From Streptomyces flavotricini (GTDB taxonomy: Bacteria > Actinomycetota > Actinomycetes > Streptomycetales > Streptomycetaceae): DNA of 64,000 bases. Shown here piece by piece: positions 1-64,000 of the stretch. The DNA lies in NCBI RefSeq assembly GCF_020639365.1, contig NZ_JAINUL010000001.1, positions 255,437-319,436 on the forward strand, in the 5' to 3' direction. Both the position numbers and the translations under genes were made by a program. Position 1 is the stretch's first letter, and each line of letters starts with the position of its first letter. Below the pieces are notes generated by a model that did no database searches, had not been told where the DNA came from, and worked only from the letters and a program-made list of their open reading frames with translations.

Positions 1-1
1 C

Positions 2-400
2 GTGCGCGACGTGCTGTCGGCATACGGATTCCTCCGCGGGCTGCCCCGGCTGGCCGCGCTGTCCCTGCTCGAACGCAGCCCCGAGACCGGCGAACTCGTC
101 ATGGACGGCATCGCCGTCGACCCGGCCGGCCGGGGCAGGGGCGTCGGCAGCCTGCTGCTCACCGAGATCGCGGCCGTCGCGGCCGAACACGCCTGCTCGC
201 GCATCCGCCTGGACGTGATCGACGTCAATCCCCGCGCCCGCGCCCTGTACGAACGTCACGGCTTCGACGCCGTGCGCACCGAACAGACCCCGTACCTGAG
301 GGGCCTCATGGGGTTCGGCGCGGTGACTACGATGCATCGGGCCGTCCCCGCCCGTCCTGGCGAGGGCAACACCGGCAGCCTCGAGGAGCAGGAGCGATGA
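2..400 (+). CDS. GNAT family N-acetyltransferase, 5' end outside the window
   Basis: This is the C-terminal part of an acetyl-CoA-dependent N-acetyltransferase. The acetyl-CoA pyrophosphate loop reads GRGRGVGSLLL, followed by the usual helix and the late segment NPRARALYERHGF, where the Tyr acts as general acid in many GNAT proteins. The reading frame is open to the left edge, so the true start lies upstream. The stop overlaps the next start as ATGA, which implies translational coupling to the PaaX-type regulator. The substrate cannot be told from the sequence. Confidence 0.85.
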   Translation: MRDVLSAYGFLRGLPRLAALSLLERSPETGELVMDGIAVDPAGRGRGVGSLLLTEIAAVAAEHACSRIRLDVIDVNPRARALYERHGFDAVRTEQTPYLRGLMGFGAVTTMHRAVPARPGEGNTGSLEEQER

Positions 401-1329
401 CCAGCGGACCCGCGACGGACCCGGTCGCGCCCGAGATCGGGACGAGGACGCTCGTCTTCGCCCTCGTCCGTGAGGACGGCACGGTCGATGCCGGCGAACT
501 GTACGCCGTCGCCGAGGCCCTCGGCATGACGGACCAGCAGGTGCGGCTCTGCCTCAAGCGGCTCGTCGCCGAGGGCCGGTTCGTCCAGGAGGGCCGGGGC
601 CGCAAGGCACGCCTGCGGGTCACGGCCGACCCCACCGGAGCCGTCGCCCCCGACGTGGAGTACGTGCGTCACGCCTACCGGCAGGACCGGGGCCTCGCCC
701 CTTGGGACGGGGCCTGGCACCTGTTCGCCTTCGCCATCCCCGAGACCGCCCGGCAGGCCCGCGACACGCTGCGGGACGCCCTGCTCCACCTCGGTGCGGC
801 CCCCCTCCAGGGCGGTCTCTACGTCAGCGCCAACGCGATCGGCGAGATCGTCGAGGCACACGCGCGCCACCTCGGGGTACTCGGCTCCCTGACCCGTCTG
901 ACCAGCCGGGACCTGCGGCTCGGCGAAGAGGAGGACGCCACCCGGCTGGCCGCCCGGCTCTGGCCGCTGCAGCGGGTCGCCGCACGGTACGAGGAGCTGG
1001 CCGCGCTCGCCTCGGACCGCCTGGCCCGGCTGTCCGCGCCACGACCGCCCACCGGCACCGAGCGGCTGACGTACGCGATCGAGCTGGCCGCGGCCTTCAC
1101 CGCCGCCATGGAGCCCGACCCGCTGCTGCCGCCCGAACTGCTGCCCCAGCCCTGGCCCGGCAGCCGTGCACGCGCGCTGGCCGCGCAGTGCTGGGGCGCG
1201 TTGGCCGTCGGCGACGACGAGGACCCCGGGCGGCTGCGGCTGTTCCGCCTCTACGACGACGTGGTCGCCGCCCCGGCCACCGCCCCCGCGACCTCGCCCG
1301 CGCCGCCGCCGAAGCCCGCGGGAAGTTGA
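397..1329 (+). CDS. PaaX family transcriptional regulator
   Basis: This 310-residue protein has the PaaX layout: an N-terminal winged helix (about residues 15-70, with a basic GRGRKARLRV wing), then a central domain starting near PWDGAWHLFAFAIPE and a helical C-terminal domain. PaaX proteins usually repress catabolic operons and are relieved by acyl-CoA ligands; which ligand applies here is not visible. It overlaps the upstream acetyltransferase by 4 bp and converges on the next gene, with the two stop codons directly abutting at 1329/1330. The C-terminus ends in a Pro/Ala-rich tail. Confidence 0.85.
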   Translation: MTSGPATDPVAPEIGTRTLVFALVREDGTVDAGELYAVAEALGMTDQQVRLCLKRLVAEGRFVQEGRGRKARLRVTADPTGAVAPDVEYVRHAYRQDRGLAPWDGAWHLFAFAIPETARQARDTLRDALLHLGAAPLQGGLYVSANAIGEIVEAHARHLGVLGSLTRLTSRDLRLGEEEDATRLAARLWPLQRVAARYEELAALASDRLARLSAPRPPTGTERLTYAIELAAAFTAAMEPDPLLPPELLPQPWPGSRARALAAQCWGALAVGDDEDPGRLRLFRLYDDVVAAPATAPATSPAPPPKPAGS

Positions 1330-2256
1330 TCAGCAGGGGCTCCGGCCGGAGCGACCGGCAAGCCGCGCGTCGGACCGACCGGCACGCTCCGCCGCCGCGG
1401 CCGGGGGCCGCGACGCCGACGGAACGAGTGCGTTCAGGGCGGCGTCCCGGTAGGCGAAGTCAGCGGGCATCCGCAGGATCAGCTGCTGCTCCTCACGCTC
1501 GAACCGTCCGCCGTGGCCGGGCCGACTCGTGGCGCTGCCGCGGTGCGCCGCCAGTTCCACCGTGAGCCTGTGGATCCGTCGGGCCGCCTCGTCGGCGAGC
1601 GCCTGGGCGTCATCGCTTTCCCGCTCGGCCCGGATACGGGCGGCGACGGCCTCCGTGTGCTGTTCGCGCAAGGCAGCGATCTCGTGCGTGAGCTCCGCGA
1701 CCCGCTGCTGGTCGTCGGCGGAGCCGGCGGCCAGGGCGTCGAGCCGGCGGCCGTAGTCGCTCATCTGGTTCGTGGTCTGGCCGAGCATGGCGTAGAGGAC
1801 CAAGGCCACCTTCTGGGCGTTGTCACGCTCCAGGATGCTGTCAGCGTAGGCCTGTTGGAGCCGGGCCGGCTCACCCCGGACCGTGATGACCCGGCTCCGG
1901 GCGGCGACGACGTCGGTGGCAGCCGCGGAGCCGGCGGCACCCGGGGCGGCCCAGATCTCCTGGACCGCCGCCCGGCGCCGGGCGGAGACCTCGTAGCTGT
2001 CGGAGCACGCGTCCGCGAGGGCCTCTGCGGTGCTGACGGTGAGACCGACACCTGCGGGCCAGTCGTAGAGCCGGTGCCGACTGGGAAGGGTATGGTCCGC
2101 GAAGTGCTCGGGCGTCAGTGCGCGGGCCAGGTCGGAGACGCGCAGCCCCTCCTCGTCGAGCCAGGTGCGCAGCGCGCCGGCCAGCTTGTTGGCGCGTTCG
2201 CCGGTGCCCCCCAGCGCACCCCAGGGACGTCCGTTGCGCCGCGCACTCGCTGCCAC
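1330..2256 (-). CDS. Actinomycete HTH-type protein with C-terminal coiled coil
   Basis: The N-terminal third looks like a helix-turn-helix domain that lets a rule set be chosen by name (residues about 20-75, LRVSDLARALTPEHFAD onwards). It is followed by a long Glu/Arg/Ala-rich coiled coil (about residues 145-245) and a Pro/Arg-rich tail. Streptomyces genomes carry many such uncharacterised proteins. I chose the GTG at 2256, just after an AAGGGGG sequence, because the longer frame would begin with TTG inside the 13-bp inverted repeat described at 2266-2307. Function is unknown; a DNA-binding role is inferred from the HTH only. Confidence 0.7.
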   Translation of the reverse strand: MAASARRNGRPWGALGGTGERANKLAGALRTWLDEEGLRVSDLARALTPEHFADHTLPSRHRLYDWPAGVGLTVSTAEALADACSDSYEVSARRRAAVQEIWAAPGAAGSAAATDVVAARSRVITVRGEPARLQQAYADSILERDNAQKVALVLYAMLGQTTNQMSDYGRRLDALAAGSADDQQRVAELTHEIAALREQHTEAVAARIRAERESDDAQALADEAARRIHRLTVELAAHRGSATSRPGHGGRFEREEQQLILRMPADFAYRDAALNALVPSASRPPAAAAERAGRSDARLAGRSGRSPC

Positions 2257-2265
2257 CCGCCCCCT

Positions 2266-2307
2266 TGTCCCGGACAACCCGCACTCCGGCGGGAGTTGTC
2301 CGGGACA
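2266..2307. promoter_or_regulatory. Double palindrome upstream of the HTH gene (probable operator)
   Basis: Arms TGTCCCGGACAAC (2266-2278) and GTTGTCCGGGACA (2295-2307) are perfect reverse complements separated by 16 bases. Each arm is itself part of a 13-base palindrome of the form TTGTCC-S-GGACAA, so the region carries two copies of one dyad site. It sits immediately upstream of the start of the minus-strand HTH gene. Autoregulation is inferred, not shown. Confidence 0.6.
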
Positions 2308-2396
2308 GGCGCCCGCGCTCGGTGCGCGCCCATCCGATCCGGGCCACGGTCAGGGTGTCAACCCAGTCGCTCCGATCTGCCTTCCGGGAGTCACCG

Positions 2397-2548
2397 ATGG
2401 ACACCACCGACCGCGCACCGCACGAGCGCACCCCCGAGAACCGGGCCGCAGCTTGCGCATCCAGGCCGCCCCGACCCTCACTGCTGCCGTGCTCTCCGGT
2501 ATCGCCCGGGCCGTCGCCTCCTGGGTCTTGTCCCGTCCGGAGGGCTGA
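2397..2548 (+). pseudogene. Small ORF with probable frameshift
   Basis: An ATG at 2397 has a well-placed GGGAG six bases upstream and starts MDTTDRAPHERTPENR. About 50 bases later the coding-looking sequence moves to another frame (SLRIQAAPTLTAAVLSG), which runs to a TGA at 2548. The second part has the alternating hydrophobic character of small Streptomyces proteins. I infer a roughly 50-residue gene broken by a one-base indel or a sequencing error. No function is known. The rest of the gap from 2257 to 2586 holds the operator region and nothing else I recognise. Confidence 0.3.
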
Positions 2549-2586
2549 GGGAAGGGGGTGTGGCCGCCCGCCGGGCGGCCGGCTGG

Positions 2587-3192
2587 TCATCCGGAACGCC
2601 GGTCCCGCGCGCCGAGGGCGGCGACGACCTCCGCGGTCGTGCTGACCTTGCCGATGCGCGGGAAGATCTTGGCGAACGAGTGGGCGTGGGAGGCGGCATC
2701 CATGTCGGCGGTCGCGTCCTCGGCGAAGACCAGCGAGTAGCTGTGCTCCCAGGCCGTACGGGCGGTGGACTCGACGCCCACGCTCGTGGAGATGCCGGCC
2801 AGGACGATCCTGTGCACACCGCGACGGCGCAGCTGGAGGTCGAGCTCGGTCCCGGTGAAGGCGCCCCAGTGGCGCTTGGTCACGACCACGTCGCCGAGGG
2901 CGGCGAGCTCGGCGGGGATCTCCGAGAACGCGGCGGGCGGGGCGGTGGCCGGGCCCGGGCGGTCGACGTCGGTGGTGGGCAGATCACCGCCGTCGGGTGA
3001 CCAGGCGACCCTGACCAGCACCACGGGCAGCTTCTGCGCGCGGAACGCCCCGGCGAGCGCGACGGCGTTCGCGAGGATCTCCTCGGCGGGCCTGGTGGTC
3101 GGCAGCGCCAGGATGCCCTGCTGGAGGTCGATGAGGACCAGGGCGGTGCCGTCGTCGAGGGTCAGGGTGGTGCGGTCGGCTGCGGCGGTCAT
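2587..3192 (-). CDS. Isochorismatase-fold (cysteine hydrolase family) protein lacking the usual Cys
   Basis: The protein is 201 residues with the isochorismatase/nicotinamidase fold. The Asp of the triad (ALVLIDLQQG, about D22) and the Lys (VVVTKRHWGAF, about K106) are present. The position normally held by the nucleophilic Cys reads GISTSVGVESTAR, with Gly at about 139. This variant is seen in YcaC-like and related sequences, so hydrolase activity is uncertain. I chose the ATG at 3192 because AGGAG lies just upstream; the longer open frame starts in non-coding-looking sequence. Substrate unknown. Confidence 0.8.
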   Translation of the reverse strand: MTAAADRTTLTLDDGTALVLIDLQQGILALPTTRPAEEILANAVALAGAFRAQKLPVVLVRVAWSPDGGDLPTTDVDRPGPATAPPAAFSEIPAELAALGDVVVTKRHWGAFTGTELDLQLRRRGVHRIVLAGISTSVGVESTARTAWEHSYSLVFAEDATADMDAASHAHSFAKIFPRIGKVSTTAEVVAALGARDRRSG

Positions 3193-3516
3193 CTGGACTC
3201 CTGCGGTCGGTCCGGGATTCACGGTCCTGCCCATGAAACCCGGACCGTACGCCGGATGCGGACCGGTCCCGTCGACCGGCGTGGCGGCGATGGCGACGGC
3301 GACGACCCGCCGGTAGCTCTTCGGCGGCAACCCTCCAGGATCTGAACGTGAGTTCGAGTCCAAGGAAAGACCGGCCCGCCCTGACCTCGGCGCCGACCGG
3401 GGCGGAACTGCCGGGCTGGTACTGAACCCTGGCGGAACCCTCGGCGCTCGTTGGCGGTGACGGCGCGGCTTTCCGCCGCACTCGAGAGTACGGCGCGCCG
3501 CTCCATGGCCTCACCG
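3193..3516. other. Intergenic gap
   Basis: This stretch of 324 bases lies between the isochorismatase-like gene and the end of the LysR gene, which share the minus strand. I see no conserved coding frame, strong hairpin or clear operator. It presumably contains the promoter of the downstream isochorismatase-like gene. Confidence 0.5.
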
Positions 3517-4422
3517 TCACCCTCGGGGGGCTTCGAGATGTCGTACGAGTTCCTCGACGAACACCTCCAGGTGGGAGGGGAGTTCGCCCGTGCGAGTGGC
3601 GCAGAACCAGGTCCGGGTCAGCGGCTTCGCCCCGATCTGCACCAGGGCGAGGCCGTGCGAGGCCACGTACGGGGCGGCCACCCAGTTGGGCAGGACCGTC
3701 ACCCCTTGGCCGCCCGCCACCATCTCGACGACCAGGTCGGTCACCACGGGCATCGTGGCGATCCGGCCGGGCCGGGCTCCGGCGGGGATCGGCAGCGGCA
3801 ACGACGGGATGCGCTTCTGGTCGTAGAAGTCGTAGAGGACCAGGTCGACCCCGTCGAAGTCGCGGGCGGTCAGGTACTTGCGGCCGGCCCAGGCGTGCCC
3901 GGCAGGCACCACGGCCAGCATCTCGTCGTCGAAGAGCCGGGTCAGCGACACCCGGTCCATCTGCACGTCGGGTTTGGTGACGAGCGCGACGTCGACCAGG
4001 TCGGCGAGAAGCGCCGGGACCGGTGCGTCGTCGGCGACGGTCTCGATGCGCACGTCGATGCCCGGCTCCCGCTCGCGGAAGGCGCGCAGCACGGGCGGCA
4101 GCCACGGGAAGGTGGTGCTGCACTGCGCGGTGAAACGGACCCGCCGGTCGCGGCCCTCGCGGATTTCCCGGAGGTCGCGGGTGGCCGATTCCAGTTCGGC
4201 GAGGACGTGCCGGGCGGCCACGAGCAGCCGGCGGCCGGCGGCGTTCGGCACCAGCCGGCGGCCCTCGCGATCGAACACGGCCATGCCGAGGCGGGCTTCC
4301 AGCCGGGTCAGCCGCTGGCTGAGGGCCGGCTGACTGACGTAGAGCCGCTCGGCGGCGGCGGTCAGCGAGCCGGCTTCGGCCGTGGCGTCGAGGAGCTCCA
4401 GGTCACGCAGGTCCATGTCCAT
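3517..4422 (-). CDS. LysR family transcriptional regulator
   Basis: This 301-residue protein has an N-terminal winged HTH (residues about 4-63, LRDLELLDATAEAGSLTAAA followed by the typical SQPALSQRLTRLE recognition region) and a periplasmic-binding-protein-like effector domain. It is divergent from the SDR gene at 4541, the standard arrangement in which a LysR protein controls its neighbour. The start at 4422 is supported by the HTH lying at the usual distance; an alternative ATG is at 4416. The inverted CATAAC/GTTATG repeat between the genes is a candidate binding site. Confidence 0.9.
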   Translation of the reverse strand: MDMDLRDLELLDATAEAGSLTAAAERLYVSQPALSQRLTRLEARLGMAVFDREGRRLVPNAAGRRLLVAARHVLAELESATRDLREIREGRDRRVRFTAQCSTTFPWLPPVLRAFREREPGIDVRIETVADDAPVPALLADLVDVALVTKPDVQMDRVSLTRLFDDEMLAVVPAGHAWAGRKYLTARDFDGVDLVLYDFYDQKRIPSLPLPIPAGARPGRIATMPVVTDLVVEMVAGGQGVTVLPNWVAAPYVASHGLALVQIGAKPLTRTWFCATRTGELPSHLEVFVEELVRHLEAPRG

Positions 4423-4466
4423 AACGCTGGATTATCACATGCTCCAAATTCCGTCGTGGTGTTATG
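4420..4466. promoter_or_regulatory. Divergent LysR-SDR promoter region with inverted CATAAC/GTTATG
   Basis: CATAAC at 4420-4425 and GTTATG at 4461-4466 form an inverted repeat flanking an unusually A+T-rich segment (GGATTATCACATGC) in the 118-base gap between the LysR start and the SDR start. LysR proteins commonly bind such dyads in divergent promoters. The assignment is inferred from position and symmetry. Confidence 0.4.
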
Positions 4467-4540
4467 AGTTGAGGGCCCATAGGTTCGGGGTGTCAGCCGG
4501 ACGAACCGATTCGGCGATCCACCCCCGAAAGGCGCTCACC

Positions 4541-5272
4541 ATGACCACTGCCCTCATCACCGGATCCTCCAGCGGCATCGGCCTGGACATAGCGCGGGCC
4601 TTCCTGGCGAGCGGCGCGAACGTCGTCCTGAACGGCCGGGACGCCGACCGCCTCGCCAAGGCCGCCGCCTGCCTCGGCCACCCGGAGCGGACCGCATGGG
4701 CCGCCGGAAGCATCGCCGACCGGGGGACGGGCGAGGCCCTCGTCCGTACGGCGCTCGAACGCTTCGGCCGTATCGACGTGCTGGTCAACAACGCGGGGAC
4801 CTTCGCGTCCAAGCCCTTCACCGAGGTCACGGAAGCCGAACTCGACGGCTTCCTGACGGGCAACCTCAAGGGCACCTACCTCACCACCCAGGCCGTGGTG
4901 CGGGCCCTGCGCACGCAGGGCGAGGGCGGCAGCATCATCAACATCGGCACCGTCCTCGTGGACCACGGGCTGGCCGGCTTCCCTGCCAGCGCGCCGGTCG
5001 TCAGCAAGGCCGGGGTGCACGGGCTGACCACGAGCCTGGCCGCGGAACTGGCGGCCGACGGCATCCGCGTCAACCTCGTGGCACCCGGCATCATCCGCAC
5101 CCCTCTGCACGAGGGCTCCGACGTGGACTCCTTCGGCGGACTCGCCCTCCTCGACCGGGTCGGCGAGGCCTCGGAGATCGCCGAGGCCGTGCTGTACCTG
5201 GCGGGCGCGGGCTTCGTCACGGGCCACGCCCTGCGCGTGGACGGCGGCCACGTCACCGGCCGGACCCTCTGA
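4541..5272 (+). CDS. SDR family oxidoreductase with altered catalytic motif
   Basis: This 243-residue short-chain dehydrogenase/reductase-like protein has the dinucleotide-binding loop TGSSSGIG (residues 7-14), NNAG at 83-86 and the C-terminal VAPGIIRTP segment. In the active-site region the sequence is ASAPVVSKAG: Lys156 is kept, but the residue four positions before it, normally the catalytic Tyr, is Pro, and no Ser is seen at the usual upstream position. It therefore may not be a classical reductase. The ATG at 4541 matches the family start; the longer open frame is upstream DNA. It is probably controlled by the divergent LysR gene. Confidence 0.85.
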   Translation: MTTALITGSSSGIGLDIARAFLASGANVVLNGRDADRLAKAAACLGHPERTAWAAGSIADRGTGEALVRTALERFGRIDVLVNNAGTFASKPFTEVTEAELDGFLTGNLKGTYLTTQAVVRALRTQGEGGSIINIGTVLVDHGLAGFPASAPVVSKAGVHGLTTSLAAELAADGIRVNLVAPGIIRTPLHEGSDVDSFGGLALLDRVGEASEIAEAVLYLAGAGFVTGHALRVDGGHVTGRTL

Positions 5273-5524
5273 GCCGCGGCTGGTGTCGTACGCCGATGTC
5301 GTGAGCACCCGTCAGGGCGGGCCCACGGCCCACAAGGCCGAGATGGTTCGCCGGACATGAACGACGCGAGCGCGAGCACGAACCGATCCGGCGCGACGGC
5401 GTCGGATCGGTCGGCGAGGTATCGGGAGGGCACAAGGTGGCCCTGCGGATGCTTCTCCCGTCCGTCCCGGTCCCGAAGCGGTGGACGGAAACGAAGGATC
5501 CGGCCCGGACCGGTTTCGGGCGCG

Positions 5525-5824
5525 CTACCCGGCGGCCACGACTTCGCCGGCCGTGACCTGGGGAGGTTCGGGCAGCAGAGAGGCGAGGCGGTCCCGTACG
5601 AATTCCGCCGCCCTCCTGATCGACTCTTCGGCCCCCGCCTGGTCTTCAAAGACGCTGGTGGAGACCATCACTCCATCTCCTGCGTCAATCCAGTAGTAGG
5701 CCACGAATCCGGGCACTCGGCGCAGAAGGGAAACGAATCCCTCGTCCACGCGGCGTCCCGCCTCGGCAGGATCAGTCACCCCTGCGTACCGTCGAACCAC
5801 TGCGTACACCGCTGATCTCCTCAT
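5525..5824 (-). CDS. ABM-like (antibiotic biosynthesis monooxygenase fold) small protein
   Basis: This protein of 99 residues starts RRSAVYAVVRRYAG and continues with a dimeric alpha/beta-barrel pattern (VPGFVAYYWIDAGDG, then VMVSTSVFEDQAGAEES). Such small ferredoxin-like-fold proteins include heme-degrading and quinone monooxygenases, but many have no known activity. The ATG at 5824 is the first codon from which the fold reads cleanly; only a weak GG-rich ribosome site precedes it. It is divergent from the small membrane protein at 6082. The gap 5273-5524 downstream contains nothing I recognise. Confidence 0.65.
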   Translation of the reverse strand: MRRSAVYAVVRRYAGVTDPAEAGRRVDEGFVSLLRRVPGFVAYYWIDAGDGVMVSTSVFEDQAGAEESIRRAAEFVRDRLASLLPEPPQVTAGEVVAAG

Positions 5825-6081
5825 TGGCCCCAAGGCAACCTGGCACGGAACGACATACCCCCACCGCGCGCTTCTCGCTCGGGGGACGCCCGGAGGGCAC
5901 TCGGACAGGCGCATCACCCGTGGCAGCCGCACGGGCACCCCGGACGACGCCGACCAGCTTGCGAGGACGTCGGGTGAGCCCGCTCCGGCCAGACCGCCGA
6001 CGACCGCAGGAGCAGCACTTCGCACACATGGCCCGGCGCGCACGGGGCACACGGTCGGCACCGATCGAAAGGAGCCCTTCC

Positions 6082-6264
6082 ATGCTGGGCATCGCCGCCG
6101 CAGTCCTCTTCTTCATCGCGTTCCTCCTCAACGCCGCCGACATCGCCACCAACGATGTCCTGAGCTCGACCAACCTCATGCTGATCGGTCTCGCCGCACT
6201 CGCGCTGCACGTCGCCGGCATCGGCGGCACGCGACCTGCCCGCGGCTGGGGCCGCAGACGCTGA
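6082..6264 (+). CDS. Small two-helix membrane protein
   Basis: This 60-residue protein has two hydrophobic segments, AAAVLFFIAFLLNAADIA (about residues 5-22) and LMLIGLAALALHVAGI (about 33-48), followed by a basic tail. AAAGGAG lies seven bases before the ATG, supporting this start over the longer frame. Very similar tiny membrane proteins recur in Streptomyces, where they are annotated only as hypothetical. No partner gene is evident. Confidence 0.7.
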   Translation: MLGIAAAVLFFIAFLLNAADIATNDVLSSTNLMLIGLAALALHVAGIGGTRPARGWGRRR

Positions 6265-6572
6265 CGGCCGTGAGCGGCAGCTCGTCGGCCTGCTCGCCGG
6301 GCCCGGCCCCCACCCCGGGACGGGTCCGGCCACGCTCCGTACCCCGGCGTCCTCGCGCGCCGGGTGGCCACGGCGACGGCGCCCGCCAGGTGGGCCCGAG
6401 CAGCTCGCCGCATGAGGTCCGGCGCTCCTCCCCGCTCGTGTCGCCGCGCACACCGAGGTCGTGGGCTGCTTCAAGGGGCCCATTGGAGGCAGCTGCCGTG
6501 GTTGAGGGGTTTGAAACACGACACCGGGGCATCCACACGACTCAGCCCTTGTCAGCCGACAGGAGACAGCAA
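6265..6572. other. Intergenic gap
   Basis: This stretch of 308 bases lies between two plus-strand genes. Apart from the AGGAG ribosome-binding site at 6561 for the following GTG start, I see no conserved ORF, hairpin or repeat. Confidence 0.5.
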
Positions 6573-6881
6573 GTGACCACCTACGTCATCACCGTTCCCG
6601 GCACGTTCCTGACGGACGTCGACGACGCAGCACGCTCCGAGCTGGCCAGGAGGCTGGCCTCGCACCACACCGACCTGAGCGAGACCGAGGACGTGGAACT
6701 GCTCACGGTCCACGAGGGCGGCACCTTCTCCGTCCGGCTCGAGGTCGAGGCCCCGGACCGCGCCACGGCCGAGGACGACGCCGTCCGCCTGCTGGCCGGG
6801 ACCCTCGAGGAACTGGGACTGCCGGAGAAGGACGCGCCCCTGGGGCCGCCGGCGGTCACCGGCGTCGACGGTGATTTCTGA
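6573..6881 (+). CDS. Hypothetical protein
   Basis: This 102-residue acidic protein starts at a GTG with AGGAG seven bases upstream. The sequence alternates beta-like and helical stretches (TTYVITVPGTFL, then FSVRLEVEAPD, then a helix ending LAGTLEELGL), consistent with a small compact alpha/beta fold. There is no signal peptide, membrane segment or metal motif. I do not recognise the family. It precedes the terpene synthase remnant on the opposite strand. Confidence 0.65.
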   Translation: MTTYVITVPGTFLTDVDDAARSELARRLASHHTDLSETEDVELLTVHEGGTFSVRLEVEAPDRATAEDDAVRLLAGTLEELGLPEKDAPLGPPAVTGVDGDF

Positions 6882-7002
6882 GGCCTTTCGGGCCCGCCGC
6901 ACCTGAACGCCGCGCCGGGGCAGGGCGGTCGCTTCCTCCCCGCCCGGCTCCCCGCTGACGGCGGGGTGGCCGGCGGCGGCTCCAGGGCGCCCGGCGTCGG
7001 GG

Positions 7003-7600
7003 TCAGACGCCGGCCGGCCGAGGCGCGACCGGGCTACGCCTGATCCGCGGGCCGCCGTCCGGAGGGACAAGACCCCAGGCGCCTTCGAACAGGGCGTTTT
7101 CCCTGTCGTACGAAATGATGGTGTGGAAGTCCGGGACGGTGCCGGTGCTGCGCTGGATGACCTCGATCCGCATGGCGTCGAAGGTCCTGATGAGCTCAGA
7201 CCGGAACCGGACGGCCCAGCCCTGGGACATGCGCCGCTGTGAGGTCTGCCAGAGGTTGTCCATGGTCCGGGCGAGGGGGTGGTCGTCCGCGGTGGTGCCG
7301 GTGTTCGCGGTGAGAACTCCCGCCAGCCGCGCGGTGAAGGCATCGTGCTCGGCAAGGGGAAGGGCCGTCAGGTGATCGTCGATCGCTCCGGACCAAGCCA
7401 GCCAGCAGCAGCCGGGGGCGAGACCGTCCGGACCGGCTTCGGGCGTGGTGCGTGCCGCGAGTTCCACCAGGTCCCACGCGCGGATGCACGCCTGCTCCTG
7501 CGGCGTACGGGCGAGGCCGACGTCCACAAGGCGAGCTCCGGCCTGCGGAACCATGCGGTGTGCGGGGGGGGTACGGCGTCTCCTCCGGCGATCGAGGTGG
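7003..7600 (-). pseudogene. Terpene synthase remnant, frameshifted and truncated
   Basis: The translated segment RTPQEQACIRAWDLVELAA, with CCWLAWSGAIDDHL after it, matches the N-terminal half of class I terpene cyclases, with IDDHL at the position of the first Asp-rich motif. The later NSE/DTE magnesium motif and the whole C-terminal half are absent. The N-terminus (HTAWFRRPELA) lies in a different frame: at about 7531 the DNA reads GCCTTGTGGAC where a G appears to be missing. A G8 run near 7565 adds doubt about the upstream frame. It directly follows the P450 remnant, as in typical synthase/P450 pairs. Confidence 0.75.
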
Positions 7601-7610
7601 TGCTGCGGTG

Positions 7611-7920
7611 CCCGGCCGGAGGGCGAGGCCGCGCGGTGACGCGGATCCGCCCGCGCGGGGTCAGTGCCGCCCCCGGCGCGGGACGGCACTGGTGCCCGGG
7701 GACGGGGCGCGGATGCCGGCGGGCGGCGATGGCGGCCAGGGCCAGGGTGGCCTCGGTCATTCCGAAGGTGTCGCCGATGCACTTGCGGGCGCCGCCTCCG
7801 AAGGCGAGGAAGGCGTCACGGGGCGGAGTCGGGGCGCGCCGGGGGTCCCACGAACATCGGCGGAGAGACCGGGCCACCCCGGAACGCGCCCGGGCCGGTG
7901 AAGAGCAGCGCACCGAGGTG
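7611..7920 (-). pseudogene. Cytochrome P450 C-terminal remnant
   Basis: The segment DAFLAFGGGARKCIGDTFG carries the P450 heme-binding signature with Cys encoded near 7781, preceded by WDPRRAPTPPR and followed by the usual helix L and the RPVPGHQCRPAPGAALTPRG tail. Upstream of the heme motif the pre-signature sequence (LLFTGPG) is in another frame with a stop between, and the MarR gene begins where most of the P450 should be. About three quarters of the gene is missing. It is a remnant of a terpene synthase/P450 operon. Confidence 0.75.
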
Positions 7921-7954
7921 GGCGGCGGGGGCACCCGCGGTGGGCGGCAGGGCT

Positions 7955-8392
7955 TCAGTCGCTGTCCGCCGCGGGTTCAGACGCCAGGGCCTGCAGGACC
8001 GTCAGGGTCTCGGCGCGCGGTGAGGCGGCGAAGAAGGCCGCATCAACGGCTTCCACCACCGCGATGGCGCGAGGGGCGAGGTCCGCGCCCTCGGGGGTTG
8101 CCCGGAGCCTCTTGGCGCGGGTGTCCGCGGGGTCGGTCTCCCGCTCGATGAGGCCCTTGGTCTCCAGGGTGCGCAGCACCTGCGAGGTCATTTTGACGTC
8201 CGTGCCGGCCTGCCGGGCCACGGCCTGCTGGTTGGGGTGCCCGCCTTCGCGGTTGAGCCACCAGGTGCAGGCCAGCAGGACGAACTGCACGTGCGTGAGT
8301 CCGAGGGGCGCCAGCGCCGCCGCGACCTCACGCTGCCAGCGCAGCGTCGCGTGCCAGAGCAGGAACCCGGGGCTTGCGCCCGGAGTCAGCAT
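7955..8392 (-). CDS. MarR family transcriptional regulator
   Basis: The protein of 145 residues has a MarR winged helix: LTHVQFVLLACTWWL, then the recognition region VARQAGTDVKMTSQVLRTLE and the wing RETDPADTRAKRLRATPEG. The ATG at 8392 overlaps the stop of the upstream SRPBCC gene by seven bases, so the two are co-translated. The long palindrome ahead of the pair is its probable operator. MarR proteins of this kind usually respond to small phenolic or oxidant ligands; the ligand here is unknown. Confidence 0.88.
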   Translation of the reverse strand: MLTPGASPGFLLWHATLRWQREVAAALAPLGLTHVQFVLLACTWWLNREGGHPNQQAVARQAGTDVKMTSQVLRTLETKGLIERETDPADTRAKRLRATPEGADLAPRAIAVVEAVDAAFFAASPRAETLTVLQALASEPAADSD

Positions 8393-8805
8393 CGGGCCTC
8401 CGCCCGTCGTGCCAGCGCGACCATCGTCTCCGGCCAATCCGCCGTGATGCCGGGACCCACCTGCGGGCCGACCTCGTCGGCCGAGGCGCCGGTGATCTCC
8501 ATGCGGTAGGCGATGCGCGCCCCGCCCTGCTGGGCGGTCACGCGGTGCGTGGTCCGGAACAGCAGTCCCGCGAAGCGTGCTTCGTCAACGAACACTTCAG
8601 GAGCGCTGACCTGGGCCAGGGTGAGCTCCACCGGATCCTGGCCGGCCGGGTGCATGGTGATGCGGGTACCCGCGACGAACGGACCCGTGGCGTCGATCTT
8701 CTCGATGTCCGCGTTCCAAGTGCCCCAGTTCGCCACGTCCACCCATTGCTGCCAGACCGCCTCGGGCGCGGCGGTGGTGTCGACACTGTGCTCGTACGTC
8801 CACAT
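8386..8805 (-). CDS. SRPBCC (START/polyketide-cyclase-like) family protein
   Basis: This 139-residue protein starts MWTYEHSVDTTAAPEAVW, the standard SRPBCC opening, followed by WGTWNADIEKIDATGPF and a C-terminal amphipathic helix. The fold forms a hydrophobic ligand cavity; many members are lipid or polyketide binding proteins with no catalysis. I place the start at 8805 rather than 8838 because the longer frame would start inside the 41-bp palindrome. First gene of a two-gene operon with the MarR regulator. Confidence 0.82.
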   Translation of the reverse strand: MWTYEHSVDTTAAPEAVWQQWVDVANWGTWNADIEKIDATGPFVAGTRITMHPAGQDPVELTLAQVSAPEVFVDEARFAGLLFRTTHRVTAQQGGARIAYRMEITGASADEVGPQVGPGITADWPETMVALARRAEARC

Positions 8806-8822
8806 GACGGTTCCCCGTTCCT

Positions 8823-8863
8823 CATTTATTCTTCGCACAGATTATCTGCGCGAAGAATAAATG
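8823..8863. promoter_or_regulatory. 41-bp near-perfect palindrome, probable MarR operator
   Basis: The left half CATTTATTCTTCG (from 8823) matches the reverse complement of the right half CGAAGAATAAATG (to 8863). The inner half-sites CACAGAT and ATCTGCG around a central T differ at only one pair. Such long A+T-rich symmetry is striking in this G+C-rich DNA. It lies 18 bases upstream of the SRPBCC-MarR operon start and likely covers its promoter. Binding by the MarR product is inferred. Confidence 0.8.
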
Positions 8864-8877
8864 TCCACCAGGGGCCG

Positions 8878-9456
8878 TCACAGGCCGGGGGCACCCCACA
8901 ACGGGAACCAGCGGCTCAGGTCCTGCTCGATGCGCAGGTCGTCCTTGATCACAGCGCTGGCCTGGAGTTCCAGCGGATTGTCGCGCGTCTGTCCGGGGAG
9001 CGGTGCGAATGGATAGAAGGTGCCCCGTTTGTACAGGTAGACCAGGGCGAGGGAGCGCAGTTCCGCGTCACGGAAGGAGACCAGTGAGCACAGGAGCTGC
9101 GCTCCGAACCCGCCGTCCTGCAAGGTGGTGTTCACTGCGTGCAGGTCGCCGACCAGTGCGGGCAGCTCCTCGGGGCTCCGGCGGGAGACCAGCCACGAGT
9201 AGCCGTAGCCGTCACGGCTGAACTCCACAGGCGCACCCGCCCGTTCGGAGTCGGCGTCCAGCAGGTCCCGCACCTCCCTCCGGATTTGCGAGAAGGCCCC
9301 TCCTTCGGTGGACGAGAAGCAGACCGAGCCCGTTCCGGTGGGGGTGAAGCCGATGGCCGCCTGGAGGGTCACGGCGGCCGAGGGCAGGCCGAAGAGCTGG
9401 TCCAGGTCGGGCTGGACCGGCTTGGAGCGCCCGAGCAGGGAATCCCAGAAGCCCAA
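8878..9456 (-). CDS. pspAB: PspA-associated protein PspAB
   Basis: The sequence GFWDSLLGRSKPVQPDLDQ and the following LFGLPSAAVTLQAA are characteristic of the actinobacterial PspAB family. Its genes recur beside pspA or htpX, suggesting a role in envelope-stress response; the biochemical function is unknown. I chose the TTG at 9456 because family members begin at this point and AGAGG lies upstream. A GTG at 9486 would extend the protein by ten residues and overlap htpX. It follows htpX directly on the same strand. Confidence 0.82.
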   Translation of the reverse strand: MGFWDSLLGRSKPVQPDLDQLFGLPSAAVTLQAAIGFTPTGTGSVCFSSTEGGAFSQIRREVRDLLDADSERAGAPVEFSRDGYGYSWLVSRRSPEELPALVGDLHAVNTTLQDGGFGAQLLCSLVSFRDAELRSLALVYLYKRGTFYPFAPLPGQTRDNPLELQASAVIKDDLRIEQDLSRWFPLWGAPGL

Positions 9457-9472
9457 GGGGATCAGCTGCCTC

Positions 9473-10393
9473 TCAGGGTGGGCCACCGCCCGGTCCGCCG
9501 AGTTCGGCGGCGAGCGCGGCGAGCGCCTCGAGCCGGCGCTCCAGGGTGGGGTGGGTGGAGAACAGGTTGGCGACGACCGTTCCGGGGCCGTGTGCGGGGG
9601 TGAAGAAGAACGCGTTGAACGCCTGCGCGGTGCGCAGGTCCTCCGTCGGGATGCGGGCGATGTCCCCGCTGACCTTGGTCAAGGCGGACGCAAGGGCGGA
9701 GGGCTTGCCCGTGAGCATGGCGCCGGCCCGGTCGGCGGCCAGTTCGCGATAGCGGGACAGGGCTCGGATCAGCACGAAGCTGATCGCGTAGACGAGGGCG
9801 GAGACGGCCATCACGGCCATGAAGACGACGGCGGTGTTCTGGTCGCGCCCCCGCCCGCCGAACAGCTGGGAGTAGAACGCGAACCGGACGACGAGCCCGG
9901 CGATCACGCCCAGGAACGAGGCGATGGTGATCACCGCGACGTCCCGGTGCGCGACATGGGAGAGCTCGTGCGCGAGAACGCCTTCGAGCTCCTCCACGGT
10001 CAGGCGGCGCTGCAGCCCGGTGGTGACGCACACCACGGCGTGGTCGGCGTTGCGGCCGGTCGCGAACGCGTTGGGCAGGTCCATGTGCGAGACGGCGACC
10101 CGGGGTTTGGGCATGTCGGCAGTGGCGCAGAGCCGGTCGATGATCCCGTGCAGCCCAGGCTCCTCCTCGGGCGTGACGAGCCGGCCGTGCATGGCGTACA
10201 GGGCGATCCGGTCCGAGTACCAGTACTGTGCGCCCAGCAGTGCGACGGCGATGACGACCACCAGCACGGTGGATTTCAGCAGGGCGATCAGCGCGGCGAC
10301 GAACGCCACGTACACCAGTCCCAACAGGAACATCGTGAGCGCCATGCGGGCGGTCAGCTGCCGGTCGGGCTCGAAACGACTGCGCATCGCCAT
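9473..10393 (-). CDS. htpX: Zinc metalloprotease HtpX
   Basis: This 306-residue integral membrane M48 peptidase degrades damaged or misfolded membrane proteins. Two N-terminal membrane segments (about residues 17-60) precede the HELSHVAH zinc site (His142, Glu143, His146), then two more hydrophobic segments and RELAADRAG carrying the third zinc ligand. The start at 10393 (MAMRSRF) places the first membrane helix at the usual distance; the longer open frame is non-homologous. It forms a tight unit with pspAB, fitting a membrane-stress function. Confidence 0.92.
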   Translation of the reverse strand: MAMRSRFEPDRQLTARMALTMFLLGLVYVAFVAALIALLKSTVLVVVIAVALLGAQYWYSDRIALYAMHGRLVTPEEEPGLHGIIDRLCATADMPKPRVAVSHMDLPNAFATGRNADHAVVCVTTGLQRRLTVEELEGVLAHELSHVAHRDVAVITIASFLGVIAGLVVRFAFYSQLFGGRGRDQNTAVVFMAVMAVSALVYAISFVLIRALSRYRELAADRAGAMLTGKPSALASALTKVSGDIARIPTEDLRTAQAFNAFFFTPAHGPGTVVANLFSTHPTLERRLEALAALAAELGGPGGGPP

Positions 10394-10753
10394 CACCCCG
10401 GAATCCGCACGATCATGATATCGCCTCCCGGTGGGTCCGGCTCCGTGGAGGGCCGGGCGACGAGGGTACGTGTGACCCACGGGGCGTCGTCGCGCATCTA
10501 CTGGCCCCGGCCGAGGAGGCACCTGTGCCGGTGGTCGTGCATTGCCACGGCGCCGGACCCTTCATGGGCAACCACCTCGGCGGGCGCGACCCCAAGACCT
10601 GCGGCGCAACTCCCGCCTACGCCCAAAGCCATACCGGCCCGCCGCCCGCCCGCACCGCCACCGTCCAAGGCGACGCCCCGGCCCGGGCCCAGCCGGCCAG
10701 CGGGCCGGCGGCGTCTGCCGCGCGGGAGGCGCAGCGGACGCCGCCGGGTTCGG
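10394..10753. other. Intergenic gap
   Basis: These 360 bases separate the htpX start from the end of the metallo-hydrolase gene. A GTG at 10525 opens a plus-strand frame (PVVVHCHGAGPFMGNHLGG), but it soon becomes Pro/Arg-rich and I do not recognise it. The region must contain the htpX promoter; no clear operator is visible. Confidence 0.45.
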
Positions 10754-11545
10754 TCAGTCGCGGTTGCCCAGGTCCAGGCGGTCGGCGAGGCCGGCTGCGG
10801 TGAAGGCCGCGACCAGCTGGTCACGGCCTTCGGTGAAGTGGGCCCAGCTGTCGTAGTGGACGGGGACGACCCGGCGGGCGCCGAGGATCTCGGCGGCTTC
10901 GGCGGCCTGGGCGCTGTCCAGGACGAGCAGTTCGCCGTCGAAGAGGACGGGGAAGCGGGGTGCGCCGGCGAAGAGGATGGCGGTGTCCACGGGGGCGTAG
11001 CGTGCGGCGATCTCCTTGACGAGGTCGAGGGAGGCGTTGTCGCCGCTGATGTAGACGGTGGGCAGTCCTTCGCCGGTCAGGACGAAGCCGATCACCTGCC
11101 CGGCGATCGGCTCGATCTCCTTGCGCGGTCCGGGGCCGTGGATGGCGGGCACGCCGGTGACGGTGACGGTGCCGCCGCCGGGGCGGTCCAGCTCGATGGA
11201 CTCCCAGTCGGCCAGGCCCTTGGCGTTGGCTCCGAGGCGCTGTCCGCCGCCGGGGGTGGTGAGGGTGAGGGGGACGTCGGCGAGCAGGGCCCGGCCGGAG
11301 GTGTCGAGGTTGTCGGCGTGTTCGTCGTGGGAGAGCAGGACCGCGTCGACGCGGCCCAGGTCATCGGGGCTGCCGGTCGAGGGTGCGGTCTTGACCAGGA
11401 GCGGGGCGCCCGGCCTCCGGTAGTCGCCGGGAGCGTCGAAGGTCGGGTCGGTCAGGAACCGCAGACCGCCGTATTCGAAGAGGGCGGTAGGGCCGCCGAA
11501 GACGCGGACGGAGAACTGTTCGGGGGTGGCGCCGGTGGCAGTCAC
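10754..11545 (-). CDS. MBL-fold metallo-hydrolase
   Basis: This 263-residue protein has the UlaG/YtnP-like beta-lactamase fold. Metal-ligand elements include LLSHDEHADNLD (the HxxxHxDN variant), GVPAIHGPG, TVYISGDNASLD and a late VVPVHYDSWAH. The substrate is unknown; members include lactonases and phosphodiesterases. Translation starts at GTG 11545. It is divergent from a CGNR zinc-finger regulator, and operator-like repeats sit between the two starts, suggesting direct control. Confidence 0.85.
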   Translation of the reverse strand: MTATGATPEQFSVRVFGGPTALFEYGGLRFLTDPTFDAPGDYRRPGAPLLVKTAPSTGSPDDLGRVDAVLLSHDEHADNLDTSGRALLADVPLTLTTPGGGQRLGANAKGLADWESIELDRPGGGTVTVTGVPAIHGPGPRKEIEPIAGQVIGFVLTGEGLPTVYISGDNASLDLVKEIAARYAPVDTAILFAGAPRFPVLFDGELLVLDSAQAAEAAEILGARRVVPVHYDSWAHFTEGRDQLVAAFTAAGLADRLDLGNRD

Positions 11546-11556
11546 GAAACATGCAC

Positions 11557-11611
11557 CTCACGGATAGATGATTGGTTATCCGTGAGTCAGCCTAGGCAGT
11601 TCTCACGGATA
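11557..11611. promoter_or_regulatory. Three CTCACGGATA half-sites between the hydrolase and CGNR genes
   Basis: CTCACGGATA at 11557-11566 and its exact reverse complement TATCCGTGAG at 11577-11586 form an inverted repeat with a 10-base spacer. A third exact copy lies at 11602-11611 in direct orientation. They fill the short divergent promoter between the metallo-hydrolase and the CGNR regulator, the expected place for that regulator to bind. Confidence 0.75.
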
Positions 11612-11657
11612 AAGGCAATCTCTAACGTGAGCATCATGGAAAAGGCGGGGTTGTAGC

Positions 11658-12260
11658 ATGAGACCCATGGACGAGATCGCGACCGCTGAACCGCCGCCCG
11701 CGCCGGGCGCCGAGCAGTACCCGGCACTCGACCTCGCCAACAGCGCCGTCACCCTGCCCGGCGGGCACCGCATCGATTTCCTCGCCACCCCCCGTGCCGC
11801 CGAACAGTGGCTCGTCGACCGGGGCCTCGCCCCCTCCGACACCGGCCTGATCGAGACCTGTGCCGGCCGGCTGCGCTCCCTGCGCGAACAGATCCGCGCC
11901 CTGCTTGCCGCCCGTACCGCGGGGCTGCCCGCCCCTGCCGCCGCCCTGACCGCCGTCAACGACGCGCTCACCCGAGCCCCTGCCGCCTCCCTGCTCCACT
12001 GGGACCCGGACCGGGGTCTGTACCGCGAGGCAGCCCACCCCGTCACCCAGATCGTCGAGCACGCCCTCGCCGTCCTCGCGGCCAACGCGGCCGACCTGCT
12101 CACCGGGCCCGACGCCGAGCGCCTCACCGCCTGCCGCTCCGCCCCGTGCAGCCGCTACCTCCTGCGCCACGGCCGCCGCCACTGGTGCTCCACCCGCTGC
12201 GGCGACCGCGCCCGCGCCGCCCGCGCCTACGCCCGCCGCACCCGGACCGACGCAGACTGA
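11658..12260 (+). CDS. CGNR zinc-finger transcriptional regulator
   Basis: The protein of 200 residues has an N-terminal ABATE-type ligand-binding domain (LDLANSAVTLPGGHRIDFL onwards) and a C-terminal CGNR zinc finger: CRSAPCSRYLL, then WCSTRCGDRARAARAYARR. The usual Asn of the CGNR signature is Asp here. Such proteins are stress-related regulators in actinobacteria. The start at 11658 is followed closely by another ATG at 11667. It is divergent from the metallo-hydrolase and probably represses it. Confidence 0.85.
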   Translation: MRPMDEIATAEPPPAPGAEQYPALDLANSAVTLPGGHRIDFLATPRAAEQWLVDRGLAPSDTGLIETCAGRLRSLREQIRALLAARTAGLPAPAAALTAVNDALTRAPAASLLHWDPDRGLYREAAHPVTQIVEHALAVLAANAADLLTGPDAERLTACRSAPCSRYLLRHGRRHWCSTRCGDRARAARAYARRTRTDAD

Positions 12261-12291
12261 CCCGTACCCGCGACCACACCCGCGGCATCCG

Positions 12292-13737
12292 TCACGGCGC
12301 GCCCGGCACGGGTCGCGATCCGACAGCCGCGGCCGCCGCCTCGGCCTCCCGCACTACGCGGCTCGTGTCGACGTCGACGAGTCGGCCGCCGAGTTTCAGC
12401 GGACGTCCGTCCACGAACACGGAGTCGACGTTCTCGGGCCGCCCGTTGAAGACGATCTGACCGACCCACTCGAAGCGCGGGGCGAAGTTCAGGGCAGCCG
12501 GGTCGATGATGACCACGTCAGCCCGCTTGCCCGGAGTCAGGGAACCCACCCGGTCGTCGATGCCGATGACCTCGGCGCCGCCCAGGGTGGCCATCCGCAG
12601 GACGTCCTGCACTTGGGGGAAGACCCCGGCGTCCCCGGCGTGGGAGCGTTGCAGGCCGATGGCTGTCTTCATCAGCGCCTGGAAGTCCGAGGTGTCGTTG
12701 GTGCCGCCGTCCAGCCCGAGAGCGACCTTGACGCCCCGGCGTCTGAACTCCGAGAGCCTCATGACGCCGGAGCCCAGACGCATGTTGCTCAGCGGGCAGT
12801 GGACCGCACGCGCGTCGTGGTCCGCGAGAGCGGCGATCTCCTCGTCGGTCAGGTGGACCGCATGGTTGATCATGAGCCGCGGCCCCAGCGCCCCGATGTC
12901 GGCGAGGACCCCGATGGGGTCGTCCGCGCGCTGCTCGGGGCGTTCCAGGACATGGGAGTTGAGCATGACTCCCATGTCCTGGGCGGCCTCCCAGTGCGCG
13001 CGGTTGAGGTCCTGGGCCGACCGTGCCGCGTGCGTGGCGACCTGGAAGGAACCAAGCGGCACCGGGTCGACGAGGTCCTTCTTGACCTTCGCGACCAGAG
13101 CCCCGTCGGGCTTGGGCGGAAACATCGCGTAGGTGAACCGCACCCCGGTACCGGCCAGGGCCCGTACGTAGCTCTCGATGAGGTCGAAAGCGAAGATGTC
13201 CACCCAGTCCACGAGAGTGGTCACACCCGACTGGACGGCGTCGAGGGCTGCGAGGCGCACGAAACTGTGGAGCGCCTCAGGGGTCAGCCGGCCGCGCGCG
13301 GGGCCGGTGCAACGCTCGAACCAGCCGAACAGGTCGCCGTCGGTGCAGCCACCGCGGATCGCCGCCTGCCAGAGGTGGGTGTGCGTGTCGACGAAGCCGG
13401 GCATGACCAGCTTGCCCGAGGTGTCCACCACCGAGGCGCCGGGCGGAACCTGGAGGCCGGTGCCGACCGAGGCGATGACTCCGTTCCGCATCAGTACGTC
13501 GGCGTTCTCCACCAAGCCGAGGGGGCCGCTGCCTAAGGCGGGGTCCATGGTGAGCACGAGGGCGGCGCCCCGGAGCAGGACCGTACGGCCGACCGGGACG
13601 GGTCGGTGGGCGAGGCTGCCGCGGGGGGCTGAGCGGGCAGTGACACCGAGGAGGAGCGGTGCGGCCGCGGCCGCACCGAGGCCGGTGAGGAGATCGCGGC
13701 GGCTGCGGGCCGGCTGCGGAGTGGGGTTCGACTGCAT
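12292..13737 (-). CDS. Tat-exported amidohydrolase (ATZ/TRZ-like deaminase family)
   Basis: The 481-residue protein begins with a twin-arginine signal (SRRDLLTGLGAAAAAPLLLG), so it is probably exported folded. The mature part shows the amidohydrolase metal site FVDTHTHLWQ, a later HVLERPEQ region, INHAVHLTDEEI, HCPLSNMRLGSG and LGLDGGTND, typical of the cytosine deaminase/TrzN/adenosine-deaminase-like group. Substrates in this family are heterocycles with an amino or chloro leaving group; the one used here is unknown. It converges on the CGNR gene. Confidence 0.85.
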   Translation of the reverse strand: MQSNPTPQPARSRRDLLTGLGAAAAAPLLLGVTARSAPRGSLAHRPVPVGRTVLLRGAALVLTMDPALGSGPLGLVENADVLMRNGVIASVGTGLQVPPGASVVDTSGKLVMPGFVDTHTHLWQAAIRGGCTDGDLFGWFERCTGPARGRLTPEALHSFVRLAALDAVQSGVTTLVDWVDIFAFDLIESYVRALAGTGVRFTYAMFPPKPDGALVAKVKKDLVDPVPLGSFQVATHAARSAQDLNRAHWEAAQDMGVMLNSHVLERPEQRADDPIGVLADIGALGPRLMINHAVHLTDEEIAALADHDARAVHCPLSNMRLGSGVMRLSEFRRRGVKVALGLDGGTNDTSDFQALMKTAIGLQRSHAGDAGVFPQVQDVLRMATLGGAEVIGIDDRVGSLTPGKRADVVIIDPAALNFAPRFEWVGQIVFNGRPENVDSVFVDGRPLKLGGRLVDVDTSRVVREAEAAAAAVGSRPVPGAP

Positions 13738-14053
13738 GGCGTAGTACCTCCCGGGAACTCAGAACGGAAGGCCCGCCCGGACGACGCGGTGACGGAGCGT
13801 CGAGCAGAGGCAGGAGGTTACACGCAGCATTCCCAGACAACGGGCCTTCAATAGGCGTCCGCGGAAAACATTTTCCGTTATGACCGCCGTTATGACCGTG
13901 CGCCGTTCCCGACGGCGCCGGCGGGGCGTACCGGATCGGGGAGCCTTCTTCGCCGGGGACTGGTTGTGGGCCGGCGTGGAGGCGGCTCGCGCCCCGCCTG
14001 CAGCCGGCCCTCGAACCAGTCCCCGAAAGCGCCGCCCGCGGAGCTCTACGATC
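13738..14053. promoter_or_regulatory. Intergenic region with palindrome and direct repeats at 13862-13898
   Basis: The 316-base gap between the divergent amidohydrolase and isochorismatase-like genes contains CGGAAAA-CA-TTTTCCG at 13862-13877, a perfect 7-bp-arm palindrome. Two direct copies of GTTATGACCG follow at once (13877-13886 and 13889-13898). These look like regulator sites for one or both genes. The rest of the gap shows no conserved frame. Confidence 0.5.
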
Positions 14054-14548
14054 ATGGCCATGACCACCGCCTTGATCCTCATCGACCTCATGCCGCGCAT
14101 CATCGGGCTCCCGCTCGCACCGCACTCGGGCGAGGAAGTACTGGCGCGCTGCCGCGCGTTGGCCACGTCATTCCGGGCGAACGGCCGGCCGGTGGTACTG
14201 GTCCGGGTGGACCGCCCGAACGTCGCCGAGCAGCCGCCCGGCAGCGGCTTCGCCGACGACCTGGTCCGGGACGGCGACATCGTGCTGGTCAAGCGCACCA
14301 TCGGAGCGTTCTACGGCACCGATCTGGACGCGCAGCTGCGCGAACGCGGTGTGGACACCGTGGTGTTCGCCGGCCTGGTCACCACGATGGGCGTCGAATC
14401 CACCGCACGGGCCGCCGCCGACCACGGCTACGAGCTCGAGTTCGCGGCCGACGCGATGTCCGGGCTGGCCGCGGACGAGCACGAGTTCACCATCTCGCGC
14501 ACCTTCCCCCGCTTCGGCGAGGTACGGAACACCGCCGACTACATCTGA
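14054..14548 (+). CDS. Isochorismatase-fold protein lacking the usual Cys
   Basis: The protein of 164 residues has the isochorismatase fold with triad Asp (ALILIDLMPR, D11) and Lys (IVLVKRTIGAF, K80). The nucleophile position reads GLVTTMGVESTAR, with Gly at 113 instead of Cys, the same change as in the homologue at 2587. The ATG at 14054 has GGAG ten bases upstream; a second ATG is at 14060. A strong hairpin follows at 14734. Function unknown. Confidence 0.8.
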   Translation: MAMTTALILIDLMPRIIGLPLAPHSGEEVLARCRALATSFRANGRPVVLVRVDRPNVAEQPPGSGFADDLVRDGDIVLVKRTIGAFYGTDLDAQLRERGVDTVVFAGLVTTMGVESTARAAADHGYELEFAADAMSGLAADEHEFTISRTFPRFGEVRNTADYI

Positions 14549-14733
14549 CACCGGCTCCCCCGCGGACGGCCGTACGATCCCGCCCCGCCCGGAATCCCCC
14601 CGGCAGAGCGCCGGGCGCGTCCGGCGGGGAAGCCGCCCGCCGACCGTTCCGCTTGGTTGGGTACCCGCCAGTAGGGCTCCAACAAGGCCTGGTTGCAGTT
14701 GTCTTGACTGACCGCCAGTGATGTTCGCAGCCG

Positions 14734-14758
14734 GGCCGGGCCGCTCAGCGGCCCGGCC
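14734..14758 (+). terminator. Hairpin terminator
   Basis: GGCCGGGCCGC pairs perfectly with GCGGCCCGGCC around a TCA loop, and the sequence then runs ACTCTTTCC. It lies 186 bases after the isochorismatase-like gene and just before the next ORF, separating the two transcripts. Confidence 0.6.
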
Positions 14759-14785
14759 ACTCTTTCCGGAGACGCGAGCGCCGCC

Positions 14786-14995
14786 GTGCTCCCCTTCGAT
14801 CGGCTCGTGGTCGTCGAGGTGCCCGGACAGGGCGACTACGAGACGCTCCGGCCCGATGTGATCCTCGCGTTCCACGCGTTGTGTCTCGTGAGGGACGACG
14901 GTGAGTGGTTCATGGGACAGCTCGACCATGACGGCTCGGTGATCTGCTGGGCGTCCTACGGATCGGACCTGGCCGAGGCCATCCGCGGTCTGTGA
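14786..14995 (+). CDS. Hypothetical protein
   Basis: This 69-residue protein starts at a GTG soon after the hairpin at 14734. Its sequence (FDRLVVVEVPGQGDYETLR, then WFMGQLDHDGSVICWASYG) suggests a small beta-rich soluble domain. There is no signal or membrane segment. GGAG is 14 bases upstream, which is a little far. I do not recognise a family. Confidence 0.5.
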   Translation: MLPFDRLVVVEVPGQGDYETLRPDVILAFHALCLVRDDGEWFMGQLDHDGSVICWASYGSDLAEAIRGL

Positions 14996-15219
14996 ACGAC
15001 ACCCCGCACCTTCAATGGACCGGAAACGCCTGTGCCACCGCTCAAGCAGCGGCTCCCTCGGCCGGCGCTTTGCACTCGCGGTGGCGCCCACACTGCCGAA
15101 GCGCGCGAGCCGCACCACTCGTAGTCCTTCGCGATGCCGGTTGCACATCCCGACGAGGACGTCCGGGATCAGCGCACCCTCGCCCCCCTGGCAGGCGAGC
15201 ACGGACTACGCTCCGCAGG

Positions 15220-15615
15220 ATGGAACGCGCAGAGGTACTCAAGCGGGTGATCGGCATCCTCACCGAAGCCCAGGACATCCGCCGGGCCATCGAATCCGGA
15301 CAGGACGACGATGGCTTCGACGACGCCCACGGAGACGGCGACGACCCCGCCGCGAGGGCCGGCGTGGCCACCACGCTCCTGAACGAAATGCTGCCGTCCA
15401 TCAGCGTGCCGGCCGACGCGACTCCGCAACAGGTGGCTGCGCTGGTGGCCGAAGCGCTCGGTCCGGCCCTGCACACCATGGTCTCCGGGTTCAGCCTGGC
15501 GTTCACCAGCCTCGCGATCGCTCACGACAGCGGCCGCACGGACGTCACCTCGATCGAGGTCCTCCGGGAACTCGCCCTGGAAGTCGAGGCGGGCACCTAC
15601 GACGAGGGGGCGTAG
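15220..15615 (+). CDS. Hypothetical protein
   Basis: This 131-residue protein from the ATG at 15220 opens MERAEVLKRVIGILTEAQD, has an Asp/Gly-rich acidic stretch (about residues 30-45), and continues with helical segments (VATTLLNEMLPSI, ALHTMVSGFSLAFTSLAI). It appears soluble and mostly helical. The longer open frame upstream is Arg/Pro-rich and unlikely to be coding. No family recognised. Confidence 0.55.
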   Translation: MERAEVLKRVIGILTEAQDIRRAIESGQDDDGFDDAHGDGDDPAARAGVATTLLNEMLPSISVPADATPQQVAALVAEALGPALHTMVSGFSLAFTSLAIAHDSGRTDVTSIEVLRELALEVEAGTYDEGA

Positions 15616-15689
15616 GAGCGCAACGGTCTGCGGGCAGAGCGCCGCCCGAAGGGCATCCGGCCGCTCGGAACGCGGTCGCCCTTCCGTGC

Positions 15690-15707
15690 GTCTACAGCGC
15701 AGTAGAC
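15690..15707. promoter_or_regulatory. GTCTAC/GTAGAC dyad upstream of uppP
   Basis: GTCTAC (15690-15695) and GTAGAC (15702-15707) flank six bases. A TATAGT resembling a -10 element follows at about 15710. The dyad resembles the TACA/TGTA-type sites of BlaI-like repressors, but no such regulator gene is nearby. It probably belongs to the uppP promoter. Confidence 0.4.
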
Positions 15708-15889
15708 GGTATAGTCGGCCCGTGGCGTGCACCCCCGGAGTTCAACTGCGCTACGGGGAAAGGGGTCCGGGCGCGACGGCGATGCCGGGCGGCCTCCCGC
15801 GCCGCCCGCCGACCCCGCGCCCCCGGCCCGCCCGGCGGGGGTCTCCGCTTGACCAGCAGCAGATCGAACCAACCCCAGGGACGGACGCT

Positions 15890-16726
15890 TTGAGCACCAT
15901 CGGCATCGGGCAGGCAGCGGTCCTCGGCATCGTCGAGGGGGTCACCGAGTTCCTGCCGGTCTCCTCGACCGGCCACCTGAAGATCACCGAGGGGCTGATG
16001 GGCATCCCCGTGGACGACAAGGCCGTCGTCGCCTTCACCGCGGTCATCCAGGTCGGAGCGATCGCCGCGGTCCTGGTGTACTTCTTCAAGGACATCGTGC
16101 GGATCATGACCGCCTGGGGACGCGGCCTCGCCAACCGCGAAGAGCGCTACCACCACGACTACAAGTTCGCCTGGTGGGTCATCTACGCCACCATCCCCAT
16201 CGTGGTCGTCGGGCTCGCCGCCAAACCCCTCATCGAGAGCACCCTGGCTTCCCTGTGGGTGGTCGCCGGCTCCCTCATCCTCGGCAGCGGCCTCATGTGG
16301 GCCGCCGACCAGATGGGACGGCACAAGCGCGGCGAGGACGACACCGGCCTCAAGGACGCCATGCTCGTGGGCTGTTCGCAGATCCTCGCCCTGCTCTTCC
16401 CCGGCTTCTCCCGCTCCGGCGCCACCATGTCGACCGGTCTCATCCTCGACCTCGAGCGCGTCGCCGCCACGCGCCTCTCCTTCTTCCTGGGCATCCCCGC
16501 CCTCACCGGCGCCGGCCTCTACGAACTCAAGGACGCCGTCGGCGCCGGAGTCGACACGCTGCCCCTGGTCGTCGGCACCGCCGTCTCCTTCGCCGTCGCC
16601 TACGCCTCCATCGCGTGGCTCCTCAAGTACGTCGCCAAGCACTCCTTCAACGCCTTCGTCATCTACCGCATCGCCGTCGGAATCCTGCTCTTCGGACTCC
16701 TCGGGACCGGCGTCCTCGCCGCCTGA
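15890..16726 (+). CDS. uppP: Undecaprenyl-diphosphatase
   Basis: This 278-residue membrane phosphatase (BacA family) recycles undecaprenyl pyrophosphate for cell-wall synthesis and can confer bacitracin resistance. The first active-site element EGVTEFLPVSSTGHL (about residues 16-30) and the second, PGFSRSGATMSTGL, are intact, with about eight hydrophobic segments. I chose the TTG at 15890 because AGGGACGG precedes it and the family begins at this point. It is monocistronic as far as can be seen. Confidence 0.93.
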   Translation: MSTIGIGQAAVLGIVEGVTEFLPVSSTGHLKITEGLMGIPVDDKAVVAFTAVIQVGAIAAVLVYFFKDIVRIMTAWGRGLANREERYHHDYKFAWWVIYATIPIVVVGLAAKPLIESTLASLWVVAGSLILGSGLMWAADQMGRHKRGEDDTGLKDAMLVGCSQILALLFPGFSRSGATMSTGLILDLERVAATRLSFFLGIPALTGAGLYELKDAVGAGVDTLPLVVGTAVSFAVAYASIAWLLKYVAKHSFNAFVIYRIAVGILLFGLLGTGVLAA

Positions 16727-16945
16727 CCAGGACCTCCAGGCCGAGCCGCCGCCGTACGCCCCCGCCACCGCAAAGACAGCCGACGTCACACAGGCCACGG
16801 ATGCCGCGAAAGCCGGCACCGACTGAGAGTCTCGGCCGCGGCGTTCGCGCCAGTCGCCTTCAACGCTCGCCTCGGCGGGTCAGGAGCCATGCTCGGTGAA
16901 GTGGGCCACGGCACGGCCGGCGACGTCGATGGACAGGGGCCAGCC

Positions 16946-17043
16946 ATGATCAGCGGGGCGCATGTCATCCTCTACAGCGACTTCCCAGCGGCGCCGAACT
17001 TCCGCTGTACGAACCGTTGCACCCCCTCGCCCACGACTTGTGA
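16946..17043 (+). pseudogene. VOC (glyoxalase-fold) protein remnant with internal deletion
   Basis: An ATG with GGGG upstream starts MISGAHVILYSD, the exact type of opening seen in vicinal-oxygen-chelate proteins. A few bases later, in another frame from 16990, the sequence reads GAELPLYEPLHPLAHDL and stops, the usual C-terminal ending of the same family. The intervening 80-100 residues are missing. I read this as a gene collapsed by deletion. Flanking DNA at 16727-16945 and 17044-17275 has no recognisable gene. Confidence 0.6.
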
Positions 17044-17275
17044 CGGGTACGGCAGACGGCTGTCGGCGGTGCCTGAGTATTCGGAAGCGTCGACGCTCAC
17101 GATCGCGTCGAGGCCCACGAGCCAGGCGGGACCCGGGCCGGCACCGAGGTCCCGCCAGGGGCCTCCTCGCCCGCCGACGCGTCATCCCGAAGTCTGACGC
17201 GCGGCTCCCCCGCGCGGACGGCGGTAACACCTCGGCGATGACGACCAACGGCAGAGGACGGAGCAGGCTGATGCC

Positions 17276-17857
17276 ATGACAGCCATCGACGACATCAGCT
17301 CGACCACGACTGCACACGGCACGGAACGGCCGGTGCCGCCGTGGGCTTCCCTCGTCGCTCATGCGATCCCCTTGCTGCTCCTGCCCCAGTGCTTGTGGCG
17401 GTTGCCGTTCGCCTTCGGCTTCGAGATGGGCCTGGAGGCGGACGGGGCAATGCCGTCGTCGTTGTGGGTGTCCGTCCCCTACGTCTTCGGGCTCAGCCTG
17501 ATCACAGAGGGGCTGGCGCTGCTGTCCCTCGGATTGGTGCGCGCATGGGGCGAGGTCGCCCCCGGATGGCTTCCGTTCATCGGCGGGAAGCGGATCAACC
17601 CCTTTGCGGCGATCGTCCCAGCCATCCTCGGCGGCCTGGGCGCGACCGCGTTCTGGGCGCCCGTGCTGCTGAGCTGGCTCGGTGTGGGTGAAGCCGCCGG
17701 GTTCAGCAGCGGCGGCTGGCAGACACTGGCCCACCTCTGCATAGCCCCCGGGATGCTGTGGGGTCCGCTCGTACTGGTGCTGACCTACGCCTACTACGCG
17801 CGCCGCTGCCGTCCTGCCGAGCGCCATGGGCACACGGGCGGTTCCATGGCTGCCTGA
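17276..17857 (+). CDS. Multi-spanning membrane protein of unknown function
   Basis: This 193-residue protein has about five hydrophobic segments: LVAHAIPLLLLPQCLWRL, VPYVFGLSLITEGLALLSLG, INPFAAIVPAILGGLGATAF, APVLLSWLG and MLWGPLVLVLTYAYYA. Similar integral membrane proteins are frequent in actinobacteria without known function. It is an intact gene between two decayed ones. Confidence 0.75.
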   Translation: MTAIDDISSTTTAHGTERPVPPWASLVAHAIPLLLLPQCLWRLPFAFGFEMGLEADGAMPSSLWVSVPYVFGLSLITEGLALLSLGLVRAWGEVAPGWLPFIGGKRINPFAAIVPAILGGLGATAFWAPVLLSWLGVGEAAGFSSGGWQTLAHLCIAPGMLWGPLVLVLTYAYYARRCRPAERHGHTGGSMAA

Positions 17858-17859
17858 AC

Positions 17860-18131
17860 GCGCCTGCTGAGCCAGGCGACCATGTCGGGGTCGCGGTGAT
17901 CGAAGAACAGGTCGTGCCGGTGTCCAGGCCGGCGATCTGCACCATCTGGTCGTCGGCGAGTTCGAAGTCGAAGACGTCGAAGTTCCGCGCCATCCGGTCG
18001 GGGTTGACCGACTGCGGGATCGGGACGATGTCCCGCTGGATCAGCCTGCGGAGCACGACCCGGGCCGCCGACTTGTCGTGCGCCCTGCCGATCCCGCTCA
18101 GGACGGGGTGGGTGAACAGGTCGTTCTTGCC
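17860..18131 (-). pseudogene. Aldo/keto reductase C-terminal remnant, frameshifted
   Basis: The frame reads SGIGRAHDKSAARVVLRRLI, QRDIVPIPQSVNPDRMARN and DVFDFELADDQMVQIAGLDTG, a clear aldo/keto reductase C-terminal third with the IPxS coenzyme-binding segment. At about 17912 the sequence GGCACGACCTGTTC lacks one G. Restoring it yields DLFFDHRDPDMV, the normal family ending. The N-terminal two thirds are absent. It is non-functional as written. Confidence 0.75.
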
Positions 18132-18175
18132 TGGCGCGGCCGACGGCTCCCTCGTTCCCATAGGCGGCCGCGGTG

Positions 18176-19213
18176 TCACGGGCGCACCAGCACCTTCAGT
18201 CGGCTGCGGTCGTCCATCGCCTCGTAGGCGTCGGCGACCCGGTCCAGGCCGACCTCGGCGTCGAACACCCGGCCCGGATCGATACGGCCTTCCAGCACGT
18301 CGGGGACGGCCTGCTCGATGTAGGCGCGTACCGGGGCGGGGCCGCCGGTCAGGCCGGCGTTCTTCCCGAACAGCGAACCGAACCCGACGGGGGCTTCCTC
18401 GTACTGCGGCACTCCGACGCGGGAGATGGTCCCGCCGGGGCGGACGACGCCGTACGCCTGCTCGTACGCCGGCATCAGCCCGACCGCCTCCAGCACCACG
18501 TGCGAGCCCTCGCCGCCGGTCAGGTCCATCACCTTGGCGACGCCCTCCTCGCCGCGCTCCGTGACCACGTCGGTCGCGCCCCACTCCCTGCCGAGGTCGG
18601 TGCGGGAGGTGTGGCGGCCCATGAGGATGATCTTCTCGGCGCCCATGCGGCGAGAGGCCAGCACGGCGGACAGGCCGACCGCGCCGTCGCCGATGACCGT
18701 GACGGTCTTGCCGGCCTCGACCCGGCCCATGTGGGCGGCGTGGTAGCCGGTCAGGTAGACGTCGCTCAGGGTGAGCAGCGAGGGCAGGAGGGCGGTGTCC
18801 ACGTCCGTGGGGATCTTCACCAGGGTGCCCCCGGCCTGCGGCACCCTGACGGCCTCGGCCTGCGCACCCCCGACACCGCCGGCGCCGTACCAACCGCCCT
18901 GCGGACAGGCCGTGTGGAAGCCGTCCCGGCAGATCGGACAGGTGTTGTCGGCGTACGCGAACGGGGAGACCACGAAATCGCCCCGCTTCAGGCCCTGCAC
19001 GTCGGAGCCGGTCTCCTCGACGACGCCGAGGAACTCGTGCCCCATCGGCACACCCTGGTCGGTCTTGTCCATGGAGTGGTAGGGGTGCAGGTCGGAGCCG
19101 CAGACACAGGCCAGCGTGATCCGGACGATCGCGTCCGTGGGCTCGACGATCTCGGGGTCCGGGACGTTCTCGACGCGCACGTCGCCGGGGCCGTACATGA
19201 AGGTGGCACGCAT
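18176..19213 (-). CDS. Zinc-dependent alcohol dehydrogenase (MDR family)
   Basis: This 345-residue medium-chain dehydrogenase has catalytic zinc ligands in [13 protein letters not shown] and [12 protein letters not shown], structural-zinc-region cysteines in [14 protein letters not shown], and the NAD(P)-binding segment [20 protein letters not shown]. The order and length are typical for formaldehyde/sorbitol-type MDR enzymes; the alcohol used is unknown. The ATG at 19213 has AAGGCGAGA upstream. It is intact although flanked by gene remnants on both sides. Confidence 0.9.
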
Positions 19214-19299
19214 GAGGGATCTCGCCTTTCCTACTGGTGCGGTGGGCGCGGTTGCCGTGTGAGCCGGAGGGGCTCCGGTGGGGGCGGGGTCCGCGCCGG

Positions 19300-19491
19300 T
19301 CAGCGGGACTGCGTTCCCCGGTACCAGGGGCCGTCGGAGCCCTTGACCGAGCGGACGTAGGGCCGGTGGCCGGCGCGGACCATCCACATCGTCACCGGGT
19401 CGCGCAGGGTGCCGTTGGGCCGTTCGGGTGCAAGGTCCAGCTCCTCGGCCGCGGCGATCTTCTCCAGGGCCGCGCCGTTCCAGTCCGTCAT
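19300..19491 (-). pseudogene. Truncated DUF2255 family protein
   Basis: The frame starts [20 protein letters not shown] and continues with [19 protein letters not shown] and WYRGTQSR, the N-terminal half of DUF2255 proteins. It stops at residue 63, whereas intact members have about 120 residues. DNA after the stop does not restore the rest in any frame. It still has its own ATG, so a short product is possible, but decay is more likely. The space to 19690 has no gene. Confidence 0.6.
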
Positions 19492-19689
19492 CGCCGTTCC
19501 CTTCCGCTGTGGGAGGCCAGTTCCTGGGCTCTGAGCTGCCGTGTCGGCGTTCCCCACGTCCACCGTTTCCCGTCCGCGGGGGGCACGCCAGCGGAGGGGA
19601 GGAACACCGCAGCCACGGCATCGGGTCTGGACGAGGGCACGGCCCCGGAGGGGCCACGCGCTGCCCGGAGCGTGCAGCTCGCCCGTCCG

Positions 19690-20090
19690 GGCCACGGCCG
19701 CGTACGTCCACTCCGTCTGCGATCGCCCGGTGTACGGCATCGAGGTGTGCGTGGATGTAGGCGGCACGTTCCGGATCGTGGACCGTGCCGTCGGGGCCGA
19801 TCTGGTCCTCGTACGCCGCCCGTTCTCGCTCACGACCAGCGGGAGGGCAGGATAGCGGGCGGCGGTCCGGGTCAGCAGGTCGTACAGTGCGCTCGGGCCG
19901 ACCGCGGCCGGTCCATCGCGGTGCGGTCGACCCGCGCCCGGTGGGAGGCGCCCTGGTCCGCTCCGGGCCAGGGCGAGTGCTCGCTGCTGCCGCGCCCGTC
20001 GTCCTGCGGCTTCTGCGCCCCCTTCGGAACGTGCGAGACCGCCGTCGGGGTGTAGTAGTTGAGGGCGAGCCGGTCCAGCGGCCGGTGGAT
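19690..20090 (-). pseudogene. GH1 beta-glucosidase remnant with several frameshifts
   Basis: Three consecutive frames carry pieces of a glycoside hydrolase family 1 C-terminal region in the correct order: [12 protein letters not shown] with [11 protein letters not shown], then [19 protein letters not shown] and SENG (the nucleophile motif), then [20 protein letters not shown] and IADGVDVRG. The step after SENG is explained by one missing G (GGGCGGCGTAC). Both the N-terminal half and the final WSLxDNFEW region are missing. This is a dead gene. Confidence 0.75.
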
Positions 20091-20184
20091 CGGTGCTTCA
20101 GCCTCAGCGGGCGCGTGCACGGCCGCGTGACGGCATCGGCGCCGAGGCACCGTAGGCTGCGGGAGCGTCGCGGGGCAGTGCCTG

Positions 20185-20550
20185 TCAGGCGGGCGGGAGG
20201 CCGAACGGCAGGTGGGAGAGGTAGTGGGTGCTCAGGGCCCCGTGATGGTCCGGGTTCCCGAGGTGCTCGTCCCGACGGAACTCCGGAGCGGCCTTGATCT
20301 GCTCCTTCGTACGGTCCACGTACACCTTCTGCGCCGCGTGGTCGATGCGGGTCACCAGGCCGGCCGGCAGCAGGACCTCCTTGCCGAGGATCCATACGCC
20401 GGTGTCGACGACCAGATAGGCGTCGGTGACCTCGTCGGAGTGCTTGTCGACCTTGCCGATGCTGCCGTCGACCGCCTCGACCCCGTAGCCGGTGAGGTCG
20501 GCCGCCAGGTACTCGACGCCGGCGCGGTAGGCCCACACGTTCTCCGTCAT
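20185..20550 (-). CDS. PRC-barrel domain protein
   Basis: This 121-residue protein is related to the one at 31121 in the same window. The PRC-barrel core spans about residues 18-82 ([56 protein letters not shown]). PRC-barrel proteins occur in RNA metabolism and photosynthetic complexes; stand-alone actinobacterial ones are often stress-associated, role unknown. The ATG at 20550 is clear. It lies downstream of the molybdenum hydroxylase operon but may be separately transcribed. Confidence 0.82.
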
Positions 20551-20666
20551 ACGAAACAACTCCCTCGATCGCAACCGTGGCCCTGCGCCCCCGTGGCTCG
20601 GGAGGCGGAGGAGTCTCCGTCGACGGCGCGCCTGCCCGGAGATCCGTGACTCCACTCCCCCTGCCG

Positions 20667-22820
20667 TCATCCGGCGCGGCCCGCTGCCTCCGGCCCTGGT
20701 TCGAGGGCGGCCAGGACCCGGTCGGGGGTCAGGGGCAGTTCCCGCAGCCGCCGGCCGGTGGCCTGGCACAGGGCGTTGCCGATCGCCGCGGCCGTGCCGA
20801 CGATGCCGATCTCCCCGATGCCCTTGCTGCCCATCGGGTTGAGGTGCTTGTCGTGCTCGTCGATCCAGTGGGCCTCGATGGCGGGCACGTCGGCGTTGGC
20901 CGGCACGTGGTAGGCGGCCAGGTCCCGTTCCGCGAAGTCGCCGAACGCCGGGTCGAGTCCGCTGTGCTCGGTGAGCGCCATGCCCAGCCCCATCACCATC
21001 CCCCCGATGAACTGGGAGCGGGCGGTGCGCGGGTTGAGGATGCGGCCGGCCGCGTAGACGCCGAGCAGCCTGCGGACGCGTACCTCGCCCGTGACGGTGT
21101 CGGCCTGGACCTCGGCGAAGTGTGCCCCGAACGCGTGGCGCGCGTACGGGGACTTCTGCTTCGCGGACTGGGTGGTGTCGGCGGAGGCGGAGAGCCCTGC
21201 GGCGGGCAGCGGCCCTTGGTGCCGGGCCAGCCGTTCCGTCAGCGCGGTGCACGCGTCGTGCACCGCCCAGCCCCAGGACGCCGTTCCCGTGGAGCCGCCG
21301 GCGACGGCCCCGGGCGGCAGCGCGCTGTTGCCGATGGCCAGCGAGACGGCGTCGAGCGGGACGTGCAGGGCGTCGGCGGCGATCTGGGCCAGGACCGTGC
21401 GCGCGCCGGTACCGATGTCGGTGGCGTTGACCTCGACCAGGTAGCTCCCGTCGGGGCGGGCATGGGCGCGGGCGCCCGAGGGGGCGATGTACACGGGGTA
21501 GGTGGCGGCGGCCACACCGGTGCCGATGAGGAGCGGACCCTCGCGCAGGGGCGGACGGCGCCCGGTCCAGCCGAACCGGCGTGCGCCGTCGCGCAGGCAC
21601 TCCACGAGGTGGCGCGTGCTGAACGGGCGTCCGCTGTCGGGCTCGGTGGGCGCGTCGTTGCGCACGCGCAGCTCGACGGGGTCCATGCCGAGGGCGTCGG
21701 CCAGCTCGTCCATGGCCGACTCCAGGGCGTACATGCCGGGGGTTTCACCGGGGGCGCGCATCCAGGAGGGGGTGGGCACATCGAGCGCGGTGACGCGGTG
21801 GGTGGTGCGGCTGTCCTGTACGGCGTACATCACCCGGGCCGGCACGGCGGCCTGTTCGACGAACTCGCGCACCTGCGAGGTGTGCGTGGTGACCTCGTGG
21901 ACGAGGGCGGTGAGGGTGCCGTCGGGGCGGGCGCCGAGCCGGATGTGGTGCAGGGTGGGCGCGCGGTGTCCGACGGTGGCGGCCATGTGCTGCCGGGGCA
22001 GGGACAGCGTGACGGGGCGTCCGCAGTACCGGGTGGCCATCACGGCGAGTACGACGTGGGGGCGCGGTGTGCCCTTGGAGCCGAATCCGCCGCCGACGTG
22101 CTCGGCGAGGACGGTGATCTGGTCCTGCGACAGCCGGAACAGCCCGGCCAGGACATTGCGCACCACCGTGGTGCCCTGGCAGGAGTCGTACACCGTGAGG
22201 TGGCCGCGTTCGGCGTCCCAGTCCGCGGTGGCGGCGTGCGGCTCCATGGCGTGGTTGTGCAGCGGCGGAACCGCGTAGCGGACGTCGACGCGTACGGGAG
22301 CGTCGGCGAACGCCGCGTCGGGGTCGCCCTGTTCACGGTGGGCGGGGTAGCCGCCGTTGACCTGCTCGGGGGTGTACAGGCCCGGGTGCCCTTCGTACAG
22401 GGCGACGTCGTGCGGCTCGCTCTCGTACGTGACGCGCACGGCGTCGGCGGCGGCCCTCGCCCCCTCCAGGGTGTCGGCGATGGCCAGTGCCACGTACCAG
22501 CCGCGGTGTGGCACCCGCGTGTCCTGCAGGAGTTGCAGGGTGGGGTCGTCGGAGGGGCCCAGGCGGGGAGCGTCGTAGGGGGTGAGGACGCCCAGGACGC
22601 CGGGCAGGGCCAGGGCGCCGGTGGTGTCGACGGCGGTGATCCGGCCGCGGGCGACGGTCGCGGGCACCGGCCAGGCGTAGGCCCGCAGGGGCAGGTGCTG
22701 TTCGGCGGCGTACCGGGCTGCGCCGGTCACCTTCTCCCGGCCCTCGCGCCGCGGGACGGAGGCGCCGAGAGCGGTGGTGGCGGTGGCGGTGGATGCGACG
22801 GTAGCGGTGGTCGGGCTCAT
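20667..22820 (-). CDS. Molybdenum hydroxylase, molybdopterin-binding subunit (PaoC/YagR-like)
   Basis: This 717-residue large subunit of a xanthine-oxidase-family enzyme carries the molybdenum cofactor. It starts near [20 protein letters not shown], has the [10 protein letters not shown] cofactor-contact loop, and ends with a region containing [15 protein letters not shown], where the Glu is the catalytic base in this family. It follows FeS and FAD subunits in the order S-M-L. The closest familiar architecture is periplasmic aldehyde oxidoreductase PaoABC, although no Tat signal is visible on the small subunit here. The substrate is probably an aldehyde, by inference. Confidence 0.88.
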
Positions 22821-22857
22821 CGTGGTCCTGTTCCTGTTCGGCGCGTCGGCGGCGCCG

Positions 22858-23868
22858 CTACGGCGTGGCGGGAGAACCGGGGTGCGTACCGGCCAGCTCG
22901 GCGATGGCGTCGCAGGCGAGGTTGCGGGCGAGCGGGATCTTGTACGCGTTGTCGCGCAGGGGCCTCGCCCGCGCGAGTTCGGCGTCGACGGCCGCGCGGA
23001 CGCTGTCGGGGCTCGGGACGGCGCCGGTGAGCCGGGCCTCGGCGGTGGTCGCGCGCCAGGGCCGGTGGGCCAGGCCACCGAAGGCGAGGGCCACCCGGCG
23101 CACCCGGCCTTCGTCGAGGTCGAGGACGACGGCGACCGAGGCGAGGGCGAAGGCGTACGAGGCGCGTTCGCGGGCCTTGCGGTAGAGGGAGAGGGACCCC
23201 GCCGCGGCGCCGGGCAGGATCACCGCCGTGATGATCTCGCCGGGGCGGATGACGGTGTCCTGCTCGGGCCGGTCCGCGGGCAGCCGGTGGAACTCGGCTG
23301 CCGCGACGGTACGGGTGGTGCCCGTCGCTCCGTACAGCTCGACTTCGGCGTCCAGGGCGGCGAGGGCCACGGCCATGTCCGAGGGGTGGGTGGCGATGCA
23401 GTGCTCGGAGTGTCCGAGTACCGCGTGGTCACGGTGGAGGCCGTCGCGGGCCCCGCAGCCGCTGCCGGGTTCGCGCTTGTTGCAGGGTTTGGAGAGGTCC
23501 TGGAAATAGCCGCAGCGGGTGCGCTGGAGCAGGTTGCCGCCGGTGGTGGCCACGTTCCGCAGTTGACCGGAGGCACCGGAGAGCAGCGCAAGGCTGAGGA
23601 GCGGGTAGCGGGTGCGCACCAAGGGGTCGGCGGCGAGGTCGCTGTTGCGGACCGTGGCGCCGACGCGCAGGCCGCCGTCGGGGAGTTCGCGGATCTCGTC
23701 CAGCGGCAGGCGGGAGACGTCGATGAGGGCGCCGGGGGTCTCGACGCCGAGTTTCATCAGGTCCACGAGGTTGGTGCCGCCGGCGAGGTAGCGGGAGCCG
23801 GGGTGGGCGGCGTAGGCGTCGGCCGCCGCTTGGAGGCTGGTGGCGCGCACGTAGCCGAAGGGCTTCAC
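22858..23868 (-). CDS. Molybdenum hydroxylase, FAD-binding subunit with extra FeS motif (PaoB/YagS-like)
   Basis: This 336-residue medium subunit has the FAD-binding loops YLAGGTNLVDLMKLG and NVATTGGNLLQRTRC. The stretch RTRCGYFQDLSKPCNKREPG and the following GC and HCIATHPSD match the additional 4Fe-4S cluster loop known in E. coli PaoB. The GTG start at 23868 overlaps the stop of the FeS subunit by four bases, showing coupled translation. It passes electrons from FeS centres to FAD in this enzyme class. Confidence 0.88.
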   Translation of the reverse strand: MKPFGYVRATSLQAAADAYAAHPGSRYLAGGTNLVDLMKLGVETPGALIDVSRLPLDEIRELPDGGLRVGATVRNSDLAADPLVRTRYPLLSLALLSGASGQLRNVATTGGNLLQRTRCGYFQDLSKPCNKREPGSGCGARDGLHRDHAVLGHSEHCIATHPSDMAVALAALDAEVELYGATGTTRTVAAAEFHRLPADRPEQDTVIRPGEIITAVILPGAAAGSLSLYRKARERASYAFALASVAVVLDLDEGRVRRVALAFGGLAHRPWRATTAEARLTGAVPSPDSVRAAVDAELARARPLRDNAYKIPLARNLACDAIAELAGTHPGSPATP

Positions 23869-24521
23869 GCGGTCACCTCCGCGCCGGTCGCGGTGGCCGC
23901 GGCGTCGGCTCCCGCTTCGGCGACGGCCCGGACGATCGCGGGGTAGGCGCCGCAGCGGCAGAGGTTCCCGCTGAGCCGTTCCCTGATCTCCTCGGCGGTC
24001 AGTACGGCGGGGCCGGGCGGGGCCGCGGCGGTGGCGGTGGCGGTGACGTGCGAGGGGTGGCCGGCGGCGGCTTCGCGGAGCGCACCGACCGCGGAGCAGA
24101 GCTGGCCGGGGGTGCAGTAGCCGCACTGGAAGGCGTCGTGTTCCATGAAGGCGCGCTGGAGCGGGTGCAGGACGCCGTCGGGGCCCGCCAGGCCCTCGAC
24201 GGTGGTGATGCCGCAGCCGTCGAGGGCCACGGTGAGGAGCAGGCAGCTGTTGGCGCGCCGGCCGTCCACCAGGACGGTACAGGCACCGCACTGGCCGTGG
24301 TCGCAGCCCTTCTTGGCGCCGGTCAGGTCCAGGTGCTCGCGCAGGGCGTCGAGCAGCGTGACCCGGTGGTCCAGGTCGAGGTCGTGGTGGACACCGTTGA
24401 CGCGGAGGGTCACACGGGAGCGGGCGGCCCCGGCGAGCGCGTCGTCCGGCGTGAGCGGCGCCGGGCCGGGGCTGCCGCCGGGAGCGGGTCGGCGGGCGGG
24501 CGGGTCGGTTGCGTGGGCCAC
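23865..24521 (-). CDS. Molybdenum hydroxylase, 2Fe-2S subunit (PaoA/YagT-like)
   Basis: This 218-residue small subunit has two 2Fe-2S clusters. The plant-type ferredoxin cluster uses Cys73, Cys78, Cys81 and Cys93 (CDHGQCGAC then SC). The second uses Cys133, Cys136, Cys188 and Cys190 (CGYC, CRCG). An Ala-rich insert sits near residues 158-172. The N-terminus is Pro-rich without a twin-arginine signal, unlike E. coli PaoA, which suggests a cytoplasmic enzyme. GTG start at 24521 with GGGAG upstream. First gene of the three-subunit operon; no maturation chaperone gene is adjacent. Confidence 0.9.
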   Translation of the reverse strand: MAHATDPPARRPAPGGSPGPAPLTPDDALAGAARSRVTLRVNGVHHDLDLDHRVTLLDALREHLDLTGAKKGCDHGQCGACTVLVDGRRANSCLLLTVALDGCGITTVEGLAGPDGVLHPLQRAFMEHDAFQCGYCTPGQLCSAVGALREAAAGHPSHVTATATAAAPPGPAVLTAEEIRERLSGNLCRCGAYPAIVRAVAEAGADAAATATGAEVTA

Positions 24522-24752
24522 GACGAGCTCCCTTGGCGTCCGTTCGGGGAGGGAATGTCCCTTCGGCTGCCCAGCCTGGCCCCTCGCACGCCCGAGCGCA
24601 CCGCACGCCCCCGGCGGCCTCCCCCGTACGGCCCACAGTGAGAGGTGTTCTTCGTGTGGTTCCTCGCCGTTCCGGCGGGCACCCGGCGGTCGACGCCGGG
24701 GCCCGGGCCGGTGACCACTGCCGGCTGTCCGCCGCCGCGGGTGGATCGGCCT

Positions 24753-25067
24753 TCAGCGGCGACGTCCGCGGCTGCGGCGCGCCAGCGCGAGCGCGATGAT
24801 CACAACGCCGGCGATCAGAAGCGGAGTGCGGTTCCCGCGTGCGACCGTCGCGGCCCGTCCGCCCTTCTGCAGCAGCGGGTCGGGGGCCTTGCCCGCCGCG
24901 TACTGGCCGACGCGGGTCGCACTGTCCCATACCTGCGCCGCCGCCTGGGCTGCCTTGTCCAGGACGGGTTCGGGGGTCTTGCCCCTCACCAGCTGCGCGG
25001 CCTGTCCTGCCTTCTCCCGGATCTGGTCGGCGATCAGGGCGGCCTGTTCGGTGGTGTGCTGCTTCAT
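24753..25067 (-). CDS. Small helical membrane-anchored protein
   Basis: This 104-residue protein starts MKQHTTEQAALIADQIREKA and contains two near-repeats (GKTPEPVLDKAAQAAAQVWD and GKAPDPLLQKGGRAATV). It ends with one membrane helix (LLIAGVVIIALALARR) and a basic tail. The layout resembles small actinobacterial proteins with an amphipathic helical N-terminus and a C-terminal anchor. AAGGAG lies upstream of the ATG at 25067. Function unknown. The gap 24522-24752 contains nothing recognised. Confidence 0.65.
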   Translation of the reverse strand: MKQHTTEQAALIADQIREKAGQAAQLVRGKTPEPVLDKAAQAAAQVWDSATRVGQYAAGKAPDPLLQKGGRAATVARGNRTPLLIAGVVIIALALARRSRGRRR

Positions 25068-25416
25068 GACGGCTGTCTTCTCCTTGGGTTGGGCCTTGAT
25101 GTCGGCCTCCACGGCTGGAGCCGCGACGGTGTGTCCGAGGACGCCCGCCGCAGCGAAGAGGCCGCCGCCGGTCCCGTGGCCGGCGGACCAGCTCCGTGAT
25201 GTGCATGCCGTAGTCATCGCGCGCCTACCCCGCCATCGCCCCCACACCCGCCCCGACGAGCAGGAGTCGTGCGCGGACCGGAACAGGCCGCCAGAGCGGC
25301 AACGGCACCTCGACGGCAGCGAAGGGCCCACCCGCGTCACGTCGGCGGGCGACCTCGCCCGCTCACCGATCGCCCCGGTGCGGCGCCCGTCTGCGGCCGG
25401 CCGCCGGCTGAACCGG
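25068..25416. other. Intergenic gap with possible coding relic
   Basis: In this 349-base gap an ATG at 25206 (minus strand) starts MHITELVRRP, a typical small-protein opening. A shift of frame then gives GHGTGGGLFAAAGVLGHTVA and AVEADIKAQPKEKTAV, which runs into the gene ending at 24753. It may be a frameshifted relic or an N-terminal extension of that gene; I cannot decide. Confidence 0.25.
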
Positions 25417-25647
25417 TCAACTGGCGGCGAGTACGGAGTCGTCCAGCGGGCCCGTGCCCGGCAGGTGGTGGCGGGCGGCGATCAGCGCGGCGTGCACGTC
25501 CGTCGTACCCGTGGACACGCACAGGGCCCGCTCGACGTCCTCGATCTCCTTGCGGACGGGCGAGTCGCCTTCCGCGGCATCGATCACGGACAGCGCCCAA
25601 TAACGGTCGACGAGGCCGGTGAGCACGGCCGGGTGAGCCATCAACAT
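25417..25647 (-). CDS. DUF5133 domain protein
   Basis: This 76-residue protein matches the Streptomyces-restricted DUF5133 pattern: MLMAHPAVLTGLVDRYWALS, then a helix with EIEDVERALCVSTGTTDVHAA and a final LIAARHHLPG. Such proteins are present in many copies per genome, often beside regulators, but no function is established. It is soluble and mostly helical. It lies just downstream of the response regulator gene on the same strand. Confidence 0.75.
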   Translation of the reverse strand: MLMAHPAVLTGLVDRYWALSVIDAAEGDSPVRKEIEDVERALCVSTGTTDVHAALIAARHHLPGTGPLDDSVLAAS

Positions 25648-25737
25648 GGGTGGTCGCCTTTCGCCAGGGTTCGATCAGGTGGCCCTCGCATACCCTGTCG
25701 GTCATCGTCCAACCCCGGCAGCCCTCCCCCGGATGCG

Positions 25738-26166
25738 TCAGGCGCGGGGCGGGCGCGTCGCGGTGTCCAGGTAGAAGGAGTCGATGCTCTGGACGGCCTG
25801 CTCGAACTCGTCCAGATTGACGGGCTTCGTCACGTAGGCGTTGGCGTGGCTGGTGTAGGCGCCCGCGACGTCGTCGGGGGCGGAGGACGTGGTCAGGACG
25901 ACGACGGGGATGGTCTGGAGGTCGGCGTCGCTCTTCAGGATGCGGAGCAGATCGCGGCCGTTCATGCGGGGCATGTTCAGATCGAGCACGATGAGGTCGG
26001 GGCGCGGACTGTCGGGGTTGCGCAGGTGCTCCAGGGCGGCGACACCGTCGGTGGCCTGGACGAGGTTGCGAGCACCGCGCTCGGCGAGCGCCTCTTCGAT
26101 GAGCATGGCGTCGGCGACGTCGTCTTCCACGAGCAAGACGTCGAACGGGCGGGCGGGGGCGTTCAT
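25738..26166 (-). CDS. Rcp1-like single-domain response regulator
   Basis: This 142-residue CheY-like receiver has acidic residues in LLVEDDVADA, phosphoacceptor Asp62 in LIVLDLNMPRMNG, the Thr switch in VVVLTTSSAPDD and Lys in AYVTKPVN. The sequence type resembles Rcp1-like regulators that pair with phytochrome-related kinases. GGAG lies eight bases before this ATG, supporting an independent start. The frame is also open upstream into the HTH ORF. The likely partner is the divergent histidine kinase at 26654. Confidence 0.8.
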   Translation of the reverse strand: MNAPARPFDVLLVEDDVADAMLIEEALAERGARNLVQATDGVAALEHLRNPDSPRPDLIVLDLNMPRMNGRDLLRILKSDADLQTIPVVVLTTSSAPDDVAGAYTSHANAYVTKPVNLDEFEQAVQSIDSFYLDTATRPPRA

Positions 26167-26538
26167 CGTCAGTTGCTCCGTGGTTGCTTCGTCGGTGCGG
26201 TTGGTGCGGTCTGTGTGGTCGGTGTGGTTGAAGATCCCCGGCCAGCGGCGGCGGGCGCCCTGGCGGGTCATGCCGCATGCTCGGCCGATCTGGGGGTATC
26301 CGGCTCCGGCGCGCGCGGCATCCGCGGCCGCCGCGCGCTGCAGCCGTTCAGCGGCCTCGTGAAGGTGGTCCAGTACGTGCAGGAGTGCCAGGGCCCGCGC
26401 GCGCTCTTCCGCTGCCGGGTGGGAGAGGTCCTTCTGCAGCTGGAGGGCCAGGCGCCGGGCGAGGCCGGCGACAGCCGCATCGGCGACAGCGGCCGTCTCC
26501 TTCGGGGTGGTCCGGAGGTGGAAGTTCGTGCCGGGCAT
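25738..26538 (-). CDS. HTH protein ORF reading in frame into the response regulator
   Basis: From the ATG at 26538 (MPGTNFHLRTTPKETAAV) there is a roughly 105-residue helical protein ending in an HTH-like motif (YPQIGRACGMTRQGARRRW). No stop follows: after GIFNHTDHTDRTNRTDEATT, a Thr/Asp/Asn repeat, the frame continues directly into the receiver domain at 26166. This gives either a 266-residue HTH-receiver fusion or two proteins made from one frame. The DNA-binding role is inferred. Confidence 0.5.
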   Translation of the reverse strand: MPGTNFHLRTTPKETAAVADAAVAGLARRLALQLQKDLSHPAAEERARALALLHVLDHLHEAAERLQRAAAADAARAGAGYPQIGRACGMTRQGARRRWPGIFNHTDHTDRTNRTDEATTEQLTMNAPARPFDVLLVEDDVADAMLIEEALAERGARNLVQATDGVAALEHLRNPDSPRPDLIVLDLNMPRMNGRDLLRILKSDADLQTIPVVVLTTSSAPDDVAGAYTSHANAYVTKPVNLDEFEQAVQSIDSFYLDTATRPPRA

Positions 26539-26570
26539 ACCCCGCACCCTAGGCCCCCGACCCGACGAGT

Positions 26571-26586
26571 GACAACAACTGTTGTC
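26571..26586. promoter_or_regulatory. GACAACA-AC-TGTTGTC palindrome in the divergent promoter
   Basis: Seven-base arms separated by two bases form a dyad between the HTH/response-regulator start (26538) and the kinase start (26654). The HTH product of the adjacent gene is the obvious candidate to bind it and control both directions. Inferred from symmetry and position. Confidence 0.5.
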
Positions 26587-26653
26587 CAACGCCCTCTACA
26601 GTGTGCGCTGCGCACTCTGTTCAAGACGGCCGTCCCGGGAGGGGATTCGGAAC

Positions 26654-28261
26654 ATGACCGGCAAGACGAGGCCTCCGCACGCGCGGAGGTTTTCCGCGTG
26701 GACCACCCGGCGATGGCTCCGTGTCGGGGTCGCCGGATCGCTGGCGGTGCTGGCCGTGCTCGGTGTGACCGGGACGTGGGTGCTGGGGCGTACGGCTACG
26801 ATCAGCGACGAGCTCGTGGACGTACGGTCTCCCGCGCTGTCCACGGCGTTCCGCCTGGAATCGGCCCTCCTCAACCAGGAGACGGGCATCCGCGGCTACG
26901 GCCTCACGGGGACCCCGGAGTTCCTGGAGCCCTACCAGCGGGGTCTCACGGACCAGCACACGTACGCCGCGCAGCTCACGCACTTGCTGGACGGCGACGC
27001 CCGCGCGCTCAGCGACCTCGAGACCGTCCAGGACACGCTCTCCCGGTGGCAGGAAAGGATCGCCCGCCCCGTCGCCGCTTCACCACCCGGGGCGCCCTCG
27101 CCCCTGGCCACCGAACGCGCCGCCGAGGCCAAGGCCGCGTTCGACACCCTGCGCCAGGCCATGTCCGGCCAGCAGGAACGGTTGCGCGCGGAGCGGAACC
27201 GGACCCGAGCCGACCTCGCCGCCACCGTGAGGGTGCGGAACTGGGTGTTCGCGGCGATCGCGGCCTTGATCGTCCTCATGGCCGGCCTCGTATTCGAAGG
27301 ACTGCGCCGCGGCATCACCCGGCCGCTGGAACAGCTGGGGGCGGACGCCCGCACCGTCGCCGGCGGCGACTTCGGCCATCCCATCGAGTCGGCCGGTCCG
27401 GCGGACCTGCGGCGTCTCAGCGGCGAGATCGACTTCATGCGCCGTCAGCTGGTGCGCGAGCTGGCCTTCAGCGAGGAAGCCCGGCGGCGCCTGGACGCGC
27501 AGACCGCCGAGCTTCAGCGGTCCAACGCCGAGCTGGAGCAGTTCGCGTACGTCGCCTCCCACGACCTGCAGGAACCGCTGCGCAAGGTCTCCAGCTTCAC
27601 GCAGCTTCTCCAGCGGCGCTACGGAGGACAGCTCGACGCCAAGGCGGACCAGTACATCGGCATCGCGGTCGACGGCGCCAACCGTATGCAGACCCTCATC
27701 AACGACCTCCTCGACTTCTCCCGGGTGGGCCGTGTCCACCACGATCCCGAAAAGGTCGACTTCGACACGGTCTTGGAACGGACCTTGGCCTCACTGAGCG
27801 TCGGCATCGAGGAGGCGGGCGCGTCGATCACGCACGATCCGCTGCCGGCCCTCGTCGCCGATCCCACGCAGATCGGCATGCTCTGGCAGAACCTGATCGG
27901 CAACGCGGTCAAGTTCCGCCGCCCCGACCGGGCACCGGAGATCCGTGTCACTGCTGCCCGGGAAGGGGAGCTGTGGCGGTTCACGGTGACCGACAACGGG
28001 ATCGGCATCGCTCCCGAGTACGCCGAGAAGGTGTTCGTGATCTTCCAGCGGCTCCACACCAAGGACGTCTATCCCGGAAGCGGAATCGGCCTGGCGATGT
28101 GCAAGAAGATCGTCGAGTTCCACGGCGGCACCATCGCCGTCGACCCGGAATACCGGGACGGGACGCGCATCAGCTTCACCCTCGCCTCCGACCCTCCCCC
28201 GGCGCCGTCCTCGTCGACCATCGCGGAAGCGACCCGGGCCACCCCGGAGCCGGCGCCATGA
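26654..28261 (+). CDS. CHASE3-like sensor histidine kinase
   Basis: This 535-residue membrane kinase has one membrane helix (about residues 24-44), an extracytoplasmic helical CHASE3-like sensor (about 50-195, TGIRGYGLTGTPEFLEPY), a second helix (198-217), HAMP, coiled coil, then HisKA with His303 in FAYVASHDLQEPLR. The HATPase domain has VTDNGIGIAPEYAEKVF and GSGIGLAMCKKIVEFHGG. The H-box type resembles phytochrome-like kinases. Its stop overlaps the next start as ATGA. It is predicted to phosphorylate the neighbouring receivers. Confidence 0.9.
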   Translation: MTGKTRPPHARRFSAWTTRRWLRVGVAGSLAVLAVLGVTGTWVLGRTATISDELVDVRSPALSTAFRLESALLNQETGIRGYGLTGTPEFLEPYQRGLTDQHTYAAQLTHLLDGDARALSDLETVQDTLSRWQERIARPVAASPPGAPSPLATERAAEAKAAFDTLRQAMSGQQERLRAERNRTRADLAATVRVRNWVFAAIAALIVLMAGLVFEGLRRGITRPLEQLGADARTVAGGDFGHPIESAGPADLRRLSGEIDFMRRQLVRELAFSEEARRRLDAQTAELQRSNAELEQFAYVASHDLQEPLRKVSSFTQLLQRRYGGQLDAKADQYIGIAVDGANRMQTLINDLLDFSRVGRVHHDPEKVDFDTVLERTLASLSVGIEEAGASITHDPLPALVADPTQIGMLWQNLIGNAVKFRRPDRAPEIRVTAAREGELWRFTVTDNGIGIAPEYAEKVFVIFQRLHTKDVYPGSGIGLAMCKKIVEFHGGTIAVDPEYRDGTRISFTLASDPPPAPSSSTIAEATRATPEPAP

Positions 28262-29451
28262 CCTCGACCATCCCCCACATCGGCGGCATCGCCACGAACG
28301 AACCGGTTTACCGCATCCTCCTCATAGAGGACGACGCGGCCGACGCCCTGCTCGTCGAGGAACTCCTCCACGACACCGAGCTCCGCTTCGAGCTCACCAC
28401 GAGCACCTCGCTGGCCGAAGCCCGCTCGGAACTCGCGGGCCGCGCCGTCGACTGCATCCTCCTCGACCTCCACCTGCCCGACGTGTCGGGCACCGAGGCG
28501 GTCGCCACCGTCCGCGCCATGGCCCCGCACACCGCGGTGATCGTCCTGACCGGCCTGTCGGAGAAGCAGGCGGGCTCCGAGGCCATGGCCGCCGGCGCCC
28601 AGGACTACCTCGTCAAGGGCAAGGTCGAAGCGGATCTGCTGCGCCGCACGGTCCGCTACGCCGTCTACCGGAGCCACGCCGAACGCGCGGCGGCCGAGGC
28701 CCAGTCGGCCCGGCAGCGCGCGGAGGAGAACGCCCGCCTGGAACGTGGACTGCTGCCCCGGCCCCTGCTCGAAACCTCCACCGTCAAGGTGACCACCCGC
28801 TACCTGCCCGGCGCAGAACAAGCCCTCCTCGGAGGTGACTTCCTCGACGTCGTCGAGGGTGACGAAGGGCTGCTGCACGCCGTCGTCGGTGACGTCAGCG
28901 GACACGGTCCCGACGCCGCCGCCCTCGGCGTCTGCCTGCGCATCGCCTGGCGCTCGCTCGTCCTGGCCGGCCACCACGGCACCGAACTGCTGCACCTCAT
29001 GGAACGCCTGCTGGTGGCGGAGCGCGGCACCCAGCCCCTCTTCGCCACCTGCACCCTCCTGACCCTCGACCAGAAGGCCTCCACGGCGACCCTCTACCTG
29101 GCGGGCCACCACGAACCCCTGCTCACCACCTCGGAGGAGACCGTGGAGGTGCCCGCCGAGCACGGCATCGCGCTCGGCATAGTCCCCGGTCACGGCGACT
29201 GGCCCGCCACGGTCGTCCCCCTTCCGGACGCCGGAGCGCTCACGCTCTACACCGACGGGCTCACGGAAGGACACAACGGTGACGCCGGCGGCCGGCTCGG
29301 CATCGAGGGGCTCCTGCCCCTGATCAACACCACACCTTCCCATGACCCCGCGGCGCACCTGGACAGCCTCATCCGCCAGACCAGAGCGCTCAACGCCGGA
29401 AGACACACCGACGACCTCGCCGTACTCCGTCTCGGCTGGGGTTTCCGCTGA
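28258..29451 (+). CDS. Fused response regulator / PP2C-type (SpoIIE, RsbU) serine phosphatase
   Basis: This 397-residue protein has an N-terminal receiver (RILLIEDDAADALLVEELL, phosphoacceptor in CILLDLHLPD, YLVKGK), a linker coiled coil (about 140-165), and a PP2C domain with metal-binding motifs GGDFLDVVEGD, VVGDVSGHGPDAAALG, LYTDGLTEG and HTDDLAVLRLG. Such proteins dephosphorylate anti-sigma-factor antagonists. It is translationally coupled to the kinase gene, so the kinase probably controls phosphatase activity through the receiver. No anti-sigma or antagonist gene lies in this window. Confidence 0.9.
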   Translation: MTSTIPHIGGIATNEPVYRILLIEDDAADALLVEELLHDTELRFELTTSTSLAEARSELAGRAVDCILLDLHLPDVSGTEAVATVRAMAPHTAVIVLTGLSEKQAGSEAMAAGAQDYLVKGKVEADLLRRTVRYAVYRSHAERAAAEAQSARQRAEENARLERGLLPRPLLETSTVKVTTRYLPGAEQALLGGDFLDVVEGDEGLLHAVVGDVSGHGPDAAALGVCLRIAWRSLVLAGHHGTELLHLMERLLVAERGTQPLFATCTLLTLDQKASTATLYLAGHHEPLLTTSEETVEVPAEHGIALGIVPGHGDWPATVVPLPDAGALTLYTDGLTEGHNGDAGGRLGIEGLLPLINTTPSHDPAAHLDSLIRQTRALNAGRHTDDLAVLRLGWGFR

Positions 29452-29515
29452 GGGCTGCCCGTGAGGCGATCGACGGCGAACCCGACCGAACGTCGGCGAA
29501 AGCGGCCGGACGACG

Positions 29516-30079
29516 TCAGCGCCGAGACGCTCCGAGGGTCTGGCCGGCCGTCTCGAAGCGGTGCTCCGTCGGCTTCAGCACCTCGTAGAGGTGGCCGAAG
29601 TACTCCGTTTCCGCCGTTCCCGTGAGTACTGCCAGCAGGAACGCGGAGCATCCCGTGCCGTGGTGCTCCCAGAGCGGGCCGCGTCCCTCGTTGTAGAGCA
29701 CGGTCCACTCGTCGGGGTGCTGCCCGGGCCGTACCAGCCAGTACAGGAACGCCCCGGTGCCCTCCTCGAAGGCCCACGGCAGGACCCGCGCCCCGGCCTC
29801 CAGCAGGGCGGCGGGCTTCGTCTCGAACTCCCACAGGTCGGCCAGGATCTCGTCCCGCTCGGCGGTCTGCGCGTGCAGGTCGCAGTCACCGTAGGCGGAG
29901 TCGGGGACGAGCAGCCAGACCGTTTCGTCGTAGACACCGTCGCCGTACGTCTCGACGAGCAGCTTGTAGTCGGCGGGGAGAGCCGTACCCAGCACACGCT
30001 CGGTCTGCGCCCAGTCCACCGCGGGCGGCGGATCGGCGGGCGGCGGACAGAGGCGGACGAGGGCATCAACGGCGATCAT
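29516..30079 (-). CDS. SMI1/KNR4 (SUKH) family protein
   Basis: The protein of 187 residues has the SUKH-type pattern WAQTERVLGTALPADYKLLV followed by ETYGDGVYDETVWLLVPDS and a C-terminal WTVLYNEGRGPLWEHHGTG region. SUKH proteins often act as immunity proteins to nuclease toxins, but no polymorphic toxin gene is adjacent here, so a housekeeping or orphan-immunity role is equally possible. ATG at 30079 fits the family length. Confidence 0.75.
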   Translation of the reverse strand: MIAVDALVRLCPPPADPPPAVDWAQTERVLGTALPADYKLLVETYGDGVYDETVWLLVPDSAYGDCDLHAQTAERDEILADLWEFETKPAALLEAGARVLPWAFEEGTGAFLYWLVRPGQHPDEWTVLYNEGRGPLWEHHGTGCSAFLLAVLTGTAETEYFGHLYEVLKPTEHRFETAGQTLGASRR

Positions 30080-30220
30080 GGAACGCACGCTACCGGAACC
30101 CCGTCCACGGGTCGTCCGGCGTCCGGACGGGCTACTCCGCCGGGCGCGGGCGGACAGGGGCTTCGATACTGGCCGCCTGGACGCCCCGGCGGCGGGGCGC
30201 GGCAACGAAGGAGTGGCGAC

Positions 30221-30478
30221 GTGAACGCACCGACGGCCGGGGAGAGTGGCTGCCAGCTGATGAAGCGCCTCGCGAAGGAGCTCAAGGTCAGCATCGCCAA
30301 GACCCAGGAGCACGCGGCCGAGGTCGCGAGCAGGATCACTGAGCTGGAAGCGCAGGCGAATCCGGACCAGAGCCAGATCAGCGCCTTGAAGCAGACGCTG
30401 GAAGTGCTCAGGAAGAAGGTCGAGGAGGAGCGCGCGTCGCTGTCGGAGCTGGAGGACGTGATCAGCGAGAACTGCTAG
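30221..30478 (+). CDS. Small coiled-coil protein
   Basis: This 85-residue protein has a GTG start with AAGGAG upstream. After a short N-terminus it is a continuous amphipathic helix (LMKRLAKELKVSIAKTQEHA, ITELEAQANPDQSQISALK, VLRKKVEEERASLSELEDV), ending in Cys. It probably oligomerises by coiled coil. No homologous function is known to me. Confidence 0.6.
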   Translation: MNAPTAGESGCQLMKRLAKELKVSIAKTQEHAAEVASRITELEAQANPDQSQISALKQTLEVLRKKVEEERASLSELEDVISENC

Positions 30479-30749
30479 GGGGTGTCCGCAAAGTAGCGCC
30501 GGCCGCTCGGAGGACGGCCCCACGGCACCCGGGAGGAGCGGAGGAGTCCGCCTCCCCGTACACGCCACTCGGGCCCGACCCGCACCGCGGCCGGAGCTGA
30601 CCTGCCCACGGCGGACACTGCCGGACGGGGCGGGTTTGGGGCCGCTGGTACGGGCAGAAGCCCCACAGGCGGACGCCACGGACGCCGCGCTGCCGTGCCC
30701 TTCTGGGAGGGCCCGGCGGAAGTCCGCCCGGCAGGCGAGGAGAAGGATC

Positions 30750-31046
30750 ATGACAGCGAAACGGACCGTCTACCACGTCTCACCCTCCGGCGAGCGGGCG
30801 GCGGCCGCGGGAGTGAAGTGGCAGGTCGAGGGCAGGGAAGGACGTCGGCTGCTCCACGAGCCGCACCGTACGCAGCAGGAGGCGATCGACTCCGCGCGCC
30901 GCCACGCCAAGGAGCACATGCCCGCGCAGATCATGGTGCACGCTCGCGACGGGCACATCCGCACCGCATACGCCTACGGAGACGCCCTCGCGGTGCGCCC
31001 CGACGAGCGCGGCCGCAGGGCAGGAGAGCCCGGGGGCGTCTTCTAG
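30750..31046 (+). CDS. DUF2188 family protein
   Basis: This 98-residue protein starts MTAKRTVYHVSPSGERAAAA and contains WQVEGREGRRLLHEPHRTQQ with the ID-ARRHAKEHMPAQIMVHARDG motif typical of DUF2188, a small double-stranded beta-alpha fold. A strong AGGAGAAGG lies before the ATG. Members are scattered in bacteria with no known role. Confidence 0.78.
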   Translation: MTAKRTVYHVSPSGERAAAAGVKWQVEGREGRRLLHEPHRTQQEAIDSARRHAKEHMPAQIMVHARDGHIRTAYAYGDALAVRPDERGRRAGEPGGVF

Positions 31047-31053
31047 CCGAAGG

Positions 31054-31081
31054 CGCACCGCACGGGTAACGGCCCGGTGCG
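31054..31081. terminator. Possible bidirectional hairpin
   Basis: CGCACCG and CGGTGCG pair around a partly self-complementary loop (CACGGGTAACGGCC). It lies between the convergent DUF2188 and PRC-barrel genes, a natural place for a terminator. The stem is short. Confidence 0.35.
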
Positions 31082-31120
31082 TGCGTGCGCAGGTCGGCCA
31101 CGGCCTCCTGCACCGGCCGC

Positions 31121-31474
31121 CTACATGTGGGACTGGCCGTAGTAGCTGCCGAACTGTTCCAGGTAGGACGGCTCGCCGGCGTACTTGGCCTCGTCGAATT
31201 CGGGGGCGTCCTTGATCTGGTCCTTGGTCCGGTCGACGTAGACCTTCTCCTCCACCGTGTCGATCATCTTGATCGTCCCGGCGGGCAGCAGCACGTGCTT
31301 ACCGAAGATCCACACCCCGGTGTCCACGACGACGTGGGAGGCCCCGACCTCCTCCGAGTGCTTGCTGATCTTGCCGATGCCGCCGTCCGTGGCCTCGACC
31401 TTGTAGCCGACGATGTCAGTGCCGGACTGATGGCCCGAGCCCGGGCGGTGTGCCCAGATGTCGAATTCGGTCAC
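31121..31474 (-). CDS. PRC-barrel domain protein (paralogue of 20185-20550)
   Basis: This 117-residue protein is built like the earlier PRC-barrel protein: [57 protein letters not shown], then a divergent acidic/aromatic tail (about residues 92-117). The GTG start at 31474 has AAAGGGG upstream. The shared core suggests the same ligand or partner with different C-terminal specificity. Function unknown. Confidence 0.82.
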   Translation of the reverse strand: MTEFDIWAHRPGSGHQSGTDIVGYKVEATDGGIGKISKHSEEVGASHVVVDTGVWIFGKHVLLPAGTIKMIDTVEEKVYVDRTKDQIKDAPEFDEAKYAGEPSYLEQFGSYYGQSHM

Positions 31475-31651
31475 AGCCGACCCCTTTCCTCGTGAGCGCC
31501 CTGCCGGTGCAGTGCCCGAGAGCGTGCCACGGCTCAGCCCTGCGCGTCTTTCGCACGACCGCTGAGGCCCTCCGCTTCGCCCCGTCGTACGGCTGCGGAT
31601 GCGCTGCTCGTACTGCTCGGCGCGTCCTGCGCCTCCCCACCCGGTGCCGCC

Positions 31652-31846
31652 TCATGCGGCTGGCCCCGTACCCGTCTTCCGCTCCTTGCCCTCCCTACGG
31701 GCGCGATCGACGCGGTCCGGGTCGGCGGGCGGGCCACCGCCCGTTCCGGTCCGGGACGGGACCCCTGGCCGGCGGCCGTGTTCGTCCACTTCAGCGCCCT
31801 GATCAAGGAGCAGCTTCGGGCGCGGGTCCTCGCTCTTGCCGGTCAT
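31652..31846 (-). CDS. Small hydrophilic protein
   Basis: This is a 64-residue ORF from ATG 31846, which has GGAGG eight bases upstream. The sequence (MTGKSEDPRPKLLLDQGAEV, then DEHGRRPG and PDRVDRARREGKERK) is highly charged and probably unstructured. The strong ribosome site and non-random composition suggest a real gene. No family recognised. Confidence 0.45.
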   Translation of the reverse strand: MTGKSEDPRPKLLLDQGAEVDEHGRRPGVPSRTGTGGGPPADPDRVDRARREGKERKTGTGPAA

Positions 31847-32535
31847 CTTCACCACCTCCGGCGGTTGCGGTCAGGTGAACAGGGAGCGCGTGACGGTGAG
31901 GCGGAGCAGACGCTCGACGGGACGGCTGGCTGCGGTGACGTGCAGGCCTCGCCCGGCTCGCAGGGCCGCGAGGCGGACGGTCAGGAGGCATCACTGCCTC
32001 CCCACACGTTCCGGGGCAGCCACTACTTTCCACCAGCATCATCAACGTCCATCCGATACACATCAAGAAATACACGAAAATCAGGGCATACGTACGAATG
32101 CAAGCCTCGGGTGGCTGCTGCCGCGCGAGGGCGGCTCAGCCGCTCCGGGGCGTTCGCAAGGGGCTGACGTGCTGAAACGCACGCGGAACACACATGGGGC
32201 TGCGCCATGGGGGTAGACAGTGGCCAGGGGTGCGGCCTTGGCCATCAGGGCTGCGACGGAGGCCGCACCCCCGCTCCGACCCCATGACGCGGGGCAGGAG
32301 ATCAGGAACAAGAGACGGTCGCGCTCGGTGGTGGCTGCGTCGCGGACGTCGCGATGCTGCTGTGCGAGTCGGCCGTCTTGGGCCCCCTGCCCGCCCAGAT
32401 CCTGTCTCCCGGTCCGGCGCTCTTCGGCCCTCAGCGCCTCGTGGGCGGGTCCGTGCGCCCTGGAGACGCGGGCAGCCCTGCGAGCTGGTGGGTCCGGCGT
32501 GACCGTGACCCGATCTGCGCTTCACAGGTCACGGG
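31847..32535. other. Gene-poor stretch with an A+T-rich patch
   Basis: I find no convincing gene in these 689 bases. Between about 32022 and 32110 base composition drops sharply in G+C (for example CATCAAGAAATACACG), unlike all flanking DNA. The patch could be a promoter, a relic of foreign DNA or the core of a non-coding element. Several frames are open but Arg/Pro-rich or hydrophobic without a family pattern. Confidence 0.4.
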
Positions 32536-32766
32536 TCAGGCCGTGTGGCGTTCTCCCCACACCTCGGGGCCGCCCCCCTCCCACCGGATCGGCCCGTCCT
32601 CGGAGAGGTCCACATCCTCCAGACCTGCCCGGCGCAGGAACTCCGACACGTCTTCGGGAGTGAAGGCCCGGCCAAGGTCGGCGTCCACGCCGAGCGCATG
32701 CACGGTCACCTTGCGACCCCCTTGCGGCGACACGGGGTGGATAACGATCTCCGTCTGGTCCGTCAT
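32536..32766 (-). CDS. Hypothetical protein
   Basis: This 76-residue acidic protein starts MTDQTEIVIHPVSPQGGRKV, followed by HALGVDADLGRAFTPEDVSE and a C-terminal GLEDVDLSEDGPIRWEGG. The pattern (beta strands, then one helix, then an acidic tail) is that of a small soluble protein, seen sporadically in Streptomyces to my knowledge without a function. ATG at 32766; the longer open frame upstream is not convincing. Confidence 0.6.
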   Translation of the reverse strand: MTDQTEIVIHPVSPQGGRKVTVHALGVDADLGRAFTPEDVSEFLRRAGLEDVDLSEDGPIRWEGGGPEVWGERHTA

Positions 32767-33722
32767 GCAACCAGAGTGCGGCGGGCCGGACGGTACGGCA
32801 TCCGGGGGCTCCCCCGCCGCACCGAACAGCGACGGGGTGGCGCCGGTCGCGTATCGCGAGACCCGGGTGTCCCCTGCCGCCCCTTGACGTCTCCTCAGAA
32901 TTCCCGGAGGGAAGGGCGTTTGAGAGGCGGCGCCCCGGTTAGACGCGTGGATACCGGAAGTTGTCCCCGCGGATGGGGCCCTTCCGGAGCGGGCCCCGCC
33001 GCATGGCGCCACTCCCCCCCGGCGTCATGCGGCAGGTCCGCCCGCACGATGGGCTGCCGCCCGGATCCGTACGGAACCCGGACGCCCCGGGTTCCCGGCC
33101 CCTCCCCGCCGGGAACCCGAGACCGCCCGGTGAACCCCCGACGACGGCGCTCGTACCGCCGTCCCCGGGCAACGGACCCGACGGCAGCAGCCCCGCACGT
33201 ACCCGCTTCGCCCGACCGCGCGATCGGGCAGCCGCCGCGCCCTTCGGGGCAGACGGCCGCGAAGGGTGAAGTCCCCACGACGTTTACCGGCCCGTGCACT
33301 TTCGCCCCGGCGCACACGGGGCGTGCGGCCCGTACGAAAGGGCCCCGACCTGGCCCGGGGGGGGTGGGGACAGGTCGGGGCGGCCCCAGCGGGCCGGGGG
33401 GGATGGCCGGCCAGGGCGATCAGGGGTGGGGTGCCGGGAAGGTGGTCGCCTCACGGCGGTGGGCACTGCGGGGTTTCAGCCGAACGATCTTCCCCACAGC
33501 CGGACGGTCAGCGCCGTGCCCACGATAGGCCTCCGGCCACCGTGCCGGCGTCCGCCGCGCCGTGTGCTTGGGTCCTGAACTGCTCCGCCCGCGCCTACGC
33601 GGCGGGGCTCGTCTGGCGCGTCTGGCGTGCCTTCGGCGGGGAGCCGCCGGGCGCGGGGCCGAGCGGCTTCGGCAGCTGGGCCGAGGCTCCCGATGTCGTC
33701 CCGCAGGGGCAGGAGTCGCGCA
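32767..33722. other. Long non-coding stretch with GC-rich hairpin
   Basis: This 956-base stretch has no recognisable gene on either strand. CCCCGACCTG (33343-33352) can pair with CAGGTCGGGG (33371-33380) around a G-rich loop containing G8, a possible terminator or structured RNA. The remainder is extremely G+C-rich with Arg/Pro/Gly frames only. AGGAG at its right end serves the broken GMC oxidoreductase. Confidence 0.45.
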
Positions 33723-35062
33723 GTGGGTCCGGGTAGCGGTAGCCCGCGGGGGCGGGAGTACGACGTGATCGTCGTCGGCGGCGGCTTCGCGGGGACGCTG
33801 ATGGCGCACCGGCTCGGCGAGCGCGGTCGGCGCGTACTGGTGCTGGAGGCGTGGGGTACGGGCGGTCAACGCCGCGAAGGGCCATCGGCGCGCGGTGGAC
33901 ACCTACCTCACCGCCTCGGCCAAGGTCCCGGGTTCCGCCTACCCCTCGCATCCGGCCGTGCCCCGGCCCGAGGTCACCGACCTGACCGGCACGGCCGGCG
34001 GGGGGTACCGATCCGACGGCTATCTGATCCGGCGGGGTGAACTCCCCTGGGCCAGCGGGTACGTGCGCGCCGACGGTGGGACCGGCAACGTGGACCGGGC
34101 TCACTCCGCGGATGCACCCGGAGGACTTCCGCACCGACCTCTTCGGCTACGGCCGCGCCTGGCCGATCGGATACGCCGATCTGGAGCCGTACCACCGGGC
34201 CGCCGAACGGGAGATCGGTGTCGCGGCCGATGCCGACGAGCCGCGCGCCGACGTCGGGCTCCCCCTGCCGCACGGCTGCGTCTTCCCCATGCGCGCGCTG
34301 CCGCCCAGCCACTTGGGCCGCCTGATGGCCGGACGCCTGGACGGCCGGTGCGTGAAGGACCCGGGCACCGGCGACCCGGTGGCGCTGCGGGTCGTAGGAA
34401 CCCCGCACGCCCGCAACGGGGTTCCGAACCCTTCCTGCGACGGCGGCGCCGGGTACGTCCCCGTGGGCGCCGAGGGACGGTCCGATCCGCACAACCGCCT
34501 TGTCGGTCATGCCAGTTGCATTCCGTTCTGCCCCTCTCAGGCCACGTACACACCGCTGAAGACCCAGGCGCGCTGGAGTCCCACGGTGACGCTGGTCGAC
34601 CGGGCGGTCGTGAGCCGGGTGCTCGTGGACGGCACCGGCCGCGCCACGGGGGTCGAGTACCTCTCGTACCGGGACGGGGGCGGGGTCACCACCCACCACC
34701 TCACCGCGGACGTCGTCGCTGGGTCTGGGCCACGGGAGGCCCGGACGCGGACCTCGCCGCGCTTCTGGGGCCCGCCGGGCGACGGGGGCCCGGCCTCCGT
34801 GGCGCCGCGCTGCGGGCATCCGCAAGGGAACGGGTGGGCAGGCAGTGCGCCCTGCAGTTCGAGATGGAGCAGGGCGCGGATCCGGCCAACCGCCTCACCC
34901 TCGATCCCCGTAGCCGCGACGCGCTGGGCCTGCCGCGCCCCGTCGCCACGTACGACCTCTCCCCACACGTCAGGGACGGCATCGCGGCGGCGAAGGGGGT
35001 CTCCGACCAGATCTTCGCGCTGCTGGGAACTGCGGACCACAGCGACCACGCACCCGGCCGGT
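33723..35062 (+). pseudogene. GMC family oxidoreductase, multiply frameshifted and C-terminally truncated
   Basis: A GTG with AGGAG upstream opens YDVIVVGGGFAGTLMAHRLG, the FAD-binding motif of GMC oxidoreductases. Homology then jumps frame at about 33870 (VDTYLTASAKVPGSAYPSHP), again near 34090 (LTPRMHPEDFRTDLFGYGR, GYADLEPYHRAAEREIGVAA, CIPFCPSQATYTPLKTQARW), and once more near 34736 (RQCALQFEMEQGADPANRLT, SPHVRDGIAAAKGVSDQIFA). A central segment and the catalytic C-terminus are missing. A cholesterol-oxidase-like or alcohol-oxidase substrate cannot be assigned. Confidence 0.85.
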
Positions 35063-35068
35063 GTGGGC

Positions 35069-35326
35069 TCAGGCTTCGACGTAGGCCACGATCGTGATGG
35101 TCCGCAGGGCGGTTACGTAGTAGATGACGCGTACCCCGTCGATCTCGTCCGCGTAGTCGCGCAGCAGGGTACCGGGCACCTCGGTGCCGAGCTCGGGGTT
35201 GACGCTGATGGCGACGATCGCGCGGTCCAAGCGGTGCGTCTCGTTCGCGGTGAGCTTGGCGAGCTGGGTGAGCGCGGGTTCCACCATGACGACGCGCGAG
35301 CGGCGCGCGGCGCGGTCAGGCGACAC
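35069..35326 (-). CDS. RelE/ParE-like toxin of a type II toxin-antitoxin pair
   Basis: This 85-residue protein has the small RelE-type alpha/beta pattern: an N-terminal helix pair (LTQLAKLTANETHRLDRAIV), the LGTEVPGTLLRDYADEIDGV turn and terminal strands VRVIYYVTALRTITIVAYVE. RelE toxins cleave mRNA on the ribosome and ParE toxins target gyrase; the usual basic C-terminal catalytic residues are not evident here, so activity is uncertain. GTG start at 35326 overlaps the upstream partner by 11 bases, the typical antitoxin-first layout. Confidence 0.65.
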   Translation of the reverse strand: MSPDRAARRSRVVMVEPALTQLAKLTANETHRLDRAIVAISVNPELGTEVPGTLLRDYADEIDGVRVIYYVTALRTITIVAYVEA

Positions 35327-35552
35327 GGGGCCGACCGTCCGCGAGACGGTCGAGGTGGGCGTCGCGAGCGGTCTCCCAGAGCACACCGGTCTCCGGGGAC
35401 GGGTAGCCGTTCGTGGCGATGTCCTCGAGCACGGAGGCGAGGATGTCGACTTTCGCACGCTGGTCGGCCGCGTAGGCGAGGACGGACGCGGCGGCGTACT
35501 CGTCGAGGGGTTGGCGGTCGGGCACGGGCGCGGTGGCCGGCTGCTGGCTCAT
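35316..35552 (-). CDS. Probable antitoxin partner
   Basis: This 78-residue protein starts at ATG 35552 with AGGAG six bases upstream (MSQQPATAPVPDRQPLDEY). The rest is helical (AAASVLAYAADQRAKVDIL, ASVLEDIATNGYPSP) and ends VARDAHLDRLADGRPRVA-like. It lacks an obvious Phd, RHH or HTH fold, so it is assigned as antitoxin only by its overlap with the RelE-like gene and its size. An alternative ATG is at 35573. Confidence 0.6.
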   Translation of the reverse strand: MSQQPATAPVPDRQPLDEYAAASVLAYAADQRAKVDILASVLEDIATNGYPSPETGVLWETARDAHLDRLADGRPRVA

Positions 35553-35682
35553 CCGGGGCTCCTGGACTGTCATCTGGCGTGGTGCTTCCACGGTATCGCC
35601 GCGCCGGGGCACGGGAAGCCGGTACGGGCGAACACGGCGCCGGGAGGAACACGCGCGGGCCGCTGGCGCCCACGGGCCGGGA

Positions 35683-36636
35683 TCACTGCGCGGACTGGCC
35701 CTGGAAGGCGCGGCGGTAGGCGTTCGGGCTCGTGCCGGTGATGCGCCGGAAGCGGTCCCGGAAGGCCGTCGGCGAGCCGAAGCCGACCTGGGAGGCGATC
35801 CGCTCGACCGGGTGGCCGGTGGTCTCCAGCAGGTACTGGGCCTGGCGGATCCGGGCACGGTGCAGCCACTGCAGGGGCGAGGTGCCGGTCTGCTCGCGGA
35901 AGCGCCTGTTCAGCGTGCGCACGCTCATGCCGGCCTGCGCGGCGACCTCGTCGAGGGTGAGCTCGCGGCGGGCGTTGTCCTCCATCCAGCGCAGCAGCGG
36001 CTCCAGCGCCGATCCGCGCGGGGCGGGCGGGTGCTCGTGGACGATGAACTGCGCCTGCCCGCCGTCGCGTTCCAACGGCATGACGGACAGCCGGGCGGTG
36101 TCCGCGGCCACGGCCGAGCCGTGGTCACGCCGGATCAGGTGCAGGCACAGGTCGAGCCCCGCGGCGGCTCCGGCCGAGGTCAGGAACTGCCCGTTGTCCA
36201 CGTAGAGGACGTCGGGGTCCACCTCGATCGCGGGGTACCGGGCGGCGAGTGGCGGGGCGGCCACCCAGTGGGTGGTGGCGCGCAGCCCGTCCAGCAGGCC
36301 CGTGGCGGCGAGCACGAAGGCGCCCGTGCAGATCGACGCGATCCGGGTGCCGCGCCCGGCGGCATCGCGCAGCGCGTCGAGGACCTCGGGCGGGACGGGT
36401 ACGTCGGGGTCGGCCACGCCGGGCAGCACGATGGTGTCCGCCTCCGCGAGGGCCTGCAGCGGCCAGGGCGCCCTGAGGGTGAACGCGCCGGCGTCCACTT
36501 CGCCCGCGACCGCGCATACCCGGACGCGGTAGGCGGGGCGGCCGTCGGGCAGCCGGGTGCGTCCGAAGACCTCGATGGGGGTGGACAGGTCGAAGGCGAT
36601 AACTCCGTCCAGCGCGAGGACGGCCACGGTATGCAT
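35683..36636 (-). CDS. GlxA family AraC-type transcriptional regulator
   Basis: This 317-residue regulator has an N-terminal DJ-1/PfpI-like domain (VAVLALDGVIAFDLSTPIEV, then SICTGAFVLAATGLLDG with the Cys at the elbow) and a C-terminal AraC double HTH (LTLDEVAAQAGMSVRTLNRR, IASQVGFGSPTAFRDRFRR). GlxA-type proteins regulate small-molecule metabolism, often in divergent gene pairs. A CATCGT/ACGATG dyad lies 146 bases upstream of its start. No obvious target gene except the membrane protein pair at 37027. Confidence 0.9.
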   Translation of the reverse strand: MHTVAVLALDGVIAFDLSTPIEVFGRTRLPDGRPAYRVRVCAVAGEVDAGAFTLRAPWPLQALAEADTIVLPGVADPDVPVPPEVLDALRDAAGRGTRIASICTGAFVLAATGLLDGLRATTHWVAAPPLAARYPAIEVDPDVLYVDNGQFLTSAGAAAGLDLCLHLIRRDHGSAVAADTARLSVMPLERDGGQAQFIVHEHPPAPRGSALEPLLRWMEDNARRELTLDEVAAQAGMSVRTLNRRFREQTGTSPLQWLHRARIRQAQYLLETTGHPVERIASQVGFGSPTAFRDRFRRITGTSPNAYRRAFQGQSAQ

Positions 36637-37026
36637 GGCCCAACCCTAGGGCTCCCCCGCATTCCGGCCAAGCCCACCAGGGGGCCTGCCCCCACGTCTG
36701 CCTGCCTCGAAGTCCTGTTGTACGGCCTCCTTCCCGTCTGGCCGGAATCCGGTGGAAGTCGGCAATGCAGCCACTATTGATCATCGTTGACGATGGCTAC
36801 CGTCGGCTCCGGCACCCCGCTTCGGGGTGTCCCGCCCCTTTGGAGAGGACCCCTGCCGATGCCGTGTCAGCGGCCCGCGCATCGCGCACGCCGTGGAGCA
36901 GCTGTTCGCCCACGAGCGCCGGGGCACCGCCTGGCGCGCCGCCGGCCCCGTCCCCGCCACCTCCCGACGGCCGACCGCCGCGCCGCATCGTCCACCGCCT
37001 CCCGAGCACCCCGGAAACGCCCTCCC
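36637..37026. other. Intergenic region with CATCGT-TG-ACGATG palindrome
   Basis: The 390-base gap lies between the divergent GlxA-type regulator and the membrane protein gene. CATCGT at 36782-36787 and ACGATG at 36790-36795 form a perfect six-base-arm palindrome in a locally A+T-rich segment (CACTATTGATCATCG), probably a promoter/operator. The rest contains open but unrecognised frames, including one reading GPRIAHAVEQLFAHERRGTA in the plus direction that I cannot place. Confidence 0.4.
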
Positions 37027-37506
37027 GTGACGAAACTCCTCCTCGCCGTCCACGTCCTGGCGGCCGTCATCACCATCGGCCCGGTCACCGTGGCCGCCGG
37101 CATGTTCCCGGCCGCCGTCCGCCGCGCCCTGGCCGCACCCGGCGAGCCCAGCCACCTCGCCACCGTCCGCACGCTGCACCGGATCTGCCGGGTCTACGCC
37201 GTGGTCGCGGTCGCCGTACCGGTGTTCGGCCTCGCGACCGCCAACAGCCTCCACGTCCTGGGCAGCGCCTGGCTCATCACCTCGATCGCCCTCACCGTCC
37301 TGGCCGCCGCCGTCCTCGGTGCCCGCATCCTTCCGCGACAGGGCTCCGCCCTGACCTCCCTCGACGGCCCCGCCGAGCTGCTGGAACCCACGGCCGTCCA
37401 ACGTGCCGCCGGACAACTCGCGATCTTCACAGGGGTGTTCAACCTGCTCTGGGCCACGGTGACCGTTCTGATGATCATCCGCCCCGGATCCACCACGGGA
37501 GCCTGA
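37027..37506 (+). CDS. DUF2269-like integral membrane protein
   Basis: This 159-residue protein has four hydrophobic segments: LLLAVHVLAAVITIGPVTVA, VYAVVAVAVPVFGLA, WLITSIALTVLAAAVLGAR and LAIFTGVFNLLWATVTVLMI. The HVLAAVITIGPVT start is typical of small DUF2269-type membrane proteins. GTG start at 37027. It is followed after two bases by the DUF3817 gene, so both are probably co-transcribed. Confidence 0.75.
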   Translation: MTKLLLAVHVLAAVITIGPVTVAAGMFPAAVRRALAAPGEPSHLATVRTLHRICRVYAVVAVAVPVFGLATANSLHVLGSAWLITSIALTVLAAAVLGARILPRQGSALTSLDGPAELLEPTAVQRAAGQLAIFTGVFNLLWATVTVLMIIRPGSTTGA

Positions 37507-37508
37507 CC

Positions 37509-37781
37509 ATGCAGCCACCCAGCCTGCTCCTGCGCCTGAGCGCCCCCGTCGAACTCCTTTCCCTGTTCGCGCTGCTGGCGAACGTCGCGGTACTGCACCA
37601 GCAGACGGTCGCCTCGGCGATCGGCCCCCTGCACGGCTGCGCCTACCTGATCGCCGTCATCTCGGCCGCGCGCGAGGCCGGCCCGGACCGCACCATCACG
37701 CCGCTCGCCGCGATCCCCGGCATCGGTGGCACGCTCGCCGTGCGCCGTCTGGCCGCGCGCGCATCCACCTCTCCGCGCTGA
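37509..37781 (+). CDS. DUF3817 family membrane protein
   Basis: This 90-residue protein has LRLSAPVELLSLFALLANV, GPLHGCAYLIAVISA and AIPGIGGTLAVRRLA, the DUF3817 arrangement of two to three membrane segments with a central GPxHG. Translation starts two bases after the previous stop. Function is unknown; it pairs with the DUF2269-like gene. Confidence 0.75.
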   Translation: MQPPSLLLRLSAPVELLSLFALLANVAVLHQQTVASAIGPLHGCAYLIAVISAAREAGPDRTITPLAAIPGIGGTLAVRRLAARASTSPR

Positions 37782-38005
37782 AGGGGGACCGCCCGGCAAT
37801 GAAAGGCCCCGGTCGAGAGCCGACCCGCCCCGCCCCCCTACGGAGCGCGCGGAAGAGCCTCCGGATCCACAGCGGAGCACCGACGCCTCCGCAGGGTCGT
37901 GGGCGACATGAGCATTTTGTTCTGGCTTCGCACGGTACGACTTCCTCATGATGGGGCGGGCCGGGACCAACCCGGTCCCGCTCCCTCCACCGGAAGGCTC
38001 CGCCC

Positions 38006-38449
38006 ATGGCGCGTACCCGCCGCCGAACCGCGCTCCTGCTGGCCGCGCTGTCCCTGTGCACCCTGCCGCTGGTCCACTCCGCCCCGCGCGCCGAGGCCGC
38101 CGGGCCCGCGCACTGCGCCCCCGGGGCGCTCCCCGTCCACCCCGGCCTGCCGGACGGGGCCCCGCAGGGCCGGCTCGTAGCTCTCCAGCCCGACGCCGGG
38201 CCCCGCAGCGGCGGCACCCGGATCACGCTGTCCGGCACCGGCCTCACCCCCTACACCCGGGTGCTCTTCGGTGCCCTCGGGCCCGACGGCTGTTTCACCG
38301 GCCTGGAAGCCGCGAGCGTGGTGGTACTGAGCGAAACCAGCCTCGTCGCCATCGCCCCCGAATGGCCCACGGCGGCAACGGTCTCCGTCTACGCGGCCAC
38401 CCCCTGCGGCGAGCTCACGAATGCGCTCCCGTACGCCTACTTCGACTGA
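38006..38449 (+). CDS. Secreted IPT/TIG-domain protein
   Basis: The protein of 147 residues begins with a Sec signal peptide (RRRTALLLAALSLCTLPLVH, cleavage probably near APRAEAA). The mature part is an Ig-like IPT/TIG domain: VALQPDAGPRSGGTRITLSG followed by TRVLFG and a C-terminal NALPYAYFD. IPT domains commonly mediate protein or carbohydrate contacts outside the cell. A cysteine pair (CFTGLE, TPCGE) could form a disulfide. Partner unknown. Confidence 0.75.
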   Translation: MARTRRRTALLLAALSLCTLPLVHSAPRAEAAGPAHCAPGALPVHPGLPDGAPQGRLVALQPDAGPRSGGTRITLSGTGLTPYTRVLFGALGPDGCFTGLEAASVVVLSETSLVAIAPEWPTAATVSVYAATPCGELTNALPYAYFD

Positions 38450-38496
38450 GGCACGGCACAGGGACTCGAGCACATCACCACGCGGCAAGGACGGAA

Positions 38497-38718
38497 ATGG
38501 ACCAGAAGCCGAACGGCCCGGTTGATCCGGAAGCGCTCTCTGACGAAGAGATGATGAAAGTGATCAACGAAATCCTCGACAGCGTCCCACCCGAGCAGGC
38601 CGAGGGCTGTCTCCTCGCCATCGCCGAGGGGAGACCGGCTCCCCACAGCGTTCCGGTTGAACTGACCCCCGCCCAAGCGAACGACCTCCTCCTCTTCCTC
38701 CACAGGGGTGGCGGCTGA
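38497..38718 (+). CDS. Hypothetical protein
   Basis: This 73-residue acidic protein from ATG 38497 has AAGGA upstream. It has two helical stretches (LSDEEMMKVINEILDSVPPE, then PAQANDLLLFLHRGG) and no signal. I do not recognise a family. It follows the IPT-domain gene by 47 bases and may be co-transcribed. Confidence 0.55.
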   Translation: MDQKPNGPVDPEALSDEEMMKVINEILDSVPPEQAEGCLLAIAEGRPAPHSVPVELTPAQANDLLLFLHRGGG

Positions 38719-38891
38719 CTCCGCGTTACGAGGAAGGGCGCGGCACCGGGCGGCGGCGGGGCCGGTACGTCATGGTTGCGTCACCGGAGCGGCACAGCGC
38801 TGTACCCGCGGGAACTCGGGCGGGCCGGTTCGCCGTGCCTGTCGGCGTGCGGGCCGGCGGAGCACCGGTCGCAATCCTCGGGAGGTTCCCC

Positions 38892-39569
38892 ATGCAGTAC
38901 ACAGCAAGTGTCCGACGGACCGCGTCCGCACTGGTGGTCGTGGCCACGGCTGCCGCCCTGATGACGGGCTGCACGCCGTCCGGCGAGGCCGGCGCGGCCG
39001 GCGAGCCTTCGCAGTCCGTGCAGTCGCCGACCCCCGGGACCGCCGCGGGCGGCAGCGGCTCCGGCGGCACGGGGCAGGCGAAGCCCTCCACCCCGGTCTC
39101 CCCCGCCGCGTCCGGCGGCAAGGCCAAGCCCTGCACGATCGACGACGTGAAGGTCACGGAGGCCCGCCAGGCCGCCGTGCGGCCGCCGGGCACGGGCACC
39201 GGCGCCGCGATCGTCGCCGTCACCAACGTCTCGAAGAGCGCCTGCACGCTGCAGGGATTCCCCACCGTCGCGGGAGCGGGCAACGGATCACCCGGCAAGA
39301 ACGTACCGCTCGCCACCACCCACAGCGGCTCGGCGGCGACGGTGTCCCTGGCGCCGGCTGCCCGCGCCTGGACCAAGCTCACGTTCGTCAACGTGCAGGG
39401 CGAGGCCGACGGGTACTGCGAGTCCGGCGCGACGCCCGCCTCGTTCCCGACGCTCGTCGTCGGGGTGCCGGGCGCGGGTGCGCACCAGACCGCCCTCGAC
39501 GACGGAGTCCTCGCACTGTGCGACAACAAGGCCACGGTCACGGCCTATTCGGCGACGAAGCCCTCGTGA
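38892..39569 (+). CDS. Secreted lipoprotein with DUF4232-like domain
   Basis: The protein of 225 residues has a lipobox AAALMTGC about 24 residues from the ATG at 38892 (GGAGG upstream), then a Ser/Pro/Gly linker. The C-terminal part has the DUF4232-type pattern: PCTIDDVKVTEARQAAVRPP, AIVAVTNVSKSACTLQGFPT and a late CDNKATVTAY. DUF4232 proteins are common exported lipoproteins of Streptomyces with unknown function. A hairpin terminator follows the gene. Confidence 0.8.
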   Translation: MQYTASVRRTASALVVVATAAALMTGCTPSGEAGAAGEPSQSVQSPTPGTAAGGSGSGGTGQAKPSTPVSPAASGGKAKPCTIDDVKVTEARQAAVRPPGTGTGAAIVAVTNVSKSACTLQGFPTVAGAGNGSPGKNVPLATTHSGSAATVSLAPAARAWTKLTFVNVQGEADGYCESGATPASFPTLVVGVPGAGAHQTALDDGVLALCDNKATVTAYSATKPS

Positions 39570-39576
39570 TGCGCCC

Positions 39577-39602
39577 CGGTGCGTCGGCACGCCGATGCAC
39601 CG
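39577..39602 (+). terminator. Hairpin after the lipoprotein gene
   Basis: CGGTGCGTCGG pairs with CCGATGCACCG around CACG, allowing one G-T pair. The hairpin starts eight bases after the stop codon at 39569, a typical terminator distance. Confidence 0.5.
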
Positions 39603-39697
39603 AGGCCGGTTGACGTACGGGCGCCGTTCGGCCGGGAACGAGGACCGGCCCACCCTGCGTGGCGTCCGGGGCGTGCGGGCGCCCGTACACTCGGCCC

Positions 39698-39850
39698 ATG
39701 AACCGCACACGCGTCACGGAGGAGTGCCTGCCGCAGGCCGCTCCCGCCGCGCGTGCGGCCCGTGCGGACGGGACGGGCGCCGCCTCGCGAGCCGCCTTCG
39801 ACGGCCAGGCCCCCGCGGTCGGCCGCTGCGCCCCGCACGGCCACGGCTAG
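39698..39850 (+). CDS. Possible small leaderless ORF upstream of the MurE-like gene
   Basis: This is a 50-residue ORF (MNRTRVTEECLPQAAPAARA, ending APAVGRCAPHGHG). TACACT, a fair -10 box, ends only seven bases before the ATG, so the transcript may be leaderless, a common actinomycete situation. It could be a regulatory leader for the Mur-ligase-like gene at 40059 or chance. The remainder of 39603-40058 is Pro-rich and non-coding in appearance. Confidence 0.25.
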   Translation: MNRTRVTEECLPQAAPAARAARADGTGAASRAAFDGQAPAVGRCAPHGHG

Positions 39851-40058
39851 CGCCTCCCGCCGCGCTCCCCCGCCGTCCCACCCCATCCGGGTCCCTCCCG
39901 TACCCCTTCCCGGGACGGCCCCGCCTCCTGCATCCCTGCCGGACCACCGCGCCCCGACCTCTCCCGGTCCCGTCGCCAGGGGCGTCCCCGCGCCCCTCAC
40001 CCCATCACCGCAGTTCCGGCGATCCGTCGGCGCTGCCGCCGTTCCCGAAGGGACCACC

Positions 40059-41558
40059 GTGAAGTTGAGCGGGTTGCTGACCGGCCACGAGCACCACGTC
40101 ATCCAGGGGGACTCCGCATCGACGCGGATCACCGCGGGCACCACTTTCGACGTCGACCGGGTCGTGCCGGGCTCGCTCTTCATCGCCGTACCCGGTCACC
40201 GCGGAGGTGGCCCGGCCGCCATCGGTGCGGCGCTCGCGCGCGGGGCGGTGGCCGTGCTCGTCGACGCGGCGGGAGCCGCCACCGTGCCCCCGCAACGGGA
40301 CCTGCCGCCCGCGGTGTGCGTCGTACGGGTGGCCGACACCCGCAAGGCCGCCGCCGTCGCCTCCTCCCGCTACTTCGGCGAGCCGGGGCGGCACATGGAC
40401 GTGGTGGCGGTCACCGGGACCAACGGGAAGACCTCCATCTCGTACATGGTCGAATCGCTGCTGAGGATCTCCGAAGGAGCCTCGGTGGGCGTCATCGGAA
40501 CGGCGGGAAGCAGGATCGGCGACGAGGTCATCCCGATGCCGCCCTCGGTGCTGACCACTCCGGAATCGCCAGACCTGCAGTACCTCCTGGGCCGTATGCG
40601 CGACCGGGCCACGAGCAGCGTGGTGCTGGAAGCCACCTCGATGGCGCTGCAGACCTACCGGATGGACCGTACGTTCGTCGACGTCGGCGTCTTCACCAAC
40701 CTGACCCAGGACCACTTGGACGACCACGGCACGATGGACCGCTACACGAACGCCAAACTGCGGCTGTTCCAGGGGCTCTGCCGACACGCCGTGGTCAACG
40801 TGGACGACGCCGTGGGAGCCGGGATCCGGGCCATGATGCCGGGCGCGGTGACGACGTACGGACTCGACGCGGAGGCCGACTTCCACGCCGCGGACCTGGT
40901 CGCGGACGCCTCCGGCACACGGTTCACCTTGCACCACGCGGGCCGGACGTACCCCGCGGCCATCCCGGTCCCGGGCCGGTTCTCCGTGTCCAACGCGCTG
41001 GCTGCCCTGGCGGCCTGCCGGGTCCTGGGGCACGACCTGGACGGACTGGTCGCCGCGCTCGCGCAGATGCCCCCCGTACCGGGCCGGTTCGAGCGCTTCG
41101 TGACCCCCGCCGGCACGTCGGTGATCGTGGACTACGCGCACTCGCCCGACTCCCTCGACAAAGTCCTCACGGCCATCCGGGGCTTCGCCCGCGGCCGGGT
41201 CATCACGGTCTTCGGCTGCGGAGGCGACCGCGACACCACCAAGCGGGCGGAGATGGGCCGGATCGCCGGGACCCATTCCGACCTGTGCGTCCTGACCTCG
41301 GACAACCCCCGTACCGAGGACCCCGAGGCGATCCTGGACCAGATCGCCCCCGGGATCGCGGCCACCGGCACCCCCTACGAGCGCTCCGCCGACCGGCGCA
41401 GGGCCATCGGGTTCGCGCTCGCCGCCGCGCGGCCGGAGGACATCGTCCTGATCGCCGGAAAGGGCAGCGAACCGCACCAGATCGTGGGCGAGGAACTCCT
41501 CCCGTTCAGCGACATGGCGACCGTACGCGACCTCGCGGGGGCCGACCCGACCCCCTGA
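40059..41558 (+). CDS. MurE-like Mur ligase (UDP-MurNAc-tripeptide synthetase family), stand-alone
   Basis: This 499-residue ligase has three Mur domains. The ATP-binding loop VVAVTGTNGKTSISYMVE (about residues 115-132) is intact, followed by LEATSMALQTYRMD, FTNLTQDHLDDHGTMDRY and the C-terminal VDYAHSPDSLDKVL and LTSDNPRTEDP (about 415), the motif that MurE uses to bind diaminopimelate. It is not within a division/cell-wall cluster, so it is likely a second MurE paralogue adapted to another amino acid or to a secondary role. GTG start with AAGGGA upstream. Confidence 0.85.
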   Translation: MKLSGLLTGHEHHVIQGDSASTRITAGTTFDVDRVVPGSLFIAVPGHRGGGPAAIGAALARGAVAVLVDAAGAATVPPQRDLPPAVCVVRVADTRKAAAVASSRYFGEPGRHMDVVAVTGTNGKTSISYMVESLLRISEGASVGVIGTAGSRIGDEVIPMPPSVLTTPESPDLQYLLGRMRDRATSSVVLEATSMALQTYRMDRTFVDVGVFTNLTQDHLDDHGTMDRYTNAKLRLFQGLCRHAVVNVDDAVGAGIRAMMPGAVTTYGLDAEADFHAADLVADASGTRFTLHHAGRTYPAAIPVPGRFSVSNALAALAACRVLGHDLDGLVAALAQMPPVPGRFERFVTPAGTSVIVDYAHSPDSLDKVLTAIRGFARGRVITVFGCGGDRDTTKRAEMGRIAGTHSDLCVLTSDNPRTEDPEAILDQIAPGIAATGTPYERSADRRRAIGFALAAARPEDIVLIAGKGSEPHQIVGEELLPFSDMATVRDLAGADPTP

Positions 41559-41569
41559 CGGGCTCCCGG

Positions 41570-42286
41570 CTACGCCGGGGCGTCGCTCGGTACGGGGGCG
41601 GCGCAGCCGGGGTGGCCCCAGCGGGTGCCGAGCTTGGTGATCTGGTCCCCGGCCGCGTACGACCTGCCGCAGGGGCAGCTGCCGGGGAACTTCGCCTTGA
41701 TCGAGCCGCCCCGGCCGCGCACGGGCTTCTTGGCTCCGGCTCCGGCCCCGGCTGCGGCTCCGGGCTTGGTACGGGGCGCGGAGGCACGGGCGGGAGCGGG
41801 GACGGGGAGCGACGCGCTGCCGAGGGCCGTGCCGGCCGCCTCCTGGCTGACGGCGGCGTCACTGGCGGCCTGGTCGGCGATGGCGTTCAACAGGTCGCCG
41901 TCCTCGCGGTGGGCCGGAACGTAGCGGAATTCGACGTCGCGCTCGGCCAGCAGCGCGTCGATCCGCTCGACGAGGTCCCGGTTGGCGACGGGTTTGCCGG
42001 CCGCGGTCTTCCACCCGTTGCGCTTCCAGGCCGGAAGCCACTGGGTCACCGCCTTCATCGCGTACTGGGAGTCCATCCGGACCTCGACGGCCGTTCCGGG
42101 ATCCAGGGACTCCAGGAGCCGCTGGAGGGCGGTGAGCTCGCCCACGTTGTTGGTGGCCCGGCCCAGGGGCCCGGCTTCCCAGCGCTCGGGGCGGCCCTGC
42201 GGGTCGGCGATGACCCACGCCCAGGCTGCCGGTCCGGGATTCCCCTTCGCCGCGCCGTCGCAGGCGGCAATGATGCGATCTGACAT
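41570..42286 (-). CDS. Ribonuclease HI with C-terminal Cys/His extension
   Basis: The protein of 238 residues has an N-terminal RNase HI domain with catalytic acidic residues in AACDGAAKGNPGPAAWAW, NNVGELTALQRLLE and VRMDSQYAMKAV, and the later HREDGDLLNAIADQAA. RNase HI removes RNA from RNA:DNA hybrids. An Ala/Pro linker leads to a small C-terminal part with CPCGRSYAAGDQIT and RWGHPGC, which may bind zinc or nucleic acid and is absent in classical RnhA. ATG at 42286. The gene converges on the MurE-like gene. Confidence 0.85.
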   Translation of the reverse strand: MSDRIIAACDGAAKGNPGPAAWAWVIADPQGRPERWEAGPLGRATNNVGELTALQRLLESLDPGTAVEVRMDSQYAMKAVTQWLPAWKRNGWKTAAGKPVANRDLVERIDALLAERDVEFRYVPAHREDGDLLNAIADQAASDAAVSQEAAGTALGSASLPVPAPARASAPRTKPGAAAGAGAGAKKPVRGRGGSIKAKFPGSCPCGRSYAAGDQITKLGTRWGHPGCAAPVPSDAPA

Positions 42287-42446
42287 CCCCCGATCATGCA
42301 CCGCGGCCGCCCCGGTACAAATTCGGCTCGGAATTCCAGCCGTCCGGGAGGCGGAAACGGGGGGTGGGGATCGGCGCCGCGGCGCCGTGCCGGACGCCCG
42401 CTCGGCTCGATTGCGCGGTGGCGGCGATGGTCCCATAGTCCAAGGT

Positions 42447-43811
42447 ATGGACGCGCGCGAAGAGGCGCTCCGACGGGCGTACGGCCATGCCACCCGGTGG
42501 CTGTCGAGCCTGGACGACCGCCCGGTTCCCGCCCGCGCTCCGGTCGACGAGATCGTGCGCGCGCTGGGTACCGCGCTGCCCGACGGTCCGAGCTCGCCGG
42601 CCGACGTCGTCGACCTGCTGGCCACGGCCTGTGAGCCGGGGCTCACCGCGTTTCCCGGCGGCCGCTTCTACGGTTTCGTGATCGGCGGCACCGAACCGGC
42701 CGCCCTGGCCGCGGACTGGCTGGTCAGCGCGTGGGACCGGAACTGTGTGATGCGTGCCGTCTCGCCCGCGTACGCGGCGGTGGAGGACGTCGCCGGCAGC
42801 TGGCTGCTCGACCTGCTCGGCCTGCCGGGCGACAGCGCCGTCGGCTTCACCACGGGTGCCACGATGGCGAACTTCACCTGCCTCGCCGCCGGGCGCGACG
42901 CGGTGTTGCGCCGCGCGGGCCGGGACGTCGCCCGCGATGGCCTCGCGGGCGGGCCGGCGGTCCGCGTCCTCGTGGGCGAGGACCGCCACATCACCGTTGA
43001 CCTGGCGCTGCGCTATCTCGGGCTGGGCAGGCCGGAGCCGGTGGCGTCGGACGGTGAGGGGCGCATCGTGCCGGAGGCCCTGCGCAGCGCGCTGGCGGCC
43101 GGCGGGCGGATTCCGACGATCGTGGTCCTCCAGGCCGGAGACATCCACACCGGCGCCTTCGACCCCTTCGTCGAGACGGTCCGTGCGGCGCGCGCGGCGG
43201 ACGCGTGGGTGCACGTGGACGGCGCCTTCGGGCTGTGGGCTGCCGCGTCGCCGCGGTACGCGCACCTGACGGCGGGCTGCGCGGACGCCGATTCGTGGGC
43301 GACGGACGCCCACAAGACGCTGAACGTCCCGTACGACTGCGGGCTCGCCATCGTGCGCGACCCGTCCACGGTCCGGGCGTCCATGGGCCTGCAGGGTGAC
43401 TACCTCATCCAGGACGAGTACGGCGACCCCATCGACAAGGTGCCCGAACTCTCCCGGCGCGGCAGGGCCTTCACCGTGTGGGCCGCGCTCAGGTCCCTCG
43501 GCCGGTCGGGAGTGGCCGATCTCGTCGAGCGGCTGTGCCGGCACGCCCGCGCCTTCGGCACGGGCATCGCCGGGATCGACGGCGCGAGCGTGCTCAACGA
43601 CGTGGTGTTCACCCAGGTGTGCGCCGGCTTCGGCAGCGACGAGCGCACCGACGGGGTGCTCGCCCGGCTGCTCGCCGACGGCACGGTGTGGATCAGCGGC
43701 TCGTCGTGGCGCGGCCGTCGCGTCATGCGGATCTCGGTGAGCAACTGGTCGACGACGGACGAGGACGTGACGCGCGCCCTCGGCGCGATCCGTCGCGCTT
43801 CGGCCGGTTGA
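42447..43811 (+). CDS. PLP-dependent aminotransferase/decarboxylase (group II decarboxylase-like)
   Basis: This 454-residue fold-type I PLP enzyme has an N-terminal domain FYGFVIGGTEPAALAADWLV, a cofactor-binding SPAYAAVEDVAGSW and GFTTGATMANFTCLAAGRDA. The Schiff-base Lys lies in SWATDAHKTLNVPYDCGLAI (about residue 290). The arrangement matches glutamate/aromatic L-amino-acid decarboxylases and their homologues. The amino acid substrate cannot be named. It has its own promoter space after the convergent RNase HI region. Confidence 0.85.
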   Translation: MDAREEALRRAYGHATRWLSSLDDRPVPARAPVDEIVRALGTALPDGPSSPADVVDLLATACEPGLTAFPGGRFYGFVIGGTEPAALAADWLVSAWDRNCVMRAVSPAYAAVEDVAGSWLLDLLGLPGDSAVGFTTGATMANFTCLAAGRDAVLRRAGRDVARDGLAGGPAVRVLVGEDRHITVDLALRYLGLGRPEPVASDGEGRIVPEALRSALAAGGRIPTIVVLQAGDIHTGAFDPFVETVRAARAADAWVHVDGAFGLWAAASPRYAHLTAGCADADSWATDAHKTLNVPYDCGLAIVRDPSTVRASMGLQGDYLIQDEYGDPIDKVPELSRRGRAFTVWAALRSLGRSGVADLVERLCRHARAFGTGIAGIDGASVLNDVVFTQVCAGFGSDERTDGVLARLLADGTVWISGSSWRGRRVMRISVSNWSTTDEDVTRALGAIRRASAG

Positions 43812-43956
43812 GAGCGCGGGTGGAGAGCGCCGCCCGAGCATGCTCCCTGACATCAATGTTCTTCGCTTGGGTGCTGGTGTGAAAGTGCAAAGAATGCCCC
43901 AAGCATGCGTCCGCTGGGGGCGGCAAACCCCTTCCGTTTGGGCACTTATATCGCCA

Positions 43957-43968
43957 ATGTCATGACAT
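43957..43968. promoter_or_regulatory. ATGTCATGACAT palindrome in an A+T-rich promoter region
   Basis: A perfect 12-bp palindrome lies in the locally A+T-rich segment 43940-43980 upstream of the small ORF/ferric-reductase-like operon. The 331-base gap 43812-44142 is otherwise without recognisable long genes. A regulator is not identified. Confidence 0.4.
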
Positions 43969-43990
43969 AAGCCGCATATCGTCGCACGTG

Positions 43991-44146
43991 ATGGACCTCA
44001 TCCTGTGTGCATCACCATTGCTCGCCCTGATTGCGTTTGCGCATAGTTGCCGCTGCTATGCCCCTGCAGCACCGAGCGAAACGGACCTTGGCATGACCCT
44101 CCCGCCCACTCCGCCGTGCGCTCCAGGCGTGGGGCGACTCGGATGA
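43991..44146 (+). CDS. Possible 51-residue small protein coupled to the flavoprotein gene
   Basis: An ATG at 43991 opens MDLILCASPLLALIAFAHSC, a signal-like or membrane helix, then a short Pro-rich tail. Its TGA overlaps the ATG of the next gene (ATGA at 44143-44146), an arrangement typical of translational coupling in this window. The ribosome site is weak. It may be a coupling leader or a tiny membrane partner of the reductase-like protein. Uncertain. Confidence 0.35.
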   Translation: MDLILCASPLLALIAFAHSCRCYAPAAPSETDLGMTLPPTPPCAPGVGRLG

Positions 44147-45447
44147 AGACCGCTTCCGAGCGACTGCGCGCCGGGCTGGCCGCCGGTGCGGTCCTCGTCA
44201 CCCTGCTGTGGGCCGCCCAGGTGCACCCCTCCGCCCGGCCCGACGAGCTGATCGGGGCCGCCGCGCACCTCAGCGGGCTCCTCGCCGGTTACGGGATCCT
44301 CGTCATGCTCTTCCTGATGGCCCGCGTACCGGCAGTCGAGCACGGCGTCGGCGCCGACCGACTCGCCCGCTGGCACGCCTTCGGCGGCCGCTGGGTCCTG
44401 GTCCTGTGCGGTGCCCACGGAATGTTCGCCCTCGTCGTGTACGCCCTGCGCACCGGGACCGACCTGCTGACCGCCACCGGGGCCATGTTCCGCTACCCGG
44501 CCCTCATCGCCGCGTTCGCGGGCGGCGCCCTGCTCGCGGGCGCGGGCCTGATCTCCGCCCGTGCCGTACGCCGCCGCGTCTCGCACGAAGCCTGGCGCGG
44601 CGTCCACCTGCTGACCTACCTCGCCGCCGCGCTGGGATTCGTCCACCAGCTGGCCGGCCCCGACGTCGCCGTCACCGCCTTCACCACCTGGTTCTGGGCC
44701 CTGCTGCACACCGTCGTCGGCGTACTGCTCGCCTGGTACCGCGCGATCGTCCCGGTCCGCCAGGCCCTGCGGCACGGACTGCGCGTCGCCAGCGTGGAGC
44801 ACGAGGGCCCCGGCGTGGTCTCCGTCACCATCCAAGGGGACAGGCTCCGCGAACTGCGGGCCGAACCGGGTCAGTTCTTCCGCTGGCGTTTCCTGCGGGG
44901 CGGCCTGTGGCACACCGCCCTGCCGTTCTCGCTCTCCGCGCCCGCCCGCGACGACCGCCTCCGCATCACCGTGAAGGCCCTCGGCGGGCACTCCCGCAGG
45001 GTCCGCGGGCTGCGGCCCGGCACCAGGGTCCTGGCGACCGGCCCGTTCGGCGCGCTCACCGGGCGGCGCCGCACCCGCCCCAAGGTCCTGCTGATCGCGG
45101 GCGGCATCGGCATCACTCCGATGCGCGCCCTCTTCGAGTCCCTGCCCGCGAGCCCCGGCGACCTCACGCTGCTCTACCGCGCGGGCGACGCCGACCAACT
45201 GGTCCTGCGCGCCGAGCTGGAGGCCATCGCCGCGTCCCGCAAGGCCGCACTGCACTACCTGGTGGGCCGTTCCGACGCCGCGTACGACCCGCTCGCGCCC
45301 CAGGCCCTGCACGCCCTCGTCCCCGACCTGGTTGACCGCGACGTCTACCTCTGCGGGCCGCCCGGCATGGCCGACGCCACGACCACGTCACTGCTCAGGG
45401 CGGGCGTCCCGTCCGCACGCATCCACTCAGAGTGCTTCACCTACTGA
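44143..45447 (+). CDS. Ferric-reductase-like membrane flavoprotein (FAD/NAD(P)H oxidoreductase)
   Basis: This 434-residue protein has six membrane segments (about residues 10-195), including histidines in GRWVLVLCGAHGMFALVVY and LLTYLAAALGFVHQLAG that could hold heme, as in ferric-reductase domains. The cytoplasmic part is a ferredoxin-NADP reductase module with FAD motif TALPFSLSAP, nucleotide motif LLIAGGIGITPMRALFE and DVYLCGPPGM. It probably moves electrons across the membrane to an extracytoplasmic acceptor. In related loci an FMN-binding protein follows; here only a short protein does. Confidence 0.85.
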   Translation: MKTASERLRAGLAAGAVLVTLLWAAQVHPSARPDELIGAAAHLSGLLAGYGILVMLFLMARVPAVEHGVGADRLARWHAFGGRWVLVLCGAHGMFALVVYALRTGTDLLTATGAMFRYPALIAAFAGGALLAGAGLISARAVRRRVSHEAWRGVHLLTYLAAALGFVHQLAGPDVAVTAFTTWFWALLHTVVGVLLAWYRAIVPVRQALRHGLRVASVEHEGPGVVSVTIQGDRLRELRAEPGQFFRWRFLRGGLWHTALPFSLSAPARDDRLRITVKALGGHSRRVRGLRPGTRVLATGPFGALTGRRRTRPKVLLIAGGIGITPMRALFESLPASPGDLTLLYRAGDADQLVLRAELEAIAASRKAALHYLVGRSDAAYDPLAPQALHALVPDLVDRDVYLCGPPGMADATTTSLLRAGVPSARIHSECFTY

Positions 45448-45463
45448 GGACGCCGATTCTCCG

Positions 45464-45700
45464 ATGAACCCGTACTCCACACCCCAGGAGCCCGCGCTTC
45501 CCGTGGCGCCCGCTCCGGCTTCCGAGCCGCAGCCGCGGGCCCGCCGGGCGGCCGCCCGGCACCGCAAGTCCGCTCCCTCCCGCCGGCTCGCCGCCGGGCT
45601 CGCCCTGGCCAGCGTGGCGGCCGCAACGCTCATCACGGTGACCGTCGAACCGGCCGCGCCGGGCCCGGACACGAGGCCGGGCGCGCAGCGCGCACGCTGA
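45464..45700 (+). CDS. Small single-helix membrane protein
   Basis: This 78-residue protein starts 16 bases after the flavoprotein gene. The N-terminus is Pro/Glu-rich (MNPYSTPQEPALPVAPAP), followed by basic residues and one membrane helix (LAAGLALASVAAATLITVTV). It occupies the position where an FMN-binding acceptor protein is found in related operons, but no FMN-binding motif is visible. It could be a truncated or replaced partner. Confidence 0.5.
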   Translation: MNPYSTPQEPALPVAPAPASEPQPRARRAAARHRKSAPSRRLAAGLALASVAAATLITVTVEPAAPGPDTRPGAQRAR

Positions 45701-45746
45701 GCGCCGCGGCTCCGGTCAGGCGCACCGCCCCACCGGTCCGGTCCGG

Positions 45747-48113
45747 TCAGAGCGTGTCGCTCAGCGAGTCCGCCAGCCTGCGCCGGGCGGTCCGGGTCGC
45801 CGGCACCAGCGCCGCCAGCACCGCTCCGAGCACCGCTCCGGCGACCACCACCGACAGCACGGGCGCCGAGGGGAACCGGGCGATGCCCGCGCCGATCCCG
45901 CTCGATGCGCCCTGCGCGTCCACCAGCCAGCTGCCGGACAGCACTCCCAGGACCGTCCCCACCACGGCGGAGGCCAGCGCGGTCAGTCCGGCGGCCGTCA
46001 CGATCACCGAGCCGATCTGCCGGGGCGTCAGCCCGATCGCCTTCAGTGCGAGCAGGTCCCGGCCCCGGTCGCGAACGCCCGTGCTGATCAGCGTCAGCAG
46101 TTCCGTCAGTCCGATCAGCGCCAGCACCGCGATCAGGGCGGCGATCACCGCGCGCGCCGGCTCCAGCCGGTCGGCCGGATTGGGGGTCTCCCGGACCTCC
46201 AGCGTCCCGCCCGCCGCCGTGGCGAGCGCGGCGCTCACCGCCCGGGGGTCCGCGCCCTTGTGCAGCACCAGGGCGTGGAAGTCGGGCCGCAGCGCCGGAT
46301 CGCGCTCGCGCAGCGCGTCGAGGGTCGTGGTGATCACCCGGCCCCCGGATTCGGGTTCGATGGAGCGGCCGACCAGGTGCAGGATCTGCGGCCGGCCCTC
46401 CACGGTCATCCGCACCCACGCACCGACGCGCACCCCGAGGAGATCGAGCAGCCCTTGCCCGGCCACCGCCTCGTCCGGGCCTTCGAGCGGGCGTCCTTCC
46501 ACCACCGTGGAGGGGTACGGGGACCCGGCCGTGCCCAGCCCGCGCAGCGTGATGGTGCCGGTCTGGCCCGGTACGAGCGCCGCCACCTCGGCGCCGGGAT
46601 GGACCTCGGCGACGTCCGGGACGGCCGCGAGTACCTTCTCCAGTTCCGCGTCGGCAGCTCCCGCGGGCTGTTCGGTGCGTACGGTCAGGGCCGCGGGCAG
46701 CCCCATCTGCGCGGGCCGGCTGCGGAACTGGTCCAGCGTCGACCAGGCGACGAGCGCGACGGTGATCAGCACCAGTGGCAGGGCGAGGCGGGCCACGGGT
46801 ACGAGCGTCCGGCCCCGGCGCGGGAACGCCGCGCGCCACCCCAGCACCAGTGCGGGAGGCACCCGCATTCCGAGGGCCCGCCTGCTGAGGGCGGTCATCG
46901 GCGCGGCGGACGGCAGAGCGGCCCGGGCCACCGGCACGGGTGGCACCCGTCCGGCCCGCCAGGCCGACAGCCCGGTGGCGGCCGCGATCAGCAGCACCGC
47001 ACCGCAGGGCACTCCGATCATGAGCCCGGTGTGACCGGGAAGGTCCTGCCACACCGCGGCCGCCTCACCGATGCGCCCCGGTATGCGGGCGCCGAGCAGG
47101 GCGATCGCGGTCGTGCCGAGGGTCACGCCGAGGAGGGCGAAGGCCAGGTGCTGTACGAGGAATCCGCGGGCCACCTGGCCGGGGGTGAAGCCGACGGCCT
47201 TGAGGATCGCGATGTCCCGCAGCTGGCCGCGGACCCGGGCCCCGATGGCGCCGGCCGCGGCGAGCGCCGCCGCGAGCAGTGCTCCGAGCCCGAAGACGGC
47301 GAACACCTGCCCCAGGAGCCGGTCGTCGCCGCCCGCCTCGGCTCGTGCCTGCTGCCACTTGGTGACCTGGGCCACCCGGTCGGCGCCGAGCACGGTCACG
47401 GCGCGCTGCACGATGAAGTCGGTGTCGTCGGGATCCGCCAGGCGCAGGCCCACGCTCTGCCCGGTGGCCCCGTGGGCGATCTCGTCGAGGTCCGCGTCGA
47501 GCACCCAGCCGATGCCGGACGCGCCGCCCGGGTGGTAGCGGGGTTCGGCCACCTCGGCTATGCCGCTCACCCGCAGGGCGTGCGGGGCGCCGTCCGGTCC
47601 GGTGACCCGTACGGTGTCGCCGGGCTCGGCCCACAGCGCCCGCGCGACCGAGGCCTCCAGTACGACGGCACCGGTACCCGCACCGGCGTCCGTGCCGGTA
47701 CGGGTACGGGTACGGGTACCGGCCTCCGGACGGGTGAGCCAGCCGCCGGAGGTGACGAGCGGCCGTCCCGTCTCCGGGGGTGCCGTCGCGGCCGCGCGCA
47801 GCGTGACCCCGGCCCGTGCGCCGTGCGCCTCGACCGTCGTCGCCGCCGTGCGGTAGGGCCCGGAGAGTGCCGCGACGCCGTCGAGGCCGGCCAGGGCGTC
47901 CGCGTCCGCCCCCGCGCGGGTGTGCAGCCAGATGTGCGCGCCGTGGGACTGGTTGAAGATCCGCTGCCAGGGGTTGGCGGCGTAGCTGAAGAGTGCGCCG
48001 GCCAGCAGGAGCGAGGCGATGATCCCGGCGCTGGCCAGTACGACGGAGAGTGCTTCGCCCCGGTGTGCGCGGAAGTCGGCGTGGGCCCAGCGCAGGGTGG
48101 CGCGCACGGTCAC
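45747..48113 (-). CDS. ABC transporter permease, FtsX/MacB type
   Basis: This 788-residue permease has the duplicated FtsX layout: an N-terminal membrane helix (VVLASAGIIASLLLAGALFS), a large extracytoplasmic domain, clusters of three helices near residues 265-370 (LGALLAAALAAAGAIGARV), then a second helix/extracytoplasmic domain set and C-terminal helices (VVVAGAVLGAVLAALV). Such permeases couple to an ATPase to extrude peptides or lipids or to transmit mechanical signals. It overlaps the ATPase gene by four bases. A hexanucleotide repeat encodes Arg-Thr repeats near residue 135. Confidence 0.85.
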   Translation of the reverse strand: MTVRATLRWAHADFRAHRGEALSVVLASAGIIASLLLAGALFSYAANPWQRIFNQSHGAHIWLHTRAGADADALAGLDGVAALSGPYRTAATTVEAHGARAGVTLRAAATAPPETGRPLVTSGGWLTRPEAGTRTRTRTGTDAGAGTGAVVLEASVARALWAEPGDTVRVTGPDGAPHALRVSGIAEVAEPRYHPGGASGIGWVLDADLDEIAHGATGQSVGLRLADPDDTDFIVQRAVTVLGADRVAQVTKWQQARAEAGGDDRLLGQVFAVFGLGALLAAALAAAGAIGARVRGQLRDIAILKAVGFTPGQVARGFLVQHLAFALLGVTLGTTAIALLGARIPGRIGEAAAVWQDLPGHTGLMIGVPCGAVLLIAAATGLSAWRAGRVPPVPVARAALPSAAPMTALSRRALGMRVPPALVLGWRAAFPRRGRTLVPVARLALPLVLITVALVAWSTLDQFRSRPAQMGLPAALTVRTEQPAGAADAELEKVLAAVPDVAEVHPGAEVAALVPGQTGTITLRGLGTAGSPYPSTVVEGRPLEGPDEAVAGQGLLDLLGVRVGAWVRMTVEGRPQILHLVGRSIEPESGGRVITTTLDALRERDPALRPDFHALVLHKGADPRAVSAALATAAGGTLEVRETPNPADRLEPARAVIAALIAVLALIGLTELLTLISTGVRDRGRDLLALKAIGLTPRQIGSVIVTAAGLTALASAVVGTVLGVLSGSWLVDAQGASSGIGAGIARFPSAPVLSVVVAGAVLGAVLAALVPATRTARRRLADSLSDTL
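47695..47720. repeat. Short CGGGTA tandem repeat inside the permease gene
   Basis: CGGGTA is repeated three times with flanking partial copies (GGTA before and CC after). It encodes an Arg/Thr-rich loop (TRTRTRTG) of the extracytoplasmic domain. The 6-bp unit means expansion or contraction keeps the reading frame. Confidence 0.6.
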
Positions 48114-48922
48114 TGCTTCGGTTCCAGTTCCAGGTCCAGTACCCCGGAGACGCCGCGGACCGGCGCGCGCCGTCCGCCGTCGAGGTGTGCGTCGTCGGCT
48201 ATGCGCCCGTCGAAGAAGCTGATGACGCGGTCGGCGGCGCTGGCCATCCGGGCGTCATGGGTGACCATCATGATCGTCTGGCCGCGCTGGTGGAAGCGGG
48301 AGAGCAGCCGCAGCACCTCGCGGGTGCCCTTGCTGTCGAGACTGCCGGCCGGTTCGTCGGCGAGCAGGAGGGCGGGGTGGTTCACGAGTGCGCGGGCGAG
48401 CGCGACCCGCTGCTGTTCTCCTCCGGACAGCTCGCCGGGCATCGACCGCTCGCGGCCTTCGAGGCCCAGCTCGGCGAGCAGTTCGGCGCGGGATGCCCGG
48501 GCGGCCTTCGGGGAGGCGCCGGCGAGCAGGGCGGGCAGTTCGACGTTGTCGGCGACGGTGAGGTTGGAGACCAGGTTGAAGAACTGGAAGACGACGCCGA
48601 TGCTGCGGCGCCTGAGGACCGCCCAGCGGGCCTCGCGGTACTCGTCGACGCGCTCCCCGGCGAGCCACAGCTTTCCGCTGTCGGGCCGCTGGAGTCCGCC
48701 GATCAGGTGCAGCAGTGTGGACTTGCCCGCTCCCGACGGTCCGGTGACCGCGACGAACTCCCCCGGCCGGACGGACAGGTCCACCCCGCGCACGGCGTGC
48801 ACCGGCAGGCCTTCGCCGTGGTGCGTCTTGGTCAGGCCTTCGGCGCGCACGATGGGCACCGCACCGGCGGCGGCGACGGTGTCGGCGGGCACGGCCGGAG
48901 CCGTGGTGGCGTCGTCGCTCAT
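48110..48922 (-). CDS. ABC transporter ATP-binding protein (LolD/MacB type)
   Basis: This 270-residue ATPase has Walker A TGPSGAGKSTLLHLIGGLQ, Q-loop region VVFQFFNLVSNLTVADNVEL, signature LSGGEQQRVALARALV, Walker B LLLADEPAGSLDS and the switch His in VTHDARMASAADRV. It powers the adjacent FtsX-type permease. Its start overlaps the PadR stop by four bases and its stop overlaps the permease start by four bases, so all three genes form one translationally coupled operon. Confidence 0.92.
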   Translation of the reverse strand: MSDDATTAPAVPADTVAAAGAVPIVRAEGLTKTHHGEGLPVHAVRGVDLSVRPGEFVAVTGPSGAGKSTLLHLIGGLQRPDSGKLWLAGERVDEYREARWAVLRRRSIGVVFQFFNLVSNLTVADNVELPALLAGASPKAARASRAELLAELGLEGRERSMPGELSGGEQQRVALARALVNHPALLLADEPAGSLDSKGTREVLRLLSRFHQRGQTIMMVTHDARMASAADRVISFFDGRIADDAHLDGGRRAPVRGVSGVLDLELEPKQ

Positions 48923-49425
48923 TCCAGCTCCTCCTGACAGCGTTCCAGCCAGTCGAGATCGGCCTGCAGGTGCAGCATGGCGCCCTCGATCAGCAGGTGG
49001 GAGATCTTGTTGTCGCGGTCCTCGGCCGCGGCCAGCTTGGACAGGTCCCGCATGGTGTTGAGGTACTGCCGCCGCTGCTTGTTGATCAGGGCGATGGGGT
49101 CGGCCAGGCCGGACTGTGGAGCGAGCGCCAGCTTCATGAAGAACTCGTCCCGTACCCGGGGTTCCTCGGCGGTTTCCTCGAACCAGGCCAGTACGGCCTC
49201 GCGCCCGGCGTCCGTCAGCCTGTACGTACGCTTGTTGGGCCGGCCCGACTGCTCGACGTCCTCGCCTTCGATGAGGCCGCTCTTCTCCAGCCGGCCGAGG
49301 GTGACGTAGATCTGGCCGACGTTGGGCTGAGGGTACGCGGCACCCAAGAGCTTCTCAAGGTCCTGCTTCAGCTCGTAACCGTGCGCAGGGCTACGGGTGA
49401 GGAGCGCAAGGAGCGCCAGCCGCAC
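48919..49425 (-). CDS. PadR family transcriptional regulator
   Basis: This 168-residue protein has an N-terminal PadR winged helix (LALLALLTRSPAHGYELKQD, YPQPNVGQIYVTLGRLEKSG, EDVEQSGRPNKRTYRLTDAG) and a C-terminal dimerisation helix bundle (LINKQRRQYLNTMRDLSKLA). PadR regulators next to ABC exporters usually repress them and respond to drugs or antimicrobial peptides. GTG start. It is the first gene of the operon. Confidence 0.9.
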   Translation of the reverse strand: MRLALLALLTRSPAHGYELKQDLEKLLGAAYPQPNVGQIYVTLGRLEKSGLIEGEDVEQSGRPNKRTYRLTDAGREAVLAWFEETAEEPRVRDEFFMKLALAPQSGLADPIALINKQRRQYLNTMRDLSKLAAAEDRDNKISHLLIEGAMLHLQADLDWLERCQEELE

Positions 49426-49510
49426 TCGCTCCCCCTCCTTCCCGCTCCGTAGTCAACGGTTCACTCGGCAACGGGCCGGGTGGCGCCGCCCTCCGGCTCG
49501 TCTGCCTGGA

Positions 49511-49546
49511 CGTCTAGTATCGCCCATGCCTAACGGGTATATATAG
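49511..49546. promoter_or_regulatory. A+T-rich divergent promoter between PadR and solute-binding protein genes
   Basis: CTAGTATCGCC followed by CTAACGGGTATATATAGG forms the only A+T-rich spot between two divergent genes. GTATATATA at 49537-49545 is likely a -10 region and possible PadR site; classical PadR sites (ATGT-N8-ACAT) are not seen exactly. Confidence 0.4.
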
Positions 49547-49605
49547 GCCACGGTGGTCGGCGGCGCAGCCGGATCGAGCACTGCGTCGTGCGCTGGGAGG
49601 AATCT

Positions 49606-50880
49606 ATGCGGTGGACACGTGCCGCGGGTAGAGCTCTCCTGGTGGCGGCGGTGGTGCTGGCGGGGTACGCGGGTTTCGGCGTCCGCTCCGACGCGGGCGC
49701 GGCTTCCGCGGGCCGCGGTCCCCTGACGCTCGTGACGGCGGGCGATCTGACCGACTACCTCTCCCCGCTCCTCGACGACTGGAACGAAGCCCACCCGGGC
49801 GAACGGGTCACGCTCGTCGAACTGCCCGACTCGGCCGACGAGACCCGGGCGCAGATGATCAGCGAACTGCGCTCGGGCCGCGACCGGTTCGACGTGCTGA
49901 ACATCGACGTCGCATGGACCTCGGAGTTCGCGGCGGCCGGCTGGATCTCCCCGCTGGAGCGCGGGCGCTTCCCCCTGGACGCCTTCCTGCGGCCGGTCGT
50001 CGACACCGCGACCTTCGACGGACGCCTGTACGCGGTCCCGTACGTGACGAACGCGGGACTTCTGTACTACCGCAAGGACCTCCTGGACCGGGAGGGCGAG
50101 CAACCGCCGCGCACCTGGGCCGAGCTGGCCCGCCAGGCGCGCACGATCGCCCCGAAGTACGGACTGGACGGGTACGCCGGCCAGTTCCTCCCGTACGAGG
50201 GCCTCACCGTCAACGTCACCGAGGCAGTGCAGTCGGCGGGCGGTTCGATCCTGCGCGACGACGGCGCACGGGTGACGGTGGACTCCGACGCGGCGCGCAC
50301 CGGTCTGCGCTTCCTCGCGGACGGCGTACGGGACGGCTGGATCTCCCGTGACGCGCTCGGCTACAAGGAGGAGGAGTCGCGGCGGGCCTTCCAGGAGGGC
50401 CGGCTGCTCTTCCTGCGGAACTGGCCGTACGTGTACGCGGACGCCGGGGCGAGCGGCTCGAAGGTCGCGGGCAGGTTCGGCGCCGTGCCGCTGCCCGGAC
50501 CCGACGGGCCCGGCACCAGTGTGCTGGGGGGCTCCAACCTCGCCGTGAGCAGCCATGCGCGGCATCCCGCCTCCGCGGCCGATCTCATCTCCTACCTGAC
50601 CAGTGAACGGGTCCAGCGGCAGGTGCTGACCAAGGGCTCGCTGCCACCGGTGCGCGCCGCGCTGTACGAGGACCCCGAGCTGGTCCGCGCGTATCCCTAT
50701 CTGCCCACGCTCCGCCAGAGCGTGCTGTCGGCGGTGCCCCGCCCCAAGAGTCCGCGCTACGACCAGGTGAGCCTCGCCGTGCAGGCCGTGGCGCAGGACG
50801 TGATGGCGCTGCGCCAGACGCCGGAGCAGGCCGTGGCGCGGCTCGCACGCGAGCTCGGGCCCCTCTCCCGCAGGGGCTGA
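49606..50880 (+). CDS. ABC-type extracellular solute-binding protein, unlinked to permeases
   Basis: The protein of 424 residues is a family 1 (sugar-type) solute-binding protein: N-terminal signal (ALLVAAVVLAGYAGFGV, without a lipobox Cys), then LTLVTAGDLTDYLSPLLDDW, DVLNIDVAWTSEFAAAGWIS, VPYVTNAGLLYYRKDLLDRE and a C-terminal SYLTSERVQRQVLTKGS. The ligand is probably a carbohydrate. No permease is adjacent; a strong terminator follows, and the next operon has its own binding protein. It may serve a distant or promiscuous transporter. Confidence 0.85.
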   Translation: MRWTRAAGRALLVAAVVLAGYAGFGVRSDAGAASAGRGPLTLVTAGDLTDYLSPLLDDWNEAHPGERVTLVELPDSADETRAQMISELRSGRDRFDVLNIDVAWTSEFAAAGWISPLERGRFPLDAFLRPVVDTATFDGRLYAVPYVTNAGLLYYRKDLLDREGEQPPRTWAELARQARTIAPKYGLDGYAGQFLPYEGLTVNVTEAVQSAGGSILRDDGARVTVDSDAARTGLRFLADGVRDGWISRDALGYKEEESRRAFQEGRLLFLRNWPYVYADAGASGSKVAGRFGAVPLPGPDGPGTSVLGGSNLAVSSHARHPASAADLISYLTSERVQRQVLTKGSLPPVRAALYEDPELVRAYPYLPTLRQSVLSAVPRPKSPRYDQVSLAVQAVAQDVMALRQTPEQAVARLARELGPLSRRG

Positions 50881-50903
50881 CTGCCCCTCGTCGCGGCCAT
50901 CCC

Positions 50904-50940
50904 GAAGGGCCTCTACTTACATGTTAAGTAGAGGCCCTTC
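50904..50940. terminator. Strong 16-bp hairpin terminator containing CATGTTAAGTAG
   Basis: GAAGGGCCTCTACTTA pairs perfectly with TAAGTAGAGGCCCTTC around the loop CATGT. It lies 23 bases after the solute-binding protein gene. The top of the stem and loop contains CATGTTAAGTAG, the exact reverse complement of a sequence in the next promoter. Confidence 0.85.
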
Positions 50941-51002
50941 GTCGTGCGAGCGGAGATACCTGCACAAATCACCCCAGTCTTTCGCCATTTCTGGACACAT
51001 CG

Positions 51003-51034
51003 TTGACACCTTCCAGTCGCTGCTACTTAACATG
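51003..51034 (+). promoter_or_regulatory. Promoter with CTACTTAACATG motif upstream of the glucosidase operon
   Basis: TTGACA at 51003-51008 is a perfect -35 box; an A+T-rich TTAACAT follows at about 18 bases as -10. CTACTTAACATG (51023-51034) overlaps this -10 and is shared, inverted, with the hairpin at 50904-50940. A regulator that binds it would control the operon; none is encoded nearby. Confidence 0.55.
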
Positions 51035-51096
51035 CATACATAACAGCGCACCCGCTCTGGGGCGCTCTCGCATTCAGCAGAACAGGTCGACGCGAG

Positions 51097-52779
51097 ATGC
51101 TCAGCACCCTTCCGGCCGACTCCGGCCACCCCTCCCCCACCGCCACCGCACCGGCCCCCTGGTGGCGCGACGCGGTGATCTACCAGGTCTACGTCCGCAG
51201 CTTCCTCGACAGCACCGGCGACGGCATCGGCGATCTGGCCGGCGTCCGGGCCGGACTCCCCTACCTGCGCAAGCTCGGCGTCGACGGCATCTGGCTCAGC
51301 CCGTTCTACCCGTCCCCGCAGCACGACCACGGCTACGACGTCGCCGACTACTGCGGCGTCGACCCCGTCTACGGCGACCTCGCCGAGTTCGACCGGCTGG
51401 TCGCGGACGTCCACCGCCTCGGACTCAAGCTGCTGCTCGACATCGTCCCCAACCACTGCTCGAGCGAACACCCGTGGTTCCGCGCGGCGCTCGCCGGGGC
51501 TCCGGGCAGTGCGCAGCGCTCCCGTTTCCACTTCGCCCCCGGACGCGGTCCGACCGGGGCCGAGCCGCCCAACAACTGGCGCGCGATGTTCGGCGGTCCC
51601 GCCTGGAGCCGCGTCCAGGAGCCCGACGGCACCCCCGGCGAGTGGTACCTGCACCTGTTCACTCCCGAGCAGCCCGATCTGAACTGGCGTGACCCCGCCG
51701 TCGGCGACGAGTTCGAGCGGGTGCTGCGCTTCTGGCTGGACCGCGGTGTCGACGGCTTCCGCATCGACGTCGCCGCCGGACTGTTCAAGCACCCCGAACT
51801 GCCCGACTCCGACGATCCCGGAGCCGACGAGCGCGCCCGCGACGCGGTCAACCAGCTGGCCTGGAACCGGCCCGAGGTGCACGGCGTGTGGCGCCGCTGG
51901 CGCGCGGTGTGCGAGGAGTACGGCGTCCTGGACGGCCGGGAGCGGCTGCTGGTCGGCGAGGTGTCAGTGCCGACCGCGCGCGAGCACGCCGCGTACGTCC
52001 GCCCCGACGAACTGCACCAGGCCTTCTTCTTCGACCTGCTCAGCGCACCCTGGGACGCCGACGCCTTCCGCGCGACGATCACCGAGGCGATACGGGACAT
52101 CGCCGGCACCGGCTCCACCGTCACCTGGGTGCTCAACAACCACGACCAGGTCCGTACGGTCACCCGCTACGCGGGCGAGCCCGGGGTGGAAGGCAGCGGG
52201 CTGGGAGCCGCCCGCGCCCGCGCCGCCGCCCTGCTGATGCTCGCGCTGCCCGGTGCGGCCTACGTCTACCAGGGCGAGGAGCTCGGACTGCCCGAGGTCC
52301 TCGACCTGCCGGACGAGGTCCTCACCGATCCGATCTTCCACCGCACCGGCAGCCGCAAGCACGTCAGGGACGGCTGCCGCGTGCCGCTGCCCTGGTCGGG
52401 GCACGCCTCCCCCTTCGGCTTCAGCCAGGGCGTGCCCGGCGCGAATCCGTGGCTGCCGCAGCCCGAGTGGTTCGCCGAGCACTCCACGGACCGGGCCCTG
52501 GCCGACACCCGTTCCTTCTGGCACCTCTACCGCGAAGGCCTCCAGCTGCGGCGCAGCCTGCCGCAGCTCGGCGAGGGCACCCTGCGCTGGCTGGACGCAC
52601 CGGCGCAGGTACTCGCGATGGCCCGCGGCGACGGCCTTGTCTGCGCGGTCAACTTCGGTACGGAGCCGGTGCCCGCCCCCGTCGCCGGAACCCCGCTGCT
52701 CGCCAGTGGCCCCTGCCCCGACGGGGTGCTCCCCGCGGCGACCGCCGCCTGGTGGACGGCGGAGTGCCCGACGCCGTGA
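51097..52779 (+). CDS. aglA: GH13 alpha-glucosidase
   Basis: This 560-residue glycoside hydrolase family 13 enzyme lacks a signal peptide, so it is cytoplasmic. Conserved regions are LLDIVPNH (113-120), the nucleophile Asp224 in GVDGFRIDVA, the acid/base Glu288 in LLVGEVSV and Asp350 in WVLNNHDQVRT. It hydrolyses alpha-glucosides delivered by the transporter genes that follow, fitting the AglA role in S. coelicolor-type loci. The gene symbol is by analogy. ATG at 51097. Confidence 0.88.
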   Translation: MLSTLPADSGHPSPTATAPAPWWRDAVIYQVYVRSFLDSTGDGIGDLAGVRAGLPYLRKLGVDGIWLSPFYPSPQHDHGYDVADYCGVDPVYGDLAEFDRLVADVHRLGLKLLLDIVPNHCSSEHPWFRAALAGAPGSAQRSRFHFAPGRGPTGAEPPNNWRAMFGGPAWSRVQEPDGTPGEWYLHLFTPEQPDLNWRDPAVGDEFERVLRFWLDRGVDGFRIDVAAGLFKHPELPDSDDPGADERARDAVNQLAWNRPEVHGVWRRWRAVCEEYGVLDGRERLLVGEVSVPTAREHAAYVRPDELHQAFFFDLLSAPWDADAFRATITEAIRDIAGTGSTVTWVLNNHDQVRTVTRYAGEPGVEGSGLGAARARAAALLMLALPGAAYVYQGEELGLPEVLDLPDEVLTDPIFHRTGSRKHVRDGCRVPLPWSGHASPFGFSQGVPGANPWLPQPEWFAEHSTDRALADTRSFWHLYREGLQLRRSLPQLGEGTLRWLDAPAQVLAMARGDGLVCAVNFGTEPVPAPVAGTPLLASGPCPDGVLPAATAAWWTAECPTP

Positions 52780-52864
52780 CCCCTGGTCGACCGCGGCGAA
52801 CCCGGTCGGCCGCCCCTGTCCCGCCCCTCTCCCGACGCTTTCCCTCACGAAAAAGGACTTCATC

Positions 52865-54199
52865 ATGCGACGACCCGGCAAGACGACCCGGCGGACCGCG
52901 GCCACCGCATCGGCGGCCCTCGCCCTCGCCCTCGGTGCCACCGCCTGCGGAACCGCCACCGGCCCCGCGAGCGGCGGCGAACTGAGCGGCCAGACCGTCA
53001 CCGTGGCCGGTGTCTGGACCGGCAGCGAGCAGAAGAACTTCAAGAAGGTCCTGGACGCCTTCACCGCGAAGACCGGCGCCAAGACCGTCTTCGTCCCGTC
53101 CGGAGACAACGTCTCCACCTTCGTCGGCAGCAAGATCGAGGGCGGCAACGCGCCCGACGTGGTGATGGCCCCCCAGGTGGGCGTGCTCCGGCAGTTCGCC
53201 AAGGAGGGCTGGCTCCAGCCGCTGTCCGACGAGGCCGCCAAGACGGCCGGCTCCTCCCTCGCCCCGGTGTGGAAGGACTACGGCAGCGTCGACGGCACCT
53301 ACTACGGCCTCTACTTCAAGGCCGCCCACAAGTCGACCGTCTGGTACGCCCCCCAGGCCTTCGCCCAGGCCGGCGTCGCCGCCGAGCCCAAGAGCTACGC
53401 CGACCTGCTGAAGGCCGGCCGCACCCTCGCCGACTCCGGCCGCCCGGCCTTCGCCATAGCCGGCGAGGACGGCTGGACCCTCACCGACTGGTTCGAGAAC
53501 ATCTACCTCTCGCAGGCTGGGCCGCAGAAGTACGACCAGCTCGCCCAGCACAAGCTCAAGTGGACCGACGACAGCGTCGTCAAGGCGCTGACCACGCTCG
53601 GTGAACTGTTCAAGGACAAGCAGCTCGTGGCCGGCGGCGCCCAGACGGCCCTCGGCACCGACTTCCCCTCGTCGGTCGAGCAGGTCTTCGGCCCCGAGCC
53701 CAAGGCGGGCATGGTCTACGAGGGCGACTTCGTCGGCGGGATCGCCAAGGACCAGTTCGGCAAGAAGCTCGGGGAGGACGCGAAGTTCTTCCCGTTCCCC
53801 GCGGTCGACGGCGGCAGCGCGCCTGTCGTCAGCGGCGGTGACGCGGCCGTCGTCCTCAAGGACGGCAAGAACGGCAAGGCCGGCATGAAGCTCCTCGAAT
53901 TCCTGGCCGGCCCCGACGCGGCCGAGGTCTGGGCCGGTGCGGGCGGCTTCCTGTCCCCGAACAGCAAGGTCGATCTCGCCGCCTACGGCGACGACACCAC
54001 GCGTGACACCGCCAAGTCGCTCGTCGCGGCGGGTGATTCGGTCCGCTTCGACATGTCGGACCAGGCCCCGGCGGCGTTCGGCGGCACCAAGGGCGCGGGC
54101 GAATGGAAACTCCTCCAGGACTTCCTGCGCGACCCGTCGGACCCGCAGGGCGCGGCGGCGAAACTCGAAGCCGAGGCCGCCAAGGCGTACGGGAACTGA
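52865..54199 (+). CDS. aglE: Sugar ABC transporter substrate-binding lipoprotein
   Basis: The protein of 444 residues has a basic N-terminus and lipobox ALGATAC, so the mature protein is lipid-anchored. The body is a family 1 binding protein with VTVAGVWTGSEQKNFKKVLD, EGGNAPDVVMAPQVGVLRQF, YYGLYFKAAHKSTVWYAPQA and DWFENIYLS. AAAAGGA precedes the ATG. Position between an alpha-glucosidase and two permeases indicates uptake of alpha-glucosides. No ATPase gene is present; Streptomyces usually shares MsiK for this, which is established for such systems but not visible here. Confidence 0.88.
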   Translation: MRRPGKTTRRTAATASAALALALGATACGTATGPASGGELSGQTVTVAGVWTGSEQKNFKKVLDAFTAKTGAKTVFVPSGDNVSTFVGSKIEGGNAPDVVMAPQVGVLRQFAKEGWLQPLSDEAAKTAGSSLAPVWKDYGSVDGTYYGLYFKAAHKSTVWYAPQAFAQAGVAAEPKSYADLLKAGRTLADSGRPAFAIAGEDGWTLTDWFENIYLSQAGPQKYDQLAQHKLKWTDDSVVKALTTLGELFKDKQLVAGGAQTALGTDFPSSVEQVFGPEPKAGMVYEGDFVGGIAKDQFGKKLGEDAKFFPFPAVDGGSAPVVSGGDAAVVLKDGKNGKAGMKLLEFLAGPDAAEVWAGAGGFLSPNSKVDLAAYGDDTTRDTAKSLVAAGDSVRFDMSDQAPAAFGGTKGAGEWKLLQDFLRDPSDPQGAAAKLEAEAAKAYGN

Positions 54200-54210
54200 G
54201 GCGGCCCACC

Positions 54211-55605
54211 ATGGCTGACACCCTGACCGCCGACAGCGGGACGGCCGACAGCGGGACTGCCAAGAGCAGCAGCACCGCCGGCACCCGTACCGCCCGCCGC
54301 CCGGCGGACCCGCGGCGCCTGGCCCGGCGGAGAAAGCGCCGCCTCGCGATCCTCTTCGTACTGCCCGCCCTGCTGCTGCTCGGTGCGCTGGTCGTCTACC
54401 CGGTCGTCTTCTCCGTCGGCCGCAGCCTCTTCGACGCCGATGGCGACCGGTTCGTCGGGGTCGGCAACTACGCGGCGATCGTCCACGACCCGGCCACCCT
54501 CAAGGCGATCCGCAACAGCACCATCTGGGTCGTCGTCGCCCCCCTCCTGCTGACCGGGCTCGGCCTGATGCTGGCCGTGCTCACCGAGAAGGTGCGCTGG
54601 GCGACCGCGTTCAAGCTGGTGCTCTTCCTGCCGATGGCCGTGTCGTTCCTCGCCGCGGGCATCGTCTTCCGCCTCGCCTACGAGCAGGACCCGGACCGGG
54701 GCGTGCTCAACGCGGTCGCCGTCGGCGTCCACGACACCTTCGACGACGCCGCCGCCTATCCGACGGCCCGCATCCGGGAGGGCCAGGGCCTGACCGGCCG
54801 GGCGGGCGGCCCGTACAGCACCGAGAAGGGCGTACGGACCGGGGGCTCGGTCAGTCTCGGCTTCGTCGGGGTGGCACCCGACGCAGTACCCGCCGGCGCG
54901 AAGGCCGCTGCCGCGCCGGCCCCGGCCGCGGACGGGATAGCGGGCGTCGTGTACCTCGACTTCGCCCCCGGCGGCGCGGGCACACCGGGCAGGGTGGACC
55001 CGGGCGAGAAGGGCCTGCCCGGCATGACGGTCGAGGCCGTACGGGACGGCCGGGTCGCCGCGACCACGACCGCCGCCGACGACGGGTCGTTCCGTCTCAC
55101 CGGGCTGGCCGACGGCGAGTACTCCGTGCGGCTGCCCGCGGCCAACTTCGCGGCCCCCTACCAGGGCGTGAACTGGCTCGGCCCGGCACTGGTGACGCCC
55201 GCCATCATCGGCGCCTACCTGTGGGTGTGGACCGGTTTCGCGATGGTCCTGATCGGCGCCGGACTCGCGGCGATCCCGCGCGACGCGCTGGAGGCGGCGC
55301 GGATGGACGGGGCCGGCGAGGGCCAGATCTTCCGCAGGATCACCGTCCCGCTGCTCGCTCCGGTCCTCACGGTGGTGTTCGTGACCCTCGTGATCAACGT
55401 GATGAAGGTCTTCGACCTCGTCTACATCATCGCGCCGGGGCCGGTCCAGGAGGAAGCGAACGTACTGGCCACGCGGATGTGGCTGGTCTCCTTCGGAGGC
55501 GGCAACGACCAGGGGCTCGGCAGCGCACTGAGCGTGGTGCTCCTCCTGCTGGTCGTCCCGGCCATGGTCTTCAACATCCGGCGTTTCCGAAGGAGCGGAG
55601 CATGA
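54211..55605 (+). CDS. aglF: Sugar ABC transporter permease with extracytoplasmic beta-domain insertion
   Basis: This 464-residue MalF-type permease is about 150 residues longer than usual. Helices lie near 46-68, 104-124, 133-156, then an extracytoplasmic loop of about 160 residues (160-320), and helices from 323 on. The loop contains GIAGVVYLDFAPG, RVDPGEKGLPGMTVEAVRDG, and DDGSFRLTGLADGEYSVRLP (242-312), resembling Cna-B/SdrD-like or carboxypeptidase-regulatory-like beta-sandwiches. The EAA loop (ALEAARMDGAGEGQIFRRIT) for ATPase docking is intact. Partner of the next permease. Confidence 0.85.
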   Translation: MADTLTADSGTADSGTAKSSSTAGTRTARRPADPRRLARRRKRRLAILFVLPALLLLGALVVYPVVFSVGRSLFDADGDRFVGVGNYAAIVHDPATLKAIRNSTIWVVVAPLLLTGLGLMLAVLTEKVRWATAFKLVLFLPMAVSFLAAGIVFRLAYEQDPDRGVLNAVAVGVHDTFDDAAAYPTARIREGQGLTGRAGGPYSTEKGVRTGGSVSLGFVGVAPDAVPAGAKAAAAPAPAADGIAGVVYLDFAPGGAGTPGRVDPGEKGLPGMTVEAVRDGRVAATTTAADDGSFRLTGLADGEYSVRLPAANFAAPYQGVNWLGPALVTPAIIGAYLWVWTGFAMVLIGAGLAAIPRDALEAARMDGAGEGQIFRRITVPLLAPVLTVVFVTLVINVMKVFDLVYIIAPGPVQEEANVLATRMWLVSFGGGNDQGLGSALSVVLLLLVVPAMVFNIRRFRRSGA

Positions 55606-56465
55606 GCAGCCACAGCGCCGTCGAACGACGCCGCCCGGCCCGCCTGTTGGGCAGTTCGGTCGTCCAGGGACTGCTGATCCTGGTCGCCCTCGTATGGATC
55701 ACCCCGCTCGCGGGCCTGTTCCTCTCCTCGATGCGCTCCGAGCGGGCCAACGCCTCCGACGGCTGGTGGACCGCGCTGGCCGATCCGTCGCAGCTGTCCC
55801 TCGACAACTACAGCGCCCTGCTGAAGGACTCGGGCATCGCGCAGGCCTTCGGGAACACCGTCCTGATCTCGGTTCCCACCACCGTTCTGGTCGTCGGCAT
55901 CGCGGCACTGGCCGGATACGCCTTCGCCTGGCTCGACTTCCCGGGCCGCGACGGCATCTTCCTGGTCGTCGTCGGGCTGCTGGTGGTGCCCGTGCAGATC
56001 GGGCTGCTGCCCGTGGCCAAACTCTTCGGGGCGGTGGGGCTGTTCGGCACGATCGCCGGCGTCGTCCTGTTCCACGTCGCCTACGGGCTGCCGTTCGCGG
56101 TGTTCCTGCTGCGCAACTACTTCGCCGAGATCCCGGGCGAGATGCTCGAAGCCGCCCGGATGGACGGCGGCAGCGAGTGGCGGATCTTCTTCCGGCTCGT
56201 GCTGCCGCTCGGCCGGCCGGCCATCGCGAGTCTGGCCATCTTCCAGTTCCTCTGGGTCTGGAACGACATGCTCGTGGCGCTGCTGTTCGCCGACAGCGGG
56301 TCCCAGCCGCTCACGGTCGCGCTGCAGTCCCAGATGCGGCAGTTCGGCAGCAACATCGGCGTCCTCGCGCCGGGTGCCTTCCTGTCCCTGGTGGTCCCGC
56401 TCGTCGTCTTCTTCGCCTTCCAGCGGCACTTCGTCCAGGGCGTGATGGCGGGTTCGGTGAAGTGA
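55602..56465 (+). CDS. aglG: Sugar ABC transporter permease, MalG type
   Basis: This 287-residue permease has six membrane helices. The EAA loop reads EMLEAARMDGGSEWRIFFRL and lies in the usual place before helix 5. The ATG overlaps the previous stop by four bases (ATGA), coupling both permeases. With the upstream permease it forms the channel for the alpha-glucoside transporter. A TCCG-loop terminator follows directly. Confidence 0.88.
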   Translation: MSSHSAVERRRPARLLGSSVVQGLLILVALVWITPLAGLFLSSMRSERANASDGWWTALADPSQLSLDNYSALLKDSGIAQAFGNTVLISVPTTVLVVGIAALAGYAFAWLDFPGRDGIFLVVVGLLVVPVQIGLLPVAKLFGAVGLFGTIAGVVLFHVAYGLPFAVFLLRNYFAEIPGEMLEAARMDGGSEWRIFFRLVLPLGRPAIASLAIFQFLWVWNDMLVALLFADSGSQPLTVALQSQMRQFGSNIGVLAPGAFLSLVVPLVVFFAFQRHFVQGVMAGSVK

Positions 56466-56467
56466 CC

Positions 56468-56489
56468 GGCCCCGCCTCCGGGCGGGGCC
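56468..56489. terminator. Bidirectional terminator with TCCG tetraloop
   Basis: GGCCCCGCC and GGCGGGGCC pair perfectly around TCCG, which is of the stable UNCG tetraloop type. It starts three bases after the permease stop and ends one base before the stop of the convergent gene, so it serves both. Confidence 0.75.
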
Positions 56490-56490
56490 C

Positions 56491-56772
56491 TCAGCCTCCA
56501 CGCATCGTCTCGTCGCGGATCGCATTGCGGTGTTCCTCGTAGACGAGCCGGGCGTCATCGCTCGGGAGCGCTTCGGTGGCGAGGCCGCAGGCACATGTCA
56601 CGACGGTGAGGCCGCGGGGCGCGCGCAGTGCGTGCCCCTGACCGCTCGGGGCTTCACCGGTGGGGTTCTCGTACCGGAGGTGGTGGCGGTACTGGGGCTT
56701 GCCGCTGTGCCCCGGGGTGCTGCCGGTGCCGTCGGTGCCGGTCAGGTCAACGCTGGAGAGGTGCTCGCTCAT
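56491..56772 (-). CDS. Hypothetical protein
   Basis: This protein of 93 residues from ATG 56772 (MSEHLSSVDLTGTDGTGSTP) has a hydrophilic first half (KPQYRHHLRYENPTG) and a second half with the CXC pair VVTCACGLATEALP followed by a helix (DARLVYEEHRNAIRDE). The cysteines might bind metal. I do not recognise the family. Confidence 0.6.
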   Translation of the reverse strand: MSEHLSSVDLTGTDGTGSTPGHSGKPQYRHHLRYENPTGEAPSGQGHALRAPRGLTVVTCACGLATEALPSDDARLVYEEHRNAIRDETMRGG

Positions 56773-56932
56773 GTCCCCAGTGTGGCCGCCCGCGAGCGGC
56801 ACCGTCTGCTTCGACCCCACGTCAGCGTGGTCTGCGCGTCGTATGCGCGGTACGGGCAGGCCGTCCCGACCCACCCGGTCCCCGCCTCCCGGGTCGCGTC
56901 ACCTCGCGCCGGAACGCAGGATGGAGCAGGTG

Positions 56933-57346
56933 ATGACGGTCTTGGTGGTAGGCGTGCCGGATGGCGAGCAGCTCGCGCTTCTGCGCGCCGGTATCCAGCG
57001 CAATCCGCACTTCCGGGTCCTGTCGCACGCCCACGACCCCGTCGTCGCTCTCGCGCATGCCCGACTGCTCCTCCCCGACATCACCGTCCTGTCCCTGCCC
57101 TCCGGGGTCGACAGCCTCGACGCGGACCCGGGCGTTCTCAGCGTGTTCCACGGGGTTCGCTCCCTGGACCCGCCGAGCGGGGTGGTGCTTCGGACGGCCG
57201 CCGACCACGTGCCCCGTGCCGTATCCGCCCTTGCCGTCGAGGGCGCCGTCCACGTCGTGCGCGAGGGGGACGCCGAGGCCTTGATGCGGGCCCTGCGCAC
57301 GATCGGGCTGCGCCGGGCCAGCTGCGACCCCGACGAAATGCCCTGA
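56933..57346 (+). CDS. Response-regulator-like receiver protein (degenerate)
   Basis: This 137-residue protein has a receiver-like fold: MTVLVVGVPDGEQLALLRAG, ALAHARLLLPDITVLSLPSG, VVLRTAADHVPRAVSALAVE and GAVHVVREGDAEALMRALRT. It lacks the usual acidic pair after strand 1, so phosphorylation is doubtful. ATG at 56933 has GGAG eight bases upstream; another ATG is at 56921. It is a stand-alone pseudo-receiver with no kinase nearby. Confidence 0.6.
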   Translation: MTVLVVGVPDGEQLALLRAGIQRNPHFRVLSHAHDPVVALAHARLLLPDITVLSLPSGVDSLDADPGVLSVFHGVRSLDPPSGVVLRTAADHVPRAVSALAVEGAVHVVREGDAEALMRALRTIGLRRASCDPDEMP

Positions 57347-57396
57347 CCCGGCTTGTCGGCGGGGCTACCGCGTCACGCCGTACGCCAAGACGCGGA

Positions 57397-57429
57397 AGGG
57401 CCCGACCGGGGGCATGCCGGTCGGGCCCT
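57397..57429. terminator. Bidirectional hairpin terminator
   Basis: AGGGCCCGACCGG pairs perfectly with CCGGTCGGGCCCT around a seven-base loop. It stands between the convergent receiver-like gene (ends 57346) and the SCO5918-like gene (ends 57469). Confidence 0.8.
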
Positions 57430-57468
57430 CTCTGCCGTGGTCCTGCCGGCTCGCGCCGGTCGCCACGG

Positions 57469-57780
57469 TCAGACGGTGGCCGGGGCGCCGAGCAGCGCGG
57501 AGGCCTGTTGGAGCGGGCTGAGGCCGCGCACGGGCGCGTCGGCCCGGGGAAGGCCGCGGCACGTGAATCCCAGCTGGGTCATGGCCCGCAGGACCTCGCC
57601 GGCACTGAAGTCACGCCGGTCCTGGCGGGTGACGGCCTGGCCGACCTGCTTGACGGGGTAGACGCGGCGGCCGATGACCACGGATTCACCGGTGACCGGT
57701 TCGGGCTTGATGCCCTTCATCGTTTCCAGGACGCCGCTCTTGGTGAGGTCGAACGGGAAGCGGGCGATGACACAGCGCAT
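57469..57780 (-). CDS. SCO5918 family protein
   Basis: This 103-residue protein matches the Streptomyces SCO5918 family: MRCVIARFPFDLTKSGVLET, GIKPEPVTGESVVIGRRVYP, VKQVGQAVTRQDRRDFSAGE and the C-terminal AMTQLGFTCRGLP. It lies in the same order as in S. coelicolor relative to the CBS, DEAD-box helicase and cold-shock genes, a conserved neighbourhood that suggests a role in RNA handling at low temperature. Function unproven. Confidence 0.85.
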   Translation of the reverse strand: MRCVIARFPFDLTKSGVLETMKGIKPEPVTGESVVIGRRVYPVKQVGQAVTRQDRRDFSAGEVLRAMTQLGFTCRGLPRADAPVRGLSPLQQASALLGAPATV

Positions 57781-57828
57781 GATGCCTCACAGGGGAAGAG
57801 GAGTACGGTACGACCGCGGCGGGGCGGT

Positions 57829-58290
57829 TCAGCGTGCGAGGGCGAGGCCCGGGCCGGGGGTGCCCGGAGCACTGCCCTGCCCGTCGCCGACGGGCAGGGC
57901 GTCGAGCCGCCGGCCGCCCAGCACGAGCCCGGCCCCCGCCCCGGCGGTCCGGGTGAGGGGCGAGGTGAAGGGCCTGCGATCGCCGAGGATGTCCCGCAGC
58001 CGGACCCGGTCCGTGTACGTCTCGCCGTCACGGGCGGCGGCGAGCTGGGCCGGGGTGACCAGGCCGGTGCGCAGGCCGTCCTCGTCACAGACCAGCAGGT
58101 GTCCCGCGCGGGCGCTGGCCATGACGGACAGGGCCACTTCGACCGTCATGTCGTCGCCGACCCGCGGGCAGGCCTGATCCGTGTCCTCGTCCGCCGCCCT
58201 GTGCGCGGGGTCGGCTTCGGCCGTGCGGCCTTGCATCTGGAGCAGCGTCAAAAGGTGCCTCCTGCAGAGATGGGTCAGCTTTCTGATCAC
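57829..58290 (-). CDS. CBS-domain protein
   Basis: This 153-residue protein has one clear CBS motif in the middle (MTVEVALSVMASARAGHLLV, CDEDGLRTGLVTPAQLAAAR) followed by a Gly-rich C-terminus. CBS domains bind adenosyl ligands. The GTG at 58290 is near the helicase stop; a later start at the internal Met48 is also possible. Same neighbourhood as S. coelicolor SCO5919, between SCO5918-like and helicase genes. Confidence 0.65.
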   Translation of the reverse strand: MIRKLTHLCRRHLLTLLQMQGRTAEADPAHRAADEDTDQACPRVGDDMTVEVALSVMASARAGHLLVCDEDGLRTGLVTPAQLAAARDGETYTDRVRLRDILGDRRPFTSPLTRTAGAGAGLVLGGRRLDALPVGDGQGSAPGTPGPGLALAR

Positions 58291-58297
58291 GTGGTTC

Positions 58298-59809
58298 TCA
58301 GGCGGCCCTATCGGCGGAACGCCGTGCGCCTGCCCGCCTGGTACTCGCGGCGGAGCCGCGTCGGCCGCGGGAGGTGGCGCTGCGCCCGGACCGCTCGGAC
58401 ACCGGCGCGGTGATGGTGACGGGGATGCCGGAAGGAGCCTGGGCGCCGGTGATCCTGCTCAGGGATTCGTCGCCCGACCGGACCTCGGTGGTCTGGGGGA
58501 CGATGCCGGCGGCGGTCATGAGCCGGCTCATGTCGCGGCGCTGGTTCGGAGTGACGAGGGTGACGACGCTGCCGGACTCTCCGGCGCGGGCGGTGCGTCC
58601 GCCGCGGTGGAGGTAGTCCTTGGGGTCGGTGGGCGGGTCCACGTTGACGACGAGGTCGAGGCTGTCGACGTGGATGCCGCGTGCGGCGACGTTGGTGGCG
58701 ACCAGCACGGTGACGTGCCCGGTCTTGAACTGGGCGAGGGTGCGGGTGCGCTGGGGCTGCGACTTCCCGCCGTGCAGGGCGGCGGCCCGGACACCGCTGC
58801 TCAGCAGGTCCTGGGTCAGCCGGTCGACGGCGTGCTTCGTGTCCAGGAACATCATGACCCGGCCGTCGCGTGCCGCGATCTGCGTCGTCGTCCGGTGCTT
58901 GTCGCTGCCGTGGACGTGCAGTACGTGGTGTTCCATCGTGGTGACCGCACCGGCCGAGGGGTCCACGGAGTGCACGACGGGGTCGGTCAGGTACCGGCGC
59001 ACCAGCAGGTCGACGTTGCGGTCCAGGGTGGCGGAGAAGAGCATCCGCTGGCCCTCGGGGCGCACCTGGTCCAGGAGCGCGGTGACCTGGGGCATGAAGC
59101 CCATGTCGGCCATCTGGTCGGCTTCGTCCAGGACGGTGATGGCGACGTGGTTCAGCCGGCAGTCACCGCGGTCGATGAGGTCCTTGAGGCGGCCCGGGGT
59201 CGCGACGACGACTTCGGACCCGCCGCGCAGTGCTCCGGCCTGCTTGCCGATCGACATTCCGCCCACGACGGTGGCCAGGCGCAGCTTGACCGAGCGGGCG
59301 TAGGGCGTCAGAGCCTCGGTGACCTGCTGCGCGAGCTCACGCGTCGGTACGAGGACGAGGGCGAGGGGCTGGCGGGGCTCGGCCCGCTGTCCGGCGGTAC
59401 GAGCCAGCAGTGCCAGGCCGAAGGCCAGGGTCTTGCCGGAGCCGGTGCGGCCGCGGCCGAGTACATCGCGGCCCGCGAGGGTGTTGGGCAGGGTGGCTCC
59501 CTGGATCGGGAACGGCACGCTCACGCCCTGCGCGCCGAGGGCGGCCAGCAGCTCCCGGGGCATGTCCAGGTCGGCGAAGGTCTCGACGGCAGGGAGTGCG
59601 GGGGTGATCGTCTCCGGCAGAGCGAACTCACCCTGCGCCGCGGCGGGTCGTCGGCCGTAGCCGCCCGAACGACGGGGGGCGGACGAACGGCTGGGGGCGG
59701 AGGAGCCGAAGCGGCCGCTCCGGCCGGAACCGGCGGAGGCGCCGAAAGCGGGGCCGCCGGTACGGCTGCGGGTGCGAGCGGTGCGGTTGTTCGTGCGTAC
59801 GGGGTTCAT
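58298..59809 (-). CDS. DEAD-box RNA helicase
   Basis: This 503-residue helicase has an Arg/Gly/Ser-rich N-terminus, motif I GRTGSGKT (120-127), Ia PTRELAQQV, II VLDEADQMADMG (DEAD at 228-231), III SAT (259-261), IV/V region VLVATNVAARGIHVDS and VI HRGGRTARAGESG, then a basic Arg-rich tail. It unwinds RNA, probably to support growth in the cold with the adjacent cold-shock protein. AAGGAAGG lies before the ATG. The 220 bases to the csp terminator may hold a regulated leader. Confidence 0.92.
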   Translation of the reverse strand: MNPVRTNNRTARTRSRTGGPAFGASAGSGRSGRFGSSAPSRSSAPRRSGGYGRRPAAAQGEFALPETITPALPAVETFADLDMPRELLAALGAQGVSVPFPIQGATLPNTLAGRDVLGRGRTGSGKTLAFGLALLARTAGQRAEPRQPLALVLVPTRELAQQVTEALTPYARSVKLRLATVVGGMSIGKQAGALRGGSEVVVATPGRLKDLIDRGDCRLNHVAITVLDEADQMADMGFMPQVTALLDQVRPEGQRMLFSATLDRNVDLLVRRYLTDPVVHSVDPSAGAVTTMEHHVLHVHGSDKHRTTTQIAARDGRVMMFLDTKHAVDRLTQDLLSSGVRAAALHGGKSQPQRTRTLAQFKTGHVTVLVATNVAARGIHVDSLDLVVNVDPPTDPKDYLHRGGRTARAGESGSVVTLVTPNQRRDMSRLMTAAGIVPQTTEVRSGDESLSRITGAQAPSGIPVTITAPVSERSGRSATSRGRRGSAASTRRAGARRSADRAA

Positions 59810-60028
59810 TCAGAACCTTCCTTGATGCGGCGCGTATCAAGGAATTCCAGCAGCGAATAAACAGCGCGGGGAATCGCAAGAACGGGCCGAATGAAATGCG
59901 GAAACGGAACTGGCCACAGGCATTCAGTGCGGGCACAGGCGCCGAAACAGGTGATGCCGGGGGTGAAATCCCGTTCTGCATCCTGGCGGGAATCCCCGCA
60001 GGCGAACCCACTGCGGGAGGTGATGCCT

Positions 60029-60070
60029 GTAGCTGGGGCCCGCACCCCGAGGGATGCGGGCCCCAGCTAC
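60029..60070. terminator. Strong hairpin terminator of the cold-shock gene
   Basis: GTAGCTGGGGCCCGCA pairs perfectly with TGCGGGCCCCAGCTAC around a ten-base loop (CCCCGAGGGA). It starts 17 bases after the cold-shock gene stop and separates it from the helicase gene. Confidence 0.85.
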
Positions 60071-60086
60071 AGAGTGCGCGCCGCCG

Positions 60087-60290
60087 TCAGGCGGGAAGGA
60101 TGTTCTCGGCCGTCGGGCCCTTTTGTCCCTGCGCGATGTCGAAGGTGACCTTCTGGCCTTCGGCCAGCTCACGGAAGCCCTGGGCGGCAATGTTGGAGAA
60201 GTGGGCGAAAACGTCGGGGCCGCCGCCGTCCTGCTCGATGAAGCCGAAACCCTTGGCGGCGTTGAACCACTTCACTGTGCCAGCCGGCAT
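60087..60290 (-). CDS. Cold-shock protein (CspA family)
   Basis: This 67-residue single OB-fold nucleic-acid chaperone has RNP1 KGFGFIEQ and RNP2 VFAHFS, with [18 protein letters not shown] at the start. AAGGAG precedes the ATG at 60290. It destabilises RNA secondary structure and is typically cold-induced through its mRNA leader. It forms a conserved neighbourhood with the DEAD-box helicase. Confidence 0.95.
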
Positions 60291-60768
60291 GCATGTCTCC
60301 TTGGGGGCAGTACATCGGGATCCGCACTGCACGGACACCGTGTCGCCGCGATGATGCCCCGCCCGGAAAACGTCCGGAAATATTAAGCGCTTCCATCGAC
60401 GCGGAGGCCGATCGGAGGCACTCGAAGATTTTTGGGTACCAAAACTGCAACCGAGATCGACAGTAGCACGCCGCGGCGGCCGGTGGGGGATTGAGGATTT
60501 TAAAGCCGAGTACCGCGGAAACAAATCTTCTCGCTGGGCTTGTCGAAATCTCAGTTCGCGGGCACAGATATTCCTTCCTCATCGGCGGCGGCGCCTTCCA
60601 TCGAGACCGCGGCAGGCGCATCACCGGACCGGCACGAATTCCCCACGACGCCGGTGCGCGTCCCGAACCGGCGAACGAGTGCGTCCCCCGAACGGACGGC
60701 TCGACGGGCACCCACCTGCGGGTGGCCGGAGGATCGGTGGGGAAACACGCGACGGGAGCTGGCCAAGG
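60291..60768. other. Divergent leader/promoter region of the cold-shock and metallopeptidase genes
   Basis: The 478 bases carry no gene. On the csp side (about 60380-60550) the DNA is noticeably A+T-rich, including TTTTTGGGTACCAAAAC, a TTTTGG/CCAAAA dyad at about 60429-60443. This matches the long, structured 5' leaders known for cold-shock mRNAs, but no specific thermosensor can be assigned by eye. Confidence 0.45.
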
Positions 60769-61761
60769 ATGCCGAACACCGCCGGTCATTCGACGAGGGC
60801 GCACTTCGTGCTGTCAGGCGTGCTGGTCCTCGCCGGGGTCGTTCTGACCGGGTGCGGCGGCGACGCCCGCGACGCCTGGCAGGGGCCGGGAGCGGGACCT
60901 CACCTGCAGGCGGCGCGCTCCGGCAGGGTCACCGTCGTCTACGAGACCCGGACGGTCAGACCCGAGGACCGGGAGGCCGTGGCATTGATCCGGAACTCCC
61001 GTGTGCTGGAGCGGTCGGCCGACTGGGTGAACAGAACGCTCGTCCTCCCGCACGACATGACCGTCAAGGTCACCGCCGACGTACCGCCCGGCGTCACCGA
61101 CGCCGTCACCCAGCCCGACGGCAGGACCATCTTCATCCCGCCGTCGTTCCTGACCGAGATCGAGAAGACCCTCGCCGACGTGGTGAAGTCCGTCGAACGG
61201 CCCGCCCCGTTCCCCGCGTCCGAGTACAACACCGACGATCTGACCGTACTGTCGACCGAGTTCGTCTTCGGACACGAGATGGGCCACGCCTTGCAACGTC
61301 AGCTCCTCCTGGCCAACCTCGGCCTCGAAGAGGACGCGGCTGACGGCTTCGCGTCCTTCTACACCGTCAACGAGGTCGGGCCGGGCCCCTCGCTGGCTGC
61401 CGCGATCCTCTTCGACGAGCTCGCCCGGAAAGAAGGCCGGCCGACCCTGGAAGGCTTGGCGAGCGACCACCCCGTGACCCAGCAACGGGCCTTCAACTTC
61501 CTTTGCTACCTGGACGGCAGTGACCCGAAGAAGTACCGGCGTTCCCTGGTCGACAGCGGCTACCTCCCCAAGACCCGCGCCCCCCTGTGCCCACAGGCGT
61601 GGGCCATGCTGGACTACGGCTGGTGGACCCAGCTCCAACCCCACTTCAGCGCGGCGTTCAAGGCGCAGGGTGGAGCGGAGCAGAAGAAGGCGCACGCACG
61701 GCTCATCGCCGAGACGGATGCTCTGGCCAAGCGCATCGACGAGATCCGCACCGGCCACTGA
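60769..61761 (+). CDS. Lipoprotein with DUF4344 metallopeptidase domain
   Basis: The protein of 330 residues has a lipobox LAGVVLTGC (about residues 22-30), so it is exported and lipid-anchored. The DUF4344-type zinc peptidase signature is FVFGHEMGHALQ, followed by the acidic stretch LGLEEDAADGFASFYTV that supplies another ligand, and the C-terminal SDHPVTQQRAFNFLCYLDGS. Substrates are unknown. The ATG at 60769 has GGGAG upstream. Confidence 0.85.
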   Translation: MPNTAGHSTRAHFVLSGVLVLAGVVLTGCGGDARDAWQGPGAGPHLQAARSGRVTVVYETRTVRPEDREAVALIRNSRVLERSADWVNRTLVLPHDMTVKVTADVPPGVTDAVTQPDGRTIFIPPSFLTEIEKTLADVVKSVERPAPFPASEYNTDDLTVLSTEFVFGHEMGHALQRQLLLANLGLEEDAADGFASFYTVNEVGPGPSLAAAILFDELARKEGRPTLEGLASDHPVTQQRAFNFLCYLDGSDPKKYRRSLVDSGYLPKTRAPLCPQAWAMLDYGWWTQLQPHFSAAFKAQGGAEQKKAHARLIAETDALAKRIDEIRTGH

Positions 61762-61970
61762 GCCTGCCGGGCGCAGGCCCGTGATGCCGTCCGGCTGTCC
61801 GGGAAGGGACAGGGGCGGGGGCAAGGGTGGTGACCTGCGGCGAGCGGAGCTCCGCGGTGCGTCCAGCACAATGGCTGCCGAGCACGAGCAGAGGCCCGGT
61901 GCCGCCACCGGCCCCTCCGGGTTCTGCAACGACGCGTGCCCGCGCCACCCCTGAGACAAGGCAACCCCTG

Positions 61971-63551
61971 ATGAACAAACGCACCGCCTACCTCCTCTGC
62001 GCCGCCACGGCCGCCGCCACGCTTCTGAGCGGTCCGGTCCCGGCCGGCGCCGCCCCCGTCGCGGAGCCGGCAGCCGGTCCGCAAGCGGTGAGGATCATGC
62101 CGCTCGGCGACTCCATCACTCTCGGCGCCGGCAGCTCCGACGGCTCCGGGTACCGGGGCCCGCTCTGGAACCTGCTGGCCCAGCAGACCCGTTACGTCCC
62201 CGACTTCGTGGGCTCGGGAACCTCCGGCGGGGCAGGCGACGCCGACCACGAAGGACACAGCGGATACACCGTCCCGGGGATCCGGTCCGGTATCGACCGG
62301 TGGCAGGCCGCTGCCGGCCCGGACGTGGTGCTGATCCATCTGGGCATCAACGACATCCGCCACCACCAGGCCGACCCGGTGGACACCGCGCACCAACTGC
62401 TCGCCCTCGTCGACCGGATACGGACCAACAATCCCTATGCCGCGGTCATCGTCCAGGGACTCCTGACCGACACGCCGGGGTGGGAGCAGCAGACCTCGGC
62501 GTTCAACGCCGTGGTCCAGGCCGAGGAGGCACCTCGGCAGGCGGCCGGACAGCGGTTCCGCTACGTGCCTCCGCCCCGGATGGACAACCCGGCCGAACTG
62601 CCCGACCAGTTGCACCCCTCCGACTCCGGGTACCGGAAGATGGCCGCCGCGTACCGGCCGGCGATCGACGAGGCGGTGGCGGGCGGATGGACGAGCCGGC
62701 CGTACGTCTCACGTGCCGGGAACGAGTCGGGAGCGGACGGGCGCGTGCGGTGGGCGGACTTCGACGGCGACGGCCGGCCGGACCACGTGACCATCGCGGA
62801 CGACGGCAGGGTGTTCGTCCGTCTCAACCGGGCCGGCAGCACTTCCGGCAGCGCCGAGTGGCAGGATCTGGGCCAGGTCGCCCGGGGCACCACCACCGAA
62901 CGCCGGCGCGTACGGCTGGCCGACTTCGACGGCGACGGCCGCTTCGACTACCTCGTCGTCAACACCGACGGTTCGGTCAACGCCTGGATCAACAAGGGCG
63001 GCGACAAGGCCGGCCAGACCGGCTGGCAGGAGATCGGCCGGGTCGCCACCGGCTTGACCCAGGACCTCACCAAGGTCCGCTTCGCCGACTGGGACGGCGA
63101 CGGCCGCACCGACTACCTGCTGTTCAACGACTCCAACAACCTCGACGTCTACCTCAACAGGGGCGGCGACACCTCCGGCAGCCGGGGCTGGCAGCCCATA
63201 GGACGGGTCACCACCGCCGTCAACGACCGCAATCGGGTGCGCTTCGCGGACAACGACGGCGACAACAAGGCCGACTACCACTTCATCAAGCCCGGCGGCG
63301 GAGTCGACCTCTACCGCAACCGGGGCGGCGACGTGACCGGCTCCAACGGCTGGGAGCCGGTCGGCGAGATCGCCACTGGTGTCACCGCCGACCACAGCAG
63401 GGTCCATTTCGCGGACTTCAACGGCGACGGCCACGCCGACTACGTCTTGGCCGACCCCGACGGCGGCGCCTCCGTCTGGTTGTGGAACGGCGGCGACCCG
63501 TCCGGCCCGAACGGCTGGACGGGCATCGGCCGGGCAGTCGGCGGCAGCTGA
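61971..63551 (+). CDS. Secreted GDSL-family hydrolase with FG-GAP/VCBS repeats
   Basis: The protein of 526 residues has a Sec signal (AATAAATLLSGPVPAGAAP), then an SGNH domain with catalytic Ser48 in IMPLGDSITLGAG, HLGINDIRHH and the Asp/His pair in DQLHPSDSGY. From about residue 260 there are five FG-GAP-like repeats, each with a Ca-binding loop such as ADFDGDGRPDHV, ADFDGDGRFDYL, ADWDGDGRTDYL, ADNDGDNKADYH and ADFNGDGHADYV. It is probably an extracellular esterase with a repeat propeller for substrate or surface binding. Confidence 0.9.
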   Translation: MNKRTAYLLCAATAAATLLSGPVPAGAAPVAEPAAGPQAVRIMPLGDSITLGAGSSDGSGYRGPLWNLLAQQTRYVPDFVGSGTSGGAGDADHEGHSGYTVPGIRSGIDRWQAAAGPDVVLIHLGINDIRHHQADPVDTAHQLLALVDRIRTNNPYAAVIVQGLLTDTPGWEQQTSAFNAVVQAEEAPRQAAGQRFRYVPPPRMDNPAELPDQLHPSDSGYRKMAAAYRPAIDEAVAGGWTSRPYVSRAGNESGADGRVRWADFDGDGRPDHVTIADDGRVFVRLNRAGSTSGSAEWQDLGQVARGTTTERRRVRLADFDGDGRFDYLVVNTDGSVNAWINKGGDKAGQTGWQEIGRVATGLTQDLTKVRFADWDGDGRTDYLLFNDSNNLDVYLNRGGDTSGSRGWQPIGRVTTAVNDRNRVRFADNDGDNKADYHFIKPGGGVDLYRNRGGDVTGSNGWEPVGEIATGVTADHSRVHFADFNGDGHADYVLADPDGGASVWLWNGGDPSGPNGWTGIGRAVGGS

Positions 63552-63603
63552 CCGACCTTGCCGCACCCGCGGCGACCGCGCCGCGTCGCCGCGCGCGGTG
63601 CTC

Positions 63604-63667
63604 GGCGACCGAAGGCCGGGGGCCGGCGACCGAAGGCCGGGGGCCGGGGGCCGGGGGCCGGGGGCCG
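63604..63667. repeat. G+C-rich tandem repeat
   Basis: A 21-base unit starting GGCGACCGAAGGCCGGGGG is present twice (63604 and 63625), then collapses into about four copies of GGGGGCC. It is in the non-coding gap between the GDSL hydrolase gene and the convergent partial gene. The G-runs could form quadruplex or slippage sites. Confidence 0.7.
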
Positions 63668-63724
63668 TTGACGGTGACCCGCTTCGGCCGGCCCGAGAGC
63701 ACGCGCCCCTGATCGCGGCCGGGT

Positions 63725-64000
63725 TCAGGCCGGCGGAACGAGGGTGAACCAGTGCTCGAGGAGTGCCCCGTCACCGGTGACGTCCAGGCCGGTGGCGGGG
63801 AGCCGTTGCCAGAGGAACAGGGTCAGTTCGGAGGCCGTGCCCGCGGCCTCGACGCCCACCGGTCCGGTGCCGTCCGGTTCCAGCCGCACCCCGGCGCCGG
63901 TGAACTCCAGCGTCCAGGACTCGGGGCCGTCGGTGCGGCGGAAGCGGTAGCGCTCCCCCCTCCCCGCCGGGGCCGGCTTCCAGCCGCGCCGGGCCGGGGC
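63725..64000 (-). CDS. Maleylpyruvate isomerase family protein (mycothiol-dependent), start outside the window
   Basis: This is the C-terminal 91 residues of a minus-strand gene cut by the right edge. The translation includes FRRTDGPESWTLEFTGAGV, GTASELTLFLWQRLPATGLD and ends LLEHWFTLVPPA. This is the C-terminal MDMPI domain found in actinobacterial mycothiol-dependent isomerases and transferases. The enzymatic N-terminal DinB-like part is outside. Mycothiol use supports an actinobacterial host. Confidence 0.75.
   Translation of the reverse strand, partial: APARRGWKPAPAGRGERYRFRRTDGPESWTLEFTGAGVRLEPDGTGPVGVEAAGTASELTLFLWQRLPATGLDVTGDGALLEHWFTLVPPA

Follow-up and report, generated by a model that had tools for sequence, protein, structure and literature searches.

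The window analysed here, a stretch of 64,000 nt from the 8.86 Mb genome of Streptomyces flavotricini, contains on the minus strand a single open frame (25738..26538) in which an HTH part is followed by a response regulator receiver. The frame begins with the ATG at 26538, ends with the stop codon at 25740-25738 and encodes 266 aa; no internal stop is present in the translation, as had been stated in the first-pass annotation of this DNA. Upstream of 26538 it is still open as far as a TTG at 26589; the alignments of the relatives begin at the ATG at 26538 (MPG...) and not further upstream.

The HTH part corresponds to residues 1-101 (26236..26538, minus strand). In the AlphaFold model it consists of two long helices (residues 12-35 and 43-76) and an HTH pair (81-87/92-98), with a mean pLDDT of 85.4. 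The linker IFNHTDHTDRTNRTDEATTEQLT (26167..26235, minus strand) is modelled mostly with low confidence, with pLDDT below 50 at residues 107-125, and is probably disordered. The receiver begins at Met125, encoded by an internal ATG (26166-26164), and initiation at this codon would yield a free, Rcp1-like receiver of 142 aa (25738..26166, minus strand). A Shine-Dalgarno (SD) sequence, GGAG within the codons ACG GAG (26176..26179, minus strand), is located 9 nt before this ATG, in agreement with the earlier statement that the receiver has a ribosome site of its own.

The receiver is recognized as Response_reg by Pfam (E 2.1e-22, residues 134-250) and shows the residues of an Rcp1-like receiver, namely the acidic pair D139/D140, the acceptor D186, T216 and K238. 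Its best phmmer matches among PDB entries include 5te9, Rcp1 (1i3c) and RcpA (1k68). The phytochrome response regulators Rcp1 and RcpA were deposited as receivers of 140-149 residues, whereas the receiver described here is also encoded as the C-terminal part of an HTH protein. In the OmpR and NarL families the receiver is N-terminal and the DNA-binding domain C-terminal, and an HTH ahead of a receiver is less usual than the opposite order. The window protein departs from the canonical order, with the HTH at residues 81-98 and the receiver at residues 134-250.

A candidate -10 element, TAGGGT (26546..26551, minus strand), was read by eye from a CCTA..GT block in the promoter alignment of the closest relatives (type A, see below). 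Since it is separated from the HTH ATG by only 7 nt, it suggests a leaderless or near-leaderless start of the HTH frame. A consensus promoter scanner predicted no promoter at the locus.

Divergently to the fusion frame, a CHASE3-HAMP-HisKA-HATPase histidine kinase of 535 aa (26654..28261, plus strand) and a receiver-SpoIIE (PP2C) phosphatase of 397 aa (28258..29451, plus strand) are encoded according to Pfam, the two genes overlapping by ATGA. This pair resembles the RsfS-RsfR module of Mycobacterium smegmatis, in which a CHASE3 kinase is encoded beside a receiver-PP2C phosphatase, and a further receiver protein, MSMEG_6128, carries an HTH (PMC10950880). Thus, both systems combine the kinase, the phosphatase and an HTH-bearing receiver protein. 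They differ in that the receiver of MSMEG_6128 is at the N terminus, and in that the available part of that account describes no fused-or-free gene. Directly downstream of the receiver lies a small DUF5133 gene (25417-25647, minus strand). It probably does not belong to the module, because tblastn detected it at only one of 69 named HTH loci. Near the module, frames resembling by eye a molybdenum hydroxylase set (large, FAD and iron-sulphur subunits) are located at 20667-24521 on the minus strand.

Fused and separate relatives

Relatives were collected by searches of 61 genomes, 392 genomes and named genomes; most of the named ones are Streptomyces, the rest including Kitasatospora and Actinacidiphila. 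Among 100 classified loci with adjacent HTH and receiver, which include duplicates and the window itself, the two parts are in frame in 61, in another frame in 28 and in the same frame with a stop in 11. Removal of identical rows and of the double of the window (L009) left 89 loci. In the 392 genomes of the genus of the window strain, an HTH profile gave 54 places with at least 100 bits in 52 genomes, and the next matches were at 75 bits. At 37 of these places the HTH is fused in frame to the receiver (24 of type A, 12 of type B and one similar to L058) and at 17 the genes are separate; the places were counted by hand and the calls made partly by signature, which missed L031, L034, L035 and L037 (classed from the earlier locus classification) and scored L038 as fused since only its last part was read. 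The check for stops in relatives, proposed together with the first annotation, thus gave a mixed answer, with many separate genes and a majority of fusions.

In the receiver tree, from which the clades were assigned by hand, the window falls within a clade of 42 rows (type A; support 100/99), 40 of which are in frame; S. griseus (L078) is one of the carriers of this type. In the two exceptions, L072 and L038, the HTH is broken, and L072 has changed frame as well; the fusion can therefore be lost. A second in-frame type (type B, 12 rows) has a distinct, VFTARPASRPLP-like linker. Eleven of its rows form a weakly supported cluster (49/95), and L081, which lies outside on the receiver tree, was assigned to type B by its linker despite this position. 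The other 35 rows (group C) have separate genes, apart from L058. The layout may have changed repeatedly from one state, separate or fused, to the other, probably by loss or gain of a stop between coupled genes. No plasmid record covers 80% of the fusion; among the best 30 of 732 records, the matches lie from residue 120 onwards, on the receiver side.

The kinase is divergent in 68 of the 69 named HTH loci. The phosphatase is divergent in 56 of them, some loci ending at contig ends, and it is found at 22 of 24 loci in type A, 31 of 33 in group C and 3 of 12 in type B. Because of its scarcity in type B, the phosphatase may be dispensable for the core of the module.

The linker of the window contains a 9-nt tandem repeat (4.2 copies; 26191..26228, minus strand), by which it is 27 nt longer than in the relatives, with the frame kept. 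The first-pass annotation regarded this Thr/Asp/Asn repeat as the element joining the two parts. It is real, but it is private to the window strain among the in-frame type-A rows, the 27-nt insertion being absent from the other 39 of 40. We therefore rejected the repeat as a conserved linker and regard it as a private expansion in a linker of otherwise near-constant length.

The conservation of frame was followed by the distance from the end of the HTH to the receiver core. In type A, 39 rows with intact HTH and measurable linker were included (L072, which would count as a frame change, and L038 were excluded; L052 and L038 have no measurable linker). They showed three length changes and no frame change over a tree length of 3.37, and a single length was found in 36 of the 39. 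Type B showed three length changes and no frame change over 3.99 (12 rows). In an extended type-B set with a different tree, four length changes and no frame change occurred over 8.73; of its 26 rows, 24 remained, because the signature missed L066 and an identical row had been merged. In group C, 23 length changes and at least seven frame changes were counted over 5.93. With the rate of group C, one would expect 8.7 frame changes in types A and B by the first measure, and the Poisson probability of observing none is 1.7e-4. This comparison is rough, given that all counts are minimum values and the groups are not alike in other respects.

At the level of protein sequence, the type-B linker has a Phe in 12 of 12 rows and, also in 12 of 12, an Arg encoded by five different codons. 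In type A, pN/pS amounts to 0.40 in the HTH, 0.69 in the SD-containing linker and 0.22 in the receiver; in type B (19 pairs only) the values are 0.56, 0.57 and 0.37, respectively. A simulation that considered only stops gave a probability of 0.04-0.63 for a type-A linker with no stop, so that openness by chance remains compatible with the data. Because stop codons alone prove little, the argument for the fusion rests on the conservation of frame and ribosome site.

These data bear on the possibility that only the free receiver matters, with translation of the HTH serving as coupling or local repression and the fusion as a tolerated by-product. In its favour, all 89 loci have an SD and a start ahead of the receiver, whatever the frame relation of the two parts; the separate genes at 17 of the 54 places and the outcome of the simulation point the same way. 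Against this, intact fused rows change the length of their linker but never its frame, and the type-B linker is conserved as protein while its codons change synonymously. We consider this explanation unlikely, though it deserves to be kept in mind. The preferred reading, in which a fusion is made along with the free receiver, has to accommodate these unfused places, the 2 of 42 type-A rows with broken HTH and the pN/pS of the type-A linker, which indicates weaker constraint than in the HTH or the receiver.

A palindrome linked to the HTH

Alignment of the type-A promoter regions first exposed the palindrome GACAAC-N4-GTTGTC. In the window it corresponds to the predicted operator GACAACAACTGTTGTC (26571..26586), located in the region of the divergent promoters, with 32 nt separating it from the HTH ATG. 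An inverted repeat beside it (26599-26619) proved to be conserved in part only when the type-A alignment was inspected by eye. The palindrome is present approximately 47 nt ahead of the HTH start in 88 of the 89 loci (81 exact, seven with one mismatch), and the only locus lacking it is L072, in which half of the HTH is also gone. At the 54 places in the 392 genomes it is exact in 52 and has one mismatch in two, the latter two having been scored via the identical named rows L085 and L058.

The genome of the window strain contains a single exact palindrome, the one at the locus, and sites with up to one mismatch number four (the exact one included) vs six for a reversed control; a wider regulon was thus not detected in this genome. 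Since there is one exact site and the near-matches do not exceed the control, the operator appears local to the locus. By hand count, exact sites occur in 98 of the 392 genomes, namely in 51 of the 52 with the HTH vs 47 of the 340 others (Fisher 2.7e-35). The G344 genome has its exact site on a different contig, and the copy next to its HTH carries one mismatch. The reversed control pattern was found in 39 of the 392 genomes, again counted by hand, and the 47 site-bearing genomes without strong HTH match are at about this level. In three of the 47 (G174, G195 and G399) a weaker HTH match lies no more than approximately 170 nt from the site. In G174, two adjoining exact palindromes (contig 452, 10192-10223) are located shortly before a more distant HTH relative. 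The sequence GACAACGACCGTTGTC recurs in many HTH-less genomes, often near contig ends, as if it were part of a repeated or conserved element, and explains part of the background sites.

Ten receiver loci have no adjacent HTH. Six of them lack the site (best 3-5 mismatches, with the search at L106 covering 257 nt only) and four have it. Among those with the site, L113 and L114 are in genomes that contain another, fused copy with its own site, and L071 appears to be an HTH deletion. At L101 an HTH with its own palindrome is located about 2 kb away (5930-6013, reverse). Here the receiver promoter also retains a site, 142 nt before the receiver, and the relocated HTH looks frame-disrupted. In the genomes of the site-less loci L103, L107, L110 and L111, HTH matches are weak or absent; the genome of L106 has a different HTH protein (L127), and that of L118 is the genome of L113, which contains a fused copy. 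At L072 (receiver at 4165), loss of the initial half of the HTH coincides with loss of the palindrome, while the receiver and its ribosome site remain. The palindrome thus travels with the HTH, being kept, lost and moved with it, and is a predicted operator.

What kind of HTH would read this site? Pfam and NCBIfam gave no convincing family match for the HTH part, with only a sub-threshold HTH_23 match in Pfam, and Foldseek and VIA-align gave no clear fold match (best Z 4.4). A search of the PDB with the HTH profile retrieved RelI (9sdc; E 2e-4) as the sole chain below E 0.1. RelI, an HTH protein from actinomycetes, is described as partly similar to ClpC2 and as forming a coiled-coil dimer that ends in two short helices (PMC13284704). 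It is an antitoxin without a receiver, whereas the window protein is encoded next to two-component genes.

Similarity to ClpC2 was also detected directly. In a three-locus search ClpC2 homologues resembled the HTH with E 8e-8 to 2e-6, at 32-42% identity over 43-60 aa for three of them; by sequence, the HTH segment is of the ClpC2/RelI type. The loci L128, L129, L131 and L133, which are weak HTH matches, carry G[AT]CAAC-N5-GTTG[AT]C palindromes paired at distances of 28-29 nt. Some of their half-sites are identical to those of the window operator. At L128, L131 and L133, ClpC2-like frames align to the HTH, and Clp_N repeats were found in L128, the one homologue tested. Pfam detected no Clp_N in the window protein, which is accordingly not a ClpC2 itself. 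A second HTH protein of approximately 220 aa with a similar RQAARKRWP motif exists at L011 and L127; no Pfam family was found for it (L011 tested), and no such palindrome is present in the sequence examined there.

In mycobacteria, ClpC2 was reported to repress its own promoter via CGTCAAC-n5-GTTGACG, and its transcript is described as probably leaderless (Taylor et al. 2023, PMC10030653). ClpC2 thus shares with the window locus a related HTH segment and a palindrome with a CAAC...GTTG core just before its own start. It differs in having Clp_N repeats and no receiver, and its operator, GTCAAC-N5-GTTGAC, is often repeated. Because the HTH segment and the operator core are the shared parts, the comparison argues that the HTH segment reads DNA in both proteins. 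Since the palindrome-bearing weak matches include three ClpC2-like frames, the two may also overlap in specificity.

Alternatively, the palindrome could be read by another regulator or be a promoter element, the HTH binding elsewhere. It may overlap a -35 region, binding by the HTH is a prediction from sequence, and Taylor et al. 2023 (PMC10030653) assign the DNA contacts of ClpC2 to its C-terminal part, i.e. outside its HTH segment. Against this, the palindrome shares its conservation, loss and relocation with the HTH, and related palindromes are found beside ClpC2 homologues. We judge this alternative to be quite improbable and retain the palindrome as the predicted operator of the HTH.

A probable internal start of the receiver

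In all 52 in-frame loci of types A and B, the receiver start is preceded at proper distance by an SD (GGAG or AGGA), compared to 30 of 513 other in-frame ATG, GTG or TTG codons (5.8%). In type A, the SD is read as NNG GAG in 40 of 40 in-frame loci. Where the first codon encodes Thr, it is ACG in 34 of 34 cases, vs 25% of the 885 Thr codons in those frames. In type B, the SD sits in a different codon frame, and an SD and an ATG or GTG are found 7-8 nt apart in 24 of 24 rows; here the rare Arg codon AGG is used in 7 of 12 rows, vs 4.3% of the Arg codons there. As related rows are not independent, these counts are not to be read as probabilities. Nevertheless, without initiation it would be difficult to account for the same SD signal persisting in two different codon frames.

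This codon choice, together with the difference between the receiver starts and the control codons, speaks against the assumption that the long fusion is the sole product, with a decoy SD and ATG inside it. In its favour one can say that the free product is a prediction from sequence and that internal Met codons are not rare, but we find it highly improbable. That a recent point mutation or a sequencing error joined two ordinary genes in the window strain, which the first-pass annotation named as a refuting case and which the separate-gene relatives could bring to mind, is virtually excluded by the 40 in-frame rows in the clade of the window.

The gene thus has a conserved internal ribosome site and an in-frame start, as expected for a dual-start gene. 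Judging from the relatives, the data suggest that the two-protein layout is kept by selection. Because the frame and the internal ribosome site are both kept in the two fused types, the locus is best read as yielding an HTH-receiver fusion along with a free receiver. The dual-product arrangement suggested earlier is therefore supported at the level of sequence evolution, without the repeat as its joiner.

Proposed mechanism

Based on these observations, we think it probable that the locus encodes, in one frame with two starts, an autoregulated HTH-receiver protein fed by the divergent kinase and, as a further output, a free receiver. Translation from the first ATG (26538) would give the HTH-receiver protein and translation from the internal SD and ATG (26166) the receiver alone, and we infer that both products are made. 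A dimer of the HTH would occupy GACAAC-N4-GTTGTC in the divergent promoter region and regulate its own gene, most likely by repression, and perhaps also the kinase operon. The divergent CHASE3 kinase, a likely phosphate donor of the receiver, would phosphorylate it, so that the grip of the fusion on DNA would respond to the signal. The free receiver could be a second target of the kinase, or a competitor for phosphate and contacts. Where HTH and receiver are encoded by separate genes, their products presumably cooperate, as would be in line with the fusions elsewhere.

It is tempting to go one step further and to speculate that the locus is a self-contained switch, composed of an autorepressing fusion and a free receiver whose ratio is set by a near-leaderless vs an SD-dependent start. 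The free receiver would then drain phosphate or block the receiver contacts of the fusion, and the promoter would read the ratio of long to short product together with the signal. This extension is possible but doubtful.

Dual starts are known from CheA, among others. A closer parallel is AerR of Rhodobacter capsulatus, for which long and short isoforms with opposite effects and an internal start with a ribosome site are described (PMC6199135). AerR shares with the gene described here the single frame, the internal start with ribosome site and the two isoforms; it differs in that it is not a two-component protein, its internal start is CTG, and the extra part of the long isoform has 41 aa and not the size of a whole HTH protein.

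The kind of receiver is ordinary, and dual starts as well as RsfS/RsfR-like kinases and phosphatases are already known. What is different here is the inverted domain order, the HTH of the ClpC2/RelI type and the conserved second start in the same frame. In the open-access literature, no title or beginning of an abstract was found that describes such a gene, a search scope which does not show that it is unpublished.

The finding is of interest for two reasons. First, an operator is proposed for a group of HTH proteins that has no convincing match in Pfam or NCBIfam, and the group is linked to ClpC2; this link suggests which part of ClpC2 reads DNA. Second, the relatives form a natural series of separate, coupled and fused genes with one regulator and one predicted operator, and therefore the value of fusing an output domain while keeping a free receiver is directly testable.
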